Translations under genes and position numbers: made by a program | Assembly: GCF_003788635.1 (NCBI RefSeq) | Contig: NZ_AYKH01000012.1 | Location: 62,001 to 126,000, forward strand | Length of the DNA: 64,000 bases | From: Salinisphaera orenii subsp. orenii MK-B5 | GTDB taxonomy: Bacteria; Pseudomonadota; Gammaproteobacteria; Nevskiales; Salinisphaeraceae | Direction of reading: 5' to 3' | In this document: positions 1 through 64,000 of the stretch, piece after piece | Layout of the letters: every line of letters starts with the position of its first letter | How positions within the stretch are numbered: position 1 is the first letter of the stretch | The notes under the pieces: model-generated | Told to the model about the DNA's origin: nothing | The model's database searches: none | The model's input: only the letters and a program-made list of their open reading frames with translations

Positions 1-507
1 TTCCTGATTGATCGGCAGGTTGTTTTCCTCGCAGTAACTGACGTAGTGGTCGATGAACCAGAACACGTCGAAGACCTGCTCCAGGTCGCCGCCGTCGTCA
101 TAGAATTCGAGTGTGCCGTTCATCCAGAACACGGCTTTCATACCGTTCGGATCGTCAGACACGAGCGTATGGGCGGTGCCAGGCAATTCAGTGATGAAAT
201 CGCCCGGGCGCGCGACCCAATCGTATTCGAGATACCGAAAGCTGCCCTCCAGGGTCATGGCCGATACGGCACCGCGATGCTTGTGGGTGCCCAGTTGGCC
301 GCCGGACTTGACCCATAAGATGTTGCAGAACGAATTAGTCCGTACATCGAAAGCGAGATGCCGGATGAAGGCGGAATCACCGAAAGGCACCCAGGGGGAA
401 TCCTTTTCCGAGGCGGATACATAACTGCCTTCCAGGCCGTATTCGGCAATACGATGGGCCAACGGCTCCGGTACAGGGGTGATGTTTTTCTTGGCAACGG
501 TCGGCAT
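1..507 (-). CDS. 2,4'-dihydroxyacetophenone dioxygenase-like cupin (partial, 3' end outside window)
   Basis: The reading frame runs from the ATG at 507 off the left edge (169 codons seen), opening MPTVAKKNITPVPEPLAHRI. AGGAG lies a few bases before the ATG and fixes the start. The middle carries a cupin core: GGQLGTHKHRGAVSAMTLEG supplies a paired-histidine metal-binding motif, followed by a glycine/acid stretch (ARPGDFITELPGTAHTLVSD) with a third candidate His ligand. This pattern is known from the 2,4'-dihydroxyacetophenone dioxygenase family, iron cupins cleaving C-C bonds next to a ketone; many members have unproven substrates. It is probably cytoplasmic. The SnoaL-like gene upstream on the same strand could belong to the same catabolic unit. 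The C-terminus is not visible, so the exact substrate class stays open. Confidence 0.75.
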   Translation of the reverse strand, partial: MPTVAKKNITPVPEPLAHRIAEYGLEGSYVSASEKDSPWVPFGDSAFIRHLAFDVRTNSFCNILWVKSGGQLGTHKHRGAVSAMTLEGSFRYLEYDWVARPGDFITELPGTAHTLVSDDPNGMKAVFWMNGTLEFYDDGGDLEQVFDVFWFIDHYVSYCEENNLPINQE

Positions 508-557
508 GGTTCTATCTCCTTTTTAATGAGGCGTGGCTAGTGCAACGACTCTGAAAT

Positions 558-1172
558 TCAGCGGTTGCCGGCACGGCGCGCCGGGACCGCGGCCTCGTCA
601 TCGAGCTCGGCCAGCAGCTCAAGATGGATGGCTGCCGCCTGCTGCGGCGTAATGACGTCGGCTAGCGCCACTGGCTCGATACGAATACTGCTGCGATCCT
701 CATAGAGGTGCTCGCCTTTGAGGCGGGCTTGCTCGTCGTAGGGCCAGACGAACGCCTGACGGCTTTCGTAGTGGTAATAGGCGTCCGGATCATCGATTTG
801 GAAGCCGCGTCCGGCCAGGGCGTTGCCAGTGACCAACTGATGGAAAGTCAGCTCGTCGGCGATGCCCCAGTCGGCGACTGCTAGGCGGTTGGCGGTATTC
901 CAGAGCACCGCCTCGCTGACGCTGCGGTAGAAAGCGAGCACATCGTCGCGACCTTCGACCACGATGGCATCGTCGCCCCAGTTCACTCGATAGACTGGAT
1001 CGTCGGCCATCATGTCGGGCGCAACGATCTTCTCGAACTGGCCCGAACCTTCCAGATGCACGTGCCGCCGATAGTTACGCAGCATGGCGGCATGCAGGGG
1101 ATTCTCGGTCACATGCAGCAACCGCGTGGTGGCATCCATGCAATGCCGGATTTCGTGTGCGATATCGATCAT
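558..1172 (-). CDS. SnoaL-like / NTF2-fold protein
   Basis: A 204-residue protein beginning MIDIAHEIRHCMD at the ATG at 1172; a TTG ten codons further out is a less likely start, and no strong Shine-Dalgarno is seen for either. Residues about 65-120 (DDAIVVEGRDDVLAFYRSVS, then LWNTANRLAVADWGI) look like the alpha-helix/beta-sheet cone of SnoaL-like ketosteroid-isomerase relatives, which are small cytoplasmic enzymes or binding proteins. The sequence has conserved-looking aromatic and acidic residues (YYHYESRQAFVWPYDE) but no motif that tells the reaction. It reads in the same direction as the cupin dioxygenase 50 bp downstream, so the two are probably co-transcribed, suggesting a role in handling an aromatic or polyketide-like substrate. 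Function is inferred from fold only. Confidence 0.6.
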   Translation of the reverse strand: MIDIAHEIRHCMDATTRLLHVTENPLHAAMLRNYRRHVHLEGSGQFEKIVAPDMMADDPVYRVNWGDDAIVVEGRDDVLAFYRSVSEAVLWNTANRLAVADWGIADELTFHQLVTGNALAGRGFQIDDPDAYYHYESRQAFVWPYDEQARLKGEHLYEDRSSIRIEPVALADVITPQQAAAIHLELLAELDDEAAVPARRAGNR

Positions 1173-1202
1173 GATCGGTTTCGTTCGGTTGGGGCGACCC
1201 AA

Positions 1203-1501
1203 ATACGGTCACCGGAGTGTTGCAATCGACAGTAAGCAATAATCGGAAGCCACGATTGACTTCAAAGGACGACGTTGTTGATTCGAAGCGACAGCGCGGT
1301 GGCACGGGGCGTGCCGATACCTGCGAAAGTCAGCCGCGTCCGACGTTGATTCGACCCTGCCTTCCTTCGTCGGATATCGGCGCGGCTCGATAAGTGTTGC
1401 CCGGAGGCTGACCAGTACCGAAACGCTTGTCTGACGGGTTGTTTATTCAGCCGGGAGCCATCAGGCTGAGCCGGTCATTTCCCAAGCGAAAAGAAAAAGC
1501 C
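1203..1501. promoter_or_regulatory. Divergent intergenic region with a repeated GACGTTG..ATTCGA motif
   Basis: About 300 bp between the SnoaL-like gene (reading left) and the MetE-like gene (reading right), so both promoters must lie here. The motif GACGTTG-TTG-ATTCGA at about 1271-1286 recurs without the TTG as GACGTTGATTCGA at about 1342-1354, a possible pair of regulator half-sites. No known riboswitch or clear sigma-70 promoter was recognised. Confidence 0.3.
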
Positions 1502-2611
1502 ATGCAACGAACCCAACCGCCCTTTCGCTGTGATCATGTCGGCAGCCTGCTGCGCCCGGCCCATCTGATGGACGCGCGCGAAAAACGGGCGCGCGGCGAG
1601 ATCGATGCGAACGCGCTGCGCCAGATCGAGGACGAGGCGATTGCAGACGTGGTGCGCAAGCAGGAGAACGTCGGCCTGCGCTGCGTGACCGACGGCGAAT
1701 TCCGGCGCGCCTATTTTCATCTCGATTTCTTGCAGGAACTCGACGGCGTGACCGTGACCGGCGGGATCAAGGCGAACAAGGATGCCAAGGCCTCGGGCGA
1801 CGGTTTCACCCCGCCCAAGCTGAGCGTCACCGGCAAGCTCGCCCATGCGCGCGATATCCAGGTCGCCGACTACGAGTATCTGGCGTCCCAGAGTTCGGTG
1901 ATGCCGAAGGTGTCGATCCCGTCGCCGACGATGGTGCATTTTCGCGGCGGGCGCGCAGCCATCGATATCGAGGCCTATCCGGAGATGGATCAGTTCTTCG
2001 AGGATCTGGCCCAGTGCTATCGCGACGAGATCGCCGCTCTGCATGCCGCGGGCTGTCGCTATATCCAGCTCGATGACACCAACCTCGCCTATCTCTGCGA
2101 CCCGGACATGCGCGCGGCCGCTGCCGATCGCGGCGACGACCCGAACGAGCTGCCGCATCGCTATGCCGAGCTGATCAATGCCGCGCTGGCCGATCGCCCG
2201 GACGACATGACCGTCGGCGTGCATCTATGCCGCGGCAACTATCGCAGCACTTGGTTCGCCCAGGGCAGCTACGAGCCGGTCGCCGACGTGTTGTTCAACG
2301 AACTGAACGTGGATGCCTATTTCCTGGAATACGACGACGAGCGCTCGGGCGACTTCGCCCCGCTGCGGTTCGTGCCCAAGGGCAAGGACGTGGTGCTCGG
2401 GCTGGTCTCCTCCAAGCTGCAGGACATGGAGAGCCACGACGAACTGGCCACGCGCATCGACGAAGCAGCCAAATACGTGCCGCTCGATCAGCTGTGCCTG
2501 AGCCCGCAGTGCGGTTTCTCGAGCACCGCAGAAGGCAACGAGATCACCGAGGATGTCCAGTGGGCCAAGCTGGAACGGGTGGTCAAGACGGCCGAACAGG
2601 TCTGGCAGTAA
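1502..2611 (+). CDS. Cobalamin-independent methionine synthase C-terminal-like methyltransferase (YxjG/YxjH type)
   Basis: A 369-residue soluble protein corresponding to the catalytic C-terminal barrel of MetE alone, without the N-terminal half found in full MetE (about 750 residues). The ATG at 1502 is preferred because the family begins close to PFRCDHVGSLLRP, which sits at residue 7; a start further upstream would add an unrelated tail. Expected zinc-ligand positions are visible: VHLCRGNYRS near residue 240 (His and Cys), an acidic FLEYDD stretch, and CLSPQCGFSS near residue 335 (Cys). Such stand-alone proteins transfer methyl groups to a thiol, but the methyl donor is often unknown. The gene stands alone, with a terminator just downstream. 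The family call is firm; the exact substrate is not. Confidence 0.85.
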   Translation: MQRTQPPFRCDHVGSLLRPAHLMDAREKRARGEIDANALRQIEDEAIADVVRKQENVGLRCVTDGEFRRAYFHLDFLQELDGVTVTGGIKANKDAKASGDGFTPPKLSVTGKLAHARDIQVADYEYLASQSSVMPKVSIPSPTMVHFRGGRAAIDIEAYPEMDQFFEDLAQCYRDEIAALHAAGCRYIQLDDTNLAYLCDPDMRAAAADRGDDPNELPHRYAELINAALADRPDDMTVGVHLCRGNYRSTWFAQGSYEPVADVLFNELNVDAYFLEYDDERSGDFAPLRFVPKGKDVVLGLVSSKLQDMESHDELATRIDEAAKYVPLDQLCLSPQCGFSSTAEGNEITEDVQWAKLERVVKTAEQVWQ

Positions 2612-2662
2612 TAGCCTGACCGCACGGCCGCCCGCCGCGTGCGGGCGCCATGCCGCCGAACG

Positions 2663-2709
2663 AAAAGCCCTGTCATGGCGATCGACCCAATCGCCGGCGG
2701 GGCTTTTTT
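2663..2709 (+). terminator. Rho-independent terminator after MetE-like gene
   Basis: AAAAGCCC pairs with GGGGCTTTT, and inside it GGCGAT pairs with ATCGCC, followed by a run of six T. The A-run on the other side means it could also stop transcription coming from the right. Confidence 0.75.
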
Positions 2710-2719
2710 CATGGCGACG

Positions 2720-3387
2720 TCAGCCGCCGGCGAGCGCCTGCAGTTCGGCGACAAGCGCGGCGTTCATGCGCACATAACCGTTGGCGCGGGTCCGCTCGCG
2801 CGCCGCACGGCGATGCTGCGATGGCAGCCGTGCACCTTGTTCAGCAAAGCTGGCCAATAGCTGCTCCGCCCCGGTGCGGTCCGCGGCCGCCGCACCGAAC
2901 GCCTGCGGATCGATCGCGAGCACCAGCTCGCCGTGATACGGCGCTGTGCCACGGCCGGCATCAAAAGTCTGCGACTGCTGGCTGGTGAGATCGCCGATCA
3001 GTGGCCCGGCCAGCAGTTCGATCATGGTCGACAGCGCCGAGCCCTTGTGGCCGCCGAACGTCAGCATGGCGCCGTCGAGCGCGGCTGCGGGATCGCGCGT
3101 GGGTTCGCCACGCGCGTCCACGGCCCAGCCCGGCTGCAACGGCCGATCCTCGCGATGATGAAGCTCTATCTCGCCACGCGCGACCGCACTGGTAGCGAAA
3201 TCGAACACATAGGCCGGCGCATTCTCGCGCGGCCAGGCGAACGCCAATGGGTTGGTCCCGAGCAGGCCCTGCGTACCGCCGAACGGCGCCACCCAGGCAT
3301 GGCTCGGCGTCATGGCGAGGCCGATCAGACCATGCTCGGCAAGCCGCTCGACCTCGGGCCAGAGCGCGGTGAAATGAAAACAGTGGT
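2720..3387 (-). pseudogene. LDH2-family malate/lactate/ureidoglycolate dehydrogenase, N-terminus lost
   Basis: About 220 residues survive of a family usually 330-350 long. The intact part reads NHCFHFTALWPEVERLAEHG, then MTPSHAWVAPFGG and LGTNPLAFAWP, which is the NAD(P)-binding core of the LDH2 fold, through to a normal C-terminus ending ELQALAGG. The frame is closed upstream by a TGA at the join with foreign sequence, and the first 110 or so residues are missing. A start at 3313 (MTPSHAW) could give a shorter product lacking substrate-binding parts. The break point coincides with an IS66 remnant, so insertion is the likely cause. No replacement N-terminal piece is found on the far side of the insertions. 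Confidence 0.8.
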
Positions 3388-3389
3388 TA

Positions 3390-3561
3390 ACTATTCAGCA
3401 GCTGGAACCATCGCGGACAGCGTGCCATTGCTCATGAACGCCGGATGTTGCCCCTGGTAAACCAGCGCCAAGGCCTCGGCTGCAGCGACGCCGTTTTTTC
3501 GACACGTCGACAGGTAGCCGCGGATACGACAGAAAATATGGGCGCCCTCCCAAGATCGAAC
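3390..3561 (-). mobile_element. Remnant of an IS66-family transposase (C-terminal end)
   Basis: The minus strand reads RSWEGAHIFCRIRGYLSTCR followed by KNGVAAAEALALVYQGQHPA and a stop at about 3391. As far as I recall, this GA..FCRIRGYLST.RKNG pattern is the end of the IS66-type DDE transposase. Only about 55 codons remain. The left side abuts the broken LDH2-family gene and the right side is cut by the terminal repeat of the IS1595-like element, which makes a nested insertion. No IS66 terminal repeat was recognised. The assignment rests on motif recall and not on an alignment. Confidence 0.6.
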
Positions 3562-4600
3562 TTGATTATGTACCAAGCTCAGCAGCCTTGAGCTGGCGCT
3601 CAGTCCAGGACCGCGTAGTGGTGGCAGATCGGAGCAGTCGCGGCAGGATCGAGCGCAGGTCAGTTATAGCGGCGATTGAACCGGTATTGGAAGTCGGCCA
3701 GATAGCGCGGCGCATACGGGGCGAATTTGAACGCATGATAGGTGCCGGTCAGGGCGTTCTTGAGATTGCCCAGCAGGATGTTCACCCATCGAAACTCGGG
3801 ATGCTCGGCCGATGTACGGCTCGAGCCGGTCACGATCGCGAGATGGCTGTCGATCTCAGCGCGCAACGCTCGAAAAGCCGCCAACCCGTCCGAAACGGCC
3901 TGCGTTTCGGCTGCCAACGATTCATTGGCCCAATCCCGTACGGCCTCCAATGTGAACGGCATGCAACGGATCGCCACCGGATGCGGCTTGCGATCCGCGG
4001 TCGTGGAGACGGCCATCACAAAACGGGATTTTGTTGGGCGATCCCCGACCTCGCTTGCCGGGTTCACCCGCGCGTTCACCGCCGAGATAGGCCTCGTCGA
4101 TCTCGACACGACCGGGCAGCTGGCGTTTCGACTCGCGCTGTGCCATGACCTGCATGAGCTTGTGCTTGAGGCGCCAGGCGGTTCGCCAACTCCCGCCGAG
4201 TTGGCGTCTCAACTCCAGCGCCGAGACGTTGTTCTTGGCCTGGGTCAGTAGATGCATCGCCAGAAACCACGTCGTCAAGGCAAGCTTGGTCGAATCGAAG
4301 ATCGTGCCGGCAGTCCCGGTCGTCTGGTGGTGGCAGCGTTGGCACTACCAGTAGCCGCGGCCCGCGCGCTGGAACGTCGTATGCCGACGACAGCGGCAGG
4401 CCGGACAAGCGAAGCCGCGCGGCCAAGGCCTGTTCGCATTGCGCCTCGGTGCCGTAGTGTTGAATGAACTCAGTTCGCGACAGTCTCGGCTGCATCTGTA
4501 CTCGATTGATCGCCATGACAAAATTCCGTATGTGTCATAGCTCTATTATCCACAGCCACTGGGTCAGATCGTGACCGCGCTGAACTTCGTACATAATCAA
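3562..4600 (-). mobile_element. IS1595-family insertion sequence (degenerate), 1,039 bp
   Basis: The ends are 22-bp inverted repeats: TTGATTATGTACCAAG at 3562 and, read from the other side, TTGATTATGTACGAAG ending at 4600, with two mismatches over 22 bases. The only gene inside is a decayed ISXO2-like transposase on the minus strand. The flanking octamers (gatcgaac on the left, gagagttg on the right) do not match, so no target-site duplication is visible. That suggests later rearrangement, or that the outer flank was lost. Confidence 0.8.
3566..4516 (-). pseudogene. ISXO2-like transposase of IS1595 family, frameshifted
   Basis: Reading the pieces together gives the full family layout. The N-terminus is MAINRVQMQPRLSRTEF; then a frameshift; then a zinc ribbon (FACPACRCRR, later CQRCHHQT) interrupted by an in-frame TAG. 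The IFDSTKLALTTWFLAMHLL helix follows, then the DDE core with EIDEAYLGGERAG, a second frameshift, and a C-terminal part ending YLADFQYRFNRRY. The final tail (DLRSILPRLLRSATTT to ELGT) is in yet another frame and its stop falls within the left terminal repeat, as is common for this family. With at least three frameshifts and one stop it cannot make active transposase. Confidence 0.85.
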
Positions 4601-4691
4601 GAGAGTTGGAGCTTCCAGAAATCCCGGGGTGATTCACTTTCCTGATCAAAGGCTCGGGTTCGTCACTTTGCCCGCGGTCGGGCTGGGTGCA

Positions 4692-5384
4692 TCAACGCTT
4701 TTCGTACTGCTTGTTACCGAACATGTTCTCGAAGGCCTCGTTGTCGGTCAGGTCGGTCTTGTGGTCCTGCAGCACGCGCAAGCCGGCCTTGACGTTGTCG
4801 CGGTCGCCGATCATCTCGAACCAGCGGCGGACGTTCGGGTAGTCATCGATGTTCACGCCCTGGGTCTCGGCGCTGCGCAGCCACGGCCAGGTGGCGATGT
4901 CGGCGATGGAGTAGTCGTTGCCGGCCAGGAACTTGTGCTCCGCCAGCCGGCGGTCCATGACGCCGTAGATGCGGTTGGCTTCGTTTTCGTAGCGCTTGAC
5001 GGCGTACTCGATCTTTTCCGGCGCATAACGGTTGAAGTGGTGCGCCTGGCCGAGCATGGGGCCGACGCTGGCCATCTGGAACATGAGCCACTGCATGACG
5101 TCGTGGCGCTTGACCGTGTCCTCCGGCAGCAGGCGGCCGGTCTTTTCGGCCAGGTAGATGAGCATGGCGCCGGATTCGAACATCGCGTACGGCTTGCCGT
5201 TCGGGCCGTCCTGGTCGACCATCGCCGGGATCTTGTTGTTGGGGCTGATCTTAAGGAAGTCCTCGCCGAACTGGTCGCCCTTGCCGATGTTGATCGGGTG
5301 GGCCGTGTATTCCAGCCCGATTTCCTCAAGCATGATGTGGACCTTGTGGCCGTTGGGCGTGGTCCAGGTGTAGAGATCGATCAT
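4692..5384 (-). CDS. Glutathione S-transferase family protein (YghU/YfcG-like)
   Basis: A 230-residue cytoplasmic protein starting MIDLYTWTTPNGHKVHIMLE at the ATG at 5384, with AAGGA just upstream. Residues 1-85 are the thioredoxin-fold glutathione site (TTPNGHK near residue 8, NNKIPAMVD near residue 50, ESGAMLIYLAEKTG near 70). The rest is the all-helical domain with the conserved SIADIATWPW and a WFEMIGDR end. The TPNG motif and length fit the Nu-class YghU/YfcG group, whose characterised members show glutathione-dependent disulfide-bond reductase and peroxidase activity. It is monocistronic, diverging from the NAD(P)-binding gene at 5494. Both could serve oxidative or electrophile stress, but that is inference. 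Confidence 0.88.
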   Translation of the reverse strand: MIDLYTWTTPNGHKVHIMLEEIGLEYTAHPINIGKGDQFGEDFLKISPNNKIPAMVDQDGPNGKPYAMFESGAMLIYLAEKTGRLLPEDTVKRHDVMQWLMFQMASVGPMLGQAHHFNRYAPEKIEYAVKRYENEANRIYGVMDRRLAEHKFLAGNDYSIADIATWPWLRSAETQGVNIDDYPNVRRWFEMIGDRDNVKAGLRVLQDHKTDLTDNEAFENMFGNKQYEKR

Positions 5385-5493
5385 GGTGTGTCCTTGCCTT
5401 GCGGCTTGTGTGGATCCGAACACGGCCTAACGTTGTCTAGATGACGACGCTTTTCAACCCGGCCAACCCGCCACCCCGGCGAAGGAGTGCGCC

Positions 5494-6132
5494 ATGCATG
5501 TATTGATTGTCGGTTCCCACGGCCAGATCGGACAGCGGCTCGTGCGCGTGATGAACGGCACCGAACACACGACCCGCGCGATGATCCGTCACGCCACCCA
5601 GCGCGCCGAAATGCAGTCGCTCGGCGCGACCGAGGTGGTAATCGGTGACATCGAGGGCGACGTAAGCGAGGCACTCGATGGCTGCGACGCCGTGGTGTTC
5701 ACAGCCGGCTCGGGCGCAGAAACGCCGCCGGAAAAGACCGAGGACGTGGACCGCAACGGCGCGATCTCGATCATGGACCAGGCCGTGGCAGCCGGCGTAC
5801 GCCGCTTCGTGATCGTCTCGTCCATGAACGCCGACACGCCCGAGAACGGGCCGGAACACATGCAGCACTATTTCGCGGCAAAGAAGGCGGCCGACGACCA
5901 TCTGCGCTCGACCGATTTGGAATACACAATCGTGCGCCCGGGCCGGCTGACGGACGACGCAGGCACGGGGCGCGTGGCCATCGCCAAGACGCTGAACCGC
6001 TACGGTGAAGTACCGCGCGATGACGTGGCCGAGGTGCTCTACACCGTGCTCAGTTCGCCCAACACCGTCGGCCGCAGCTTCGAATTGCTGGCCGGCGACA
6101 CGCCGATCGAGAAAGCCGTCCGCGGCGTCTGA
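5494..6132 (+). CDS. NAD(P)-binding Rossmann protein (atypical SDR, YwnB-like)
   Basis: A 212-residue protein with GAAGGAG ahead of the ATG at 5494. The N-terminus MHVLIVGSHGQIGQRLV carries the glycine-rich dinucleotide loop. Then come the VVIGDIEGD and DAVVFTAGSG strands, FVIVSSMNAD, and a YFAAKKAAD region giving the Tyr-x-x-x-Lys catalytic pair; YTIVRPGRLTDD is the usual strand-5 end. Members of this atypical short-chain dehydrogenase group (YwnB, YtfG, BVR-B related) act as NAD(P)H sensors or reductases with mostly unknown substrates. The stop codon overlaps the start of the glycosylase gene by one base, so the two are translationally coupled. Confidence 0.82.
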   Translation: MHVLIVGSHGQIGQRLVRVMNGTEHTTRAMIRHATQRAEMQSLGATEVVIGDIEGDVSEALDGCDAVVFTAGSGAETPPEKTEDVDRNGAISIMDQAVAAGVRRFVIVSSMNADTPENGPEHMQHYFAAKKAADDHLRSTDLEYTIVRPGRLTDDAGTGRVAIAKTLNRYGEVPRDDVAEVLYTVLSSPNTVGRSFELLAGDTPIEKAVRGV

Positions 6133-6785
6133 TGGCCGAACGCCCGCACGACGACCGACCGACGAAGCTGGCCTTCGACCCCAACGCGGCCGTGGCGCAC
6201 CTCGCAGCCGCCGATCCGGTGCTCGGCGCGCTCATCGCGCGCGTCGGGCCCTATGCGCCGAGCACTACCGCCGCACCGGACGTCTTCCATTCGCTGATGC
6301 GCGCAATCGTCTACCAGCAGTTGTCCGGCAAGGCCGCGGGCACGATCCATCGGCGTCTGCTCGACGCACTCGGTGGCAGTGACACGCCGGGCGCCGAACG
6401 CATCGCGGCGGCATCCGACGAGACCCTGCGCGGTGCCGGCCTGTCGCAGAACAAGATGCTCAGTCTGCAGGCCCTGGCCGCGGCCCAGCTGGCCGGCGAG
6501 TTGCCGGACGAATTCCGCATCGACGACTACGACGACGCCGAGCTCATCGAGCGCTATGCCGCGATCCGCGGCATCGGCCGCTGGACGGTGGAGATGCTGC
6601 TGCTGTTCCACCTCGGCCGGCCGGACGTCATGCCCATCCACGACCTGGGCGTACGCAAGGGTTACGCGATCACCTACGGGCGTGAGGAGCTGCCCAAGCC
6701 CAAGCAGCTCGAACGCGAGTGCGAGATGTGGCGGCCGTATCGGTCGGTGGGGAGTTGGTATATGTGGCGGGCTACGGAGTTGTAG
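6132..6785 (+). CDS. DNA-3-methyladenine glycosylase II-like (AlkA/HhH-GPD family)
   Basis: A 217-residue enzyme that would remove alkylated bases from DNA to begin base-excision repair. The helix-hairpin-helix is YAAIRGIGRWTVEMLLLF near residue 140, and the catalytic Asp lies in MPIHDLGVRKGYA near residue 164, as in HhH-GPD glycosylases. FHSLMRAIVYQQLSGKAAGT at about residue 50 is the conserved helix of the family. It lacks the N-terminal domain of E. coli AlkA, so it matches the shorter Mag1-like form. The ATG shares a base with the TGA of the preceding Rossmann-protein gene. Its stop is followed by the 605-bp inverted-repeat element. Confidence 0.88.
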   Translation: MAERPHDDRPTKLAFDPNAAVAHLAAADPVLGALIARVGPYAPSTTAAPDVFHSLMRAIVYQQLSGKAAGTIHRRLLDALGGSDTPGAERIAAASDETLRGAGLSQNKMLSLQALAAAQLAGELPDEFRIDDYDDAELIERYAAIRGIGRWTVEMLLLFHLGRPDVMPIHDLGVRKGYAITYGREELPKPKQLERECEMWRPYRSVGSWYMWRATEL

Positions 6786-6894
6786 TTTTAGTTTGGGACC
6801 GCTTGCGCCCGTGCGCGACACCGCCGGATCGATTCAGAGCTCGCGACTTCCAGGCCACCACTGTGTCTGCGCTCACGAGTTTGTCGTACCTCTT

Positions 6895-7499
6895 GTTTCG
6901 CACTGCCGTGCGACTCCCTTTCGTTTGCTTGTCCAAACGAAAGGAAGCAAAGGAAAAGACACCCGGCACAGCGCCGGCTACGCCGGTTCACTCCGATGCG
7001 CAGCGGCGACGGGATGCGGCAAAAACTCGCATCGCTTTGGCGATGCTCAAACAGCTTGCCGCACCGGCGCTGTGCGCCGGACACCCGTCGCCCCTACGCC
7101 TCTCCGTCGCTGCACTGACGGGGCGGAATACAGGCGGCGGGCCAGGCGTTGAGTCTTAATGCGCTACTGCGCTTCGGCTACTGACTGCACTTGCTTCCTG
7201 TCGGCTTACGCCTTCGGCTGAGCCGACCTACAGGAACAAAAGTACGTGACCTTGAGCGAGCGATAGCGAGCTTGCCTGTATTCAATCCCTTGGCGAAGCG
7301 CCGAGCAGCGCAGCACGGACGGGGATGAAGCAGCCGGATGTCTGAGTCGCGCGCAGCGCGGCGAGTTCCGGCTGCGCCCCGGCCGGGCGAGCAGCGCAGG
7401 GTATCGGCGCGTAGCGCCGACGCGAGAGAGGGTGTCGTTTGCTTTGGTCACTTTCATTTGGACAAGCAAATGAAAGTGACTCGCGCAGCAGCGCGAAAC
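6895..7499. repeat. 605-bp element bounded by 70-bp imperfect inverted repeats
   Basis: The left arm (6895-6964) and the right arm (7430-7499) are reverse complements with scattered mismatches. Each arm holds two hairpins of its own: a TTTCGC..GCGA hairpin at the outer edge, and a longer palindrome with the invariant loop CTTGTCC (left 6918-6943, right 7447-7480). Both arms end inward in GACACCC. The centre codes for nothing recognisable. It is packed with short palindromes, such as GCATCGC/GCGATGC and GTCGGC..GCCGAC, and has GAATACAGGC in both orientations. It resembles a non-autonomous mobile repeat of a kind I recall from Xanthomonas and Pseudomonas intergenic DNA. The rest of the gap, 7500-7648, holds a weak hairpin (AGGCTC/GAGCCT) and nothing else. 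Confidence 0.7.
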
Positions 7500-7648
7500 C
7501 CTAATCCGATCAAACCATTATCGTGTATTCAGAACTCGCAGGCTCAATCAGCGAGCCTTTGGGCACTCACCGGTTCGAATTCCCCCGTCTTCAGCCACCG
7601 TGTGCTCGATCCACGACCACGAGCCCCGACCCCTCAAACCACGCCCGA

Positions 7649-8284
7649 TCACCGATCCCCCAGAACCGAAGCACGCTCGGCGGCCGCCCGAATAGCGCCC
7701 CAGTCACCCGCCTCGACGGCGTCGGCCGAAACCAACCAGCTCCCGCCCACACAAGGCACACAATCCAAGGCCAGATAATCGGCCGCCGTATCTTCGGTGA
7801 TCCCGCCGGTCGGACAGAACACGACGTCGGGAAACACGCTGGCGAACGCCTTGATCGCCGCCGGCCCGCCGACAACCGAGGCCGGGAACAGCTTGGTCGC
7901 GGTCGCGCCCTGACGCGCCAGATGCGCGATCTCGCTCACCGTCTGCGCGCCGGGCAGATAGGCGATATCGCGCGACTGCGCCACCGCGTTGACCGCATCG
8001 GCGATGCCGGGCGAGACCAGGAACTCGGCGCCCGCATCGATGGCCTGCTGCGCCTGGGCCGGCGTCCAGACCGTACCCGCGCCCACGCAGATGCCGTCGA
8101 CGCGTTCCGCGATCGCTTCGATCGCGGCCGGGCCGGCCGCGGTACGCAGCGTGACCTCGATGACGCGGATGCCGCCGGTCACCAGCGCCCGCGCGATCGC
8201 CACGCCGGATGCCGCATCGGGCACGACCACGACCGGAATCACCGGCGCGATCGCCATCACCTCACGCGTGGCGTCATATCTCAT
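7649..8284 (-). CDS. eda: 2-dehydro-3-deoxy-phosphogluconate (KDPG) aldolase
   Basis: This is the last enzyme of the Entner-Doudoroff pathway, splitting KDPG into pyruvate and glyceraldehyde-3-phosphate in the cytoplasm. The 211-residue length is normal. The Schiff-base lysine is K131 in [10 protein letters not shown], and the catalytic glutamate is E43 in RVIEVTLRT. Phosphate-binding loops are GAGTVW (about residue 68) and [10 protein letters not shown] (about 157). The ATG at 8284 overlaps the edd stop codon (ATGA), showing tight translational coupling. It is the last gene of the zwf-pgl-edd-eda operon. Confidence 0.96.
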
Positions 8285-10158
8285 TCGGCCGGCTCCGATT
8301 CGCGTGCCGTGGTGCGTGTGTCGGCCGCGGCCGGCTGGGCGTCGAGCAGCGCACAGGCGCCCTCCTCCGCCGAGCCTACGTTGCGGCGGAACACCGCGAA
8401 CAGCTCGCGGCCGAAGCCGAATTCGGTTTCGGGTTCGTCGTCGAAGACGGTCGGCTCTCGGGCTGCCAGCTCGGCGTCGTCCACCTCCACGGTCAGCTCG
8501 CCGGCTTCGGCGTCCAGCGCGATCATGTCGCCGTCGCGGATGCGCCCGATCGGCCCGCCGAGCCGCGCCTCGGGCGTGATCTGGATCGCCGCCGGAATCT
8601 TGCCGGAGGCGCCGGACATGCGCCCGTCGGTGATGAGGGCGACCCGATAGCCCTTGTCCTGCAGCACGCCGAGCGAGGGCGTGAGCTTGTGCAGTTCGGG
8701 CATGCCGTTGCCCCGCGGGCCCTGATTGATGACCACGATGGCGGTGTCGCGCTCGAGCTCGCCGGCCTGATAGGCGGCGAGCACGTGTTCCTGGCTGGCA
8801 AAGACCCGTGCCGGCGCCCGCAGCGTGCGATGTTCCTTTTCGACCGCCGATATCTTGACGATGCCCCGGCCGAGATTGCCCTGGAGCACGCGCAGGCCGC
8901 CCGTGCTCGCGAACGGCTCGGCCACGCCGCGCAGCACGTCGGTGTCGTGGCTCGCCGCCACGCCCTCGCGCCAGACGAGCGCGCCGTCCTCCAGAAACGG
9001 CTCCTGCGTATAGCGATGCAGCCCGTCGCCGACCACGGTGGAGACGTCGTCGTGCAGCAGCCCGGCCGCCAGCAATTCGCGGATCATGAACTGGATGCCG
9101 CCGGCCGCGGCAAAGTGGTTCACGTCCGCCGTGCCGTTGGGATAGACCCGCGCCATCAGCGGCACCGCGGCCGAGATTTCGGCGAAGTCGCTCCAGTCGA
9201 TGACGACGCCGGCCGCCCGCGCCATGGCCACGATGTGCATCGTGTGGTTGGTGGAGCCGCCGGAGGCCAGCAGGCCCACGATGCCGTTGACCAGCGCCTT
9301 CTCGTCGACGATGCGGCCGATGGGGCGGTAGTCGTCGGCCATTTCGGTGATCCGCAGCACGCGTTCGGCCGCCGCCCGCGTCAGCGCATCGCGCAGCGGC
9401 GTGCCGGGATTGACGAAAGACGACCCGGGCAGATGCAGGCCCATGAACTCCATGAGCAGCTGGTTGGAGTTCGCGGTGCCGTAGAAGGTGCAGGTGCCCG
9501 GCGAGTGATAGGACTGCGACTCGGCCTCGAGCAGCTCGTCGCGGCCGATCTCGCCGGCGGCGAATTGCTGGCGGATCTGCGACTTGACCTTGTTCGACAG
9601 CCCCGAGGTCATCGGCCCGCCCGGCACGAAGATCACCGGCAGATGGCCGAAGGACAGCGACCCGATCATCAGCCCCGGCACGATCTTGTCACAGACGCCC
9701 AGACACAGCGCGGCGTCGAACATGTTGTGCGTGAGCGCGATCGCCGTGGCCATGGCGATGGTGTCGCGGGAGAACAACGACAGCTCCATGCCCGGCTGGC
9801 CCTGGGTCACGCCGTCGCACATCGCCGGCACGCCGCCGGCGAACTGGGCGACGCCGCCGGCCTGCCAGGCGGCCTCCTTGATCAGGGGCGGGAACGCGCC
9901 CAGCGGTTCGTGCGCCGAGAGCATCTCGTTGTAGGCCGACACGATGCCGATGTTCGCGCGCCGGTCGCCGGCCAGCGCCTCCTTGCCGGGCCGGTCCTTG
10001 ACCGCGAAGCCGTGGGCGAGATTGCCGCAGGACAGGCGGCCGCGGTGCGGGCCGACACGTTTGGCGTGCTCGATCTTCGCCAGGTACTCGCGCCGGCTGT
10101 CGCGGCTGCGGCGGACGATGCGTTCGGTCACGGCGGCGATCACGGGGTTCAGACTCAT
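8281..10158 (-). CDS. edd: 6-phosphogluconate dehydratase
   Basis: A 625-residue enzyme converting 6-phosphogluconate to KDPG, an iron-sulfur protein of the IlvD/Edd family. Cluster-ligand cysteines are seen in [27 protein letters not shown] and [15 protein letters not shown], in the expected order. The C-terminal swivel domain shows [19 protein letters not shown]. The ATG at 10158 is chosen; an in-frame GTG lies directly before it. A GGAG sequence lies about 8-10 bases upstream. The pgl stop is 32 bp upstream and the eda start overlaps its stop, so the set is one operon. Confidence 0.96.
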
Positions 10159-10190
10159 CACTCGTCACTCCGGCGGGCGCGTCGCCCGCG

Positions 10191-10880
10191 TCAATCGGCC
10201 CAGTAGACGGACAGCGGCACGCGCGATTGGTGGATCACGCCCCGCACGGGGTACTGCGTGCTCGGGCCCGGCTCGGCGGCGCGCGTGTAGGCCGCGCGCT
10301 TGTCCTCGCCGAAGCACAGCAGGCTCAGCGACTTCGTCGCCCGCAGCCGCGCCAGCGACAGGCTCAGCCGCGGGGTTTCGCCCGGCGGCCGCTGGGGCGC
10401 CACGCAGGGCGCGCTGGTCTCCAGGCAGGCCGCGATGTTGCGGGCGTCGGGAAACAGCGAGGCCGTGTGCCCGTCCGCGCCCATGCCGAGCACCACGGCG
10501 TCGACCACGATCGGCAGCGCGTCGAGCGCGGCGGCGACCTCGCCCAGCGCCGCCCTGGGCGTCGGCGTATCCCGGTAGAGGCCCAGCAGGCGGGCGTCGG
10601 CGGCGGCATCGATGCACAGGGTCTCGCGCAGCAGACGCTCGTTGCTCTCGGGATCGGTCACCGGTACCCAGCGTTCGTCGCTGGGCACCACGGTCACCCG
10701 CGACCAGTCGAGGTCGGCGCACCGAAGACAGGCGAACAACGCCGCCGGCGACGTGCCGCCCGGCACCACCAGCGTCGCCGCGCCGCGTGCCGACAACCCC
10801 GTCGCCAGCCGGTGGAGCACCGCTTCGGCCAGTGCCTCCGCGGCGTCCTCGCGGCGGCCGAAGGCGTGGAGATCGGCCAT
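10191..10880 (-). CDS. pgl: 6-phosphogluconolactonase (DevB type)
   Basis: A 229-residue cytoplasmic hydrolase opening 6-phosphoglucono-lactone. VVPGGTSPAALFACL near residue 40 is the sugar-phosphate-binding loop shared with glucosamine-6-phosphate deaminases, VPSDERWVPVTDPESNERLL follows near 85, and VVLGMGADGHTASLFPDA near 130 carries the catalytic His. The start ATG at 10880 overlaps the stop of a 42-residue open frame that in turn overlaps the zwf stop. In most operons of this type zwf and pgl adjoin or overlap directly, so the spacing is slightly unusual. Confidence 0.95.
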   Translation of the reverse strand: MADLHAFGRREDAAEALAEAVLHRLATGLSARGAATLVVPGGTSPAALFACLRCADLDWSRVTVVPSDERWVPVTDPESNERLLRETLCIDAAADARLLGLYRDTPTPRAALGEVAAALDALPIVVDAVVLGMGADGHTASLFPDARNIAACLETSAPCVAPQRPPGETPRLSLSLARLRATKSLSLLCFGEDKRAAYTRAAEPGPSTQYPVRGVIHQSRVPLSVYWAD

Positions 10881-11008
10881 CAGCAGCGGCCCTCCTGAGG
10901 CGCCGCCGACACGGCCGCGCGTGTCGCCGTCGAGCGTCGCGCCCGCGGGCGTCGGGCCGCGGCGGTCGGGACGTCCGTCGGTACGACGCGCATCGCGAAC
11001 CCGCTCAT
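10880..11008 (-). CDS. Possible 42-residue open frame bridging zwf and pgl
   Basis: The frame starts at an ATG overlapping the zwf stop (ATGA at 11008-11005). It ends in a TGA sharing one base with the pgl ATG. The product, beginning MSGFAMRVVPTDVPTAAARR, is rich in Arg and Ala and matches nothing I know. High-GC DNA opens such frames by chance. The head-to-tail junctions suggest it may serve as a ribosome bridge, coupling pgl translation to zwf, more than as a protein. No separate Shine-Dalgarno is evident. Confidence 0.3.
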   Translation of the reverse strand: MSGFAMRVVPTDVPTAAARRPRARRSTATRAAVSAAPQEGRC

Positions 11009-12480
11009 ATCGGCTGCGCCCAGCGGCGGCCGTCGCGATCCAGCAGCACGAACGAGTCCGTCGGGCCCCAGCTGCCGGCCATGTATTCGTGGGTGCGCAC
11101 CCCGCGGCTCGCCCAGCTGTCGATGATGCGGTCGATCCACTGCCAGGCGGCCTCGATCTCGTCGCGGCGCATGAACAGCGCCGGGTTGCCCCGCAGCACC
11201 TCCATGAGCAGGCGCTCGTAGGCGTCCGGATAGGTCACCGAGAAGGCATCGGGGAAATTCAGGTTCAGCGGCAGCGAGCGCATGCGAAAGCCGCCGGGCC
11301 CGGGCTCCTTGGTCATCAGCGTGAGCTGGACGCCTTCCTCGGGCTGCAGGCTGAGCACCAGCCGGTTCGGTTCCAGCGGCTGCTCGCCGAAGATGGAGTG
11401 CGGCACCGGCTTGAACTGAAACACGATCTCGGAGAGCTTTCGGGCCATGCGCTTGCCCGTGCGCAGATAGAAGGGCGTGCCGTTCCAGCGCCAGTTGTCG
11501 ATCTCGGCCTTGAGGGCCACGAACGTCTCCGTGTCGGCCTCGGCCGGCGCGTCGCGCGTCCCGCCCTCCTCGGCGTAGCCGGCAACCGGTTCGCGGTCGA
11601 CGATGCCGGCGGTGTAGCGCCCGCGCACGCTGACCCGGTCGACGCCCTCGGCCGTGATCGGCTTGAGCGCCCGCATGACCTTGATCTTCTCGTTGCGGAT
11701 GTCGTCGTGGTGCATACTGGCCGGTGCCTCCATGGCGACCATGCACAACAGCTGCAGCATGTGGTTCTGGACCATGTCGCGCAGGGCGCCGGTGCGCTGG
11801 TAGAAGTCGAAGCGCTGGCCCACGCCGATGTCCTCGGCCACGGTGATCTGCACGTGGTCGACCGCACCCCGCGCCCACAGCGGCTCGAACAGGGAGTTGC
11901 CGAAGCGCAGCGCGAGCACGTTCTGCACCGTCTCCTTGCCCAGATAGTGATCGATCCGGTAGATCTGGGATTCGTCGAACACCGCGCCCACGGCGTCGTT
12001 GATCGCGCGCGCGGAATCGAAGTCGTGGCCCACCGGCTTTTCCAGCACGATGCGCGCGTTGGCGTCGACCAGCCCCGCCGCGTCGAGCCGGCCGGCGACG
12101 GTGCCGAACAGCGACGGCGCGGTGGCGAGATAGAACACCCGGGTGCGCCGGCCCTCGGCGTCCAGCGGTGCGGCCAGCGCCGACCAGTCGTCGCCGTCGG
12201 CCAGGTCGAGCTGAACGTGGTGCAGGCGCTGGGCGAAACGCGACCAGACCTTCTCGTCGAACTCGCCGTCGATCCGGCCGATCAGCGCCTCGCGCACCCA
12301 GTCGACGTAGGCCGCGTGTTCCATTTCGCCGCGCGAGACCGCGACGATACGGCTGTCGTCGCTGAACTGGCCGTCGCTGTCGCGATGAAACAGGGCCGGC
12401 AGGAGCTTGCGCTGGGCCAGATCGCCGGTACCGCCGAAGATCACCAGATCGAACGGCGCGACCGGTACGAACTCGGCCAT
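11005..12480 (-). CDS. zwf: Glucose-6-phosphate 1-dehydrogenase
   Basis: The first gene of the operon: a 491-residue NADP-linked enzyme oxidising glucose-6-phosphate to 6-phosphogluconolactone. The N-terminal Rossmann motif is LVIFGGTGDLAQRKLLPALF (residues about 11-30). The substrate-binding and catalytic signature is SQIYRIDHYLGKETVQN near residue 170, and EKPVGHDFDSA precedes it. The C-terminal half is the usual beta-sheet domain, ending in HEYMAGSWGPTDSF. The length is normal. With pgl, edd and eda it makes the oxidative entry to the Entner-Doudoroff route. No HexR gene is present in this window. Confidence 0.97.
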   Translation of the reverse strand: MAEFVPVAPFDLVIFGGTGDLAQRKLLPALFHRDSDGQFSDDSRIVAVSRGEMEHAAYVDWVREALIGRIDGEFDEKVWSRFAQRLHHVQLDLADGDDWSALAAPLDAEGRRTRVFYLATAPSLFGTVAGRLDAAGLVDANARIVLEKPVGHDFDSARAINDAVGAVFDESQIYRIDHYLGKETVQNVLALRFGNSLFEPLWARGAVDHVQITVAEDIGVGQRFDFYQRTGALRDMVQNHMLQLLCMVAMEAPASMHHDDIRNEKIKVMRALKPITAEGVDRVSVRGRYTAGIVDREPVAGYAEEGGTRDAPAEADTETFVALKAEIDNWRWNGTPFYLRTGKRMARKLSEIVFQFKPVPHSIFGEQPLEPNRLVLSLQPEEGVQLTLMTKEPGPGGFRMRSLPLNLNFPDAFSVTYPDAYERLLMEVLRGNPALFMRRDEIEAAWQWIDRIIDSWASRGVRTHEYMAGSWGPTDSFVLLDRDGRRWAQPI

Positions 12481-12560
12481 CAGGCCGCTCCGGTCGCCGT
12501 AAGGCGTGTCCGCTGTATCGGGTTCGTCATGTCAGTCCACCGGTGTCGTCTGCGCCGCGA

Positions 12561-12582
12561 TCGGGCGGCGTCCGCCGCCCGA
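12561..12582 (-). terminator. Perfect hairpin between quinone oxidoreductase and zwf
   Basis: TCGGGCGGCG and CGCCGCCCGA form a 10-bp perfect stem, 53 bp past the stop of the quinone oxidoreductase gene. There is no T-run, so termination efficiency is uncertain. It may also lie in the zwf leader. Confidence 0.5.
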
Positions 12583-12634
12583 ACATTCCGCTGCAAACAA
12601 TGCACGATCCGTGCCGCCGGCGGCCGACGGCGGG

Positions 12635-13636
12635 CTATTCGCGCAGCAGCACCAGCTTGCCGGCGTGCTCGCCCTCCTCCATCGTCCGGTGCGCCTCGAC
12701 CGCCTCGGTGAAGTCGAAGGTGCGATCCAGCACGGGGCGCAGGCGCCCGGCTTCGAACAGCGGCCGCAGGCGGTCGTTGAACAGCTGCGCCAGCATGATC
12801 TTGCGCTCGATCGGCAGGCTGCGCATGGTCATCGCCATCACGCTGAGCCGGCGCATGAGCAGCTTGCCCATGTTGATGTCGGTGCGGGGGCCGCCGATGA
12901 CGCCGACCTGAACCTGGCGGCCCTCGTCGCGCAGGGCGTCGAGGTTGTCCTTGAGCGCCGGACCGCCGACGAAATCCATGATGACGTGGGCGCCGCCGGC
13001 TTCGGCGTGGACCTGCTCGGCGACGCCGTCGTCACCGTCGACCAGACCGAGGTCGAAGCCGCGGTCGTGGCCGAGCGCGCGCAGACGCGCGTCCAGATCG
13101 TCCAGCCGCGCCTGGCTGCGGCTGGTGGCGATGCTGCGCGCGCCGAGCGTGCGGATGAGCTGCAGCCCGGCCTGGCCGACACCCGAGGTCGCACCGCGGA
13201 CCAGCGCCCACTGCCCCGGCGCCAGCTCGCCGACGAGGAACAGGGCCCGATAGGCGGTCAGAAACGCCTCCGGGATGGCCGCGGCCTGGGCGTAGTCGTA
13301 GTGCGCGGGGATGTCGAGCGTGTCGCGCTCGTGGGTGACCAGCTGCTCGGCGTAGGCCGCGCCCCCGATCAGGCCCATCACGCGGTCGCCGACCCGGCGG
13401 CCGATCACGCGATCGCCCACCTCGACGACCTCACCGGCGTATTCCAGCCCCGGGCAGCGCGGGTCGAAGCCCTTCGGCGGTGGATAGCCACCCTTGCGCT
13501 GGATCAGATCCGCCCGATTGATGCCGATGGCGCGGATGTCGACCCGGACCTCCTGCGGCCCCGGTTTCGGGGTGTCCAGTTCGCCCAGCTGCAGCGCCTC
13601 GGGGGCGCCGGGTTCCTCGATCAGCCATGCCCGCAT
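12635..13636 (-). CDS. NADPH:quinone oxidoreductase family protein (zinc-free MDR)
   Basis: A 333-residue medium-chain dehydrogenase/reductase. The ATG at 13636 (MRAWLIEEPGAPEALQLGEL) is preceded by AAGGAGAG; the frame stays open further upstream but has no homology there. The N-terminal catalytic domain has GINRADLIQRKGGYPPP and GLEYAGEVVEVG, with no zinc-ligand Cys/His set. The Rossmann half has VRGATSGVGQAGLQLIRTLG near residue 143. The C-terminus (LPIERKIMLAQLFNDRLRPL, then HAGKLVL) fits the PIG3/QorB group. These reduce quinones or enones using NADPH, which the zwf operon next door would supply, though a functional link is only inferred. Confidence 0.9.
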   Translation of the reverse strand: MRAWLIEEPGAPEALQLGELDTPKPGPQEVRVDIRAIGINRADLIQRKGGYPPPKGFDPRCPGLEYAGEVVEVGDRVIGRRVGDRVMGLIGGAAYAEQLVTHERDTLDIPAHYDYAQAAAIPEAFLTAYRALFLVGELAPGQWALVRGATSGVGQAGLQLIRTLGARSIATSRSQARLDDLDARLRALGHDRGFDLGLVDGDDGVAEQVHAEAGGAHVIMDFVGGPALKDNLDALRDEGRQVQVGVIGGPRTDINMGKLLMRRLSVMAMTMRSLPIERKIMLAQLFNDRLRPLFEAGRLRPVLDRTFDFTEAVEAHRTMEEGEHAGKLVLLRE

Positions 13637-13680
13637 GACTCTCTCCTTCTGTGTCGTGTGTCGGTGTCGTGTGAAAGAAA

Positions 13681-14001
13681 CTATCGGTGCGACAGGTTGA
13701 GCCCGACCACGCCCAGCAGCACCAGCGTGATGCAGGTCGCGCGCCAGGCCGTCATCGGTTCGTGAAAGAAGCCCACGCCCACCAGCGTGATGAGCACGAT
13801 GCCGAGCCCCGCCCAGACGGCGTAGGCCACGGCCATGTCGATGCGCTGCAGCACCAGGGCGAGACAGCCGAAGGAGGCGATGTAGCACACCCCCATGCCC
13901 ATGGCGGGCCAGAACCGCGTGAGACCGTCGGACAGTTTCATGCAGGTCGTGCCCACCACTTCGAGCAGAATCGCGAGCGCAAGCAGCAGCCAGCTGTGCA
14001 T
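13681..14001 (-). CDS. Small multidrug resistance (SMR) family transporter
   Basis: A 106-residue inner-membrane protein with four hydrophobic helices, beginning MHSWLLLALAILLEVVGTTC. The membrane-embedded Glu14 is the conserved proton/substrate site of the SMR family. AYAVWAGLGIVLITLVG, with its conserved Trp, is the third helix. It would act as a dimer exchanging a cationic substrate for protons. The sequence does not settle whether it is an EmrE-like drug pump or a guanidinium exporter. It sits 44 bp upstream of the quinone oxidoreductase on the same strand, so co-transcription is likely. Confidence 0.92.
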   Translation of the reverse strand: MHSWLLLALAILLEVVGTTCMKLSDGLTRFWPAMGMGVCYIASFGCLALVLQRIDMAVAYAVWAGLGIVLITLVGVGFFHEPMTAWRATCITLVLLGVVGLNLSHR

Positions 14002-14154
14002 CGAGGGCTCCGGATGACGATGTGCGCAGCCTAACGCCGCGCCCGCCCCGCCGCCAGCGTGGGCGGTTCAGCCACGGTTCGCCATGACGCGCGATAATTG
14101 CCAAACTACGGCATCTGCTTCATACAGCACTCATCCACGCACACGGAGAACGAC

Positions 14155-14613
14155 ATGAACCGGATTCTCGGCCTGTTCACCGCCCTGCTCGTCAGTCTGA
14201 CCCTGGTGACCGGCTGCGCCGGCTGGCAGAACTCGGACACCGGCACAGTCCTCGGCGGCGTGCTCGGCGGCGCCGCCGGCTCCCAGGTCGGCAGCGGCAG
14301 CGGCAAGACCATCGCCACCGTCGTCGGCACCCTCGCAGGCGCCGCACTCGGCAACCGCATCGGCTCGAACTTCGATCAGTCCGACCGTCGCGAGTTCGGC
14401 AGCGCGCTCGAGAGCAACCAGACCGGCAACACCAGCAGCTGGCAGAACCCCGACAACGACGCCAGCTACTCGGTCACACCGACCCACACCTACGAAAGCG
14501 GCGACCGGCCCTGTCGCGAGTTCACCATGAACGCGACCGTCGACGGCCAGCCGGACACCGTCACCGGGACCGCCTGCCGCCAGTCGGACGGCACCTGGAA
14601 AGTGCAGTCGTAA
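14155..14613 (+). CDS. Outer-membrane lipoprotein with glycine-zipper 2TM domain
   Basis: A 152-residue protein with signal peptide MNRILGLFTALLVSLTLVTG and lipobox cysteine C21. Then comes a glycine-zipper segment (VLGGVLGGAAGSQVGSGSG, then TLAGAALGNRIG) typical of the Rickettsia 17-kDa surface antigen family (SlyB/PcP group). The C-terminal part (YESGDRPCREFTMNATVDGQ, then TACRQSDGTWKVQ) is the domain often found with it; its two cysteines may form a disulfide. The ATG at 14155 is favoured by GGAGA upstream and by the signal peptide. The location should be the outer membrane facing the periplasm, with an envelope-integrity role by family analogy. Confidence 0.88.
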   Translation: MNRILGLFTALLVSLTLVTGCAGWQNSDTGTVLGGVLGGAAGSQVGSGSGKTIATVVGTLAGAALGNRIGSNFDQSDRREFGSALESNQTGNTSSWQNPDNDASYSVTPTHTYESGDRPCREFTMNATVDGQPDTVTGTACRQSDGTWKVQS

Positions 14614-14628
14614 CGCCGCTGCCGGGAC

Positions 14629-14658
14629 AAGCCGGGCCGACGGGCCCGGCTTTTTTTT
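14629..14658 (+). terminator. Rho-independent terminator after glycine-zipper lipoprotein gene
   Basis: AAGCCGGGCC pairs with GGGCCCGGCTT around a short loop and is followed by eight T. It separates the lipoprotein gene from the thioesterase operon. Confidence 0.9.
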
Positions 14659-14683
14659 GCGTCAACCACCGTCGAGCCGTCTC

Positions 14684-15127
14684 ATGGCCAGTGAACGCCC
14701 TCTACGCCGCGACTACGTCTGGTCCTGTGACATGCCCACCCGCTGGATGGACAACGATGTCTACGGCCACGTCAACAACGTCACCTATTATTCGTATTTC
14801 GACACCGCGGTGAACCGCTACCTGATCGAGGTCGGCGGCCTGGACATCCACGCCGCGCCGGTGATCGGGTTCGTGGTGGAATCGCACTGCCGGTATCACG
14901 CCCCGGTGGCGTTTCCCGAAGCACTCGAGGCCGGGCTGGCGGTGCGGCATCTGGGCAACCGCTCGGCGACCTACGTCATCGGCATCTTCCGGCCCGGCGA
15001 GGACTCGGCCTGCGCCCACGGCGATTTCGTGCACGTGTTCGTCGATCGCGCCACGCAGCGCGCCGCACCGATACCACCGGGCATCCGCGACGCGCTCGCC
15101 GCCCTCCATCGCCCCGAAGACGACTGA
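14684..15127 (+). CDS. Acyl-CoA thioesterase, hotdog fold (4HBT family)
   Basis: A 147-residue cytoplasmic enzyme starting at the ATG at 14684; the frame is open upstream only through the terminator T-run. The catalytic signature is MPTRWMDNDVYGHVNNVTYY (residues about 17-36), with the Asp and His-Val-Asn-Asn of YbgC/FcbC-type thioesterases. VIGFVVESHCRYHAPVAF follows near residue 63. It would hydrolyse acyl-CoA or acyl-ACP. It is the first gene of a co-directional group with an S15-type hydrolase, DUF1295, cyclopropane-synthase-like and secreted proteins, so a role in releasing or recycling fatty acyl groups for that pathway is plausible but inferred. Confidence 0.88.
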   Translation: MASERPLRRDYVWSCDMPTRWMDNDVYGHVNNVTYYSYFDTAVNRYLIEVGGLDIHAAPVIGFVVESHCRYHAPVAFPEALEAGLAVRHLGNRSATYVIGIFRPGEDSACAHGDFVHVFVDRATQRAAPIPPGIRDALAALHRPEDD

Positions 15128-15144
15128 GACAGGGGACCTCGAGG

Positions 15145-16872
15145 ATGAGCCCGAACGAACTGCCCGCCCGCGACTACCACGCTCGCGTCTGCAACCCGGA
15201 CGACGGCGTGGTGATCGCGATCACCGTGATGCAGCCGGTGCTCGCGGCCGGCCAGTACGCGCCGCTGATCCTGCAGGGTCACGGTTTCGGCGGCGCTCGT
15301 CTGCAGAGCCGCGACGAACTCTCGGTCTACGAGCAGCTCTCCGGCGGCATCCTGCCCTCGACCGAGGCCGCCCGGCGCGCGGCCGACGCCGGCTACTTCG
15401 TGATCAGCTTCGATCAGCGCGGCTTCGGCGAGTCCGGCGGCCGGGTCGAGGTGATGGACCCGACGATCGAGGGCGAGGACATCCGCGCCATTCTCGACTG
15501 GGCCGAACACGACATGGACCACGGCGAGCGCCTGGCCCGCCGCGACGGACAGCTCGTGGTCGGCGGGCTCGGGCTGTCCTACGGCGGTGGTTTCCAGCTC
15601 ATCGGCGCCTGCGTGGATCCGCGCTTCACCGCGATCGTGCCGACCGCGGCCTGGCACGATCTCACCTACAGCCTGGCCCCGGACAACGTGGTCAAGACGG
15701 CCTGGGGCGCGGCCCTCGTGGCCCTCGGCGTGCCCACGTCCGGCGTGCGCGTGGACCCGCGGCTCTACCGCGCCCTGATCGAGGCGCTCGTATCGCCGCT
15801 GACCGGCCGCGGCCTGTCGGCGCCGATCAGCGACTGGCTCTACAACAGCAGCCCGGCGTCGTTCTACGACGGCACCATCGCCCGCGACGGCGAGCGCGTA
15901 GCCTGCCCCGACCGCAGCACGCCCCGGGTCGATGCGCTGCTGGTACAGGGCGTCGGCGACACGCTGTTCAATCTCAACGAGGCGGCCGCGAACGCACGGG
16001 CGCTGGCCGACGCCGGCAACGACGTGCACATGATCGCCATGCAGTACGGCCACAGCCTGCCGTTTCTGCAGGACATCGAACGCATCGCCTACCAGACCGA
16101 CGCGACGCTGGCCTGGCACGGCAAGACGGTCGAGACCGCGGCCCTGGAGTTGGCGTATCTCGACTGGAAGCTCAAGGGCATCGCGCCCGAGCACGCCTTT
16201 CCGCGCTGCATGGTCGTGCTCGACGACGCCACGGCGCTGACCTTCGACACGCTGCCGGACTTGGCTTCCGGCTATACGACGGCCTTCGACTTCGAAGGTG
16301 CGGCCGCGACCGGCGGCATCGACCTGCTGCTGGGCCTGCTGCGGCGCCAGAGCCTGGCGCACCTGTGGTCGCTGGGCCGCGGGGCCGCGGCGAACACCAC
16401 CCGTGCCATCGTTCAGCTGATCCGCGGCCGCGGCCAGGCCGACGGCCGCGACACCGGGCTGCTCGCCCGCCTGGTCAATGCCCTGCCCTCGGATCATCTC
16501 GACGAGCTGGCCAGCGGCGGCAGCTTCATCCCGCTGACCGACATCGACCGCGATTGCGCGCTCGCCGGCCTGCCGCACGCGGTCATCGACATCGGCGGCA
16601 ACGTGCGCGCACCGATCGCCTTTCTCGGCATCGGCGTGCAGCGGCCCGGCGTCTCGGCGACGCTGCTGCTCAACAAGCAGGTGCGCCCGATCCGCGGCAG
16701 CGGCCTGCACGAGGTCGAGCTCAACGGCGTCGCCTTCCGGCTGCAGCCCGGCGATACCGTCGGCCTGCTGGTCTACGGCTATCATCCGCAGTATCTGTCG
16801 AGCTTCTCGCCCATCGGCGGTCATGTCGATGTCTCCGGTCGCATCGACCTGCCGATCGTCGACGTAGACTAG
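15145..16872 (+). CDS. Alpha/beta hydrolase of the CocE/NonD, peptidase S15-like type
   Basis: A 575-residue protein with no signal peptide. VVIAITVMQPVLAAGQYAPL at the N-terminus and FVISFDQRGFGESGGRV near residue 90 lead to the nucleophile elbow GLGLSYGGGFQLIGA (Ser near residue 147). Candidate Asp and His come late in the barrel (GVGDTLFNLNEAAAN near 270; QYGHSLPFL near 298). The C-terminal 170 residues look like the jelly-roll of CocE/S15 enzymes (SATLLLNKQVRPIRG, then VEVMDP-like strands). It has a GAGG-type SD and is 17 bp from the thioesterase stop. Expected chemistry is ester or amide hydrolysis; an acyl-lipid substrate is suggested only by its neighbours. Confidence 0.78.
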   Translation: MSPNELPARDYHARVCNPDDGVVIAITVMQPVLAAGQYAPLILQGHGFGGARLQSRDELSVYEQLSGGILPSTEAARRAADAGYFVISFDQRGFGESGGRVEVMDPTIEGEDIRAILDWAEHDMDHGERLARRDGQLVVGGLGLSYGGGFQLIGACVDPRFTAIVPTAAWHDLTYSLAPDNVVKTAWGAALVALGVPTSGVRVDPRLYRALIEALVSPLTGRGLSAPISDWLYNSSPASFYDGTIARDGERVACPDRSTPRVDALLVQGVGDTLFNLNEAAANARALADAGNDVHMIAMQYGHSLPFLQDIERIAYQTDATLAWHGKTVETAALELAYLDWKLKGIAPEHAFPRCMVVLDDATALTFDTLPDLASGYTTAFDFEGAAATGGIDLLLGLLRRQSLAHLWSLGRGAAANTTRAIVQLIRGRGQADGRDTGLLARLVNALPSDHLDELASGGSFIPLTDIDRDCALAGLPHAVIDIGGNVRAPIAFLGIGVQRPGVSATLLLNKQVRPIRGSGLHEVELNGVAFRLQPGDTVGLLVYGYHPQYLSSFSPIGGHVDVSGRIDLPIVDVD

Positions 16873-16929
16873 GGCCTGCCCCAACGTCCCGCACGGGCGG
16901 CAACGCCGCCCGTGTCCACGAGGAAGACT

Positions 16930-17709
16930 ATGACGCCGCTGGCCGCATTCGGCATCGGGCTCGCCATCGCGGCGGCCCTGCTGACCGTCGTCTGGATCAT
17001 CCAGCTGTTCACCCGCAACGCCGGGCTCGTGGACGTGGTGTGGTCGGCCGCGGTGGGGTTGATCGCCGCGGCGTACGCGCTGCTGGGCGACGCCCCCGCC
17101 GCGGCACGCATCCTGCTGGCCGCGCTCGCGCTGACCTGGGCGCTGCGTCTGGCCGGTCACCTGGCGAAACGCATGCGCGGGGCGCCGGAGGATTCACGCT
17201 ATGCGGCCGCACGACGGGCCTGGGGCGCGCGCGCCGACCTGTACATGCTCGGCTTCTTTCTGTTCCAGGCGCTGATCGCCGCCGTCCTGTCGATTCCGTT
17301 CCTGGTGGTGGCCTACATGCCGGAGGCCCCCTCGCTCGGGGTCGCGCTGGCGGCGATCGCGGTCTGGTTCGTGTCGGTCGTCGGCGAAGGCACGGCGGAC
17401 ACCCAGCTGCATCGGTTCAAGCAGCGCCCGGAAAACCGCGGCCGCGTCTGCGCCGAAGGGCTGTGGCGCTATTCGCGTCATCCCAACTATTTCTTCGAAT
17501 CCCTGCACTGGGTGACCTACGTCGTGCTGGCCATCGGCGCGCCCTACTGGTGGGCCACGCTCGCCAGCCCGCTGATCATGGCCGGGCTGTTGCTGAAGGT
17601 CTCCGGCATTCCCACCATCGAGAACAGGGCCGCGGCCGACAAGCGCGAGGGCCACGACGAGTACGTGCGCCGGACCAGCGCCTTCATCCCCTGGCCGCCG
17701 AAGTCATGA
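16930..17709 (+). CDS. DUF1295 membrane protein (steroid 5-alpha-reductase / ICMT-like fold)
   Basis: A 259-residue integral membrane protein with about six or seven helices. The ATG at 16930 follows AGGAAG; a GTG six codons earlier is less likely. The C-terminal signature RVCAEGLWRYSRHPNYFFES (about residues 175-194) is the conserved cofactor-binding segment of the DUF1295/steroid-reductase/isoprenylcysteine-methyltransferase superfamily. It could reduce a double bond using NAD(P)H or transfer a methyl group on a membrane lipid. The stop overlaps the methyltransferase start (ATGA). Pairing of DUF1295 with a cyclopropane-synthase-like methyltransferase recurs in bacterial lipid-modification loci. 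Confidence 0.88.
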   Translation: MTPLAAFGIGLAIAAALLTVVWIIQLFTRNAGLVDVVWSAAVGLIAAAYALLGDAPAAARILLAALALTWALRLAGHLAKRMRGAPEDSRYAAARRAWGARADLYMLGFFLFQALIAAVLSIPFLVVAYMPEAPSLGVALAAIAVWFVSVVGEGTADTQLHRFKQRPENRGRVCAEGLWRYSRHPNYFFESLHWVTYVVLAIGAPYWWATLASPLIMAGLLLKVSGIPTIENRAAADKREGHDEYVRRTSAFIPWPPKS

Positions 17710-18794
17710 CTCGGGAGAACGCCGCCTTGGACAATCTGCCGATCGAACTCTGCGAACGGGGCTGGGTGCCCGACACGCTGGCCCGGGCCGGCATGCGGCG
17801 GCTGATCAACGCCCGCCTGACCAGCGCCGAGGCCCGCGATCCGGAACGCCGCAGCGAACACATGCGCGCCTTCGTCGAGCGCGCCGCGACCGGGCCCATC
17901 GCCCAGCACACCGACGACGCCAACGCCCAGCACTACGAGCTGCCGCCGGCGTTCTTCGCGCACGTGCTCGGCGCGCATCGCAAGTACAGCGGCTGTCTGT
18001 TCGAGGCCGGCATCGACAACCTGGACCAGGCCGAGCACGCCATGCTGGCGCTGACCGCGGAGCGCGCCCGCCTGCGCGACGGCCTGCGGATACTCGATCT
18101 GGGCTGCGGCTGGGGTTCACTGGCGCTGTGGGCGGCCGGGCGCTATCCGCGCGCGAGCGTCCTCGCGGTCTCGAACTCAAACGCCCAGCGCGAATACATC
18201 GCGGCCACCGCGGCCGAGCGCGGCCTGGACAATCTCCGCGTCGAGACCTGCGACATCAACCACTTCGATCCCGGCGAGGCCGTCTTCGACCGCATCGTGT
18301 CGATCGAGATGTTCGAGCACATGCGCAACTATCGCGAGCTGTTCGGCCGCATCCGGCGCTGGCTGGCCGCCGACGGACGCCTGTTCGTGCACGTGTTCGC
18401 GCACAAGCTGCTGGCCTACCCGTTCCAGGACGCCGGCGCCTCCGACTGGATGGCCCGCCACTTCTTCACCGGCGGCATCATGCCCAGCGAGAACCTGTTC
18501 GCCCGCTTTCAGCGCGACCTGGTGCTGGCCGACCAGTGGTGGCTGTCGGGCAGCCACTACCGCGACACGGCCAACGCCTGGCTGGCGAACATGGACGCCG
18601 CCCGCGCGCCGATCATGGATCTGTTCCGCGACACCTACGGGGCCGACGCCGAGCGCTGGTTCCAGCGCTGGCGCATGTTCTTCATGGCGGTCGCGGAGCT
18701 GTTCGGCAGCGACCGCGGCAACCAGTGGGGCATCGGCCATTACCTGTTCACGCCGCGCCCGCAGACACCACCGGTATCGGAGAAGGCCTCATGA
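17706..18794 (+). CDS. Cyclopropane-fatty-acyl-phospholipid synthase family methyltransferase
   Basis: A 362-residue SAM-dependent enzyme that would methylate or cyclopropanate an unsaturated acyl chain in membrane phospholipid. The family entry motif HYELPPAFFAHVLGAHRKYS is near residue 80 and the SAM site LRILDLGCGWGSLALWAAGR near 125. FDRIVSIEMFEHMRNYRELF near 195 carries the catalytic-site glutamate. HFFTGGIMPSE near 255 and WGIGHYLFTPR at the end complete the signature. The ATG at 17706 overlaps the DUF1295 stop, and its own stop overlaps the next start. Pairing with DUF1295 suggests a modified product, such as a methyl-branched or reduced chain. Confidence 0.92.
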   Translation: MTRENAALDNLPIELCERGWVPDTLARAGMRRLINARLTSAEARDPERRSEHMRAFVERAATGPIAQHTDDANAQHYELPPAFFAHVLGAHRKYSGCLFEAGIDNLDQAEHAMLALTAERARLRDGLRILDLGCGWGSLALWAAGRYPRASVLAVSNSNAQREYIAATAAERGLDNLRVETCDINHFDPGEAVFDRIVSIEMFEHMRNYRELFGRIRRWLAADGRLFVHVFAHKLLAYPFQDAGASDWMARHFFTGGIMPSENLFARFQRDLVLADQWWLSGSHYRDTANAWLANMDAARAPIMDLFRDTYGADAERWFQRWRMFFMAVAELFGSDRGNQWGIGHYLFTPRPQTPPVSEKAS

Positions 18795-19582
18795 CACACG
18801 CCCTGCGCATCTCGACGCTCGCCGCCGCGCTGCTACTGCTGCCGCCGCTCGCCGCGGCCCAGTCGACGGACGGCGGCGAACGGCGCTGCTTCAACGGCTA
18901 TGCCTACACGCTGGACGGCGGCGAATACCGCTACACCGAGCATCACGAACAGCAGCGCGCGGACGGCCGCATCACAAGCTGGGACGTGACCTACGTCGGC
19001 CGCGACGGCGAGACCATCGCGACCAAGACGATGGATTTCTCGGCCCACCCCACGGTGCCGACCTATCGCATGGAGATCCCGGCCGACGGCTATGTCGAGG
19101 GCATCCGCCGGGACGACGGCTGGACCATGTTCCGGCGCGAATCACGCGAGGCGGACGAACAGACCAAGGCGTTCACCATCGAGGAACCGATGGCCGCCGA
19201 CTCCGGCTTCGATCCGCTGCTGCGCAACCACTTCGAGGCGCTGCAGAACGGCGACACCGTCGATTTCCGCTTCGCCGCGGCCGGACGCCAGGGCGTCATC
19301 GAGCTGCGCGCGCACAAGATCGGCGAGACCACCTTCGAGGGCCGGCCGGCGGTGCAGTTCGAGGCCGAGCTCGACATGATGTTCATCAACTTCTTCGTCG
19401 ACTCGCTCAAGCTGACCTACGATCCCGAGACGAAACGGCTGCTGGAGTATCGCGGCATCGGCAACATGCACGACGCCAACGGCGAGGTCTATCCCGTGCG
19501 CGTGACCTACGCCCGCGACATGCCCGACGTGGCCCGCGAACACGGCGCCCCCGCGGCGGACTGCGGCGCGATCGACGGCTGA
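18791..19582 (+). CDS. Secreted conserved protein of the lipid-modification operon
   Basis: A 263-residue protein with a clear signal peptide (MTHALRISTLAAALLLLPPL, cleavage after AAAQ). The mature part is beta-rich with repeated charged strands (TYVGRDGETIATKTMDF, FRFAAAGRQGVIELRAHKIG, LKLTYDPETKRLLEYRGIGN) and two cysteines, one near each end (RRCFNGY, ADCGAID). The pattern recalls DUF3108-like periplasmic beta-barrel or lipocalin-like proteins, but I cannot assign a family with certainty. Its ATG overlaps the stop of the methyltransferase gene, so it is part of the same translational unit. A periplasmic role, for example in carrying or sensing the modified lipid, is inference. Confidence 0.7.
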   Translation: MTHALRISTLAAALLLLPPLAAAQSTDGGERRCFNGYAYTLDGGEYRYTEHHEQQRADGRITSWDVTYVGRDGETIATKTMDFSAHPTVPTYRMEIPADGYVEGIRRDDGWTMFRRESREADEQTKAFTIEEPMAADSGFDPLLRNHFEALQNGDTVDFRFAAAGRQGVIELRAHKIGETTFEGRPAVQFEAELDMMFINFFVDSLKLTYDPETKRLLEYRGIGNMHDANGEVYPVRVTYARDMPDVAREHGAPAADCGAIDG

Positions 19583-20305
19583 AACGCGCGCCGCCGACGG
19601 CTCCCCGTCGCGGCGGCTAAGCCTCGGCTCCGACGCGCTCGTTGAGCGGGATCGCGGGCTTCCGGATGGCAGCCGAGGCGCCACTGGACAGGCGTCTCGG
19701 CGTCATCGCGGCAGACCGGGCGATCGACGATCAGCGCGCGTTGAGCCCGCACCTCCGGGCAGCGAACCGAACCCGCTCCCCGCCGAGCTGCTACCACCCG
19801 GCCGGAGGCGCCGTTCTCCCAGCACGATGGCTTGCATGGCCGCTCATGATGCAGCCGTCGCCCGTTTCGGACAGCGCCGCTATACGGGAGGAACCGGTAT
19901 CGAACCGCCGCTTGCGATCAATGACCCGACACGGGGGTCATTTCACGGGCGGGGGCGGTTGTAGTGCCCCGCCGGCACGACCGCCATCTCCATACCGGCC
20001 CGCCGGAAACGCGCGGCGCGCGATTGGCCGGGCCTGTCGACATCGCCGGCGCAGTCGCGTTGAAGCGCCGGAGTCGCGATGCGCAACGAGGCGACGCGCA
20101 GCCTCGGATTCAAGAGTCGAGCCGGGTCCCGCCGCTCAGGCGCATATCGGACCCGCCCGACGAGCCGCAGCGACGGGCTTCATCGACCCGGCACGGCCGC
20201 GCGTTCCTGTCGCCGGGCGACGCGGCACCCCGGCGCCGCGTCTTGCCCCCGAAGGCCGCCCGCGCGGCGTCCCCTGAAAATCGCTACGGGAAAGCTCTAC
20301 GGGCG
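19583..20305. other. Gene-free stretch between lipid operon and purL
   Basis: About 720 bp between converging genes. An imperfect hairpin (GCCGCCGACGG at 19590, CCGTCG-C-GGCGGC to 19617) just after the secreted-protein stop may end the operon, though it lacks a T-run. Long open frames here have arginine-rich, low-complexity products and no start signals, so they look accidental. Confidence 0.5.
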
Positions 20306-23300
20306 CTAACCCACGAAGCGCCGCGCGTTGGCGAAAAGCCGCGCCCAGGGGCTGGCCTCGCCCCAGCCCGCCGGCGCCCAGGACAGATTCACGCTGCGGG
20401 TGACGCGCTCGGGATGCGGCATGGTGATGAGCACGCGGCCGTCCGCGTTGCACAGCCCGGTCACTCCCGCCGGCGAGCCGTTGGGGTTGGCCGGATAGGC
20501 CGTGGTTGCCGTGCCCCGGTTGTCGACGTAGCGCATGCCGATCTGGGCATTCGCGCTCAGCCGGTCGAGATCGTCGTCGGCCCGGAACCGGGCCCGGCCC
20601 TCGCCGTGGGCCACCGCGATCGGCACCCGCGTACCCACCATGCCGTCCAGCAGCACGGCACGCGAATCCGTGATCTCCACCGCGCTCGTGCGGGCCTCGA
20701 ACTGGCGCGAGGCATTGGCCACGAACGCCGGCCAGTGATCCGTGCCGGGAATGATCTCGGCCAGCGCGGCCAGCATCTGGCAGCCGTTGCACACGCCGAG
20801 CGCGAAGGTCGTCTCGCGTTCGAAGAACGCCGCGAACGCCGCGCGGGCGTCGGCATTGAACAGGATCGACCGGGCCCAGCCCTGGCCGGCGCCGAGCACG
20901 TCGCCGTAGGAAAAGCCGCCACAGGCGGCCAGACCCTGCACATCGGTCAGATCGCGCCCGGCCGCGATCTCGCTCATGTGCACGTCGACCGCATCGAAGC
21001 CCGCGCGGGAGAAGGCGAACGCCATCTCGTTGTGGCCGTTGACCCCCTGTTCGCGCAGGATCGCGACCCGCGGGCGGGTGGTGTTCACAAACGGGGCGGC
21101 CACGTCGTCGTCGGGATCGAACGAGACCTCGGCCGGCAGACCGGGATCGCTCTCATCGCGCAGACGGGCATATTCGGCATCGGCGCAGTCGGGATCGTCG
21201 CGCAGCGCCGCCATGGCGTGGCTGGTCGCCGCCCAGAGGCATTCCATTTCGGTACGCGTGTTCCGGTAGATCGCCGCGCCGGCGTGGCGGACCACGAGCT
21301 CGGCGCGGGCGGTCGCGGTACCGATCGCATGGGCGGCGACGCCCGCGGCACGGAATTCACCGACCACCACGGCGGCGTCGTCGGCGCCCACCTGGATCAG
21401 CGCCCCCGCCTCCTCGGCGAACAGCGCGGCGTGCGGATCCGCATCCAGATCGTCCAGCGCGATGTCGACCCCGACCCGGCCGGCAAACATCATTTCGGCG
21501 ACACAGGCCAGCAGTCCGCCGTCGCTGCGATCGTGATAGGCCTTGATGCGGTTCTCGCCGGCGAGCCGCTGCACGACCTCGAAGAACTGACGCAGCTGCT
21601 TCGGCGAATCCAGATCCGGCGGCGTGTCGCCGAGCGCCCCGTAGGCCTGGGCGAGAGCGGAGCCGCCGAGGCGGTTGCGGCCGTTGCCGAGATCGACCAG
21701 CACGAGCGCGGTGGCGCCGTCGCGCGGCGCCAGGAGCTGCGGCGTGAGCGTGGTGCGGGCGTCGGTGACCGGCGCGAAGGCGGAGACGATCAGCGACAGC
21801 GGCGCACTCATGCGCTGCTCGTCGCCGTCGTCGTCCTGCCAGACACTACGCATGGACAGCGAATCCTTGCCGACCGGGATCGCCAGACCGAGTTCGCTGC
21901 AAAACTGCTCGCCCACCGCCTGCACGGTGTCGTAGAGGCGCGCGTCCTCGCCCGGCTCGCCGCAGGCGGCCATCCAGTTGGCGGACAGGCGAATGTCGCC
22001 GAGCCCCGCGATGCGGGCGGCGGCGATGTTGGTCACCGCCTCGGCCACCGCCATGCGCCCGGAGGCCGGCGCATCCAGCAGCGCCAGGGGCGCGCGCTCG
22101 CCCATCGCCATGGCCTCGCCGGTGGTGTGAATGAAGTCCGTGGTGGTCACGGCGACATCGGCTACCGGGACCTGCCACGGCCCGACCATCTGGTCACGGG
22201 CGGTCATGCCCCCAACGCTGCGATCGCCGATGGTGATCAGGAACGACTTGCTGGCCACGCTCGGCACGCGCAGCACCCGCGAGACGGCCTCGGCGATGTC
22301 GACGCCCGCGTGGTTCCAGGCCGGCGCCGCCGTGCGCGCACGGGCCACGTCGCGCTGCATCTTCGGTGTCCGCCCGAGCAGTACGGCCATGGGCATGTCC
22401 ACCGGGCGCTCGGCGTCGGCGGTCTCGGCCTCGGCGTCCTCGACGATCAGCTGCGGCTCGGCGGTGGCCGTGCCGACCACGGCGAAGGGGCAGCGCTCGC
22501 GGGCGGCCAGCGCCTCGAAACCGGCGAGCCGGTCGGCAGCGATCGCCAGCACGTAGCGCTCCTGCGACTCGTTGCACCAGATCTCCATCGGCGACAGGCT
22601 GACGTCGGCGGCGTCGATGTCGCGCAGGCGGATGCGGCCGCCGCGGTCGTCGGCGTCGATGATCTCCGGGAGGGCATTCGACAGCCCGCCCGCGCCGACG
22701 TCGTGGATCGAGGCGATGGGATTGTCCTCGCCCCGGGCGATGCAGCCCTCGACGACCTCCTGGCAGCGCCGCTGCATTTCCGGGTTGGCGCGCTGGACCG
22801 AGGCGAAATCGAGTTCGGTCGAGGCCGCGCCGCTGGCCATCGAGGAGGCCGCCCCGCCGCCGAGACCGATGAGCATGGCCGGGCCGCCGAGCACCACCAG
22901 GGCCGCGTCCACCGGCACCGACTGCTTCTCGACGTCCGTCGCGCGCACGTTGCCCATGCCGCCGGCGATCATGATCGGCTTGTGATAGCCGCGCAGGCCG
23001 GTCGCCTCGGAGCGATACTGATAGCTGCGGAAATAACCCGCCAGATTCGGCCGTCCGAACTCGTTGTTGTAGCGCGCCGCGCCGATCGGCCCTTCGAGCA
23101 TGATCTCGAGCGGCGTGGCGATGCGGGCCGGGCGGCCGTCGTCGACCTCCCAGGGCTGGAGATCGTCGGGCAGCCGCAGATCGGAGACGGAGAAGCCGCA
23201 GAGTCCGGCCTTGGGCCGGCCGCCGCGGCCGGTGGCGGCCTCGTCGCGGATCTCGCCGCCGGCGCCGGTGGCCGCGCCCGGATTCGGCGCGATCGCGGTC

Positions 23301-24217
23301 GGATGGTTGTGGGTCTCGACCTTCATCAGCAGGTGCACCGGCTCCTCGACCCGGCGGTACACGCGCTCGCCGTCGACCAGCTGGCGCGTGGCCGTCGGCC
23401 CGGCGATCACCGCCGCATTGTCGCGATAGGCCGAGAGCACGCCGTCCGGGGCCGCGCGGTGCGAGTCGCGGATCATGTCGAACAGCGATTTCGCCCGTGT
23501 CTCGCCGTCGATGACGAATGCGGCGTTGAATATCTTGTGCCGGCAGTGCTCGGAATTGATCTGGCCGAACATCATCAGTTCGACGTCGGTGGGGTCGCGC
23601 CCCAGCGCCTGATACTGCGCGGCCAGATAGGCGATCTCGTCGTCCGCCAGCGCCAGACCCCAGTCGCAGTTGGCGGCGGCCAGCGCGGCCTCGCCTTCGG
23701 CGGCCAGCGGCACGCGGCGCAGGCCGCGGCGGGCCAGCGTCTCGAACAACCGCGGCAGGCGCTCGGCGTCGGGCAGCAGCGACTGGGTCATGGGATCGTG
23801 GAGCACGCCGCTGGCGACCAGCGCCTCGAAATCCGGCGTGCTGCCGAAGGCGAAGACCACGCCGCGCTCGAGTCGACGCAGCGACGTCAGGCCGCTGTTG
23901 TGGGCGATGTCCTCGGCCTTGGTCGACCACGGCGAGACCGTGCCTAGCCGCGGTACGGCGATCACGCCGGCGGGCACCGGCTCGTCGGCGTCGGCGCCGA
24001 GCAGCGCGTGCAGGCGCTGTCGCTGTTCGGCCGACGGCGCCCGCTCGAAGGCCGCCACGAAGACCTCGCGCGCGACCAGGCTGCCGACGTCGATGCCGGC
24101 CCGGCCGAGCCCGCCGCGCAGGCGCTCGAGCTCGAACTCGGCCAGTGCGGGACCGCCGGCGATCACCTCGACCGCGGCCCTGGACGAATCGTTCAGCGGT
24201 TGACCAGAGTTCGCCAC
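20306..24217 (-). CDS. purL: Phosphoribosylformylglycinamidine synthase (FGAM synthase)
   Basis: A 1,303-residue single-chain enzyme of purine synthesis, converting FGAR, ATP and glutamine to FGAM. This large form is usual in gammaproteobacteria. Domains in order: an N-terminal PurS-like region ([18 protein letters not shown] at about residue 18), a linker with [17 protein letters not shown], and two AIR-synthase-like halves with [20 protein letters not shown] and [14 protein letters not shown]. Last is a glutamine amidotransferase with nucleophile Cys in [15 protein letters not shown] near 1150 and His in PHPERVTRS near 1280. A GTG at 24217 preceded by GAGGG is the best start. It overlaps the upstream gene by 25 bp. 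Confidence 0.97.
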
Positions 24218-24960
24218 GACAGACCCTCGCTTTGGTTGGCGACATGCACCCAGTCGGCCGTGCACGACAGCGCTCCGGCGAGCGCGGCCTGGGCCAGTTC
24301 CGGGCGGTTGTTGGATTCACTGATATGGGCGACGACCAGCTGCTGCAGCGCGCTGGCGTCGATGCCGGCGAGCAGCTCAGCGGCCTGGGCGTTGCTCAGA
24401 TGCCCCAGCCGGCCGGCGACCCGCGCCTTGAGATACGCCGGATACGGCCCCGCGGCCAGCAGCTGCGGGTCATGGTTGCATTCGAGCACCAGCCCGTCGC
24501 AGCCGTCGATCATCTCGCGCACATGCGGGGTCGCGTGGCCGATGTCGGCGAGCACGCCCAACCGCTTGTCGCCGTTGCCCACCACCAGCTGGGCCGGCTC
24601 GCGCGCGTCGTGCGGTACCGGATAGGGAAACAGCTCGATGTCGCCGATGGCGAACGGCTCGTGCGGCGAATACAGCTCGATCGCGGCGAGCTCGCTCGCG
24701 CGGCGGGCGGCGAGCGTGCCGGGCGTGAGCCAAACGGGCACGCCGTGGGCGCGGGAGAAACGCGATACGCCGCGCCAGTGGTCATCGTGCTCGTGGGTGA
24801 TGACCACCGCATCGATGTCCGCGGGCACCAGATCGAGTCGGGCGAGCCGCCGTACGATCTCGCGGGCGGAGAAACCGCAGTCGATGAGCACGCGGGTGCC
24901 GGCGTATTCGACCACCAGCGCGTTGCCCTTGCTGCCGCTGCCCAGCAGCGCGAACCGCAT
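24193..24960 (-). CDS. MBL-fold metallohydrolase (YycJ/WalJ-like)
   Basis: A 255-residue metallo-beta-lactamase-fold protein starting [19 protein letters not shown]. The ATG at 24960 follows AGGGG; an upstream GTG at 24981 is possible. The metal site [14 protein letters not shown] (about residues 54-67) gives the H-x-H-x-D-H motif, [12 protein letters not shown] and ECNHDPQ supply later ligands, and [10 protein letters not shown] comes near the end. Family members such as WalJ/YycJ are 5'-3' DNA exonucleases or regulators of wall metabolism, acting in the cytoplasm with two divalent metals. It lies directly upstream of purL with overlapping frames. Confidence 0.88.
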
Positions 24961-24977
24961 GGCCCCTGCGCCGTCGT

Positions 24978-25346
24978 TCACGAAGAGCCGCTGCCGCCCC
25001 CGTGGCCGCCGGACGGCCCCTGGCGCGTGTAGAGCGGGAACGGGCGCACCTTGCTGTCGCCTTCGGCGGGCGTGACCTTCGCCGTGCCCCGGCGGGTGAC
25101 CTCGTCGATGCGGATGATCGAGTGCATGGGCACGTAGGAGCGCTGCACGTCCGCGAACTCGCTGGCGAGCTTCTCCTCGGCCGGATCGATCACTACCGAG
25201 GCGCGTTCGCCGAAGACCAGTTCCTCGATCTCGACGAAGCCGAACAGCGCGCCCTGCGCGACCGAGCGGGCATAGACCTCGTAGACCTGACCCTGGTTGA
25301 AGAAGGCCACGCGATAGAGGCGTTGCGACGAACGGTCAGTGGCCAT
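24978..25346 (-). CDS. DUF1820 family protein
   Basis: A 122-residue protein with the DUF1820 core: RLYRVAFFNQGQVYEVYARS at the N-terminus, GFVEIEELVFGE, then VVIDPAEEKLASEF and YVPMHSIIRIDEV. Known DUF1820 proteins are short, cytoplasmic and of unknown function, common in gammaproteobacteria. The Gly/Ser-rich tail (GPSGGHGGGSGSS) is likely disordered. The gene is followed by the MBL hydrolase after 17 bp and preceded by the tRNA-Ser gene. No motif tells a catalytic role. Confidence 0.9.
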   Translation of the reverse strand: MATDRSSQRLYRVAFFNQGQVYEVYARSVAQGALFGFVEIEELVFGERASVVIDPAEEKLASEFADVQRSYVPMHSIIRIDEVTRRGTAKVTPAEGDSKVRPFPLYTRQGPSGGHGGGSGSS

Positions 25347-25376
25347 GGCTGCAGATCGCGGGCGGTGGCGGGAGAA

Positions 25377-25467
25377 TGGCGGAGAGGGTGGGATTCGAAC
25401 CCACGTGGGGCGTCAGCCCCCAACCGATTTCGAGTCGGTGCCGTTATGACCGCTTCGGTACCTCTCC
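25377..25467 (-). tRNA. tRNA-Ser (anticodon CGA)
   Basis: On the minus strand GGAGAGG pairs with CCTCTCC as acceptor stem, followed by discriminator G and an encoded CCA. The anticodon loop ACTCGAAAT presents CGA, reading UCG codons. The long variable arm (GGGGCTGACGCCCC) is the class II feature of serine tRNAs, and the T-arm is GTGGGTTCGAATCCCAC. All elements are intact; total length is 91 nt. Confidence 0.97.
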
Positions 25468-25659
25468 TGTAACTTGCGCGTTCAGCCGCGAGCCATCGTG
25501 GCTGCGCCAGTCTGTCTGTCAGCGGCTGGCGAAGTCGCGTATCTTAAAGGATTCGGTGCACTTTCCCAACACTCGCGTGCAAAAGGTCTGATGCGATGAG
25601 CGAAGACGTTTCCGTATCCTGCGCCGGCCGGCGCGGTTGAGTCGGCGTCAACCGCCTGC

Positions 25660-27117
25660 ATGCGTCTGTTATTCCGGTTCCTGCGCGTGGGCGCGATCGC
25701 CGCGCTCGCGCTCGCGCTGGGCACCTGCGTGCAGCGCCCCGGGCTGCTCGAACAGATCGAAACGCTCGGCACGCTGCGCGTGGCGACGGTCAATTCCGCG
25801 ACCACCTACTACCTGGACGTCGACGGCCCGGCCGGTTTCGAATACGACCTCGCGCACGCCTTCGCCGACGAGCTCGGTCTGGCGCTGGACGTGATGGTGG
25901 TGCCGGATCGCGAGGCGGTGCTCACGGCAGTCACGAGCGGCCGCGCGCACATCGGCGTGGGTCTGGCGGTCAGCGACGCGCGCCGTCAGCGCGTGCGCTT
26001 CACGCCGATCTACGCCGAAACACCGCTGGAGGTGGTCTACAACGTCCACGATGATCAACCCGACGACCTGGCCGCACTCTCGGGCGCGTTGACCCTGCCG
26101 GCCGGCAGCGCGCTGGCCGGCCGGCTGCGGCGCGATCATCCGGATCTCGAATTCAGCGTGGCGGCCCGGGCCAACGCCGAGGAGCTCATGGACCGGGTCG
26201 CGAACGGCGCGCTGACCGCGACCATCGCCAACGCCCACGTGGTGGCGATGAACCAGCGCTACTATCCCGACCTGCGCGTGGCCTTCGACGTGCCCGGGGC
26301 CAGTCAGCGCACGGCCTGGGCGTTCGCGCGCCGCGGCGCCACCGCCGGCGACGACGGCCTGTTCAACAAGGCGATCGCCTACCTGGAGCGGACCCGCGAG
26401 ACCGGGCGGATGCGCATTCTGCGCGATCGATACTTCGGCCACGTCGAGCGGCTCGGATTCGTCGGCGGCCGCGAGTTCGCCCGACAGGTGGAGGCGCGCC
26501 TCGACCGCTGGCGGCCCTACTTCAAGCGCGCGGGCCGGCGCCACGATCTGGATTGGCGTCTGCTGGCCGCCATCGGCTATCAGGAATCCCACTGGGACGA
26601 GGACGCGGTCAGCCCGACCACGGTGCGCGGGATCATGATGCTGACCGAGGCCACGGCCGAGGAGGTCGACGTCGAGGACCGCCGCGACCCGCTGCAGAGC
26701 ATCAACGGCGGCGCGGAGTACATCAAGCGCATGATCGAGCGCATGCCGGAGTCGGTCACCCGGCCCGACCGCATCTGGTTCGCCCTGGCCGCCTACAACA
26801 TCGGCTACGGCCACGTCATGGACGCGCGCCGCCTGCTCGAGGCCCGCGACCGCGATCCCGACCTGTGGATCAACCTGCGCGACGCTCTGCCCTGGTTGAC
26901 GCAGGACCGCTATCTCGACGAAACCCGTTACGGTTACGCCCGCGGGCTGGAAGCCCGGGCCTACGTCGGCAACGTCCGCGCCTACTACGACATCCTGGTC
27001 TGGATGACGGACGACAGCCGGACCGAAAAACCGGCGGCCCTGAGCGAGGACGAGAGTGCGGCGGGCGCGGGTGCCGACGAATCGCCCGAGATCTCCATCG
27101 AGTCACCGGCCTTCTAG
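25660..27117 (+). CDS. mltF: Membrane-bound lytic murein transglycosylase F
   Basis: A 485-residue envelope protein that cleaves peptidoglycan glycan strands, leaving 1,6-anhydro ends. An N-terminal hydrophobic segment (MRLLFRFLRVGAIAALALAL) ends near Cys23; the residue before the Cys is Thr, so lipidation is uncertain. Residues about 35-260 are a periplasmic solute-binding (SBP_bac_3) domain (LRVATVNSATTYYLDVDGPA, then FEYDLAHAFADELG). Residues about 290-440 are the SLT lysozyme-like domain with catalytic Glu in LLAAIGYQESHWDEDA and later LAAYNIGYGHVMDAR. The acidic tail is short. mltF lies near purL in many gammaproteobacteria, as here. Confidence 0.95.
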   Translation: MRLLFRFLRVGAIAALALALGTCVQRPGLLEQIETLGTLRVATVNSATTYYLDVDGPAGFEYDLAHAFADELGLALDVMVVPDREAVLTAVTSGRAHIGVGLAVSDARRQRVRFTPIYAETPLEVVYNVHDDQPDDLAALSGALTLPAGSALAGRLRRDHPDLEFSVAARANAEELMDRVANGALTATIANAHVVAMNQRYYPDLRVAFDVPGASQRTAWAFARRGATAGDDGLFNKAIAYLERTRETGRMRILRDRYFGHVERLGFVGGREFARQVEARLDRWRPYFKRAGRRHDLDWRLLAAIGYQESHWDEDAVSPTTVRGIMMLTEATAEEVDVEDRRDPLQSINGGAEYIKRMIERMPESVTRPDRIWFALAAYNIGYGHVMDARRLLEARDRDPDLWINLRDALPWLTQDRYLDETRYGYARGLEARAYVGNVRAYYDILVWMTDDSRTEKPAALSEDESAAGAGADESPEISIESPAF

Positions 27118-27307
27118 AGCCGGCAGCGCCCTGACGCGATTAGCGAGGCACCGGGCGCAGCGGCGATGAGGGCATCGCCTCGGGCGCAGCGTGCCGCCGT
27201 CGGTCATCCCCGGGCGGCGGCGCGACGCGGGCCGCTCGATCCCGCGGGACCGGCTTTTCGATCCGCTTCGCGCCCCGCCCGACGGATACGCCCCCGCACT
27301 CCGGGCA

Positions 27308-27337
27308 TTAAAAAAGCCGCGTGCGGAACACGCGGCT
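27308..27337 (-). terminator. Rho-independent terminator after cysH
   Basis: Read on the minus strand, AGCCGCGTG and CACGCGGCT form a 9-bp stem followed by a run of six T. It is placed 28 bp past the cysH stop. Confidence 0.9.
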
Positions 27338-27364
27338 CTCCGGAAACCGAAGTACGCCCTGCCC

Positions 27365-27994
27365 TCAGGCGGTGAAACGGTTGTGCAGACCGCATTCGCG
27401 ATTGCCGAGCACCTTCGTGGGATCGTAGTAGCTGGTCTCGTTCGGCAGGTCGTGCTTGTCGAGATAGGCCTGCATGTCGGCCTCGGTCCACTCCAGCACC
27501 GGCGCGACCTTGACCACACCGCCGGGCTTGTCCTGCGACACGATCTCCATGTTCTTGCGGAACTCGGTCTGGTCCCGGCGCACGGCCGTCAGCCAGACGT
27601 CCGGCGCCATCTCCTGCATCGCGCGACCGAAGGGCTCGAGCTTGACCTGACGGGTGAACTCCTCGTGCTGCGGATCGTCCACATCCGGGATGCCCATCAG
27701 CGCGTCGCGGCGCGCGGCCGACATCAGCGGATTGAACACGTGGATGTTCAGGTTCAGATCGTTGATCAGCTTCTCGGCGAAGAGATAGGTCTTGCGTGTG
27801 GCATAGCCGGAGTCGATCCACACGACCGGCATGTCCGGCTGGACCTGGCTGGCCAGATGCAGGATCACGGCCTCGTTCGGGCCGAAGTTGGTCGTGACGA
27901 TGGTCCTGCCGTCGAGGCCGGCCGCCCATTCCACGATCTGCTTGGGATGCTGGCCGGCGAGTTCGGCGTTGGCTTTCGCGATATCGACTTGCAT
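27365..27994 (-). CDS. cysH: Phosphoadenosine phosphosulfate (PAPS) reductase
   Basis: A 209-residue cytoplasmic enzyme reducing PAPS to sulfite with thioredoxin. The ATG at 27994 gives MQVDIAKANAELAGQHPKQI; frames further out lack homology. IVTTNFGPNEAVILHLASQV near residue 30 and VVWIDSGYATRKTYLFAE near 57 form the adenylyl-sulfate site. The catalytic cysteine is in the C-terminal ECGLH motif (NRECGLHNRF). No Cys-Cys pair for a 4Fe-4S cluster is present, so PAPS and not APS should be the substrate. The enzyme is slightly shorter than E. coli CysH (about 244). It diverges from ettA. The sulfotransferases elsewhere in the window would compete for the same PAPS. Confidence 0.95.
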   Translation of the reverse strand: MQVDIAKANAELAGQHPKQIVEWAAGLDGRTIVTTNFGPNEAVILHLASQVQPDMPVVWIDSGYATRKTYLFAEKLINDLNLNIHVFNPLMSAARRDALMGIPDVDDPQHEEFTRQVKLEPFGRAMQEMAPDVWLTAVRRDQTEFRKNMEIVSQDKPGGVVKVAPVLEWTEADMQAYLDKHDLPNETSYYDPTKVLGNRECGLHNRFTA

Positions 27995-28202
27995 GACTCG
28001 TCCTCGTCCGTACCCGTGCCGCTGGGCCACACGGGCGTTCATTGGCTGTGGACCGCTGATTCTAAGTACTGCGATGTTATTTTAAAGGCCTTGGGTTATA
28101 CCGTTGGCGCATATGCTTATGGGATGACGGCGCGGTTCGCCGCTGCCGGGGTTGTCAAAGTTGGCTACACTAGCGGGCTGTCATGAACCCCTCGTGAAAC
28201 CC
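27995..28202. promoter_or_regulatory. Divergent cysH/ettA control region
   Basis: About 200 bp with an AT-rich centre (28055-28130, including TTATTTTAAAGG and GGGTTATACC) in an otherwise GC-rich window. Both promoters should lie here, and a CysB site would be expected for cysH. No exact -35/-10 pair could be fixed by eye. Confidence 0.4.
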
Positions 28203-29864
<1,662 letters not shown>

Positions 29865-30782
29865 ACCGGGCACGGGCACGCGCGGCGCGGACCGAGTGGC
29901 GGCCGCACCGCGCGGCGGCGTGCGCACCGTCGACTCCGGTATCGGCGGACCGAGGCTCCGGCGGGGAATATCGACGGAAAGTTCGCCGGCGCCGCTGAAG
30001 GCTATCTCCTCCGATAGACGGCCACTCGTCGCGACTTGACGGTGACGGGAGTATTTCGAGCCGACCGGCGGCCCGCCGCTCGGTCCCCGGCCGAGCGTCA
30101 CCGTTCCTGCCCGCCGTAGCGCGCCCGCGCGCCGAGCCGGCTCGATCCGCGCCTCGACGAGCCCATTGGTGGCTGTCTTGGCCGGGATTCAGCCCAAGGC
30201 GGGCCGCGTCCGGCGCAGCGCTGCTGACCACTGCCGCGACGAGCCGACAACGCAGCGCCGGGCGCTGATCGGGGTGCTCACATCGCATCAGGCGATCAAC
30301 CCCCAAGACGAGCGCCGTCCGGCCGAGTCGGCCGCAGCCATGACCGGCGCCGGGCCGGAACATCGTTCACGCAGAGACCGCGGCGGCTTCGCCCGGTCCG
30401 GCCTTGGCCGGTTGGTCCCGTTGTGCCGGCCGGCAACCGTCCTTCCGTGTCGGATCGACGGCTTGCCGAGCCGTGCCCCGGCCGATCGACCGAATGGCAC
30501 CGACCGCGGCGATCGCACACTGCGTTGAGACGCTATGGAGCCGCACGGCGGGAAACGCGAAATACCTCCACTCCTTCGAGCCGCGGCACGGCTGCACGGC
30601 GCCCCGCCCGATCACGCCACCGCCCCTCCAGTGCGCCGGTGCGGCTTCATCGGGTCACCGACCCGAGGGGACGCCGGCCGGCGCTGCTCGATGCACCCCC
30701 GGCCATGCACGCCCCGCGCTCCGCCTCGAAGCGGGCGACAACCCACCGGGCCGAATCCGCCCTGCGACCACTCGATCGTGTC
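29865..30782. other. Long gene-free stretch between ettA and LysE-type exporter
   Basis: About 920 bp between converging genes. Open frames exist on both strands but give Arg/Pro/Gly-rich products without start signals, consistent with chance in high-GC DNA. No terminator with a T-run, tRNA or repeat was recognised. Confidence 0.5.
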
Positions 30783-31382
30783 TCAGCCGCCCGCGCCGAG
30801 AATGGGATAGAGCGAGGCGACGAGCAGGCAGGCCATGGCCACGTTGAACGTCCGGCGGCGTTTCGCATCCGACAGCCATCGCCGGATCACCGTACCGAGC
30901 CAGGCCCAGACGGAGATCGCCGGAAAGGACACCAGCGTGAACGCGGCGGCCACGAGGATCACCGACACGAACGAGCGATCGGGCGCATAGATCGTGATCG
31001 CCGACAGGCCGATGGCCCAGGCCTTGGGGTTGACCCACTGAAACGCCGCCGCCTGCATGAAGGTCATCGGGCGGCTGCCCGATGACGCCGAGGCCAGCGG
31101 CGCGGCGGTGGCCACCTTCCAGGCGAGCCAGAGCAGGTAGACGGCGCAGATGATCTGCAGCAGCGTGCGCACGACCGGCACGGCCTCGAAGAGTGCCATC
31201 AGGCCGGCGCCTGCGAGCAGGATCAGCACGGCCAGACCGGCGACGATGCCCGCCATGTGCGGCAGCGTCCGGCCGAAGCCGAAATTGGCTCCCGAGGCCA
31301 TCAGCATCAGGTTGTTCGGGCCCGGCGTGACGGTGGCCACGAAAGCGAATCCGAGCAGCGCCGCCAGTACTGAAAGTCCCAT
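30783..31382 (-). CDS. LysE/RhtB-family amino-acid exporter
   Basis: A 199-residue inner-membrane protein with about six helices. The ATG at 31382 follows GGAGG and gives MGLSVLAALLGFAFVATVTP. The family signature TPGPNNLMLMASGANFGFGR lies at residues about 19-38, and FQWVNPKAWAIGLSAI near 115 is the second conserved block. It would export an amino acid or derivative by proton antiport. The divergently transcribed Lrp/AsnC regulator 101 bp away is the likely controller, in the manner of LysE-LysG or RhtB-Lrp pairs. The substrate is not shown by the sequence. Confidence 0.93.
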   Translation of the reverse strand: MGLSVLAALLGFAFVATVTPGPNNLMLMASGANFGFGRTLPHMAGIVAGLAVLILLAGAGLMALFEAVPVVRTLLQIICAVYLLWLAWKVATAAPLASASSGSRPMTFMQAAAFQWVNPKAWAIGLSAITIYAPDRSFVSVILVAAAFTLVSFPAISVWAWLGTVIRRWLSDAKRRRTFNVAMACLLVASLYPILGAGG

Positions 31383-31483
31383 TGAATGACCTCCTTGTCG
31401 CAAAACAATTATAGGTCGAATTCAACGCAATTTATGGTCTAATTAATGCCTTAATGGCCCATTTAATGCAATTATAAATCATC
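31383..31483. promoter_or_regulatory. AT-rich divergent promoter/operator between lysE-like and lrp-like genes
   Basis: Roughly 100 bp, strongly AT-rich unlike its surroundings. Related segments repeat across it: GCAATTTATGG, then CTAATTAATGCCTTAATGG, then CCCATTTAATGCAATTATA. ATTTATGG and CCATTTAAT read as an inverted pair. AT-rich, repeated half-sites suit a Lrp-type octamer wrapping DNA, so this probably holds the operator for both genes. Confidence 0.55.
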
Positions 31484-31927
31484 ATGGATGCAACCGATCG
31501 GCGTATATTGCAGGATCTCGAAATCGACGGGCGAATCAGCAACGTCCAGCTGGCCGAGCGCGTGAACCTGTCGCCGTCCACCTGCCTGCGCCGCGTGCAG
31601 GAACTCGAACGCACCGGCGTGATCCGAGGCTATCGGGCCGTGACCGATCCGGCGCGCATGGGACGTGGATTCGTGGCCTATGTCACCGTCGGGCTTTCAT
31701 CGCATACCAAGTCCGCACAACAGGAGTTCGAACGCGCCATGGCCGCCGCACCGGATGTGGTCGAGTGCCACAACATCACCGGCGCGTTCGAGTATCTCCT
31801 GCGCGTCGAGAGCCGCGACCTCGCGAGTTACAAGCACTTTCATACCGAGGATCTGGGCACCCACCGCCACGTCAGCGCCATCACCACCTATATCGTGATG
31901 AGCTCGCCCAAGGACGGGCGCGCCTGA
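31484..31927 (+). CDS. Lrp/AsnC-family transcriptional regulator
   Basis: A 147-residue DNA-binding protein. Residues 1-55 are the winged helix-turn-helix (MDATDRRILQDLEIDGRISN, then VQLAERVNLSPSTCLRRVQE), and residues about 65-140 are the RAM effector-binding sandwich (FVAYVTVGLS, VVECHNITGAFEYLLRVESR, then HRHVSAITTYIVM). The product length is typical of the group. Ligand is usually an amino acid. Divergence from the LysE-type exporter suggests it switches the exporter on when its amino acid builds up. Confidence 0.95.
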   Translation: MDATDRRILQDLEIDGRISNVQLAERVNLSPSTCLRRVQELERTGVIRGYRAVTDPARMGRGFVAYVTVGLSSHTKSAQQEFERAMAAAPDVVECHNITGAFEYLLRVESRDLASYKHFHTEDLGTHRHVSAITTYIVMSSPKDGRA

Positions 31928-31952
31928 ACGCGCGGATCGCCCTCGGCCGACC

Positions 31953-31988
31953 CGTCGTGTGGCACGAGCATGCCCGTGCCACACGACG
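31953..31988. terminator. 14-bp perfect hairpin after lrp-like gene
   Basis: CGTCGTGTGGCACG and CGTGCCACACGACG form a perfect 14-bp stem around an 8-base loop, 26 bp past the regulator stop. There is no T-run after it, so it is either a weak terminator, an mRNA 3'-end stabiliser or a protein-binding palindrome. Confidence 0.55.
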
Positions 31989-32180
31989 GCGTTGCGACGG
32001 CACGCGGCCGGCCGGAATCGCGCCCCGGTGTCCGGCTGGCGATGGCCGACGCCCGGCTACCGTCGAGGCTCGGCGACCGCACGCGCCTCACGCTGCAACA
32101 GCCCGGGCATATGCCGTCACCACGCCGGAGCAAGACGATCGGCGCTTCATGGCCGGCGCTGCATTGGCTAGACTGGCCGG

Positions 32181-33080
32181 ATGCAGAATACAGACACCCT
32201 GGAACGAATACTCACCCAGCTGACCCGGCTGGCCGATATCGACGAAGCCCGGCTCGCCGACGAACGGCGCGCGGTCGGCGGTGATATCGACTGGTCCGCG
32301 CGCGCGTTCCGCTGGCGCGACGACGGCCGCCTGCAGGCGATTCCCGCGCCGGCCACGATGCCACTCGACCGGCTGCACGGTATCGACCGCCAGAAGGCGC
32401 GGCTGCTCGCGAACACGCGCCAGTTCGTCGCCGGCCGGCCCGCCAACAACGCCCTGCTCTGGGGCTCGCGCGGGACCGGCAAATCGTCGCTCGTGCGTGC
32501 GCTGCTGCCCGAATTCGCCGACGACGGCCTGCGCATCGTCGAGGTGCCGGCCCACCGGCTGGTCGATCTGCCCGACCTCGTGGCCACGCTGGCCGGGCGC
32601 AGCGAGCGCTTTCTCGTCTTCTCCGACGATCTATCGTTCGAAGCGGGCGACGGCAGCTACAAGGCGCTCAAGGCCGTGCTCGACGGGTCGCTGGCCGCAG
32701 CCCCCGAGAACGTCCTGATCTACGCGACGTCCAATCGACGCCACCTGTTGCCGGAGTACCAGTCCGAGAATCAGGCCTCGCGCACGGTCGACGCGGCCAG
32801 TGGCGAAATCCATCACGGCGAGGCGGTGGAGGAAAAGATCTCGCTGTCCGAACGATTCGGGCTGTGGCTATCGTTCTACCCCTTTGATCAGAGCCATTAC
32901 CTGGCGATCGCGGCCCGCCATCTCGCCGCCCACGGCATCGAAGCCGAAGTCGGCATCGACCAGCCCTGGGAGCGCGAAGCGCTGCAGTGGGCGCTGGCGC
33001 GGGGCAATCGTTCCGGGCGCACCGCAGAACAGTTCGCCCGCGACTGGGCGGGGCGATTTTCAGCCGACGACGCACTCTAG
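32181..33080 (+). CDS. DUF815 family ATP-binding protein (AAA fold)
   Basis: A 299-residue cytoplasmic protein. Walker A is LLWGSRGTGKSSLVRALLPE near residue 93, and a Walker B-like acidic stretch is FLVFSDDLSFEAGD near 150. ENVLIYATSNRRHLLPEYQS near 175 is the sensor-1 region typical of DUF815. FGLWLSFYPFDQSHYLAIAA near 235 starts the lid. The family is widespread in proteobacteria but its client is unknown. It stands alone here; its stop overlaps the end of the decayed mrr gene on the other strand. Confidence 0.93.
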   Translation: MQNTDTLERILTQLTRLADIDEARLADERRAVGGDIDWSARAFRWRDDGRLQAIPAPATMPLDRLHGIDRQKARLLANTRQFVAGRPANNALLWGSRGTGKSSLVRALLPEFADDGLRIVEVPAHRLVDLPDLVATLAGRSERFLVFSDDLSFEAGDGSYKALKAVLDGSLAAAPENVLIYATSNRRHLLPEYQSENQASRTVDAASGEIHHGEAVEEKISLSERFGLWLSFYPFDQSHYLAIAARHLAAHGIEAEVGIDQPWEREALQWALARGNRSGRTAEQFARDWAGRFSADDAL

Positions 33081-33985
33081 AATTCGAAGTCGTCGTGATT
33101 GAGTCGCTGACCTTCAGGTCGCGACGCGCGCCACACAAACGCCGAAATCGATCATGTAGCCGGCCCGTTCCGCGCCGTTCACGAGGATGATCCGCGTATC
33201 GATCGCCCCGGCGTACGCCCGCGCTTCACCGCTGAAATCCGAAGCGGTGATCAAGACGCCCTTGCGTACGCGTCTGCCCTGCAGGGCGCCAGCGAACTTC
33301 TGTATCTCGGGCCGCCCCACCACGCTCGACCAGCGCTTGGCCTGGACATGGATCGCGTCCCGCGCGAGCCGATCCTCCTTGATCACGCCGTCCACGCGAC
33401 CGTCACCCGACTGGCCGAACGTCTGACCGGCGCTGCGGCGCGAGCCGCCGTAGCCCATCGCGACCAGCAGCTCGACGACCAGCCGTTCGAAAAGGGCCGG
33501 CGAGCCAGCCAGCACTTTGTCCAGAAGTTCGACTTCGAGCGCGTCTCGCATGCGTGGATCGCGCTGCTCGATCTAATCGCACGGGTCGTTGACTCGGCTA
33601 CAGCGTCGCCGTTTTCCGTTTTGGTTCGTCGACGGCTGTTTCTTTCACTCGGCCCGCGGAAGTGCCGATACGGCTCAAAGCGCTTGCGGTATCCAAGATC
33701 GATTCGTTCTTTTCCTCGACGAGGCCGCCCGGCCCGCCGGCGTGATGCGATAGCCGGCGCGCGCCGGCAAATCGATCAGGCCGCCCCACGCCTTGAGATG
33801 CACCTGGGCCCGCACCACACGATTCACGAATACCGACTGCTGACCGCTCGGCAGCATTGTCGCCCTTTCGTCTTCTGAAAGTTCGAAATGCCCGGCGCGT
33901 GCGGCGAGCGTCTCGTAGTTGGCATGAATCCGTTCATCGGACAGAGGAACCAACAGGGGCCGCAGGACCGTCTGAAAATCGGGAT
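33077..33985 (-). pseudogene. mrr: Mrr-type restriction endonuclease, decayed
   Basis: The two Mrr domains are in different frames. The N-terminal winged-helix domain reads LSDPDFQTVLRPLLVPLSDE to KAWGGLIDLPARAGYRITPA (33985-33720). A frameshift follows, then a linker (LVEEKNESILDTASALSRIG) ending in a stop. The catalytic domain restarts at 33551 with ALFERLVVELLVAMGYGGSR, SGDGRVDGVIKEDRLARDA and HVQAKRWSSVVGRPEIQKFA, keeping the D-(x)n-QAK nuclease core. A last frameshift separates it from the family-like end HDDFEF. At least three frame changes plus stops argue against a working single protein, though the catalytic piece alone could still be translated. Confidence 0.8.
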
Positions 33986-33988
33986 CGC

Positions 33989-34540
33989 TCAGCCGGCCTC
34001 GGGCGCCGCGACGAGCGTCTCACCGCACTGGCGGCACAGGTAGGTCGTGCCCGCCTGCGCCCGCTTGTGGCGGATACTGGTCAACCAGGCGGGTTCATCG
34101 CAGCGACAGCGATAGCGATGACGCGTCAGCCGCCGTGTCGGCTCGGCGGGCAGCGTATGGCACGGCGCCGGCTCGACGCCGAAGGCTCGCATGAGCGCTT
34201 TCCATTCCGCGCCATGCGGCTTTGCGCGACGGCCGCACAGCCGATGGATCACGACGTGCGCCACCTCGTGGGGCACGGTCTCGGCGAGCATCTCGCGCGG
34301 GTGAGAGGCCAGCAGCGCGGCGTTGATGCGGATGGCGCAGTCGCCGCGGCGACGCGAGAGAATCGCCTGGCCCGCGGCCCGGCCGCGCAGATCGAAACGC
34401 ACCGCCGGCACCGGCAGCCGCGCGGCACTGGCGCCGGTGATCTCGCGCGCTCGCATGATCCAGTGCGCGGTGGCCTCGACGGCTCGGGCCTGCGGGTCGT
34501 CGTCGTCGAGATCGAGTCGCTGCTGTTCGGCTCCGGCCAT
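33989..34540 (-). CDS. SprT-like zinc metalloprotease domain protein
   Basis: A 183-residue protein with the zinc-protease helix MLAETVPHEVAHVVIHRLCG near residue 90 (HExxH), a third ligand His in KPHGAEWKALMRAFG, and a C-terminal zinc ribbon (YRCRCDEP and YLCRQCGETL). This is the SprT/Spartan-type arrangement, in eukaryotes a DNA-protein crosslink protease; bacterial SprT function is not settled. It starts at the ATG at 34540. The N-terminal region LRGRAAGQAILSRRRGDCAI is the usual strand before the helix. The neighbouring upstream gene is an unknown protein on the same strand with 29 bp between. Confidence 0.88.
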   Translation of the reverse strand: MAGAEQQRLDLDDDDPQARAVEATAHWIMRAREITGASAARLPVPAVRFDLRGRAAGQAILSRRRGDCAIRINAALLASHPREMLAETVPHEVAHVVIHRLCGRRAKPHGAEWKALMRAFGVEPAPCHTLPAEPTRRLTRHRYRCRCDEPAWLTSIRHKRAQAGTTYLCRQCGETLVAAPEAG

Positions 34541-34569
34541 GCGTACCGTTGGCTTCGTGGGCGGGCGTC

Positions 34570-35244
34570 TCAGGATACCCGTTTGCGCGGGGCCACCCCA
34601 GACTGCGGCGCGGCCGTCAGTGCGAGCGCCTGCCGCAGGGCCAGGCGCTGCCGACGGATCCAGTCGGCATCCGCCAGCCGGTCGCGCAGACAGAAGGGAA
34701 ACTGCTGGCTGAGCTCGGCCAGACGCCGGTCCGCGTGTTCACGCGCCGCGCACAGCCGGTCATGCTCCCGGCGCAGGGCCACCACGGCCTGCGGCAGGCG
34801 CGCGTGACGCGCCAGCGGTCGGGCCTCGGGCAGCAGCCGGGCCAGCGTTTCGCGGTCGCCGTGGCGATAGGCCGCCATCGCGCGGGGCCAGAGACCGTCG
34901 CCGTCCGCGGCGGCGGCCTGCGGTACCACCCGCGGATGCAGCAGCGCGAGCAGCGCACGAAAGCTGTCGCGGGCCACGGCGGCCTCGGTCGCCGTCAGTG
35001 TCGACCAGTGCTCGCGTTCGGCCTGGGCGGCGGCCATGCGCATTTCCGGCGCGCTGGCGCGGTCGCGGCGCAGGTCGCCGAAGGCGGCCCAGTAGCGCGC
35101 CGCCCACTCGGGACCGTCGTGGAAACGCCAGTCCGCCTCGATCGACAGCGCGCGGGCCAGACGACGGCGTTCGTCGCGGGCCGCCCGGTACAGCGTGCCG
35201 TGGGCGGGGTGAATCAGCGTGCCGGCGGTATTCGATGTGGTCAT
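34570..35244 (-). CDS. Hypothetical protein, helical and arginine-rich
   Basis: A 224-residue protein that I do not recognise, with a GGGAG sequence upstream of the ATG at 35244. It has no signal peptide or membrane segment. The composition (many Ala, Arg, Glu, few beta-formers) suggests an all-helical protein. YWAAFGDLRRDRASAPEMRM and LCAAREHADRRLAELSQQFP look like heptad-containing helices. Position upstream of the SprT-like gene, same strand, suggests co-transcription. Codon use looks coding, and reading frame, SD and operon position support it as a real gene. Confidence 0.6.
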   Translation of the reverse strand: MTTSNTAGTLIHPAHGTLYRAARDERRRLARALSIEADWRFHDGPEWAARYWAAFGDLRRDRASAPEMRMAAAQAEREHWSTLTATEAAVARDSFRALLALLHPRVVPQAAAADGDGLWPRAMAAYRHGDRETLARLLPEARPLARHARLPQAVVALRREHDRLCAAREHADRRLAELSQQFPFCLRDRLADADWIRRQRLALRQALALTAAPQSGVAPRKRVS

Positions 35245-35321
35245 GCTCGACTCCCTGTGTTGGCGTCGAGCACAGGGTGGCCGCGGCGGTGGGTCAATTG
35301 GCGACCCGCGGCTGTATGAAT

Positions 35322-36326
35322 CTACAATTTTTCGGTATCCACCGCCGTATCGGCATAGCGCGCCGCGGCCCGCCGCAGCCGGTCGGCGGCGGCCTCGCGC
35401 AGCGCCGCAGGCGCGATGATCTCGGCCTCAGGGCCATAGGCGAGCACGTCCTGCAGCAGTTCCTCGGGGGCCGCATACGGCACGCGCAGCTCGTAGCCGC
35501 CGTCGTCGTGCCAGTGGCCGCTCTGATCCGGATGCCACTGTTCGTCGGCCACCCAGCGGGCCGCGCGGGCCGAGAACCGGACCACGGCGATCTGCGTGGC
35601 CGCGCCGGAGATGATGCCGTAGCCGCTGCCCAGTTCGCGGTCCAGCGCCGCGGCGTCCATGTCGATCGCCGTCGCCTCCGTGATCTCCGCCCGACGGATC
35701 CGGTCCAGCGAGAAGCTGCGAAGGCCCTCGGCGTCGTGGCACCAGGCGTCCAGATACCAGTTGTCGCGATAGTAGACGAGCCGCTGGGGTGAGACGGTGC
35801 GCCGGCTCTCGGTGTCGCGGGCGCGGCCGTGATAGCGGATATCCAGCCGGCGCCGCATCGCCAGCGCCCCCGCGACGTCCGCGAAGGCGGCGCCGGGCCG
35901 GCGGGCGCTGGCGCGCAGGATGCGGGTCCGGCGCGCCAGTTCGCCGGTGCCCATGGCCCGGCTTTCCAGAATCCGCTCGAGGCGCTTGCGGATCGGGTCG
36001 AGATCGGCGGCGAGCAGACCGGGCTGAACGGTCTCCAGCAGCTGATCCATGGCCAGCAGCGAGACCAGCTCGGAAGCGTTGAACCACAGCCCCGGCAGTT
36101 CGAAATGCGCGTCCGGCGAGGCGCCGTCGGCCAGCGCGTAGTAGTAGCCGTTATACTCGCGGTCGTATTCGATCGGCGCATCGAGATACAGCCGCATGTC
36201 GCGGATGATGCGCTTGACCGTGGCCGGCGAGCATTCGAGGCGCTCTTCCAGCGTGGCCTTCGGGATCGGCCGGCGCGCGCCGGCCAGCTGGCGATGCAGC
36301 GCGTAGATGCGGTCGAACACATTCAT
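35322..36326 (-). CDS. WYL-domain transcriptional regulator (YafY-like)
   Basis: A 334-residue DNA-binding protein. The ATG at 36326 gives MNVFDRIYALHRQLAGARRP; the frame is open upstream but without homology. Residues 1-60 hold a DeoR-like helix-turn-helix (TLEERLECSPATVKRIIRDM). Residues about 140-215 are the WYL domain (LDIRYHGRARDTESRRTVSP, then LVYYRDNWYLDAWCHDAEGL), and the C-terminus is a WCX extension (VVRFSARAARWVADEQWHP, then YGPEAEIIAPAALREA). WYL proteins sense nucleic acids or nucleotides and often regulate DNA damage or phage defence. The nearby decayed mrr may be a remnant of such a defence setting. It diverges from the SRPBCC-SDR fusion gene. Confidence 0.92.
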   Translation of the reverse strand: MNVFDRIYALHRQLAGARRPIPKATLEERLECSPATVKRIIRDMRLYLDAPIEYDREYNGYYYALADGASPDAHFELPGLWFNASELVSLLAMDQLLETVQPGLLAADLDPIRKRLERILESRAMGTGELARRTRILRASARRPGAAFADVAGALAMRRRLDIRYHGRARDTESRRTVSPQRLVYYRDNWYLDAWCHDAEGLRSFSLDRIRRAEITEATAIDMDAAALDRELGSGYGIISGAATQIAVVRFSARAARWVADEQWHPDQSGHWHDDGGYELRVPYAAPEELLQDVLAYGPEAEIIAPAALREAAADRLRRAAARYADTAVDTEKL

Positions 36327-36449
36327 GTCCGCCAGTGTAACCAGCCTGCAGCGCGGCGCCGAACCGCCTGCCGAAAAACGCGCCTTGCAGCCGGGCACTG
36401 CACTGCACAAACTGGTGTCATACTGGGTACACGACACACGCCTGTCCCC

Positions 36450-37862
36450 ATGATCCGTATCCGGAAGAGTATCCGCGTCGCCCGCGGCGTCGCCGACTGT
36501 TATCGCTATCTCGTTGATTTTTCGACCAGCGAGCAATGGGACCCCGCGGTCTACCGGGCCGCCAAGCGCACCCCCGGCGCGCCCGGCGTCGGCACCGAAT
36601 TCGACGTCACGGTCTCGCTGTTCGGCCGTCGGCGCGAGCTACGCTATCGCATCGAATCCCTGGCGCCCGGCACGGCCATCGTGCTCTGCGGCACCGGTGC
36701 CGGCATGGTCTCCGAGGAGCGGATCGAACTGGTCGCCGATGGCGATGCGACGACCGTCGAATACCGGGCCGACTTCACGCTGACGGGCCTGCTCGGCTGG
36801 TCTAAGCCGGCCGCCCGGGCGCTGGTCGAGCGCATGACCGGGGCGGCGCTCGCGGGTCTGCGCGACGCGCTCGAAATCGACACGACCCCGCCGCGCCAGG
36901 GGTGGCGAGACTACATCGCCGACCGCAGCTTGATCGCCGCCGCACCGAGCTTCACCGAACGCGGTTATCTGGCGCTGGACGACAAGGCCCACAGCGAGTT
37001 CATGGACGACCGCGTGGTGGTGGTCACCGGCGCCACCGGTGGGATCGGCGAAGCCATCGCCGCGGAGTACGCCCGCCTGGGCGCGACCACGGTGATCGTG
37101 GGCCGGGACGCGCAGCGTCTGGCGGCGGCCGCGACGCGCGTGCGCGATTTCGCCGGCTGCGCGGCCGAGCGCGTGACCACCGTCGAAGCCGATCTGCTGG
37201 ATCTCGCCCAGACCCGCGCGGCCGCGGACGCACTCGTGGCCGCGCATCCGCGCATCGACGTGCTCGTCAACAACGCGGGCGCCCTGTTCGCCGAACGCGC
37301 GACCACGGCGGACGGCTTCGAGCGCACGTTCGCGATCAACCTGGTCGCGCCGTTCGTGCTGACGGAGGGCCTGATGCCGGCGCTCGGCGCGGCCCGCGGC
37401 CGCGTGGTGAACATGTCCAGCGGCGGCATGTATCTTCAGCCGCTGGTCCTGGCGGACCTGAATTTCGCCGAGGGCCGCTTCGACGGGACCAAGGCCTACG
37501 CCCGCGCCAAGCGCGGCCTGGTCGCGCTGACCCGACACTGGGCACGGCGCTACGCCGAGACCGGCGTGACCTTCAACGCCATGCATCCCGGCTGGGTCGC
37601 GACCGCAGGCGTGGCCCAGTCGCTGCCGGGCTTCAACCGCGCGCTGGGCCGCTTCCTGCGGGATGCCCGAATGGGCGCGGATACCGCCGTGTGGCTGGGG
37701 GCATCGCGGGCCGCGGGTCGAATCAATGGCGAGTTCTTCTTCGACCGCCGGCCGCATCCCACGGCCGTGTTGCCCAACACGCGAGTACGGCCGAGCGAGG
37801 CCCAGCAACTCCACGGCTGGCTGCGCAACGCCACCGGAATGGACGGCCATGGCGTCGGATAA
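36450..37862 (+). CDS. SRPBCC-SDR fusion protein (polyketide-cyclase fold plus short-chain dehydrogenase)
   Basis: A 470-residue cytoplasmic protein with two domains in one frame. Residues 1-145 are a START/SRPBCC hydrophobic-ligand fold (VARGVADCYRYLVDFSTSEQ, then GTEFDVTVSLFGRRRELRYR). Residues about 188-440 are a classical SDR: VVVVTGATGGIGEAIAAEYA, DVLVNNAGALFAERATT, RVVNMSSGGMYLQPL, and the catalytic pair in KAYARAKRGLVALTRHW (Tyr near 350, Lys four later). The MSSGGMY motif points to the DHRS-12-like subgroup. The start is the ATG at 36450. The last 14 bases overlap the UbiB-like kinase gene, so the two are coupled. The SRPBCC part may present a lipid or quinone-like substrate to the dehydrogenase; that is inference. 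Confidence 0.88.
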   Translation: MIRIRKSIRVARGVADCYRYLVDFSTSEQWDPAVYRAAKRTPGAPGVGTEFDVTVSLFGRRRELRYRIESLAPGTAIVLCGTGAGMVSEERIELVADGDATTVEYRADFTLTGLLGWSKPAARALVERMTGAALAGLRDALEIDTTPPRQGWRDYIADRSLIAAAPSFTERGYLALDDKAHSEFMDDRVVVVTGATGGIGEAIAAEYARLGATTVIVGRDAQRLAAAATRVRDFAGCAAERVTTVEADLLDLAQTRAAADALVAAHPRIDVLVNNAGALFAERATTADGFERTFAINLVAPFVLTEGLMPALGAARGRVVNMSSGGMYLQPLVLADLNFAEGRFDGTKAYARAKRGLVALTRHWARRYAETGVTFNAMHPGWVATAGVAQSLPGFNRALGRFLRDARMGADTAVWLGASRAAGRINGEFFFDRRPHPTAVLPNTRVRPSEAQQLHGWLRNATGMDGHGVG

Positions 37863-39135
37863 CAGCGAACAACGCCGTCGGCGCCGGCGCATGTTCGGCG
37901 CCGGCGTACGCACGCTCGGCCGCAGCATGCTGCATACGATGCCCGGCTACGATCGTGCCCGCAGCTGGCAGAAGACCGGCCAGGACTGGTACGACACGCT
38001 GGGCTCGCTCAAGGGCGCGGCGATGAAGCTCGGCCAGATCGCGTCGCAGTATCGCGACTTCCTGCCGGAACAGCTGGTCGATCAGCTCTCGCGCCTGCAG
38101 CGCAACGCCGAGCCTTGGGACTACGCGCGACTCACCCCGGTGCTGGATGCGACCTGGAGCGAAGCCCAGCGCGCCCGCCTGGTCGAGATCGACACCGAGG
38201 CCATCGCCGCGGCGTCGATCGGCCAGGTCCACCGCGGCCGGCTGGACGACGACCGCGACGTCGTCGTCAAGATTCGCTACCCCGGCGTGGCCGACGCGGT
38301 CGACGCCGACATCGACAACCTCGCCCGCCTGCTCAAGCTCTCGCGTTTTCTGCCCGTGCGCGGCAGCGACATCGACGCCGTGCTCGAGGAACTGCGGCTG
38401 CGCTTCATCGAGGAGACCGATTACCGCCACGAGCTCGCCAATCTTCAGACGCTTCGGGCGATGACGCTGCCGGGCTACGTGCTGCCCGAACCGGTATCCG
38501 AGCTGTGTACCGAGGCGGTGCTCGTGACAACGCACGTGGCGTCGCGTCCGATCGCCGAAGCGCCGCCGAGGCTGGGCGCGGCCGTGGTGTCGTCGATCTG
38601 CCGCCAGGTGTTCACCTTCGGCGCCCTGCACGCCGACCCGCACCCCGGCAATTTCGGCGTGACCGACGACGAACGCATCGCCCTGTTCGATTTCGGCTGC
38701 GTGAAATACTTCGACCGGGCGACCCGCGACGCGCTGCGCGATGTGGTCGCTGCCGCCCTGATCGCGGACTGGCACGGCGTGCACGACGCCCTGGAGCGTC
38801 TCGGCGTGGTCCCGGCGGACAGCTGGGCGGACCACGGCCGCACCTACGCCGAGATCTATCGACGGCATGCCGAGGCCACGCTCGAACCGCTGCGCGCCCA
38901 GCCCGACTATGTCTTCGACGACGACGGGTTGATCCAGTCGATCCACGCCGAGATCCGCGAGTCGCTGCGTCACTGGAAACGCTTCAACGCCGCACCGGAG
39001 CTGGTCTTTCTGATGCGCACCCTCAGCGGTCTGTACTGGATCCTGCGCAGCATGAAGGGCCAGGCCCCGCTGATCGCCGAGCTGGAGGCGATCGCGGCGG
39101 GCGCCTACGATCCGCCGGACGACGCCGACGCCTGA
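37849..39135 (+). CDS. UbiB/ABC1 (ADCK) family atypical kinase
   Basis: A 428-residue protein of the atypical kinase family tied to ubiquinone and isoprenoid-lipid metabolism. The family KxGQ motif is in LKGAAMKLGQIASQYRDFLP near residue 45. Later come the alanine-rich loop and nucleotide Lys (AAASIGQVHRGRLDDDRDVV, then VKIRYPG), the catalytic loop LHADPHPGNFGV near 263, and FDFGCVKYF as the DFG equivalent. The ATG at 37849 overlaps the preceding gene by 14 bases. It lacks the C-terminal membrane helices of E. coli UbiB, so it is closer to the ABC1/AarF short forms. Partnership with the SRPBCC-SDR fusion suggests handling of a hydrophobic isoprenoid ligand. Confidence 0.88.
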   Translation: MASDNSEQRRRRRRMFGAGVRTLGRSMLHTMPGYDRARSWQKTGQDWYDTLGSLKGAAMKLGQIASQYRDFLPEQLVDQLSRLQRNAEPWDYARLTPVLDATWSEAQRARLVEIDTEAIAAASIGQVHRGRLDDDRDVVVKIRYPGVADAVDADIDNLARLLKLSRFLPVRGSDIDAVLEELRLRFIEETDYRHELANLQTLRAMTLPGYVLPEPVSELCTEAVLVTTHVASRPIAEAPPRLGAAVVSSICRQVFTFGALHADPHPGNFGVTDDERIALFDFGCVKYFDRATRDALRDVVAAALIADWHGVHDALERLGVVPADSWADHGRTYAEIYRRHAEATLEPLRAQPDYVFDDDGLIQSIHAEIRESLRHWKRFNAAPELVFLMRTLSGLYWILRSMKGQAPLIAELEAIAAGAYDPPDDADA

Positions 39136-39156
39136 TCGGACCCGCCGGCGGATTGT

Positions 39157-39162
39157 TATACT
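39157..39162 (+). promoter_or_regulatory. Candidate -10 element (TATACT) for the YhhQ gene
   Basis: TATACT stands out 51 bp ahead of the riboswitch and 87 bp ahead of the start codon. No good -35 box is seen at 17 bp spacing. Confidence 0.4.
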
Positions 39163-39207
39163 TTCGCCGGTTCATGCTGTATCGCTCGGCGCGGCTCGCG
39201 CGGCGAT

Positions 39208-39237
39208 GCGGGTTCCCTCACCCCGCCAGAAAAAAGG
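39208..39237 (+). promoter_or_regulatory. preQ1-I type riboswitch covering the ribosome-binding site
   Basis: GCGGG (39208-39212) pairs with CCCGC (39222-39226) as P1. The loop is TTCCCTCAC, giving the class hallmarks GGTTC and ACCC. Then come an A-tract (39230-39235) and GG (39236-39237). The GG can pair with CC of the loop as the pseudoknot P2, and it is also the Shine-Dalgarno AAGG, six bases before the ATG. Ligand binding should hide the SD and stop translation of the transporter gene. The downstream gene, a queuosine-precursor transporter, supports the call. Confidence 0.75.
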
Positions 39238-39243
39238 CCCGTC

Positions 39244-39921
39244 ATGCTCGATCTGTCCACACGTCAGGCGCGGCGCGTTCTCGCCGTGGTGGCGGCGTTT
39301 CACGTTGCGGTGATCGCCTCCAGCAATTACCTCGTGCAGCTGCCGTTCACGCTGGCCGGTTTCCACACCACCTGGGGCGCGTTCACCTTCCCGTTCATAT
39401 TCCTCGCGACCGACCTCACCGTTCGCCTGTTCGGCGCCGGGCTCGCCCGCCGCATCATCTTCTGGGTGATGCTGCCCGCCCTGGCGGTGTCGTATCTGCT
39501 GTCGGTGCTGTTCGTGGACGCGCGTTTCGCGGGCTGGGCGGCGCTCACCGTATTCGACGTCCCCGTGGCCCGCATCGCCATCGCCAGCTTCGCCGCCTAT
39601 CTGTACGGGCAACTCCTGGATATCGTCGTATTCAGCCGTCTGCGCCGGCTCAAACGCTGGTGGGTCGCCCCGGCCGCCTCCACCGTGTTCGGCAACATGC
39701 TGGACACGCTGCTGTTCTTCTCGATCGCCTTCATGGGCAGCCGCAACCCCTTCATGGCCGAGCACTGGTTCGAGATCGCCTGCGTCGACTATGCGTTCAA
39801 GCTCGTCATCAGCCTGGGGTTGTTCGTGCCGTTGTACGGCGTTCTGCTGCGCGTGCTGGCCCGCCGCATCCTCGCCTGGACCGACGATCGCGGCCCGAGC
39901 GCTTTGGCACTACCGCGTTGA
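39244..39921 (+). CDS. yhhQ: YhhQ-family queuosine precursor (preQ0/preQ1) transporter
   Basis: A 225-residue inner-membrane protein with about six helices. Family marks include FTFPFIFLATDLTVRLFGAG near residue 48, AYLYGQLLDIVVFSRLRRL near 118 and STVFGNMLDTLLFFSIAF near 142 (the conserved G-x-x-x-D-T). YhhQ imports 7-deazaguanine precursors for tRNA queuosine modification. The start at 39244 sits six bases after the AAGG that belongs to the riboswitch. No other queuosine gene is in the window, so the organism may salvage preQ0 or preQ1 in addition to synthesis elsewhere. Confidence 0.92.
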   Translation: MLDLSTRQARRVLAVVAAFHVAVIASSNYLVQLPFTLAGFHTTWGAFTFPFIFLATDLTVRLFGAGLARRIIFWVMLPALAVSYLLSVLFVDARFAGWAALTVFDVPVARIAIASFAAYLYGQLLDIVVFSRLRRLKRWWVAPAASTVFGNMLDTLLFFSIAFMGSRNPFMAEHWFEIACVDYAFKLVISLGLFVPLYGVLLRVLARRILAWTDDRGPSALALPR

Positions 39922-40133
39922 GGGCCGGGGTTAGGGGCACTTCGGCAACGCGGCCCGGGGCGTATCGATCCGCGGCACAGCCTGGATAGCGGCGCTGGCG
40001 CCCCGTAATCTTTTCTTGTCGCCACCACTACGCGATCGAAACTTTTATCGTATGATCGTGTCTCTGTAAGGCCGAGCGCACTGACGCCGAACCATCGGCG
40101 TCGGCTTGTGGGGGACCCGGAACGGGTCGCAGC

Positions 40134-41465
40134 ATGAATACAATCGATCGCGTCGGATTCGCTGGGTTCTTTCTGGCGTGCCTTTTCCTGGCGTTTATCG
40201 GCGGCACGCTGATCGTGCTGACGCAAGTATTCCCCTATCAGCACATCAACGACGCCTACAAGGCGGCCCACGCGCTGATCGCCCAGGGCGCGATCGATGA
40301 TCGCTACACGCAGACCGACCAGTGGCGCCTCGCCCGCACGACCGAGCGCGGCACGACCATCCACGATCCCGAACGCGCCTATAACGGCTACACGCTATAC
40401 ACCTCGGGCGGCGGCGCCTACGCCTCGCTGATCGACATGGACGGGCGCGAAGTGCATCGCTGGGCGCTACCGTTCAGCCAGGTCTGGGACACGAACCCGA
40501 GCGGCCGGGCGGCCCGGTCCGACGACCTGATCTACTGGCGCAAGGCCATCATGTACCCCGACGGCGATCTGCTGGCGATGTACATCGCCGCCGGCGACAC
40601 GCCCTGGGGCTACGGCCTCGTCAGGCTCGATGCCGATTCCAACGTGATCTGGCGCTACAAGGGCGCGACTCATCACGATATCGACATCGCGCCGGACGGC
40701 CGCGTGATCACCCTGACGCACGAGTTCAGCTACCGCGAATTCCCCGATTTCCCGACGCTGGCCCGACCGTGGCTGAACGATTTCCTGGTCGTCCTCGACG
40801 GCGACACCGGCGAGGAGCAGCGCAGGATCTCGCTGTTCGACGCCTTCTATGATTCCCGCTTTCAGCCGTTGCTGACCGCGATACCCAGCTTTGCGGTCGA
40901 GGATCCGCTGCACACCAACAGCGTGCAGTACATCGACCAAGGCCTGGCCGATCGCTTTGCGCCCGCGAACGGACGCGGCAATCAGGTGCTGCTGTCCTTC
41001 CGTCATCCCGGCGCGCCGGGTCTCGTGGATCTGGACAGCGGCCAGATGACCTGGGCGACACGCGGCGGGTGGCTGGGCCAGCACTTCGCTCGCGCCCTGC
41101 CGAACGGCAACTTCACGCTGTTCGACAACATCGGCAACTTCGAGCCGGGCAACACCACGCGCCTGCTCGAGATCGACCCGAGCACCGACGAGATCGTCTG
41201 GCGCTATCAGGGCACCCGCGATCAGCCCTTCGAAAGCCGGCTGCGCGGCGCGAGCACGACGCTGCCCAACGGCAATCACCTGGTCACCGAGTCCGACGGC
41301 GGTCGGCTGTTCGAGGTGACACCCGAGCGCGACATCGTCTGGGAGTTCGTCAATCCGGTCCGCGAGGGGGATCGGGATCAGTACATACCGGTGGTTTCAT
41401 CCGGCCAGCGCATCAAACCAGAGGCGCTTGATCCGGCCTTCCGTGCCCGACTCAACACTCCCTAG
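40134..41465 (+). CDS. Membrane-anchored arylsulfotransferase (ASST)-like beta-propeller
   Basis: A 443-residue protein with one N-terminal membrane helix (FAGFFLACLFLAFIGGTLIV, residues about 9-28) and a periplasmic propeller. Motifs shared with ASST enzymes, which move sulfate between phenols without PAPS: THHDIDIAPDGRVITL, PLHTNSVQYID, VLLSFRHPGAPGLVDLDSGQ, and GQHFARALPNGNFTLFDN. The His of the last motif lines up with the ASST sulfohistidine position. Repeated W-x-x-G blades (VIWRYKGA, EIVWRYQGT, IVWEFVNP) match the propeller. It leads a four-gene run including a PAPS-type sulfotransferase. Whether it transfers sulfate or only binds is inferred from the histidines. Confidence 0.8.
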   Translation: MNTIDRVGFAGFFLACLFLAFIGGTLIVLTQVFPYQHINDAYKAAHALIAQGAIDDRYTQTDQWRLARTTERGTTIHDPERAYNGYTLYTSGGGAYASLIDMDGREVHRWALPFSQVWDTNPSGRAARSDDLIYWRKAIMYPDGDLLAMYIAAGDTPWGYGLVRLDADSNVIWRYKGATHHDIDIAPDGRVITLTHEFSYREFPDFPTLARPWLNDFLVVLDGDTGEEQRRISLFDAFYDSRFQPLLTAIPSFAVEDPLHTNSVQYIDQGLADRFAPANGRGNQVLLSFRHPGAPGLVDLDSGQMTWATRGGWLGQHFARALPNGNFTLFDNIGNFEPGNTTRLLEIDPSTDEIVWRYQGTRDQPFESRLRGASTTLPNGNHLVTESDGGRLFEVTPERDIVWEFVNPVREGDRDQYIPVVSSGQRIKPEALDPAFRARLNTP

Positions 41466-41475
41466 GAGGCATGTC

Positions 41476-41778
41476 ATGGATCAGAATCGTTCCAACGGCA
41501 AGCACATCGCGTACATACGCGCCCCACTCACCATCGCCATCATGCTCGCACCGCTGGCGGCGCAGGCCTATGTCGGCCCCGGCGCCGGTCTGAGCCTGCT
41601 GGGTGCGCTCTGGGGCGTGATCGCGGCCATCGGCGCCGCCCTGCTGTTCGTCATCCTCTGGCCGCTGCGGCGCATGATGCGGCGCCGACGCGAGACGGCC
41701 GCACAGCAGTCGCGGCCCGACGATACGGCCCCCGGCGCGGAGCCGCACGACCGTTCGAAGTCGTCGCACCACTCGTAA
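41476..41778 (+). CDS. Small GPGAG-motif membrane protein
   Basis: A 100-residue protein with AGGAGG upstream of the ATG at 41476. A first hydrophobic segment (APLTIAIMLAPLAAQA) looks like a cleavable signal or helix. It is followed by YVGPGAGLSLLGALWGVIAA and a second helix (IGAALLFVILWPL). The basic tail (RRMMRRRRETAAQQ) should stay in the cytoplasm, and the last 25 residues are polar. The AYVGPGAG sequence recurs in small proteins of polysaccharide and sulfotransferase loci as I recall, but no function is known. It lies ten bases after the arylsulfotransferase-like gene, so it is part of that operon. Confidence 0.72.
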   Translation: MDQNRSNGKHIAYIRAPLTIAIMLAPLAAQAYVGPGAGLSLLGALWGVIAAIGAALLFVILWPLRRMMRRRRETAAQQSRPDDTAPGAEPHDRSKSSHHS

Positions 41779-41848
41779 CGACATCGGGCCGCGCCAGCGC
41801 CCGCCGCGGTCAAGACGGCGGCGCAGCGCGTGCCCGACAGATCCGGAG

Positions 41849-42574
41849 ATGCCGATGGGGCTGTTCAATCTGCCCGCGCCCTTGTTCAATATCGTCGACG
41901 CCGGCATGGCAGGCGTCCTGCCGGCCGCGGCCCGCCTCGCGGTCTGGGCCGCGATCGGCGCGATCGGGACCATGCTGCTCTACAAAATGCTCTCGCCACA
42001 AGCGCGCATCGGCGAGGCCAAGCGCCGGGCGAAGGCGGCACGCCAGCGGCTGAACGCTTTCGACGGCGATTTCGCCGATGCCGGCCCCTTGATCCGCGAT
42101 CAGTTCGCGAGCGCGTTCCGCCACGTCGGTCTTGTGGTTCCGGGCACCATGCTGGCCGTTCTGCCCTTGTTGTGCCTACTGCTCTGGGCCGAGACGCATT
42201 ACGGCCAGGCGCTGCCCGAGCCCGGCCAGGCGCCGGCGATCACCATCACGCCCGCGGAGGGCTTCACCGGCGAATGGCGAGCCGCCGATGAGGCGCCGCA
42301 TGTGCGGGTGACCCGAAACGGCGAGACGATCGCCGACATCGCCATGGTGGCGCCGGTGGGCGTGGTCACGAAACAACCCTGGTGGCATTGGCTGGCGGCC
42401 AACCCGCTCGGCTATCTGCCGGACGACGCCGCCGTGGAGCAGATTCGCATCCAACTGCCCGAGCGGCACTATCTGTCGTTCGGGCCCGACTGGATGCGCG
42501 GCTGGCTGGCGATATTCATCCCGGTGATGTTCATCGTCTCGCTGGCCATCTACCGATGGGCGAAAATCGAATGA
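41849..42574 (+). CDS. Three-helix membrane protein with EMC3/YidC-like layout
   Basis: A 241-residue membrane protein, function unknown. TM1 (about 28-46, AVWAAIGAIGTMLLYKML) is followed by a charged helical segment (ARIGEAKRRAKAARQRLNAF). FRHVGLVVPGTMLAVLPLLC then enters TM2 (about 96-113). A beta-rich periplasmic part (about 125-205) and TM3 (about 218-236, LAIFIPVMFIVSLAIYRW) end the chain. TM, charged coiled helix, then P..LA.LPLL..W is the layout of EMC3/TMCO1/DUF106 insertase relatives; the likeness is by eye. Start is the first of two close ATGs. The stop overlaps the sulfotransferase start (ATGA). Confidence 0.7.
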   Translation: MPMGLFNLPAPLFNIVDAGMAGVLPAAARLAVWAAIGAIGTMLLYKMLSPQARIGEAKRRAKAARQRLNAFDGDFADAGPLIRDQFASAFRHVGLVVPGTMLAVLPLLCLLLWAETHYGQALPEPGQAPAITITPAEGFTGEWRAADEAPHVRVTRNGETIADIAMVAPVGVVTKQPWWHWLAANPLGYLPDDAAVEQIRIQLPERHYLSFGPDWMRGWLAIFIPVMFIVSLAIYRWAKIE

Positions 42575-43746
42575 CCACGAGACAGGACACACCGCGCACG
42601 CCCCGATCCCGTCCCAGCGAAAGCGCGGTCGCCGGGTTCGCCGTACCGACCTGGATGCATCGCCTCGGGGGCTGGCAACACCGTCATCCGCAGGCTGCGA
42701 TCCGGCTCGGCAACTTCGATACCCGCGTCGCGGGCGACGCCATCGCGCGGATCTCGGTCGACCGGCCGATCTATATCGCCGGTATCGCGCGGGCCGGCAC
42801 CACGATCGTGCTCGAGACGCTGGCGGCGCATCCGGCGGTGGGCACCCACCAGTACCGCGATTTCCCTCCGGTGATGACCCCCTGGCTCTGGGACCGGTGG
42901 CTCGCGCGGGTGCCCCAGCGCGCCGAGACCGCGGCCGAGCGCGCGCACGGCGACGGCATCGCCGTTACGTCGCGCAGCCCGGAAGCCTTCGAGGAAGTCG
43001 TCTGGATGGCGTTCTTCGACGCCATTCACGACCCGCAGCAGAGCAACGTGCTCGATCGTACGAGTTCGAATCCCGAATTCGAGCGCTTCTACAGCGAGCA
43101 CATCCGCAAGCTGCTGGCGATTCGCGGCGCCAGCCGCTATGCGTCGAAAGGCAACTACAACCTGATGCGACTGGCGTACCTGCAGACGCTTTTCGCGGAT
43201 GCGCGCTTCGTGCTGCTGATCCGCGACCCGGTCTGGCACATCGCCTCGCTGATCAAGCAGCAGACGCTGTTCGAGGCGGGTGAAACCGCCCATCCGCGGG
43301 CGCTCGAGCACATGCGTCGCGTCGGCCATTTCGAGTTCGGCCTCGACCGACGCGCGATTCATACCGGCGACGATGCGGCAGCCGAACGCATACGCCAGCT
43401 TTGGGCGGACGGCCACGAGGTTGCGGGCTGGGCGCACTACTGGGCCACGGTCTACGGCGCGCTGGCCGACCAACTCGACACCGACGCCGCACTGCGCGAC
43501 GCCTGTCTGGTCGTCCGCTACGAGGATCTGTGCGGCGACGCCGAGGAAACGCTGCGCCGCGTGCACGCGCACTGCGCGCTGCACATCGGCGACGACGAGC
43601 GTTCACGCGCGGCGGCGCGCCTGCGGCTGCCGGGCTACTATCGCCCCGCCTTCAGCGACGAGGAATACGCGACGATTCGGGACATCACGGCCCCGGTCGC
43701 CGCGCGGTTCGGTTACGGCACGGATACGGTGGACACGCCACCCTGA
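42571..43746 (+). CDS. PAPS-dependent sulfotransferase family protein
   Basis: A 391-residue protein. The 5'-phosphosulfate-binding loop is IYIAGIARAGTTIVLETLAA near residue 68. RFVLLIRDPVWHIASLIKQQ near 212 is the 3'-phosphate-binding strand with the conserved Arg-Asp-Pro, and CLVVRYEDLCGDAEETLRRV near 313 is the later conserved block. The ATG at 42571 overlaps the previous stop, so translation is coupled. It would move sulfate from PAPS to a sugar, lipid or peptide acceptor in the cytoplasm. Sharing an operon with a periplasmic arylsulfotransferase-like propeller is unusual because the two chemistries act on opposite membrane sides. Confidence 0.85.
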   Translation: MTTRQDTPRTPRSRPSESAVAGFAVPTWMHRLGGWQHRHPQAAIRLGNFDTRVAGDAIARISVDRPIYIAGIARAGTTIVLETLAAHPAVGTHQYRDFPPVMTPWLWDRWLARVPQRAETAAERAHGDGIAVTSRSPEAFEEVVWMAFFDAIHDPQQSNVLDRTSSNPEFERFYSEHIRKLLAIRGASRYASKGNYNLMRLAYLQTLFADARFVLLIRDPVWHIASLIKQQTLFEAGETAHPRALEHMRRVGHFEFGLDRRAIHTGDDAAAERIRQLWADGHEVAGWAHYWATVYGALADQLDTDAALRDACLVVRYEDLCGDAEETLRRVHAHCALHIGDDERSRAAARLRLPGYYRPAFSDEEYATIRDITAPVAARFGYGTDTVDTPP

Positions 43747-43796
43747 CCTGACGAGCGCCGCCGTGGCGTGCCGGGCTCAAACCGAGGCGGCCTCGA

Positions 43797-44204
43797 TCAG
43801 TCCGAGATCGCGGCGACGCCGGCCTTGGCCGTCTGGGCATCCTGCTCCGGCTTGACGCCGGAGACGCCGACGGCGCCGGCCAGCCCGCCGCCGACCATGA
43901 CCGGCACGCCGCCGGTCATGGTGGCCTTGAGCTCGGGCACCGACAGAAAGGCCGCGCGGCCGCCGTTGATCATGTCCTCGAACGCCTGCGTTTCCTTGCC
44001 ACCGAGCGCCGCGCTGCGCGCCTTTTCGGTCGCGACGTAGGCCCCCATCGGCGCACAGCCGTCCAGGCGCCGCAGGGCCAACGCGTGACCGCCGTCGTCG
44101 ACCACGGCGATGGCCACCTTCCAGCCCTGGCTTTCGGCCTCTTTCTGGGCCGCATCGAGGATGCGTTCGGCGTCGGCGAGCGAGAGCACGGTCTTGTCTT
44201 GCAT
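43797..44204 (-). CDS. GlcG/HbpS-family protein
   Basis: A 135-residue protein of the GlcG/HbpS fold. The ATG at 44204 gives MQDKTVLSLADAERILDAAQ. VAIAVVDDGGHALALRRLDG (residues about 30-49), ATEKARSAAL, and VPVMVGGGLAGAVGVSGV near the end are the family blocks. HbpS binds haem and GlcG is of unknown role within glycolate operons. There is no signal peptide. It lies downstream of L-lactate permease on the same strand, after a terminator, consistent with the frequent neighbourhood of GlcG with lactate/glycolate uptake. It may be transcribed from read-through or its own promoter. Confidence 0.88.
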   Translation of the reverse strand: MQDKTVLSLADAERILDAAQKEAESQGWKVAIAVVDDGGHALALRRLDGCAPMGAYVATEKARSAALGGKETQAFEDMINGGRAAFLSVPELKATMTGGVPVMVGGGLAGAVGVSGVKPEQDAQTAKAGVAAISD

Positions 44205-44273
44205 GGGAACAGTCCTTGGAATCGGTGTCTGGAACGACCTGCATTCTACCGAAGGCCGAACCGGTTTCACGAA

Positions 44274-44302
44274 CAAAAACGGCGGCCGCGAGGGCCGCCG
44301 TC
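44274..44302 (-). terminator. Rho-independent terminator after lactate permease gene
   Basis: On the minus strand ACGGCGGCC and GGCCGCCGT form a 9-bp stem followed by TTTTTG. It lies 26 bp past the stop of the permease gene. Confidence 0.85.
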
Positions 44303-44327
44303 AACGCCGGATACTAAGGAGTGGCGG

Positions 44328-46031
44328 TTATCCGCCGCCGGCCATCAGGCCATCGACCACACCGATGCCGTAGAAGGCGATCAGGCCGATGATGCCGCTC
44401 AACAGGCAGTAGTAGAGCGTCGGCAGGATCGTCTTGCGCATGGTCGTGCCTTCACGGCCCAGCAGTCCGACCGTCGCCGAAGCCGCCACCACGTTGTGGA
44501 TGGCGATCATGTTGCCGGCAGCCGCGCCGACGGCCTGCAGAGCGACCATCATCGCCGTCGACAGGCCGAGCGTGGCGGCCACGTTGAACTGGAAGTCCGA
44601 CAGCATGAGGTTCGACACCGTGTTGGAACCGGCGATGAAGGCACCGAGCGCGCCCACGGCCGGTGCGAACAGCGGATAGATATGTCCCACGCCATCGGCC
44701 ACGAGCTGCGCCATGGCCACCGGCATCGACACGATGTCCGATCCGTTCACCCCCGAGTTGATCAGGATGCGGACCATCGGGATCGTGAAGATCAACACGA
44801 AGCCCGCGCCGAGGATGGTGTTGGTCGACTCCTTGAACGCCGCCCCCATCGCACTCGCGCGCATCCGATGCAGAAAGAACGTGATGAGCACGGCAATGCA
44901 GATGATACCGCCCGGCAGGTACAGCGGCTGGATGGAACCCGAGACATCAGTCTGCCCCAGGATATTGCTCCAGCTGATCGCCACCGACTGGAGCGCGTTG
45001 GTGATCGGCTCCACGGTGCGCGAAATGACCAGCAGAATGGCCAGCAGCACGTACGGCGCCCAGCCCATGGGCGGCGTGAGCGGCGTGCGCCCGGCCACGT
45101 GATCGGCCTTGATCTCCATGTTGCCGATCCATTCCGCCGGCCACTGGCTCGACTCGGGGAAATCCCAGGGCTTCTTCGGGATGAGAAAACCGCGCCGCGC
45201 CGCCGGCACGACGATGGCCAGGCCGACCATGGCGCCGATCATGGACGGGAACTCCGGTCCGAGAAAGACGCCGGCCAACGCATAGGGCACGACGAAACTT
45301 ACACCCGCAAAGAGTGCGAAAGGCGCCACGGCCAGACCGTCGCCCCAGGATTTGCGCTCACCGAAGAAGCGCGCCATCACGGTCACCATGATCAACGGCA
45401 TGAGGAAGCCGCAGATCGCGTGCGTGATCGCCACCTGCGAGGTGATGAGCTGGAAGTAGGCATCCCAGGATGAACCGTTGGCCGCAAGCTCCTCGGTGAT
45501 GCTCGATTTGTGCAGGCCACCGCTGACACCCACTATGATCGGCGTGCCGACCGCGCCGAAGGACACCGGCGTGGACTGGATCATCATGCCCACCACGACG
45601 GCCGCCAGCGCGGGAAAACCGAGCGCGACCATGAGGGGCGCGGCGACCGCCGCCGGCGTGCCGAAACCCGAAGCCCCCTCGATGAAGCAGCCGAACAGCC
45701 ACGCCACGATGATCGCCTGAATGCGCCGATCCGGGCTGATCCCGGAAAAGCCGTTGCGAATCGCCGCGATACCCCCCGAATGCTTGAGCGTGTTCAACAG
45801 CAGGATGGCACCGAAGATGATCCAGAGGATCGATATCGTGAGCATCAGCCCCTGAAGACTGGAGGCCACCACGCGTGTGAACGTCATGTCCCAGGCCAGG
45901 AGTGCGATCAGCACGGTCACGATGAACACGACCGGCATGGCCGTGCGTGCCTGCATTCGAAAGCCGATCAGCATCACACCCGCCAGCACCAGCGGTGTGA
46001 ATGCCAGAAGCGACATCAAGATTGAAGTCAT
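44328..46031 (-). CDS. lldP: L-lactate permease
   Basis: A 567-residue inner-membrane transporter of the LctP family, importing L-lactate (often also D-lactate and glycolate) with protons. The ATG at 46031 ([20 protein letters not shown]) follows GGGAAG. About 13 to 14 hydrophobic helices are evident. Family marks are [20 protein letters not shown] near residue 112, [20 protein letters not shown] near 152, and [20 protein letters not shown] near 460. [17 protein letters not shown] is near the end. No lactate dehydrogenase or LldR gene is adjacent; the diverging neighbour is an HD-GYP gene. Confidence 0.95.
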
Positions 46032-46278
46032 AGCGTCTTCCCTGTGGATCCCCGAATTGGTTCGGCCGACTGCCTCATCCGGCACGCCGACGCAGATGAT
46101 TGAATGACCTCGGCCAGAGGTCGCGTAAGCTAATCATGAAAGATCGACCGTCGACAATGCGGCTTTGGTCCACCCCGGCCTGCGATTTTTTATCCGCCAC
46201 GCCAACGACGTGCGCACCACGGACGCACCTGCCTCATAATCGTGCCGGGGCGGCGAGCGGGCATGCGGCGAGGTAGCG

Positions 46279-47505
46279 ATGTCACGTGATGCAAAACGAA
46301 TAGCGGTCGAGGAGATACGCGCCGGCATGTATGTCGAAGCGCTCGACCGGCCGTGGACCGAGACCGATTTCGTCTTTCAGGGCATGCGCGTCGACACGAC
46401 CGAGGACATCGAGCGCCTGCGCGCGGTCTGCAGGCATGTCTATGTCAGCCCGGCAACACTGGACGAGCCGACGCAGCCAGGCGCTGAAGACGCCCGCCGC
46501 TCGACTTTCAGGGGCGCGGACGCGGGCCGTGAGTCGAGCAGTGATAACGCGATACGCGAGCGCACGCCGCGCGGTTTTCGCGAGGAGCTACCGCGGGCGC
46601 GCATGCTGCGCGAGCAGGCGCGGGACCTGATCACGACCGTGCATGCGGACATAGAATCCGGACGTACGGTCGACGTGCGCGGCGCGCGAGAGGTCGTCGC
46701 AGAGATGATCGACAGCGTGGCGCGTCATCCGGACGCCCTGCTCTGGTTCACGCAGATCAAGAACCGCGACGCCTATACCGCGCTGCACAGCCTGAACGTC
46801 TGCATGCTGTCGATCACACTGGCCTCGGCACTCGATCTGGACGAAGCCGATGTCCAGGAGATGGGTGTCGGCGCCCTGCTGCACGATGTCGGCAAGATCC
46901 GCATCCCGCTGGCGATCCTCAACAAGCCCGGTCGGCTGACCGATGAGGAATTCGCACTCATGCGCAGACATCCGGAATACGGTGTGGACATCCTGCGCGA
47001 CTCGCCCGATCTCACGCCGGCCAGCCTCGAGATCGTGCTGTCCCATCACGAACGCCTCGACGGCAGCGGTTATCCGAACGGCCTGGCCGGGGCCCAGCTG
47101 TCCACCTATACCCAGATCGTGGCCATCGCGGATGTCTACGACGCGGTCACCAGCGACCGCGTCTATCAGAAGGGCCGCACGCCCGCCGAAGCGCTCAAGC
47201 TGATGCACGGCACCGATGACCGCGAATTCAAGGGCCGGATGTTGCGCGTGTTCGAACAGACCATGGGCGTGCACCCGCCCGGCAGCGTGGTGGAGCTCAA
47301 TACCGGCGAGGTGGGGCTCGTACTGCCGGATTCGGTCGGCGCGGAAGAGCCGGTCGTGCTCATCGTCCTCGATCACCGCAAGCGCCGCTACTATCCGCAG
47401 CGGGTGCGTGATCTGTCACGATTCCCGAGCTTCCGTATCGCCCGGGTGCTGCAGCCGGGCACCTACGATATCGACGTCGACGACTATGCCGAGGACATGC
47501 ACTGA
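46279..47505 (+). CDS. HD-GYP domain cyclic-di-GMP phosphodiesterase
   Basis: A 408-residue cytoplasmic enzyme. The N-terminal DUF3391 segment (IAVEEIRAGMYVEALDRPWT to VYVSPATL) is followed by the catalytic HD-GYP domain from about residue 150. It has GALLHDVGKIRIPLAILNKP near 198, EIVLSHHERLDGSGYPNGLA near 250, and IADVYDAVTSDRVYQKG near 278, all with intact metal and substrate residues. It should break c-di-GMP to pGpG or GMP. It stands beside a large polysaccharide locus, and lowering c-di-GMP commonly cuts exopolysaccharide output, so a controlling role is plausible but inferred. Confidence 0.94.
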   Translation: MSRDAKRIAVEEIRAGMYVEALDRPWTETDFVFQGMRVDTTEDIERLRAVCRHVYVSPATLDEPTQPGAEDARRSTFRGADAGRESSSDNAIRERTPRGFREELPRARMLREQARDLITTVHADIESGRTVDVRGAREVVAEMIDSVARHPDALLWFTQIKNRDAYTALHSLNVCMLSITLASALDLDEADVQEMGVGALLHDVGKIRIPLAILNKPGRLTDEEFALMRRHPEYGVDILRDSPDLTPASLEIVLSHHERLDGSGYPNGLAGAQLSTYTQIVAIADVYDAVTSDRVYQKGRTPAEALKLMHGTDDREFKGRMLRVFEQTMGVHPPGSVVELNTGEVGLVLPDSVGAEEPVVLIVLDHRKRRYYPQRVRDLSRFPSFRIARVLQPGTYDIDVDDYAEDMH

Positions 47506-47583
47506 GCTACGGCGGACGGTGACGCGATGCGAAGGCCCGCGATCGGCGAGGCCGTCATCCGTCGAGATCGGGCCCCGGCCCGG

Positions 47584-48600
47584 TCAGCCGCGATAGCCCG
47601 CCGGGTTGCGGCGCTGCCATCGCCAGGCGTCGGCCAGGATGTCGTCCAGCCCGCGCATCGCCCGCCAGCCCAGTTCATCGTTCGCGCGGCTCGCGTCCGC
47701 CCAGCACTCGGCGAGATCGCCGGCCCGCCGCGGCGCGATGGCATACGGCACGGCCTTGCCGGTGACACGTTCGAAGGACTCGATGACCTCCAGTACGGAA
47801 TACCCGCGCCCGGTACCGAGATTCCAAGTGTACAGGCCGCGGGTGTCCGCGATAACGCGCAGGGCATCGAGATGGCCCGCCGCCAGATCCATGACGTGGA
47901 TGTAGTCGCGTACGCCGGTACCGTCCGCGGTGGGATAGTCGTTGCCGTAGACGGACAGCGAGTCGAGGCGACCGACCGCGACCTGCGTGATGAACGGCAA
48001 CAGATTGTTGGGCAGGCCGTTCGGATCCTCGCCGATCTCCCCACTCTCGTGCGCGCCCCCCGGATTGAAATAGCGCAGCAACGCCACCGACCACGCCGGA
48101 TCGGCACGCTGCAGATCCTCGAGCAGCCACTCGATCATCAGCTTGGAACTGCCGTAGGGATTGGTCGGGCGGCCAGTCGGCGCCGACTCGGCCAGCGGCA
48201 TCGTGCCCGACTCCGCGTAAACGGTCGCCGAGGAGCTGAACACGAGCGTCTTGATGCCGGCGGCGTCCATCGCGTTGCACAACGACAGCGTTCCGCCCAC
48301 GTTGTTCTCATAGTAGGCGACCGGCCGACTCGCGCTTTCACCGACCGCCTTGAGGCCGGCGAAATGAATCACGGCATCGACACCGTGGCCGGTCAGCGTG
48401 TCGCGCAGGCGGGCCGTATCCCGAATATCGCCTTCAACGAACGCCAGCGACCGCCCCGCGAGCGCCTCCACCCGCAGGAGCGACTCCCGGAACGCATTGG
48501 ATAGATTGTCATACACCACGACCTCGTGACCCGCCTCGAGCAACACAAGAGCGGTATGCGAGCCGATGAAGCCGGCGCCACCGGTAAGAAGAATCGTCAT
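47584..48600 (-). CDS. galE: UDP-glucose 4-epimerase
   Basis: A 338-residue cytoplasmic enzyme interconverting UDP-glucose and UDP-galactose. The ATG at 48600 gives MTILLTGGAGFIGSHTALVL with the NAD-binding glycine motif. DAVIHFAGLKAVGESASRP near residue 78, FSSSATVYAESGTMPLAESA near 120 with the catalytic Ser, and NPYGSSKLMIEW near 146 with Tyr-x-x-x-Lys complete the active site. The end (VPYAIAPRRAGDLAECWADA) is typical. It is the last gene of a run of minus-strand polysaccharide genes and should supply UDP-galactose to their glycosyltransferases. Confidence 0.96.
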   Translation of the reverse strand: MTILLTGGAGFIGSHTALVLLEAGHEVVVYDNLSNAFRESLLRVEALAGRSLAFVEGDIRDTARLRDTLTGHGVDAVIHFAGLKAVGESASRPVAYYENNVGGTLSLCNAMDAAGIKTLVFSSSATVYAESGTMPLAESAPTGRPTNPYGSSKLMIEWLLEDLQRADPAWSVALLRYFNPGGAHESGEIGEDPNGLPNNLLPFITQVAVGRLDSLSVYGNDYPTADGTGVRDYIHVMDLAAGHLDALRVIADTRGLYTWNLGTGRGYSVLEVIESFERVTGKAVPYAIAPRRAGDLAECWADASRANDELGWRAMRGLDDILADAWRWQRRNPAGYRG

Positions 48601-48819
48601 ATGCAACCGTCCGGTCATCCGGAGATATCGTTCGTTGGTCCGCCGCCGAGGCTCGGCGTTCTAAAGTGTCGTCAGCCGATCGTTTTCGCGGGCATGTTGC
48701 AACCGAATGTCAGTGCAACACCGTGCAACGGCTTCGTCCACCTGCATCCGGGCCAAGGACTCTAATACTGAAATTCCGAAAAGCCCGTGACCGAACCCGC
48801 CGCCGGGGATAGCGGAAAT

Positions 48820-49668
48820 TCATCGTCCTAACCGCCGCGCAATGGCACGAGCGATGCCTCCAGCCGCAAAAGCAGATTGTCGCATGCTTCGCGTATACGG
48901 CTGTCGATGGGCAACGCGTCTGTCTCGCGAGGGGCGCGTCACGAATCGACAGTAGCCGGGATGAAAGCGCAAGCCAGCAAAATCGAAGATGTCCCGTGCG
49001 CTGGCTTCCGTTTCAGTCATGAGCCTGTTGTACGAAACCAAGCGGCACCGACTGTCTTGATCCAGGGCCTGTTCGAAAAGTAGAACGTTGCGCATATACC
49101 AGAACAGTGCACAAGCGGATTCGTTATTGAGGTCGTCGTGATAGCAGTCTTCGATAAATTCTCGAGTTTCAGCCGACATCCCACGACCTCGCCAGCCATC
49201 GGTACCGCTCTCCTCTACGATGATACGCATCGTCGAGGGCATGCCCGTCCACTTGCGAACATGGGAACGCACAGTGGCTTCATAGTCTCGATAGACCCAT
49301 ATCGCCTGTGCCGGCGCAAAACGCTGTATCAGCCGCCCGACGTCCTGCGACTCACACAATGCCTTGAATACGACTTTCGGCGCCGGTGAACGCCGGGCCA
49401 GCCTTTCAATGACGTCATCGCCCCGCAACTCATAATTGTCAAAAGCACGCGGGTCGCGCTCGTGGAAGACTTCCGTCTGTGCAGAGCGTTCGAGCAGATC
49501 CATGACCATGTTGGTGCCCGAACGCTGGGCGCCCGCGACGAAAAGATTCAGCCTCGGCGCATCGCCATTGAACGGGCGGACTAAGCGCTGGCGAATTCGC
49601 TTGATACGCGGTCGTGACAGGGCCTCTAGACGTTGCGTCAAGTTCGAGATATTGGTTGCGATGGTCAT
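48820..49668 (-). CDS. Sulfotransferase-family protein of the polysaccharide locus
   Basis: A 282-residue protein. LNLFVAGAQRSGTNMVMDLL at residues about 40-59 is the phosphosulfate-binding loop. The block near residue 118 (AIWVYRDYEATVRSHVRKW) corresponds to the 3'-phosphate strand, here Arg-Asp-Tyr in place of the usual Arg-Asp-Pro. FDFAGLRFHPGYCRFVTRPS near the end is another usual feature. The start is the ATG at 49668. Placed among sugar-chain genes, it probably sulfates a saccharide or its lipid carrier, using PAPS. Composition is less GC-rich than the neighbours upstream of 46 kb. Sequence around the gene (48601-48819, 49669-49899) holds nothing else clear. Confidence 0.78.
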   Translation of the reverse strand: MTIATNISNLTQRLEALSRPRIKRIRQRLVRPFNGDAPRLNLFVAGAQRSGTNMVMDLLERSAQTEVFHERDPRAFDNYELRGDDVIERLARRSPAPKVVFKALCESQDVGRLIQRFAPAQAIWVYRDYEATVRSHVRKWTGMPSTMRIIVEESGTDGWRGRGMSAETREFIEDCYHDDLNNESACALFWYMRNVLLFEQALDQDSRCRLVSYNRLMTETEASARDIFDFAGLRFHPGYCRFVTRPSRDRRVAHRQPYTRSMRQSAFAAGGIARAIARRLGR

Positions 49669-49899
49669 ATGCTTCTATCTATTGAAGGCTAGAACGGCTG
49701 TACCCGAGAAATCCGCTGCATACCAGGCGCAAAAACAGAACAATTTCACAAGTCCGCACTAATGACAGAATTTCTCGAAGTCGACTCCTATTGCAGGTCG
49801 ATACGTCATACCACCAGTGCCGCACTCGTCGGATAGCTAGGCCGTCAAGCAGCTCGAGGGCCATCGAACACACACGTGTCGGACTCAGCATACCCAGCG

Positions 49900-50721
49900 C
49901 TACCCACCACGAACGTCTGGGTCTTCAGTTTGACTTACCTTACCCAGGCCGTCCGAATCCGCGATCGTAAACAGCACATCTACAGCGGTATGCTTGGTGT
50001 CATCCGCGAGATGACGAATAAGAAAATCGGCGAAAATCGCGATTCCGAGCATCTCCAGGCATTCTTCGACGACGGTTCCCATTTGATAGTAGACGCTGTG
50101 CACATCGAGTAGATATTGGGTTCTCGCATTGAAGATTTCGACGACCAAGGCGCCGCCGACGAAAACGGCCCCGGCCAGCATCAGTCGGCCTGCAACCCGG
50201 CGCGGCAACCGCAGCAAAAACGGTATGTAGAACAACGCAACGACGAGCGTGAATGCCATGCCCGCGGCCACCCAGTCAAAATGAAAGAACCCATTCAGCT
50301 CGCCCACCGCCGGCTTGATCTGGGCACCCAGAAACGAGCCGACAACTTCGTGTATCCGCGCGACTTCGTCCACGGACATCAAGGCGAAGACCAACGCGAG
50401 GAGCCGCCAGTGGAAGGCGTTTGCATCCCCGCGTTGGCGACTGTAGTGCCCGTGCAGCGCGAGCAAACCCGCACAGAGCAACAATGTGAACGCGGCGTAC
50501 CAGGTCGGCACGCTCGAGTCGCCGTTCAGATCGAGCAACGCATATAGCCCGTAGACGCCATCCGGACGATACAGCATCTTTGCGGCGACGATCCCGGCTC
50601 CCGTCACCGTAAGACACAGCGTGGCGAGATACATCAATCGCGGCAACGTCCGCAGATCGAAACGCAGAGGCGACCGACTTGTTCGAGCCGAAACGCCCGC
50701 CATTCCGTTCGACCTGGTCAT
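49900..50721 (-). CDS. Multi-spanning membrane protein of unknown function
   Basis: A 273-residue protein with about six hydrophobic helices (e.g. LMYLATLCLTVTGAGIVAAK, WYAAFTLLLCAGLLALHGHY, AGMAFTLVVALFYIPFLLRL, LMLAGAVFVGGALVVEIFNA). Conserved-looking charged residues within or next to helices, SVDEVARIHEVVG near residue 116 and GTVVEECLEMLGIAIFADFL near 215, suggest metal or proton binding, but I cannot name the family. The gene lies between the small TM protein and the sulfotransferase on the same strand. A role in polysaccharide export or modification is inferred from context only. Confidence 0.65.
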   Translation of the reverse strand: MTRSNGMAGVSARTSRSPLRFDLRTLPRLMYLATLCLTVTGAGIVAAKMLYRPDGVYGLYALLDLNGDSSVPTWYAAFTLLLCAGLLALHGHYSRQRGDANAFHWRLLALVFALMSVDEVARIHEVVGSFLGAQIKPAVGELNGFFHFDWVAAGMAFTLVVALFYIPFLLRLPRRVAGRLMLAGAVFVGGALVVEIFNARTQYLLDVHSVYYQMGTVVEECLEMLGIAIFADFLIRHLADDTKHTAVDVLFTIADSDGLGKVSQTEDPDVRGG

Positions 50722-50804
50722 CGCGCACTCCCGTTTTGATGGTGACCGGATGCTCCAGTCGATACACCGCAGGCTTCACTGAACCTGCCCCCGAGCCTGA
50801 TGGG

Positions 50805-50999
50805 TCAGAAAACGGCCAACCCGTATATGGACACCACACCAAGCAGCCAAACCGACGCCACCCAAAGTGCGAGTTTCCGTGTCGAGCCCGAGGTCGTTCG
50901 CCATACCAGATCGGCGCCAAGGATGATCAGGGACGTATAAACAAGGACGGCGAATAACGGCCAGCTCAAATGCCCGTCGTGCCAGAGCCAATCCATCAT
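50805..50999 (-). CDS. Small two-helix membrane protein
   Basis: About 64 residues, MMDWLWHDGHLSWPLFAVLV then a second helix LALWVASVWLLGVVSIYGLA. ATGs at 50999 and 50996 are both possible; the frame also overlaps the stop of the preceding gene through a GTG at 51005. WPLFAVLVYTSLIILGADLV followed by WR recalls PLD-nuclease N-terminal-like (cardiolipin-synthase anchor) segments, though too little is present to be sure. It abuts the phosphatidylserine-decarboxylase-like gene, so the pair is co-translated and might form a membrane complex. Confidence 0.55.
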   Translation of the reverse strand: MMDWLWHDGHLSWPLFAVLVYTSLIILGADLVWRTTSGSTRKLALWVASVWLLGVVSIYGLAVF

Positions 51000-51001
51000 G
51001 A

Positions 51002-51685
51002 TCACACACTCGCCTTCGCAGCCAGGATCGTTTCGCCGGCGCGTACATGGCTACCCAGCTCACACGTACAGACATATTCATCCGGCACTTCAAGCACGAC
51101 GGTGCTGCCCAGAAGAATCCGCCCCACGCGCTGTCCACGCCGGATCTGTTCGCCGGCGTGGACCCAGGTCTCGATCCGTCGCGCCGCCACGCTGGTGATC
51201 AACCGGATCGCGACGGGGCCGATGTCGGTCTCCAAGGCGATACGGGTCTGCACGGGGCAGTACTTGTCCCTCAGAAACGCGAAATCGCGCCCCTCGCCAT
51301 CCATATGCGCATCGCCACTCGGCGTTACGTTCGTTACGCGCCCGTCCAGAGGACTGCGCTGCACGTGCATGTCCCAGAAAGACAGCGCGATCACGATATA
51401 ACGCACACCGGCGCGTGCTTCATAACTCGTAACCAAGCCGTCCGCCGGCGCGATTATGCCGTCGTCTGCAGGCAGCACCCGTGGTGGATCGCGGTAGAAA
51501 AATCGCAGGTAACCGGAATGGAAACGTGTCGTCTCCAGCCATTCCCGAATCTGCAGCTCGGGCCAACGCTGCCGCGACGGGAGCAAAGGACGCACCAGAG
51601 GCGACGGATAAGGCAGGTGACGCAACCATTGTGTGAGCGCCACAGCTAACACGCCGAGCACCAGGATCTGAATCAATAAAATCAA
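51002..51685 (-). CDS. Phosphatidylserine decarboxylase-like protein
   Basis: A 227-residue protein with one N-terminal helix (MILLIQILVLGVLAVALTQW). Parts of the pyruvoyl decarboxylase proenzyme are all visible in order: FFYRDPPRVLPADDGIIAPADGLV with the catalytic Asp near residue 82, YIVIALSFWDMHVQRSPLDG with the His near 107, and VGRILLGSTVVLEVPDEYV near 191. The LGST there is the self-cleavage site that turns Ser into pyruvoyl. It would convert a phosphoserine head group to phosphoethanolamine. Placement in a sugar-chain locus instead of with pssA suggests a dedicated lipid or carrier, but a second housekeeping psd may lie elsewhere. Confidence 0.82.
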   Translation of the reverse strand: MILLIQILVLGVLAVALTQWLRHLPYPSPLVRPLLPSRQRWPELQIREWLETTRFHSGYLRFFYRDPPRVLPADDGIIAPADGLVTSYEARAGVRYIVIALSFWDMHVQRSPLDGRVTNVTPSGDAHMDGEGRDFAFLRDKYCPVQTRIALETDIGPVAIRLITSVAARRIETWVHAGEQIRRGQRVGRILLGSTVVLEVPDEYVCTCELGSHVRAGETILAAKASV

Positions 51686-52152
51686 ATTCCGACAATCTCC
51701 AATTCAAATCGGCCGGCAGTGCCCCTAGACGCGGAGTCCATTCCAGAATAGGCCCCGGATAGCGCACAGCTCTGCGGTAGTCACCGATGGCGCCTCTGAC
51801 GACACACTCCGCCGCCCTCGTGCGGAACACCGGGACGGCGTGACCGCATCGCTACAAGAAAAACTCTCGTTGCGAGCAAATAGCCGGATGCTCGAGAATT
51901 CCAGGACCGCGCGTTAGCACAGTCGCATCATATCGTTCAGCCACACGGCCTCACGAAACCCCACGCTCCTCCGTTGAGACTACGAGCGTTTACATCATTC
52001 GGCCAGAGGCACCTGACGTTTCACAAGGCACCATTATGCGCTGTTGGCATCAGATTGCCCACAACGGTTCAAGCCATCTCTGTCGCCCCGAGGTCTCGCA
52101 CCATACCCTGCCTATCAGTGCTCGCAACGACTATCGCCCCGGCGAAGCAAGA
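51686..52152. other. Intergenic region upstream of the decarboxylase-like gene
   Basis: About 470 bp, with lower GC than the flanks. I see no convincing gene, terminator or repeat. It should hold the promoter for the decarboxylase-like gene and those after it. Confidence 0.45.
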
Positions 52153-53643
52153 TTAAGTGCGACCTAGTCGCGCATTTATCCGTGCGGACAGAAAATCCCG
52201 AAGTTCAAACCAGACCGGATGCCTGACAAGCCAGATTCCCAACAGCCACCCGAACGCCGCTCCCGCCATACTCCCGAGCAGCGGCGACCAGAGATTATCA
52301 CCGGATGGCGTATCGAGCAGATAAACCAGGGCCGGAATGGTCATTGTCGCGATCGTGACCGGAATCGTCGGTGCCAGAGCACGAAACAGATCACGCCAGG
52401 TGATTCCCGAATATCTAATCAGGGCATTCGCCGTATAGACGAATCCGAACAACGCCACGGGAACCTGGACCGCGGCGACCGCATTCAAGCTGTAGAACGC
52501 GGCAGCGATCATCGCGGCGACCCGAACCGATTGCAGGACAGTGATGCGGGTCGTTGCCACGCCGATCCGCCCCGTGGCAGTCAAAAGCTCGCTATTGTGG
52601 GACAGGCTCGTGCTGATGAGTCCTGCAATGGCAAGAAACTGGAGAATGGGAACGGCAGCATCCCACTGGTCGCCGAACATGATTCGCATCACGGGAAATG
52701 CCATGAGCGCCGAAAATGCGAAGAAAGGCCAGCTTATGCAGGTCACGAACGTGATCGACTTGAGAAAAAGATCGCTCGGCCTCTTGTCATCGCGATGCCG
52801 CTGCGAGAAGGCGGAGAAGGCCACGCTGCCGATCGCCCCGATGATGTTCTCCCGGAACATGCGCACGAGCCCGTTGCCGCGACTGAACAGCCCGGCCTCG
52901 GCAAAACCGAGCATGCGGCCGATGATGAAATCCGGCGCACTCATGCCGACCCGGTTGACGATACTGCCGAACGTCTTCTGAACGCCGAAACTGGCCACGG
53001 GTCGCCAGTGGGCCAGACCCACACCACGGATTCGATAATCGCGGCCCCAGCTCAGACAACCCAGAACGTTGACCACCATACCGGCCACCGAACCCCATGC
53101 AGGACTCATGTAGCCGTAACCGAGCCACGCCAAAGTCAACGTCACCGCGCTCTGGGCGAGCTGCGCGGTCGTGGCGATCCGGTAGCGGATGCCGAACTGC
53201 ATTGAACGCATCAATAGTGCGTTGACGGTCGAACCGAACGGCAACAGGAAAAAGTTGATGCTCATCACTTCCAGCACTAGTCGCAGCCCTTCCTCGTTAA
53301 AGAAGGAGGCGATCAGCGGACTGCACAGGAAAAGAGCGACGCCCAGGGCCCAGGCGATGATGAAGGTGACGGTGAACGCCGACCGCGCCGTGGCGTCGTC
53401 CAGCTCGCGCACTTGCACCAGATACTCGGAGGTGCCGAAGTCGCGCAGCATCTGGACGATATTCACGAAAGCGACGGCCACGGAATACACGCCGACCTGA
53501 GCGGGTGTGAGCAGGCGGCTCAGCACCATGATGGTCGGCAACGAGATCAGCAGATTCGTGTACTTCTGCGCGAACGAGAGCACGAGCGAGCGGCGAATAG
53601 AGGGCATGGCCCCACTACTCTTTTCGGTACTGGTTTTTTTCAT
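52153..53643 (-). CDS. Wzx-type polysaccharide flippase (MOP superfamily)
   Basis: A 496-residue inner-membrane protein with about 12-14 helices. SLVLSFAQKYTNLLISLPTI (residues about 19-38) then VLSRLLTPAQVGVYSVAVAF, with later VASFGVQKTFGSIVNRVGMS and FIIGRMLGFAEAGLFSRGNG, fits the MATE-like lipopolysaccharide/teichoic-acid translocase (Polysacc_synt) group. It would flip lipid-linked oligosaccharide repeat units to the periplasm, where the O-antigen ligase/polymerase acts. It diverges from the tandem glycosyltransferases across a 248-bp region. The N-terminus MKKTSTEKSSGAMPS is polar. Confidence 0.9.
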   Translation of the reverse strand: MKKTSTEKSSGAMPSIRRSLVLSFAQKYTNLLISLPTIMVLSRLLTPAQVGVYSVAVAFVNIVQMLRDFGTSEYLVQVRELDDATARSAFTVTFIIAWALGVALFLCSPLIASFFNEEGLRLVLEVMSINFFLLPFGSTVNALLMRSMQFGIRYRIATTAQLAQSAVTLTLAWLGYGYMSPAWGSVAGMVVNVLGCLSWGRDYRIRGVGLAHWRPVASFGVQKTFGSIVNRVGMSAPDFIIGRMLGFAEAGLFSRGNGLVRMFRENIIGAIGSVAFSAFSQRHRDDKRPSDLFLKSITFVTCISWPFFAFSALMAFPVMRIMFGDQWDAAVPILQFLAIAGLISTSLSHNSELLTATGRIGVATTRITVLQSVRVAAMIAAAFYSLNAVAAVQVPVALFGFVYTANALIRYSGITWRDLFRALAPTIPVTIATMTIPALVYLLDTPSGDNLWSPLLGSMAGAAFGWLLGIWLVRHPVWFELRDFLSARINARLGRT

Positions 53644-53891
53644 TCGGGCGCGTCTTTATATCGGCCATGACGAGCGTGCCACGCGGCACGCGCGAGCGCG
53701 GTATTCTACGGGGATATCGCAGGCAACGCGTGCCCAGGCGCAGCCTGCGGATAATAGAAGCGCCTTATAATACGCAACACCAGAGCCGCTGCCGCCGGCT
53801 GCTGACGACTCGGCCACTGATAACCGCCGCGCGCCGCCGCGAACCCGTTCCACTAAACAGCCGTTGCTGACATGCAACAGGAGCCAGCACG
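53644..53891. promoter_or_regulatory. Divergent promoter region, flippase versus glycosyltransferases
   Basis: A consensus -10 box TATAAT lies at 53766-53771, reading towards the glycosyltransferase genes, about 120 bp ahead of their start. No matching -35 was found. The flippase promoter should be in the same stretch. Confidence 0.45.
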
Positions 53892-55100
53892 ATGGCTGCA
53901 AATCAGAACGGATCGACCGCTGACGGGTCACGACACGATGCGCCCGGCATTGCGGTCATTATCGCCACCTACAACCGATCTCATCTCATTGGCGAGACGC
54001 TCGACAGCGTACTCGCCCAGACCCGTCCCGCCGACGAACTGATCGTGGTCAATGACGGCTCCACCGACGATACCGCCGCCGTGCTACGTCGTTACGGCGA
54101 CCGCATCCGCATCATAACCCAGCGCAACGGCGGCAAGTCGTCCGCATTGAACTGCGCCATCCCCCAAAGCCGGAGTCGCAACGTCTGCATCTTCGACGAT
54201 GACGACATCATGTTGCCGAATAATCTGGCGACTCATCTGCAGGAACTGCAAGCGCATCCCGAGGTCGGCTTCACCTACTGCCTGAATCACGTATTCGACG
54301 ATACGACGCCCCCCGACGCCGTCGACAAGACACCGGTCAAGGCGCTCCCGGACGTATCCGCGCCCCGCTTCTTCAACTGGATACTGGAATCACCCTTCCT
54401 TCCCACACCGATGCAGGGCATGTTGATCCGCCGTACCTGTCTTGAACAAGTCGGACTGTTCGACGTCGAGCTTACCCGCAGTCAAGACCGGGACATGGTG
54501 ATGCGTCTGGCGCGTCGCTTCCGTGCCCGCCGCATTCCGCACGCGCTCTGGGCGCTTCGTGAACATTCGGGCCGTCGTGGACCGGGCTTCGATGGCCACA
54601 ACGCCGACGAACGCTATGCCGCCTGGATGGCGCACAAGCAACACGTGTTCACAAAACTCAGAGAAAGCGTCGACATCGCCGAATACGTGCCGAGGGATAT
54701 CGCCGATACACTGGTCGCCAAGCCCCGGGCAATCGAGCGCTACGGGTATCTGCAGCGCGGTGTCATCATGGCGATCCACGGTCTGCATGAATGCGCGCTG
54801 ACGGATCTCGATACATACCTGGACTTACGCGACATCGATAAGCATGCGACCAGCCAGGCGGAACAGATGCTCATTTCGAAACTCGCCTACCTGCAAGCCC
54901 CCGATCTTGCACTACCGACGGTCTATTATCGGGCGATCGGGCATCGATGCCGCACACATCCGGCAATCGCGCCGCCGCTACTGCGCGGCCTGTACTGGAG
55001 CGCTCGCCGTGACCTATGGTGCAAGCGGGATCCACACAGTCTTCGAATGTCCCTACGGCGCCTGGCGGTCATCGCCCTGGGCGCCTGTCATCAGAAATAG
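53892..55100 (+). CDS. Family 2 glycosyltransferase (tandem copy 1)
   Basis: A 402-residue GT-A fold enzyme. IAVIIATYNRSHLIGETLDS near residue 21 and LIVVNDGSTDDTAAVLRRYG near 52 bind the nucleotide sugar. VCIFDDDDIMLPNNLATHL near 96 holds the Asp-x-Asp metal site, and RSQDRDMVMRLARRFRAR near 195 is the acceptor/catalytic-base region. The C-terminal 130 residues are helical and shared with the next gene. It should add one sugar to a lipid-linked chain in the cytoplasm. The sugar cannot be read from the sequence. The gap of 15 bp to the next paralogue indicates one transcript. Confidence 0.92.
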   Translation: MAANQNGSTADGSRHDAPGIAVIIATYNRSHLIGETLDSVLAQTRPADELIVVNDGSTDDTAAVLRRYGDRIRIITQRNGGKSSALNCAIPQSRSRNVCIFDDDDIMLPNNLATHLQELQAHPEVGFTYCLNHVFDDTTPPDAVDKTPVKALPDVSAPRFFNWILESPFLPTPMQGMLIRRTCLEQVGLFDVELTRSQDRDMVMRLARRFRARRIPHALWALREHSGRRGPGFDGHNADERYAAWMAHKQHVFTKLRESVDIAEYVPRDIADTLVAKPRAIERYGYLQRGVIMAIHGLHECALTDLDTYLDLRDIDKHATSQAEQMLISKLAYLQAPDLALPTVYYRAIGHRCRTHPAIAPPLLRGLYWSARRDLWCKRDPHSLRMSLRRLAVIALGACHQK

Positions 55101-55115
55101 CACAAGCGCGCACCC

Positions 55116-56324
55116 ATGAAGCCGACTCAACGACCCGTCATTTCTCCGGAGCCGACGGTGGCGGTGCTCATCGCCACCTACAACCGAGCCGACTACCTGG
55201 AGCAGGCACTCCGGAGCCTCTGCAACCAGACACGCCTGCCCGATGACATACTCGTGGTAAGCGACGGCGCGACCGACCACACCGGCCAAGTGGTGCATGC
55301 CTTCGGCGATCACGTTCGCCTGCTGGAACAGGCCAACGGGGGCAAGGCAAGCGCACTCAACCGCGGTCTCGAAGAGATTCGCTGCGATTACGTACTGATA
55401 TTCGACGACGACGACATCGCCCTGCCCGAGGCGCTGGAGCAACACCTGTCTTTTCTCCGGGCCCATCCGGAATGCGACTTCACCTACAGCCCGAAATACG
55501 TGTTCAGTGGTGAATTCTCGATGCGCGTCATCGATTCGCAACCCGTACCCGAACTACCGGATATCCCGTCGGACGAGTTCTTCATTCGCACGATGGAATC
55601 GATGCACACGATGCTGCAAGGCATGCTCATTCCAAAGGCGTGCCTGACGGCCGTCGGACCGTTCGACGAGAGTCTTCGCCGGTCCCAGGATCACGACATG
55701 ATTCTCCGGCTTGCGCATCGGTATCAGGCAGGACACTTGAAGCAACCGACGTTTGCGCTTCGAATCCACGCCGGCGAGCGTGGCGCCGGAGCTGATCGAC
55801 ATGATGAGTCCGAACGTGCTTTGGTCTGGGCACGCTACCGGCGACAGATATTTTCTCGGCTTTACAACGAACTAACGCTCGGCGACTACTTGCCGCTACA
55901 ACAAGCGGGGAGCCAGCTGCCCCCCCTGCTCCGTCGACAGGCCGTGCTCCAGAGAAGCCTGATCATGGCCTCAAACAATTTATACGAGGAAGCGCTGAAT
56001 GATTTTGCAAAGTGGAATGCGCTGCGTGGGAGCCGGCCGCTTACGGTTCGCGAAGGAGCACTCATCGCACGCATGACACAAATCGAGGATATGACGCTCC
56101 CCAAACCATCGACGTTCTTCTACCGACTCGGCGGCGGCACGGGATTTGACCGCGCCGCGCTGACAGCCATGGTCCGAGGTCTTTACTGGACCGCGCATCG
56201 CGAATGGCACGCAGGCGAGATGATCAATGTAGCTCGTATCATCCAGCGATTCAGCCTTCTGATCGCGGGTCTGCCGATTGGTGCAGTCCAGCGCGACCCT
56301 ATCCAGAGGCGGGATCACCGGTGA
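55116..56324 (+). CDS. Family 2 glycosyltransferase (tandem copy 2)
   Basis: A 402-residue paralogue of the preceding gene, exactly the same length. It has VAVLIATYNRADYLEQALRS near residue 16, ILVVSDGATDHTGQVVHAFG, VLIFDDDDIALPEALEQHL near 92, and RRSQDHDMILRLAHRY near 190. The two share the helical C-terminal part (e.g. QRSLIMASNNLYEEALNDF here, QRGVIMAIHGLHECALTDL in copy 1). The duplication has clearly diverged, so the two probably add different sugars or make different linkages in the same repeat unit. It is likely the last gene of this transcript. Confidence 0.92.
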   Translation: MKPTQRPVISPEPTVAVLIATYNRADYLEQALRSLCNQTRLPDDILVVSDGATDHTGQVVHAFGDHVRLLEQANGGKASALNRGLEEIRCDYVLIFDDDDIALPEALEQHLSFLRAHPECDFTYSPKYVFSGEFSMRVIDSQPVPELPDIPSDEFFIRTMESMHTMLQGMLIPKACLTAVGPFDESLRRSQDHDMILRLAHRYQAGHLKQPTFALRIHAGERGAGADRHDESERALVWARYRRQIFSRLYNELTLGDYLPLQQAGSQLPPLLRRQAVLQRSLIMASNNLYEEALNDFAKWNALRGSRPLTVREGALIARMTQIEDMTLPKPSTFFYRLGGGTGFDRAALTAMVRGLYWTAHREWHAGEMINVARIIQRFSLLIAGLPIGAVQRDPIQRRDHR

Positions 56325-56500
56325 TCGATATCCACCGATGCTGAAAATAGAATTCGGTCCCAACCACAGCGCCGATTTTCATCAAGTCTCAAACGGCATG
56401 TGACCACCCTGAGGCGGCACCCTGCGCGCGCTCATCCTACGACGATCGCCAACCAGGCCACATTTCGTTCCCGCGTCTGCTTCGGCGCGGGAGTTCGCCT

Positions 56501-57418
56501 TTAAAAGCGGAGGAGCTTTCGCGTATAGGGTAGATAGCGAAGCGTAAACGGCGGTTTGAGGCTGCGCAGGTGATAACGCCATGCTGATGCAAAACGCCCC
56601 TGAAAACGATTCCGTTCTGCCATGACGTGAAGATGATTTCGGTACTTGGCTTCCAGGGCCGCCCGAAGATCTCTGGGCAGCCGTGCTTCACGCCGCAGGT
56701 CTTCGAGCAGTCTTGTCTCTCCCGGGTCGTGCGTATCGCGTTTAGATAACGAGTCCTCGGTATCGTTGTAGCGGGTCACGCTCTTGTCGTGAAACGATAC
56801 TTTGTAGCCTTCCAACATCAGCCGGTACGCAATATACGTCCATTCGTGGTGATCACGATCGACGTCCAGGACGTCGCTGTTCACTGTCGCGGCTCGAAAG
56901 ACCGTGTTGCCGGGCGATAGCCAGTTCTCTTCGACCAGACTGCGTAATGGATCGGCCGTATGTGCCGCCCATTGCTCCACCCATGGCTTCCCGCCCGAGG
57001 CAGACCGCCGCTCTCCATTCAGGACCAGCAGATCCCAGTCGAGCGATGCCGCCTGCTCCACCAGCACGGGACCGATTCCGTCGGCCAGCAACTCATCGTC
57101 GTCATCCAGATACATGAAGAATTCGCTCTCGACGAGTCGTCGACCCTGAACGACCGCGGCACCCGCCGAGGCGCGCGACATATAGTGGAAGACGCTGCCG
57201 TCGCGGCGTCGAAGCCTATCGACGAGATCGGGATCATAGCGCCGTCCGTTGACTACGATGATCGGATAAGCGGCCACGCTCTGAAGGTTGTCGATCGTAT
57301 CCAGGGCCCGCAGCAAGGCATCCGCGCGATTCGCATCGGCCATCGTCCGCACGATCACGGCCAGCTCGGGGCCTTCGTGACGATGCCCCTGCGGGCCCTC
57401 GATACCGGGCCCGCTCAC
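56501..57418 (-). CDS. Family 2 glycosyltransferase-like protein
   Basis: A 305-residue GT-A fold protein. The best start is a GTG overlapping the stop of the upstream gene (GTGA at 57418), because ELAVIVRTMADANRADALL must be near the N-terminus. AYPIIVVNGRRYDPDLVDRL near residue 55 and FFMYLDDDDELLADGIGPVL near 105 carry the nucleotide and metal sites. NWLSPGNTVFRAATV and DHHEWTYIAYRLMLEGYKVS near 195 are acceptor-side motifs. It is transcribed with the large secreted protein upstream of it. The sugar and linkage are unknown. Confidence 0.85.
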   Translation of the reverse strand: MSGPGIEGPQGHRHEGPELAVIVRTMADANRADALLRALDTIDNLQSVAAYPIIVVNGRRYDPDLVDRLRRRDGSVFHYMSRASAGAAVVQGRRLVESEFFMYLDDDDELLADGIGPVLVEQAASLDWDLLVLNGERRSASGGKPWVEQWAAHTADPLRSLVEENWLSPGNTVFRAATVNSDVLDVDRDHHEWTYIAYRLMLEGYKVSFHDKSVTRYNDTEDSLSKRDTHDPGETRLLEDLRREARLPRDLRAALEAKYRNHLHVMAERNRFQGRFASAWRYHLRSLKPPFTLRYLPYTRKLLRF

Positions 57419-59667
57419 GGCCTGTTCGGCTCCGTCGGCACCACTCCGAACTGTGGGTTCGAACCGTAGTCGATCGGCAGGGTACGATCCATGAATCGGC
57501 GCCAGGCCTGTTCCGCATCGGGCCGATCCGCGCGCGCCGAAGCGGCAAGGCCGGGCTGAAAATTGGCGACGAAACCGGTTCCCGACTTCGGATAGCCAAC
57601 CATGGTTCGCGGCGGAAAATTGAACCGCTGCTTGCCCTTGCTTTGTGTCAAGGCACGATTGAGCGCCTGCGGCTCGCACCCCGCATCCACCAGATCGGGA
57701 AACGAGTTCCGATAGACCTCGGCGAAACTGGTGTAGTAAGGCGACTTGCGCTTGTCGCGCAGGCGCACGTGGTAAGACGACGCCAGCTCCCAGCAGAAAC
57801 CTGGCGCCGTCATTAGCCCGATCTGGAACTGACTGACCCAGTCGCGCAGCGCGTCGGCGCCGTCGAACCCCAGATCGGCCATATTGCCCGCGGACCACGC
57901 GAAGAAGGAATGCTGCCACGTAGCATAGCCCGTCCGCTGCTGGCCGCCGCTTGGATAGATCACGGAATAGTAACTGGTCACGGCGCCCAGCTTGTTCGCT
58001 TTCGGATTATGCGTGTACCTCTCGTTGTACCAGTCGATATTGCGGCGCACGACGTCGTTGAAATATGCCTTGTGCGAGGCTTCGTCCGGCAACAGGTAGG
58101 CGGCATAGGCCAACGAACGCAGCATCCAAGCCTGCCCCCTGAGCTGGGTATTGTGCACCAGCCCGGCGGCATAGTCGCGATACTTCGGGTTCTGCCACAA
58201 CAACGCCCAGTTGGCCCAGAACCGCATCTCGCTCTCGTAGAACCAATCGCCGGTGGCGAGATAGGCCATGTAAGTCGGTGCAGGGTGGTGCGCTGCGTCC
58301 GCATTCAGCGGGCTCTTGCAGGCGGCCTTGCCTTCACCGCCGCAACCGGGCAAACGATCGTCGCCATGCGGCGGCACCGGACAGTCGGCGGTGCGAGCCG
58401 GCCAGAGCGTCGTGGCGCAGGGATGGGCTTTCAGTGACAGGGCGTTTCCGGTTTTCTTGTCACGATAGTGAACGCCGTATGCGCCCATCGCATCGCTGTT
58501 GGCCAGCATCCAGCGAAAGACACGATGGCCCGTGTTGATCGCGTAGGCACTGCTCCATCGCGGCAACGGGCCGATCTGCGGTTGCGCCCCCGTCGTCTGC
58601 ATCTGCTTGTAGATGTCGCAGGCTCGCATGGGCGGGCAATCCTGCCTGACATCGGCGAGCATCTTATCCGACAGTTTGAACTCGCCGTAGGAGGGCACGG
58701 CGGGGGTCGACTGGAGGTACGCGGGATCCTGAGCTGCATGGAACGGCGCACGATCGCTGGCGCCCCACCAGCGGACCTCGTGCCAGCGTGCCTGTCGATA
58801 GTGCGTCACGTCTTCGTGAACGGTCGGCGCCTGACCGGGCACGTCGATGCGGGCGTCGTAGTCGTAGTTGCGGACGCCGTCGACGTACGCCCAGTTATTT
58901 TCGGTGACCACGTCGACGCGCACCCGCTGTACCGGCGTCGGACCATAGGCGCGTATGGCGAAATAGCTTGCCAAGTGCGAGTGCGCCCCTCCATCGGGGC
59001 CCGATACCGGTGCGCCGACGATCCATTCGGAGACCAGCGGGCCGGAAAGCCAGCGCCGACAGAAGAAATCGACGCCGTCACATCCCCCGGCTTGGCGCAC
59101 ACGCTCCACGAGATCCCGCGCCGACGCGCTCCATGTGCGACCCGATCGATCGAGACGCAACCGGGCGTCGAACTCGGTCGCCAGAACATCGCTCAGCTCC
59201 ACAGACTTGCGATGATCCCCGCTGCTCCCGCCTTCCGTCTTGACCAGGGCGATCGCTGCATCGTCGGCATCACAGGGGACCTGAACGGTCACAACGGCGT
59301 GCCGGATCGAGCCGTCGTCATTCGTCGCACGGGCGTCGACCTGGGTAGGAAGCGGGCGACCGTTGTACTTGGCCACGAGCATCGATTCGCCGGGGAGATC
59401 GCCGGGACGAAACACCTGCCCGAACGTCACCGGGGCGGTGGCGCAATCCTGCCCAGTCAGTTTCTCAAGATGTATCCACGTGATCGTGCCGGGCGGCGCA
59501 TCGGCCGGCGCTGCGAAAGCCGCGCGTTTTTGTCCTTGTGCTTGTGCCGGCGCCACGCTCCCCGCGCAAGCGCCCAGAAAGACAACGGCGACGGCGAGTA
59601 CAGCAACGCGCGTCAAGGTGTTCAGGCCCGACGGCAAACGCCGCCGCGTCGCAGCAGTTTCTCTCAT
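57415..59667 (-). CDS. Large secreted protein, possible polysaccharide-active enzyme
   Basis: A 750-residue protein with a signal segment (TRVAVLAVAVVFLGACAGSV); ACAG may be a lipobox with Cys34. The N-terminal third is beta-rich (PLPTQVDARATNDDGSIRHA, VTVQVPCDADDAAIALVK), recalling the N-terminal domain of exo-rhamnogalacturonan-lyase-like (YetA-type) proteins. The middle and end are helical with many Trp/Tyr (YLATGDWFYESEMRFWANWA, LRGQAWMLRSLAYAAYLLPD, YATWQHSFFAWSAGNMADLG), fitting an alpha/alpha toroid. Several cysteine pairs suit the periplasm. A trimming or lyase role on the exported polysaccharide is guessed. Its ATG overlaps the end of the upstream glycosyltransferase gene. Confidence 0.72.
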   Translation of the reverse strand: MRETAATRRRLPSGLNTLTRVAVLAVAVVFLGACAGSVAPAQAQGQKRAAFAAPADAPPGTITWIHLEKLTGQDCATAPVTFGQVFRPGDLPGESMLVAKYNGRPLPTQVDARATNDDGSIRHAVVTVQVPCDADDAAIALVKTEGGSSGDHRKSVELSDVLATEFDARLRLDRSGRTWSASARDLVERVRQAGGCDGVDFFCRRWLSGPLVSEWIVGAPVSGPDGGAHSHLASYFAIRAYGPTPVQRVRVDVVTENNWAYVDGVRNYDYDARIDVPGQAPTVHEDVTHYRQARWHEVRWWGASDRAPFHAAQDPAYLQSTPAVPSYGEFKLSDKMLADVRQDCPPMRACDIYKQMQTTGAQPQIGPLPRWSSAYAINTGHRVFRWMLANSDAMGAYGVHYRDKKTGNALSLKAHPCATTLWPARTADCPVPPHGDDRLPGCGGEGKAACKSPLNADAAHHPAPTYMAYLATGDWFYESEMRFWANWALLWQNPKYRDYAAGLVHNTQLRGQAWMLRSLAYAAYLLPDEASHKAYFNDVVRRNIDWYNERYTHNPKANKLGAVTSYYSVIYPSGGQQRTGYATWQHSFFAWSAGNMADLGFDGADALRDWVSQFQIGLMTAPGFCWELASSYHVRLRDKRKSPYYTSFAEVYRNSFPDLVDAGCEPQALNRALTQSKGKQRFNFPPRTMVGYPKSGTGFVANFQPGLAASARADRPDAEQAWRRFMDRTLPIDYGSNPQFGVVPTEPNRP

Positions 59668-60935
59668 CGTTCTATCCCCGTCAGTTCGTCGAGCAACCCG
59701 GCCAGTTTCATGGCGCCGGCCTTGCGCGTGTAGCCACTCAGGGCTTTGGCATCGATCTCGGGCATGTCGTCACCATCCAGCCGAATCATGAAATCGCGGA
59801 GTACCGCTGCGATCTCTTCCGCATCGTCGATGGGCGCGCGCAGCGCCCCGCCGGTGGTACGCAACAGCTCGGCCGTATCGCTATCCGGCGGCGTCAGCGC
59901 AATAACGGGGCGTCCGATCCGAAGGTATTCGAATACCTTGGCCGGGATCTGCGCGTTGAACTCGCCGCCCTGAAACAGCAGCAGCCCGTGTGCGCCGGCT
60001 TGTTCGGCCAGCGCTTCCCTGTAACCCACCGGAGGCGCCAGCGTAACGATATCGTCGATCCCGAGACGGGCCAGTTCCTCGGCGTACGCCGCTTCGTGAC
60101 CACTGGCTCTCAGGACGACTTCGAGCGTGTCCGGCGTTATGACCGAGGCTTCGCGAAGCCGGGCGATGGCCTCGAAAAAAGGAACCGGATTTCGACCTTC
60201 ACGATACAACAGGCCACTGTGGACCAGCTTGACGGGGCCGCCAGCTCCCCGGCTCGGAGAGGGTACGGTTGCCACCGTTTCCCCTTCGAACCCGTTGGCA
60301 ATGACATGCATTCGGTTCGCCGCGTCCGGAAACCGCTCCGCGTAGCGCGAGCGTGCCCCCGGCGTTGTGAATACGATCCGATCCGCACGCTTGATCGTCC
60401 AGCGTTCCATGGCACGCATGGCGCGCTTCTGCGCGGATGTTCCAGCCGGCACCACCGGGTCCCGAAAATCGGCGATCCACGGCAAACCGGACAATCGAGC
60501 CAGAGAAGCGCCGACGAGATGGGTCGTCGCAATGGGATAGGTCGACCACAGCGCGTCGATGCGTTGTCGGCGAATCAATCGCAGACCTGCCCGTACCGCG
60601 CTCGGGTACCACGATATCCAGCGGTCCGGAATAGCGGTCGCCGAAAGATAGCGCCCGCGCCAACCCAAGTGCCGACGCGCATCCAACGCCTGGCTGCGCT
60701 GGACGTGGACGTCGGCGGGTATGTCTTCCAGTCCCTGTGTGTCGAGCCGCTCGTAAACTCGGGGGGCGGGTGCCAGAACCCACGGCTTCCAGCGGCGTGC
60801 ACGCAGATGCCGCGCAAAGGCGAGCGTGCGCAGACGACCCGTCGACGACGCATCCGGCGGAAAATGGAACGCGATCAGCAAAACCCTGCGATCCCCGCCC
60901 TTCGGGCCCGCAGCATCATCGTGTTCGTCACTCAC
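59664..60935 (-). CDS. Family 4 glycosyltransferase
   Basis: A GT-B fold protein of about 423 residues. RVLLIAFHFPPDASSTGRLR near residue 17 starts the acceptor domain. VKLVHSGLLYREGRNPVPFF near 235 starts the donor domain, and FNAQIPAKVFEYLRIGRPVI near 345 has the conserved Glu of the nucleotide-sugar site. The start is uncertain between GTG at 60935 and TTG at 60941; the frame before that runs into the ligase gene. It reads 22 bp after the ligase stop, and its stop overlaps the next ATG (ATGA), so it is in the operon. Confidence 0.9.
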   Translation of the reverse strand: MSDEHDDAAGPKGGDRRVLLIAFHFPPDASSTGRLRTLAFARHLRARRWKPWVLAPAPRVYERLDTQGLEDIPADVHVQRSQALDARRHLGWRGRYLSATAIPDRWISWYPSAVRAGLRLIRRQRIDALWSTYPIATTHLVGASLARLSGLPWIADFRDPVVPAGTSAQKRAMRAMERWTIKRADRIVFTTPGARSRYAERFPDAANRMHVIANGFEGETVATVPSPSRGAGGPVKLVHSGLLYREGRNPVPFFEAIARLREASVITPDTLEVVLRASGHEAAYAEELARLGIDDIVTLAPPVGYREALAEQAGAHGLLLFQGGEFNAQIPAKVFEYLRIGRPVIALTPPDSDTAELLRTTGGALRAPIDDAEEIAAVLRDFMIRLDGDDMPEIDAKALSGYTRKAGAMKLAGLLDELTGIER

Positions 60936-60956
60936 GAGCAAGATTCCTCATGCGGA

Positions 60957-62339
60957 TCAGTACCACGGCAGATCCTGCTGACCGCCGCCCTGTGTACCCG
61001 GGCGCAGCGGTCGTCCGATCGTCGGCCTTCGCCCGCCCACCGGGCGACGACCGGACGCCGGCCGCGGACTCTCCGTCGCGGTCTGCGGCTCGCCACTCGC
61101 ATGGGCGCGCATCAGCAGCACGTCGAGCACCGTGGTCATGACTAGAATCTGATAGAACAGGTCGAAATACGGCATCGGCAGAAGCGATCCCGCCGCCGCA
61201 TATGCGACGAGGCTGACCTGCATCATGCTGGCCAGATCCCCCATCCAGGCGGTATCGGGGCCCGCCCGCGCCTTGCGTCGAATGCGGGCGAGCCCGAACC
61301 AGCCGCCCGCGAGCATGGCGACGAACAACGCCAACCCCACGAAGCCGGCTTCGCCGAGCACCTGGAAGAAAATACTGTGGATCGCACGATGCACGGCATC
61401 CGGCGGCCCGTGCGTATCCCACATGGCGTCACTGGACCAGACCCGCATACCGCCGCCAAGCAGCGGATCATCGATCGCGACATTCACGGCGAACTTCCAG
61501 GAATTGATACGCCCCTGGGCAGACTTGTCCTGCTGGTACTCGTCGATCGTGTTCATGCGGCTGTACCACTCCTGCGGCATGAACGACGCAACCAGCACAG
61601 CCATGATCGGAACGACCAGAAAAAGCGAGGCCCGACGCCGGCTCTTGTAGATCAGCATCAGGACGGTGATGCCCAGCGCCAGCAGACCGCCACGAGAATA
61701 GGTACCGACGATGGCGACGGCGGTCAGCCCCATGAGTCCCCAGAGCCCGACCCGAACCCATTTGCGGTGATCCTGCAACTGCAGGTAACGCATGAGCGGC
61801 AGGCACATGCACATGACGAGCGCGAAACCGTTGGTGTCGCGGTAGAAACTCTTGATCGGCCCCATGACGTTGTGGCTCCCGCCGGTGATCAGCGTGAAGA
61901 AGCCGCCCTTGAATCCCCAGAAGCCGAACGAGAGCACGATGGTCCACAGCACCCAGTGCAGGCGCTGCTTGTCGGTGACCAGGATCGCCGTGAAATAGAC
62001 CATGAGCATGATCTTGAAAAAGCGCACCCATTCGATCTCGGCCTGTGCGGGCACGACCGCATCCAGTGTCGACAACCCGGTCCAGAGCAGAAACAGCGTC
62101 ATCAGCACCATCAACGGCGTCATGCGCAGCGCCTGGCGCTGCTGCGCGTGGGCCAGCGTGCTGACCATGGTGACCACGGCGACGATCATCACCCAGGGAA
62201 AGGCGGTGGCGAAGCCGTAGGCGATGCGGTGCGGATTCATGTAGCTGAACAGAATCCACAGCATCAGACCGATCACCGGCCGCATGAACGCCATGGGCAC
62301 GGTGGCGGCAACGAACATCAGCAGCGCGAGCGCACGCAT
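60957..62339 (-). CDS. O-antigen ligase/polymerase of the exosortase-A-associated type
   Basis: A 460-residue inner-membrane protein with 10-12 helices, opening MRALALLMFVAATVPMAFMR then PVIGLMLWILFSYMNPHRIA. The Wzy_C ligase domain includes LTAVAIVGTYSRGGLLALGI near residue 205, DDPLLGGGMRVW near 290, and AVHRAIHSIFFQVLGEAGFV near 315, with its expected Arg and His. The MNPHRIAYGFA start and the order of blocks fit the putative O-glycosylation ligase group found with exosortase A (TIGR03097), as I recall. It would act in the periplasm, polymerising or ligating chains. Its proline/arginine-rich C-terminus is unusual. No exosortase gene lies inside this window. Confidence 0.88.
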   Translation of the reverse strand: MRALALLMFVAATVPMAFMRPVIGLMLWILFSYMNPHRIAYGFATAFPWVMIVAVVTMVSTLAHAQQRQALRMTPLMVLMTLFLLWTGLSTLDAVVPAQAEIEWVRFFKIMLMVYFTAILVTDKQRLHWVLWTIVLSFGFWGFKGGFFTLITGGSHNVMGPIKSFYRDTNGFALVMCMCLPLMRYLQLQDHRKWVRVGLWGLMGLTAVAIVGTYSRGGLLALGITVLMLIYKSRRRASLFLVVPIMAVLVASFMPQEWYSRMNTIDEYQQDKSAQGRINSWKFAVNVAIDDPLLGGGMRVWSSDAMWDTHGPPDAVHRAIHSIFFQVLGEAGFVGLALFVAMLAGGWFGLARIRRKARAGPDTAWMGDLASMMQVSLVAYAAAGSLLPMPYFDLFYQILVMTTVLDVLLMRAHASGEPQTATESPRPASGRRPVGGRRPTIGRPLRPGTQGGGQQDLPWY

Positions 62340-63478
62340 CAGTCGACCCCGGTCGCGGCCATGTAGCGCATGACCGCATCCATGTAGAACTTGGCGGCCC
62401 AGTTCGGATAGCGATGGCGCATGTATTCGCCCCGCATCGGCGCCGATCCCGCGATGGCGCCGCGCCGCGCGCCGCAGGCATGTGCCAGCGATTGACGACT
62501 CTGGTCGAAGGCGATGCAGCCACGGGCATGCTCGAGCCAGTCGGGCTCGTCCGCCGACGCACCCAGTTCCACCAGACGCAGCCAGACGACCGCCATCTGG
62601 ACATTGCCGGTCAGGCAGGACCAGCGAGCGGCCGAACGCCAGTCGGCATCGAGACGGCCGGGCAGCGCGCCGTCGCGCCGCTGACCTGCGGCGACCGCAG
62701 CCGCCGCCGTACGCGCCCGATCGACGTAGGCCTCAACCCCGGCGACCGCGCCGACTTCCAGAACACCGCGTGTGGCATAGGCGATGGTATGGGTCAGCGG
62801 GCGATCATTGTGCTCGAGATCGTTGTGCGCGAACCAACCGTTGGGCTGCTGCTGCGTCAACGCCCAGTCGACGTTCGCGCAGGCGGCCTCGATGTAACGC
62901 GGCTCACCGAGCGTGCGCCCGGCCAGCGCCAGGCCGTAGGCCACGCGCGTGTTATAGACATTGACGCCCGCATGGGAGAACGGCGATCCGAATCGTCGCC
63001 ACGCACCGTCGTCGTCCTGGGCGGCGACGAGCCAGTCGCTGGCGGCACGCAGCGATTCGGCGAATCGTGCCTCGCCGGTCTGCTCGTAGGCGGCCGCCCA
63101 GCCGAACAGCACCTGCCCGGTATTGAAGATCGTGGGCACGACCTTGGGCGCGTCCATGTTCCCCGCACGCACGCCGCCATCGGCCAGCTGGATCTCCGAT
63201 TCCCACACGGCCATGCGAGTCGCACGATCGGCGAATTCCGCCCGGCCGGTGAGATGAGCGTAATCGTAGAGCGTCGGGATGATGTAGCCCGTGGTTTCCG
63301 GATACGACGCCGCCCACTGCTTTTTTTTCACGTCATAGTAGGCCGCCACGCCGTCGTCCGGCGTCGCATCCTGCGCTCGCGCCAGCCATTCCGCGGCCGC
63401 GTCCAGCCCCGGCCGTAACGACGCCAGCACCGGGCGGCCACCGCCCATCCGTCGGATCAAACCGGATACAAGACCCAT
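62339..63478 (-). CDS. Alpha/alpha-toroid protein of polysaccharide loci
   Basis: A 379-residue protein. Repeated helical pairs with Trp/Tyr (DAAAEWLARAQDATPDDGVA, TTGYIIPTLYDYAHLTGRAE, FGWAAAYEQTGEARFAESLR, YGLALAGRTLGEPRYIEAAC) indicate an alpha6/alpha6 barrel, as in GH and terpenoid-cyclase-like folds. There is no signal peptide, so a cytoplasmic place is likely. The ATG at 63478 overlaps the previous stop (TGATG), and the stop overlaps the ligase ATG. Such proteins are common in exosortase-linked exopolysaccharide clusters but their role is unknown. It could modify lipid-linked sugars. Confidence 0.75.
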   Translation of the reverse strand: MGLVSGLIRRMGGGRPVLASLRPGLDAAAEWLARAQDATPDDGVAAYYDVKKKQWAASYPETTGYIIPTLYDYAHLTGRAEFADRATRMAVWESEIQLADGGVRAGNMDAPKVVPTIFNTGQVLFGWAAAYEQTGEARFAESLRAASDWLVAAQDDDGAWRRFGSPFSHAGVNVYNTRVAYGLALAGRTLGEPRYIEAACANVDWALTQQQPNGWFAHNDLEHNDRPLTHTIAYATRGVLEVGAVAGVEAYVDRARTAAAAVAAGQRRDGALPGRLDADWRSAARWSCLTGNVQMAVVWLRLVELGASADEPDWLEHARGCIAFDQSRQSLAHACGARRGAIAGSAPMRGEYMRHRYPNWAAKFYMDAVMRYMAATGVD

Positions 63479-64000
63479 CAACGATCACTCCGCAATAGTC
63501 GCTTCAAGCGTACCCGAACACGCGAGGCCAGCCGAGCGAGTTCCGGCCCCGGATCGTCGATGCGCCACAGGGCATCCACACTGCGCGCGCCCTCGATCGT
63601 CCGGGTTTCCTCGGCCGGCGTACGCTCGGCCGACTGGGTGTCCGACATCCGCTCGCGCCAGATTCGCCGCGCCGCACTCCCGCCGGCCGGCGGCGGGGCC
63701 AGACCACAGGCGCTCCGATAGGCGGCGAGCGGCAGATTCACGCCGTTGAGCGTGGCCACCTCCTCCTGGTAATCAGTGCGTCCCACCGTGGGCTCCACGA
63801 CCACGTATCGGCCGCTACGCGGGTCTCGCTTGTATTCCATACTCGCCAGCCCGTGCACGCCGGCCTGCCGGAAGAACGCGGTGGTCGATTCGATGATTTC
63901 GACCGCCTCCGGCGCCGGGCCGCAACTGGCCGTGCCCCCCACCCGCGGCGGCCAGGAACGGATCTTGCGCCCGACGAAGCTCGTCGGCGCGGCCCCATCG
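63478..64000 (-). CDS. ATP-grasp domain protein (partial, 5' end outside window)
   Basis: The C-terminal 174 or so residues of a longer protein entering from the right. APTSFVGRKIRSWPPRVGGT, then EIIESTTAFFRQAGVHGLAS and MEYKRDPRSGRYVVVEPTVG have the order of an ATP-grasp C-terminal lobe, where the Glu and Asn/Thr bind Mg-ATP. The family joins a carboxyl-phosphate to an amine or thiol. The last 60 residues are polar. It is the first seen gene of a tight run (shared TGATG with the next), so it belongs to the polysaccharide operon and may attach an amino acid or similar to a sugar. Confidence 0.75.
   Translation of the reverse strand, partial: DGAAPTSFVGRKIRSWPPRVGGTASCGPAPEAVEIIESTTAFFRQAGVHGLASMEYKRDPRSGRYVVVEPTVGRTDYQEEVATLNGVNLPLAAYRSACGLAPPPAGGSAARRIWRERMSDTQSAERTPAEETRTIEGARSVDALWRIDDPGPELARLASRVRVRLKRLLRSDR

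Follow-up and report, generated by a model that had tools for sequence, protein, structure and literature searches.

Closest described systems

Type III is a small family of preQ1-I riboswitches with a crystal structure, that of the E. coli yhhQ element (class I, type III) in complex with its ligand at 2.30 Å (PMC10622847). In that structure the pairs U11-A28, C10-G29 and C9-G30 form the P2 pseudoknot, the Shine-Dalgarno (SD) base A27 contacts preQ1, and C14 reads its Watson-Crick face. The element has a KD of 57.9 nM, strongly favours preQ1 over preQ0, and gives 6.1-fold reporter repression by preQ1 in cells (PMC10622847). Features of the type include four to five conserved A residues ahead of P2 and an AAGG tail that forms the SD (PMC10622847), as well as UU after the 5' strand of P1 and AC before its 3' strand (PMC11625349).

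The class, its association with yhhQ and its mode of control by SD capture have thus all been published, and the element described here is a further member. The window, meaning the whole stretch of DNA analysed, is 64,000 nt of a contig from Salinisphaera orenii subsp. orenii MK-B5. Salinisphaera is a gammaproteobacterial genus, and the host bacterium is salt-loving. In the portions of the literature available here that pair Salinisphaera with riboswitches, no link of the genus to preQ1 was seen. By analogy with the E. coli element, positions 39208–39237 (+ strand), in the 5' leader of yhhQ, are almost certainly a preQ1-I riboswitch of type III controlling yhhQ by SD capture.

The element and its surroundings

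The window sequence itself shows an aptamer proper of 30 nt, laid out as GCGGG-TTCCCTCAC-CCCGC-CAGAAAA-AAGG, followed by CCCGTC and then the ATG at 39244 (Table 1). The original prediction had placed the element at 39208–39243; the 30-nt aptamer within that span stands, but the end at 39243 does not, as it takes in the spacer. The 5-bp P1, the six-A tract (39230–39235) and the GG (39236–39237) that it listed can all be read in the window. The features expected of type III are present as well: three G-C pairs in P1 (GGG/CCC, 39210–39212/39222–39224); UU after the 5' strand of P1 (TT at 39213–39214) and AC before its 3' strand (39220–39221); a pyrimidine-rich stretch at positions 6–12 (TTCCCTC) that includes the anti-SD CCU; a conserved A run with an AAGG tail as SD (AAAAAAGG) and the ATG 6 nt on; and a gammaproteobacterial host with yhhQ downstream.

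Table 1. Features of the yhhQ leader and coding region in the window.
Feature	Position	Strand	Remarks
P1 helix, 5' strand (GCGGG)	39208–39212	+	5 bp with 39222–39226; includes the equivalents of G4 and G5
Pyrimidine-rich loop (TTCCCTCAC)	39213–39221	+	U6, U7, C8, anti-SD C9 C10 U11, C12, A13, specificity base C14 (39221); E. coli letters at equal index in the available text of PMC10622847
P1 helix, 3' strand (CCCGC)	39222–39226	+	Read in the window
L3 linker (CAG and first four A of the A-tract)	39227–39233	+	
Shine-Dalgarno sequence (AAGG)	39234–39237	+	From its position before the ATG and the roles given in the available text of PMC10622847
Spacer from SD to start codon (CCCGTC), 6 nt	39238–39243	+	Read in the window
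yhhQ, preQ0/preQ1 (queuosine precursor) transporter, 225 aa	39244–39921	+	NF008406, TIGR00697, PF02592

The downstream gene had been predicted to encode a YhhQ-type preQ0/preQ1 transporter, and profile searches bear this out, with 335.5 bits for NF008406 (curated cut-off 252), 181 bits for TIGR00697 and 118.9 bits for PF02592. Upstream, a gene for an ABC1/UbiB-like kinase ends at 39135, so that the riboswitch sits in a 108-nt intergenic gap. On the other side, the next gene after yhhQ is arylsulfotransferase-like (PF14269, window 40134–41465). By eye, an inverted repeat CCGGCG...CGCCGG (window 39145–39170) flanks a -10-like TTATACT at 39156; a promoter scan found no sigma-70-like promoter.

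Conservation and distribution

The sequence of the element, its conservation, the covariation of P1 and the tie to yhhQ were established in this analysis. Within the 3.67-Mb genome, this locus is the only one with the core GGGTTCCCTNNCCCC, and the core read backwards is found nowhere. Of 14 genomes of the genus (G000–G013), seven encode YhhQ above the family cut-off; the full element was found in all seven of these and in none of the other seven. Across six distinct orthologous loci in the genus (a seventh, L002, has the sequence of L001), identity is 100% in the 15-nt core, against about 30%, ungapped, in the upstream flank.

In a wider set, all 88 yhhQ genes inspected have GGGTTCCCT in the 80 nt ahead of them, and 86 of these leaders also fit a stricter pattern that includes the linker and A-tract. 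The set comprises the seven genus genes, 80 from genome_contigs (the 80 best among the query's relatives, which number at least 561) and that of E. coli MG1655; its members are not independent, with Vibrio dominating, L002 duplicating L001, and L048 and L006 being one contig. In a draw from the phylum, the pattern was present in 48 of 398 genomes, all of them in the window's class, while the reversed-pattern control gave none; yhhQ is directly downstream in each of the 29 newly fetched loci from this draw, and likewise in L120. A draw from the class had the pattern in seven of 369 genomes, with one reversed-pattern match, and yhhQ was the next gene in all seven. No type III element was seen ahead of any other gene in the genomes surveyed here. 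Phage-borne copies were also considered. There were three pattern matches in viral contigs, none with yhhQ next, none with five A residues before GG (by script) and none with two Watson-Crick pairs below GGG (by eye), and these were taken as chance.

Covariation of P1 and folding

Pairing in P1 was assessed in 120 elements, 68 of them distinct, parsed by script around two fixed anchors, GGGTTCCCT and a C run. Pairs were counted by script because the MAFFT alignment (A1) moves the variable linker and the additional L2 base out of register; the count excludes L056 and L074, whose spacing is abnormal. Directly below GGG, 67 of the 68 distinct elements have a Watson-Crick pair (C-G in 15, T-A in 47, A-T in five), compared to a mean of 36.9 and a maximum of 48 in 10,000 shuffles. 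For the second pair the count is 56 (shuffled mean 27.7, maximum 39), with one G-T among the 12 that are not Watson-Crick. The third and fourth pairs are mostly unpaired, with Watson-Crick combinations in 24 and eight elements, respectively. P1 thus has five pairs in most elements and four in some. At least five A residues precede GG in all 68; the search pattern itself demanded at least three.

The predicted fold of the 42-nt stretch is not special (z-score -0.69, with 50 of 200 shuffles equally stable), and the folding program alone favours a structure with no pseudoknot. Since the program cannot model pseudoknots, the case rests on conservation.

Rfam searches

Covariance search with RF00522 had been put forward as a check on the original prediction, and it gave a score below threshold, with no match in the window at gathering (39 bits) and none elsewhere in the genome. 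Near the element, no Rfam family matched at E ≤ 10. The positive control fails too: the crystallised E. coli type III element (L118, 5110–5290) matches no Rfam 15 family at E ≤ 10, and RF00522 is likewise silent in 18 other loci that carry yhhQ. It follows that RF00522 does not detect type III, and its silence here is no refutation, given that the crystallised element is equally unmatched. The assignment to preQ1-I holds, with the E. coli contact positions matched, but the subtype is type III and not the form that RF00522 detects. A 30-nt leader left blank by automatic Rfam annotation thereby gains a confident function and ligand. Genome annotations based on RF00522 will probably miss type III yhhQ leaders, a gap that would be closed by a model dedicated to type III.

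Ligand and mode of control

For ligand, fold and direction of control, the reading is taken from the E. coli element. With no preQ1 bound, the AAGG SD would be free and YhhQ made. Once cytosolic preQ1 is sufficient, it would be read by C14 (39221), U6 (39213) and the first A of the SD (A27, 39234); an H-type pseudoknot would then close through U11-A28, C10-G29 and C9-G30, burying the SD and lowering translation of the salvage transporter. The double role originally proposed for the GG, pairing into the loop and serving as SD, agrees with both the conservation and the E. coli type III element. By this analogy, yhhQ is very probably switched off by the element at high preQ1.

The genomic context fits such a role. 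QueC and Tgt are encoded in all 14 genus genomes and QueF in 13, the host genome among them and the one lacking it being 81% complete, so the bacterium probably makes and uses preQ1 itself. YhhQ would then be a salvage route, closed by the switch when preQ1 is ample. Both yhhQ and the element are absent from seven of the 14 genomes, making the function dispensable. While QueC and Tgt stay in every genome, YhhQ and the riboswitch are present or absent as a pair within the genus.

Other readings of the hairpin are improbable. It could be a translational operator bound by a protein or sRNA, that is, a hairpin read by something besides preQ1, and judged from its letters, a conserved hairpin covering an SD could be a protein site. 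This is very unlikely, however, considering that all of the named preQ1-contact positions match those of an E. coli element that binds preQ1, and that the product of the regulated gene carries preQ1 and its precursor. Slightly less likely again is a preQ0 sensor, with its pocket tuned to the preferred import of YhhQ; the E. coli element of this type has a strong preference for preQ1, and the pocket bases named in the available text of PMC10622847 are identical in the window. A chance hairpin beside an ordinary SD, in keeping with the plain fold z-score of -0.69 and the silence of Rfam, is refuted by the comparative data, namely one core per genome, full core identity despite diverged upstream flanks, co-occurrence with yhhQ in 7/7 genomes versus 0/7, and covariation.

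A hairpin variant in three relatives

Three related loci (L056/L156, 1420–1503; L074/L157, 1421–1503; and L165), all of one family, have a stem-loop of ~40 nt that separates the aptamer from the SD of yhhQ. Two of the three genomes are Osedax symbiont Rs2 and an Oceanospirillaceae bacterium; L165 comes from the family of L074, of which 116 genomes were searched and 11 matched the pattern. The order is a full aptamer with its own AAAGG, the stem-loop, and an AAAAAGG that precedes the yhhQ ATG by about 7 nt. The fold of the stem-loop stands out in L074 (z-score -3.40, 0 of 200 shuffles as stable; -1.91 with the aptamer included) and is less clear in L056 (-1.85, 13 of 200). In the folds of both, the proximal GGA pairs with UCC on the 3' side of the stem-loop. 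The fourth pair of this pairing is A-U in L074 and U/C in L056, a difference that lends the pairing no support. The distal tail ends in A5GG like 65 of 68 normal elements, and this speaks for insertion of the hairpin into L3.

It may tentatively be suggested, with the balance leaning somewhat the other way, that in some type III elements the aptamer is not joined directly to the SD. Either the hairpin would lie within L3, with the distal A5GG still closing the pseudoknot, or the proximal GGA would swap between the aptamer and the UCC of the hairpin in an indirect switch. Neither the stem-loop variant nor an indirect type III switch was found in the available text of PMC11625349 or in a narrow literature search. 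A mini-ORF in the variant was considered and rejected, as the frame in L165 stops right behind its ATG.

Comparison with known systems

The element in the window is of the ordinary direct form, unlike the hairpin variant. With the RF00522 PreQ1 family (class I) it shares ligand class and pseudoknot type, going by the available portions of published papers, although the RF00522 model matches neither this element nor that of E. coli. In the yhhQ leaders of Vibrio, Aeromonas, Ferrimonas and Marinomonas, the core and its position are as in the window; in Vibrio, many elements carry an additional base ahead of the 3' strand of P1, and some have G in place of A13.

The closest likeness is to the E. 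coli yhhQ element. At all positions named in the available text of PMC10622847 (G4, G5, U6, U7, C8, C9, C10, U11, A13, C14, C15, A27, A28, G29 and G30 of the E. coli 30-mer), which cover ligand contact, the pocket ceiling and SD capture, the window agrees with it letter for letter, and the loop is identical, as are AAGG as SD and yhhQ as target. The window differs in its GC-rich outer P1 pairs and in a shorter linker, giving a natural length of 30 nt where the wild-type E. coli element has 36 nt. This length is also found in other natural elements, with nine of the 68 distinct ones measuring 29–30 nt by script. Thirty nucleotides is also the length of the engineered E. coli crystal construct (PMC10622847), so this RNA offers a natural test of how linker length affects affinity.

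What the first reader, a model, noticed from the sequence alone, without database searches (positions are those of the whole stretch)
40134..43746. Four-gene putative sulfation system combining an arylsulfotransferase-like propeller, two novel membrane proteins and a PAPS sulfotransferase
The order is arylsulfotransferase-like propeller with its catalytic-type histidine, small GPGAG membrane protein, three-helix membrane protein and PAPS-type sulfotransferase. Spacing is short, with an ATGA overlap at the last junction. PAPS enzymes act in the cytoplasm and ASST-like enzymes in the periplasm. A model is that a carrier is sulfated inside, brought across or held by the two membrane proteins, and the sulfate is moved to an acceptor outside by the propeller. 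I know no described system of this make-up.
Basis: partly seen in the sequence, partly recalled or inferred. Interest (0 to 1): 0.72.

Follow-up and report, generated by a model that had tools for sequence, protein, structure and literature searches.

The report
Membrane-spanning bacterial sulfation relay cassette
Four neighbouring genes that recur together across many marine and salt-loving bacteria appear to form a machine that attaches sulfate to a carrier inside the cell and hands that sulfate on to something outside it, using an undescribed membrane protein that may share its fold with the proteins that insert other proteins into membranes.

Summary
The four genes are real and form a conserved system. 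In a Salinisphaera-type genome they encode P1, a membrane-anchored arylsulfotransferase (ASST) propeller with the ASST active-site residues invariant; P2, a GPGAG single-helix protein; P3, a three-helix membrane protein in no family library; and P4, a PAPS-type sulfotransferase. P3 relatives lie in 64 loci (Gamma- and Alphaproteobacteria, Desulfobacteraceae, Sumerlaeota), nearly always with P2 and P4. P1 is beside them in 38 loci; in 15 others an AlkP-superfamily phosphodiesterase replaces it; all seven with neither have P1 elsewhere in the genome. In 274 Gammaproteobacteria, P1 (strict) and P3 occur in the same seven genomes. Fusions P3::P4, AlkP::P3 and P2::AlkP tie the parts together, with topology consistent with cytoplasmic P4 and periplasmic P1/AlkP.

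P1's nearest solved structure is Cpz4, the second enzyme of the caprazamycin two-step sulfation (PAPS enzyme makes a phenol sulfate, ASST passes it on). P3's model resembles TMCO1 and Get1 (Oxa1 superfamily), suggestive but unproven. Carrier, acceptor and the role of P2/P3 are inferred. Judged a new variant of a known kind.

The parts
40134..41465 (+). P1: ASST-like propeller with an N-terminal membrane anchor (helix 3-31), predicted periplasmic; active-site set H181, H260-x-N262, R290, H317
   Evidence: PF14269/PF05935; AF2 pLDDT 91; best structural match Cpz4 9kf6 Z 32.5 over 317 residues, then E. coli ASST 3ets Z 26.4; residue mapping to Cpz4 H139, H212, N214, R239, H267; invariance
41464..41469 (+). 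AGGAGG ribosome-binding site of P2, overlapping the P1 stop codon
   Evidence: read directly
41476..41778 (+). P2: small protein with signal-type leader, conserved A-Y-(V/I)-G-P-G-A-G motif, one membrane helix and a basic tail
   Evidence: no family at cut-off; found in 55 loci; fused to AlkP in Woeseiaceae-type loci
41849..42574 (+). P3: three membrane helices (26-48, about 93-117, 220-240), cytoplasmic charged hairpin (51-92), periplasmic beta domain (about 119-205) with conserved WWNxLxGNPxGYLP motif; N-out, C-in
   Evidence: AF2 pLDDT 90.5; structural matches 7tut_8 (entry containing TMCO1) Z 10.1 and Get1 8odu/8odv Z 6.6/6.5; conservation; charge distribution
42571..43746 (+). P4: PAPS-type sulfotransferase; 5'-phosphosulfate loop GIARAGTT (71-78) and 3'-phosphate residues R218 and S226 conserved
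   Evidence: PF13469; nearest solved relatives are tyrosylprotein sulfotransferases; invariance in 41 sequences; fused to P3 in L130

Best explanation
The four genes encode one membrane-bound, two-step sulfation relay. P4 (cytoplasm) moves sulfate from PAPS to a membrane-soluble, probably phenolic or lipid, carrier. P3 with P2 holds P4 at the membrane and lets the sulfated carrier reach the outer leaflet, perhaps through an Oxa1-like hydrophilic groove. P1 (periplasmic face, membrane-anchored) takes the sulfate onto its histidine H317 and passes it to an envelope acceptor such as a glycan or glycolipid. In a sister version an AlkP-superfamily phosphodiesterase takes P1's place. SHOWN: the genes, their co-inheritance, fusions, folds by prediction, conserved active-site residues. 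INFERRED FROM FAMILY KNOWLEDGE: PAPS use by P4 and ping-pong sulfohistidine chemistry by P1. INFERENCE ONLY: the carrier, the trans-membrane hand-over, the acceptor, the role of P2 and P3.
For: Co-inheritance: P2-P3-P4 in nearly all of 64 P3 loci, P1 adjacent in 38; P1 linked even when rearranged to convergent (L223, L224). P1 found elsewhere in all seven genomes whose cassette lacks it and AlkP (E 1e-129 to 1e-180), but absent from four of five AlkP-type genomes, with one weak partial hit of 8e-10 in the fifth. In 274 Gammaproteobacteria, P1 at E<1e-140 and P3 mark the identical seven genomes, and P4 at E<1e-140 marks these plus one contig-edge case (Fisher 5e-14 by genome, 1e-8 by genus, not corrected for descent). 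Fusions P3::P4 (L130), AlkP::P3 (L117, L132), P2::AlkP (L123, L125, L127, L129, L133); the AlkP::P3 and P3::P4 joins agree with P3 N-out/C-in. Remote cassettes keep P1, P2, a three-helix part and P4 although the three-helix part has no detected similarity to P3: separate ORF in L243, in front of the sulfotransferase in L242 and L048. Active sites: P1 matches Cpz4 residue by residue; P4 keeps its PAPS-binding residues. Precedent for PAPS enzyme to phenol sulfate to ASST: Cpz8/Cpz4 (PMC4257720, PMC6731281). APS kinase is in the genome.
Against: No biochemical evidence of any kind. No carrier-synthesis gene (such as the type III PKS of the caprazamycin cluster) is in the cassette. No acceptor gene recurs next to it: flanking genes are lineage-specific. 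If AlkP hydrolyses rather than transfers, the 'transfer outside' step need not be general. P3's link to the Oxa1 superfamily rests on a VIA Z of 10.1 for a helical model, below the tool's caution level of about 13, and Foldseek alone found nothing significant; sequence evidence is weak. P1 paralogues outside the cassette show that this ASST family can also work without it.
Confidence: 0.5

Rival explanations
1. P4 makes a finished sulfated lipid or glycan; P2/P3 export or hold it; P1 or AlkP works separately at the surface, trimming, recycling or moving sulfate or phosphate from other esters (no shared carrier).
For: P1 paralogues exist without the cassette; in seven genomes P1 lies at another locus; PF01663 enzymes are commonly hydrolases (family knowledge).
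Against: P1 is retained in every tested genome that lacks AlkP; AlkP::P3 and P3::P4 fusions join outer enzyme, membrane module and P4 into one path; strict P1/P3 co-distribution.
Confidence: 0.25
2. P3 is a dedicated Oxa1-type insertase or assembly factor for P1 and P2 (or a dock for P4), not a path for a carrier.
For: Structural resemblance to TMCO1 and Get1, both protein-insertion factors; P1 and P2 are simple membrane proteins made beside it.
Against: P3 has a large conserved periplasmic domain; direct fusion to P4 and to AlkP suggests a stoichiometric, substrate-level partnership; the genome has its own YidC.
Confidence: 0.15
3. The genes modify or detoxify phenols: P4 sulfates incoming phenols and P1 swaps sulfate between phenols.
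For: ASSTs act on many small phenols (PMC13426309); some hosts, such as Alcanivorax relatives, are hydrocarbon degraders (general knowledge).
Against: Soluble phenols need no conserved three-helix module fused to the sulfotransferase; Cpz4, the nearest solved relative, is reported to prefer a sugar hydroxyl (PMC13426309).
Confidence: 0.08
4. Chance neighbourhood of unrelated genes.
For: None beyond the absence of experiments.
Against: Co-occurrence across classes and phyla, three kinds of fusion, rearranged but retained linkage.
Confidence: 0.01

Closest known systems
Caprazamycin two-step sulfation (Cpz8 PAPS sulfotransferase plus Cpz4 arylsulfate sulfotransferase)
   Same: A PAPS-dependent sulfotransferase and a PAPS-independent ASST in one cluster; Cpz4 is the best structural match of P1 (Z 32.5, 21% identity) with the same active-site residues; in the known case sulfate passes from PAPS to a phenol and then to the acceptor.
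   Different: Actinobacterial antibiotic cluster with a type III PKS making the phenol (title of Tang et al. 2013, from memory); no P2, P3 or AlkP partners known there; carrier and acceptor here are unknown; here P1 is membrane-anchored in Gram-negative bacteria.
Periplasmic ASST of Escherichia coli CFT073 (3elq/3ets, with DsbL/DsbI)
   Same: Propeller fold (Z 26.4 over 326 residues) and the His / His-x-Asn / Arg / His set; periplasmic side.
   Different: E. coli ASST has an N-terminal beta-sandwich and a disulfide and is encoded with DsbL/DsbI (PMC13426309); P1 has a membrane anchor and is encoded with P2-P3-P4.
Oxa1 superfamily (TMCO1, Get1, EMC3, YidC, archaeal MJ0480)
   Same: Predicted three-helix core with a cytoplasmic charged hairpin between helices 1 and 2, N-out/C-in; top three structural rows are an entry containing TMCO1 and two Get1 entries.
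   Different: No significant sequence match; large periplasmic beta domain between helices 2 and 3; genetic partners are sulfotransferases, not translocation factors.
AlkP-superfamily type I phosphodiesterases (PF01663)
   Same: Takes P1's place in one lineage of cassettes and is fused to P2 or P3.
   Different: Substrate in this setting unknown; fold unrelated to ASST.

Membership tests
ASST (arylsulfate sulfotransferase) | Sequence family PF14269/PF05935 above cut-off | tested here: met
   75.4 and 32.2 bits against cut-offs 27 and 24.2
ASST (arylsulfate sulfotransferase) | Propeller fold like 3ets and Cpz4 | tested here: met
   Z 26.4 and 32.5
ASST (arylsulfate sulfotransferase) | Active-site His252, His356, Asn358, Arg374, His436 (E. 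coli numbering) | tested here: met
   H181, H260, N262, R290, H317 aligned with Cpz4 and invariant in A4; equivalence to the E. coli numbers is by motif and via Cpz4, not by a direct residue alignment
ASST (arylsulfate sulfotransferase) | Sulfohistidine intermediate and aryl sulfate donor use | not testable with these tools
   needs enzyme assay
ASST, E. coli subtype | N-terminal beta-sandwich domain before the propeller | tested here: not met
   P1 begins with a membrane helix (3-31) and a helical linker
PAPS-dependent sulfotransferase | PF13469 with 5'-PSB loop and 3'-PB Arg/Ser eight residues apart | tested here: met
   68.6 bits against 27; R74, G76, T78, R218, S226 invariant
PAPS-dependent sulfotransferase | PAPS supply in the genome | tested here: met
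   APS kinase PF01583 1.6e-69
Caprazamycin-type two-step relay | PAPS sulfotransferase and ASST encoded together | tested here: met
Caprazamycin-type two-step relay | Phenol-making type III PKS in the cluster | tested here: not met
   none among the four genes or the six neighbours scanned with Pfam; not searched genome-wide
Caprazamycin-type two-step relay | Sulfated carrier shown to be the ASST donor | not testable with these tools
   needs mutants and mass spectrometry
Oxa1 superfamily | Three-helix core, hairpin between helices 1 and 2, N-out/C-in | tested here: met
   AF2 model and charge tally; prediction only
Oxa1 superfamily | Significant structural match | tested here: inconclusive
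   Ranks 1-3 are the TMCO1-bearing entry and Get1 twice, but Z 10.1/6.6/6.5 for a helical model; Foldseek not significant
Oxa1 superfamily | Sequence family PF01956 or PF02096 above cut-off | tested here: not met
   no match in P3; PF02096 at best 0.012 in 5 of 61 members; PF01956 gives nothing in this genome; MJ0480 only at E 0.26
Oxa1 superfamily | Insertase or scramblase activity | not testable with these tools
   needs reconstitution

The most novel reading that the evidence does not exclude
P3 is a bacterial Oxa1-superfamily protein turned from protein insertion to moving a sulfated lipid carrier across the inner membrane, so that PAPS made inside can sulfate envelope molecules outside: a trans-membrane sulfate relay with two interchangeable outer enzymes (ASST or AlkP). 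Insertases of this superfamily are reported to scramble lipids through their groove (PMC10491306).
Probability: 0.27. Interest if true: 0.88.

Novelty: new variant of a known kind. Interest (0 to 1): 0.68.

Why it matters
PAPS exists only in the cytoplasm, and for most bacterial ASSTs no natural acceptor or physiological role has been identified (PMC13426309). A conserved cassette that pairs an ASST with its own PAPS enzyme and a membrane module would supply the missing donor and make the question directly testable in culturable hosts (Salinisphaera, Salinicola, Halomonas, Alloalcanivorax). If P3 is an Oxa1-type protein, it would also widen what that ancient fold is used for.

Tried and rejected
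Family libraries for P2 and P3 (Pfam, NCBIfam, PHROGs) gave nothing above cut-off. Foldseek of P3 against the PDB gave no hit below 0.001; the VIA second look gave the TMCO1-bearing entry and Get1. hhalign of the P3 profile with TMCO1 alone (15.1) and with a YidC alignment (20.8) lay within the range of 108 membrane decoys (mean 14.1, max 24.7); the MJ0480 fragment (29.0) exceeded them but had been picked as the best PDB hit, so it is not independent. The three-helix part of the remote L048 sulfotransferase shows no similarity to P3. The P3 hit in G099 (E 5e-4 over 77 residues) has no cassette around it and was dropped. Searching neighbours for a shared acceptor or carrier gene gave only lineage-specific genes; dTDP-rhamnose genes beside two alphaproteobacterial cassettes and an ABC1 kinase beside the Salinisphaera ones were not general. 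Promoter and terminator scans did not exceed shuffles. Literature searches for a described system of this make-up found only the caprazamycin relay. A first idea that the whole thing lacked any precedent was dropped after the Cpz4 match.
Full report
WHAT IS THERE. The window lies in a 3.67-Mb genome whose nearest named relative at this locus is Salinisphaera halophila (95% identity in P3). P1 is an arylsulfotransferase (PF14269, PF05935) and P4 a sulfotransferase (PF13469); P2 and P3 belong to no curated family.

IS IT MORE THAN CHANCE. Among 100 relatives, P3 was found in 18 genomes and P1 in 19, mostly side by side. A scan of 84,980 species genomes with the P3 profile gave 64 loci in Gammaproteobacteria (Salinisphaera, Salinicola, Halomonas, Alloalcanivorax, Pseudomonas, Stutzerimonas, Marinobacter, Wenzhouxiangella, Dokdonella, Woeseiaceae and others), Alphaproteobacteria, Desulfobacteraceae and Sumerlaeota. 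P2, P3 and P4 stand together in nearly all; P1 is adjacent in 38, an AlkP-superfamily phosphodiesterase (PF01663) is next to P3 in 15, seven have neither nearby, and four are cut by contig ends. No locus has both P1 and AlkP.

COMPLEMENTARITY. All seven genomes with neither enzyme at the cassette carry a full-length P1 elsewhere (E 1e-129 to 1e-180); of five AlkP-type genomes tested, four have no P1 at all and one has only a weak partial hit. In an even draw of 274 Gammaproteobacteria, P1 at E<1e-140 and P3 occur in the same seven genomes, and P4 at E<1e-140 in these plus one where P4 sits at a contig end. Fisher's test gives 5e-14 by genome and 1e-8 by genus; descent is not corrected for, and the strict P1 threshold was chosen after seeing that weaker P1 hits (below 1e-62 in score rank) lack P3. 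Two of these species hold P1 convergent to P2-P3-P4 rather than in front, so linkage survived rearrangement. Two further genomes (G255, G167) with more distant P1 also have a P4-type gene beside it.

FUSIONS AND TOPOLOGY. P3 is fused to P4 in Sumerlaeota L130; AlkP is fused to P3 in L117 and L132; P2 is fused to AlkP in five loci, L123, L125, L127, L129 and L133. P3's N-terminal segment has almost no positive charges while its hairpin and C-terminus are positive, so N-out/C-in: AlkP at the N-terminus is then periplasmic and P4 at the C-terminus cytoplasmic, as their chemistry needs. In remote cassettes the set P1, P2, three helices, P4 persists with a three-helix part without detected similarity to P3 and without the beta domain: a separate ORF in L243 and an N-terminal extension of the sulfotransferase in L242 and L048. 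Helix placement there rests on hydropathy only.

P1. AlphaFold2 gives a confident propeller (pLDDT 91). The best of all PDB matches is Cpz4 of caprazamycin biosynthesis (9kf6, Z 32.5, 317 residues, 21% identity), then the E. coli ASST entries (Z about 26). The HMM alignment pairs P1 H181, H260, N262, R290, H317 with Cpz4 H139, H212, N214, R239, H267. In E. coli ASST the site is His252, His356, Asn358, Arg374, Thr501 with transient sulfation of His436 (PMC13426309). By family knowledge P1 should therefore be an active sulfate-transfer enzyme; this is not assayed.

P4. The 5'-phosphosulfate loop (71-78) and the 3'-phosphate pair R218/S226 are conserved; the nearest solved relatives are tyrosylprotein sulfotransferases. 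The genome has APS kinase.

P3. The model is confident (pLDDT 90.5): amphipathic helix 10-21, membrane helix 26-48, charged hairpin 51-92 running into helix 2, beta domain 131-201, helix 220-240. The VIA second look ranks chain 8 of 7tut first (Z 10.1, 135 residues, 3.5 A), an entry that contains TMCO1 (that chain 8 is TMCO1 is inferred from its length), then Get1 twice (Z 6.6, 6.5); unrelated coiled coils follow close behind. Foldseek alone is not significant. Sequence signals point the same way but weakly: MJ0480 as top PDB profile hit at E 0.26, PF02096 in 5 of 61 members at best 0.012, hhalign above decoys only for MJ0480. I hold Oxa1 membership at about 0.6 and do not file P3 as a member.

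HOW IT PROBABLY WORKS. The known caprazamycin route is PAPS to a triketide pyrone by Cpz8, then phenol sulfate to the antibiotic by Cpz4 (PMC4257720, PMC6731281). I propose the same two chemical steps split across the inner membrane: P4 sulfates a membrane carrier, P3/P2 hold P4 and give the carrier access to the other leaflet, and P1 (or AlkP) moves the group to an envelope acceptor. Oxa1-type insertases have been reported to scramble lipids (PMC10491306), which makes the step plausible but not shown. Carrier and acceptor are unknown; no neighbour recurs that would name them.

VERDICT. Observation confirmed; interpretation partly supported and strengthened; the two-enzyme principle is known, the membrane-spanning cassette with P2, P3 and the AlkP alternative is not described in what I could search. 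The library holds open-licence papers only, so an earlier description elsewhere cannot be excluded.

Noticed in passing
L117 5925-8774; L132 5532-8708; L123, L125, L127, L129, L133: AlkP-superfamily phosphodiesterase fused to P3 or to P2 in place of P1: an enzyme of a different fold taking the ASST's position in the cassette.
   Followed up: yes
L130 4750-9878: Sumerlaeota cassette with two tandem P1 copies, P2, and a single 651-aa open frame joining P3 and P4.
   Followed up: yes
L242 3397-6523; L243 3142-6214; L048 8803-12069: Remote cassettes with ASST, GPGxG protein and sulfotransferase in which a minimal three-helix module without P3 sequence similarity sits before or inside the sulfotransferase.
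   Followed up: partly
L127 8755-10851 and ten further loci: A sulfatase-family (PF00884) protein, with TPR repeats in the one scanned, recurs near P3 in AlkP-type cassettes.
   Followed up: partly
L112, L116 about 4900-7500 (minus strand): dTDP-rhamnose synthesis-like genes lie next to two alphaproteobacterial cassettes, a possible hint at a polysaccharide acceptor.
   Followed up: no
L054, L059, L060, L063, L071: Salinisphaera relatives carry extra P1 paralogues (46-62% identity) outside any cassette.
   Followed up: no
window 37663-39135 and 43797-46085: Neighbours of the cassette: ABC1-type kinase, Vut_1 transporter, HbpS-like protein and L-lactate permease; seen only within the genus.
   Followed up: partly
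L073 8001-8717 (record titled Endozoicomonas sp. G2_2; L005 is the same place): The P3 reading frame is interrupted by one in-frame TGA while the rest of the cassette is intact; the genome is placed in the window's own genus, so the record's name looks wrong.
   Followed up: no
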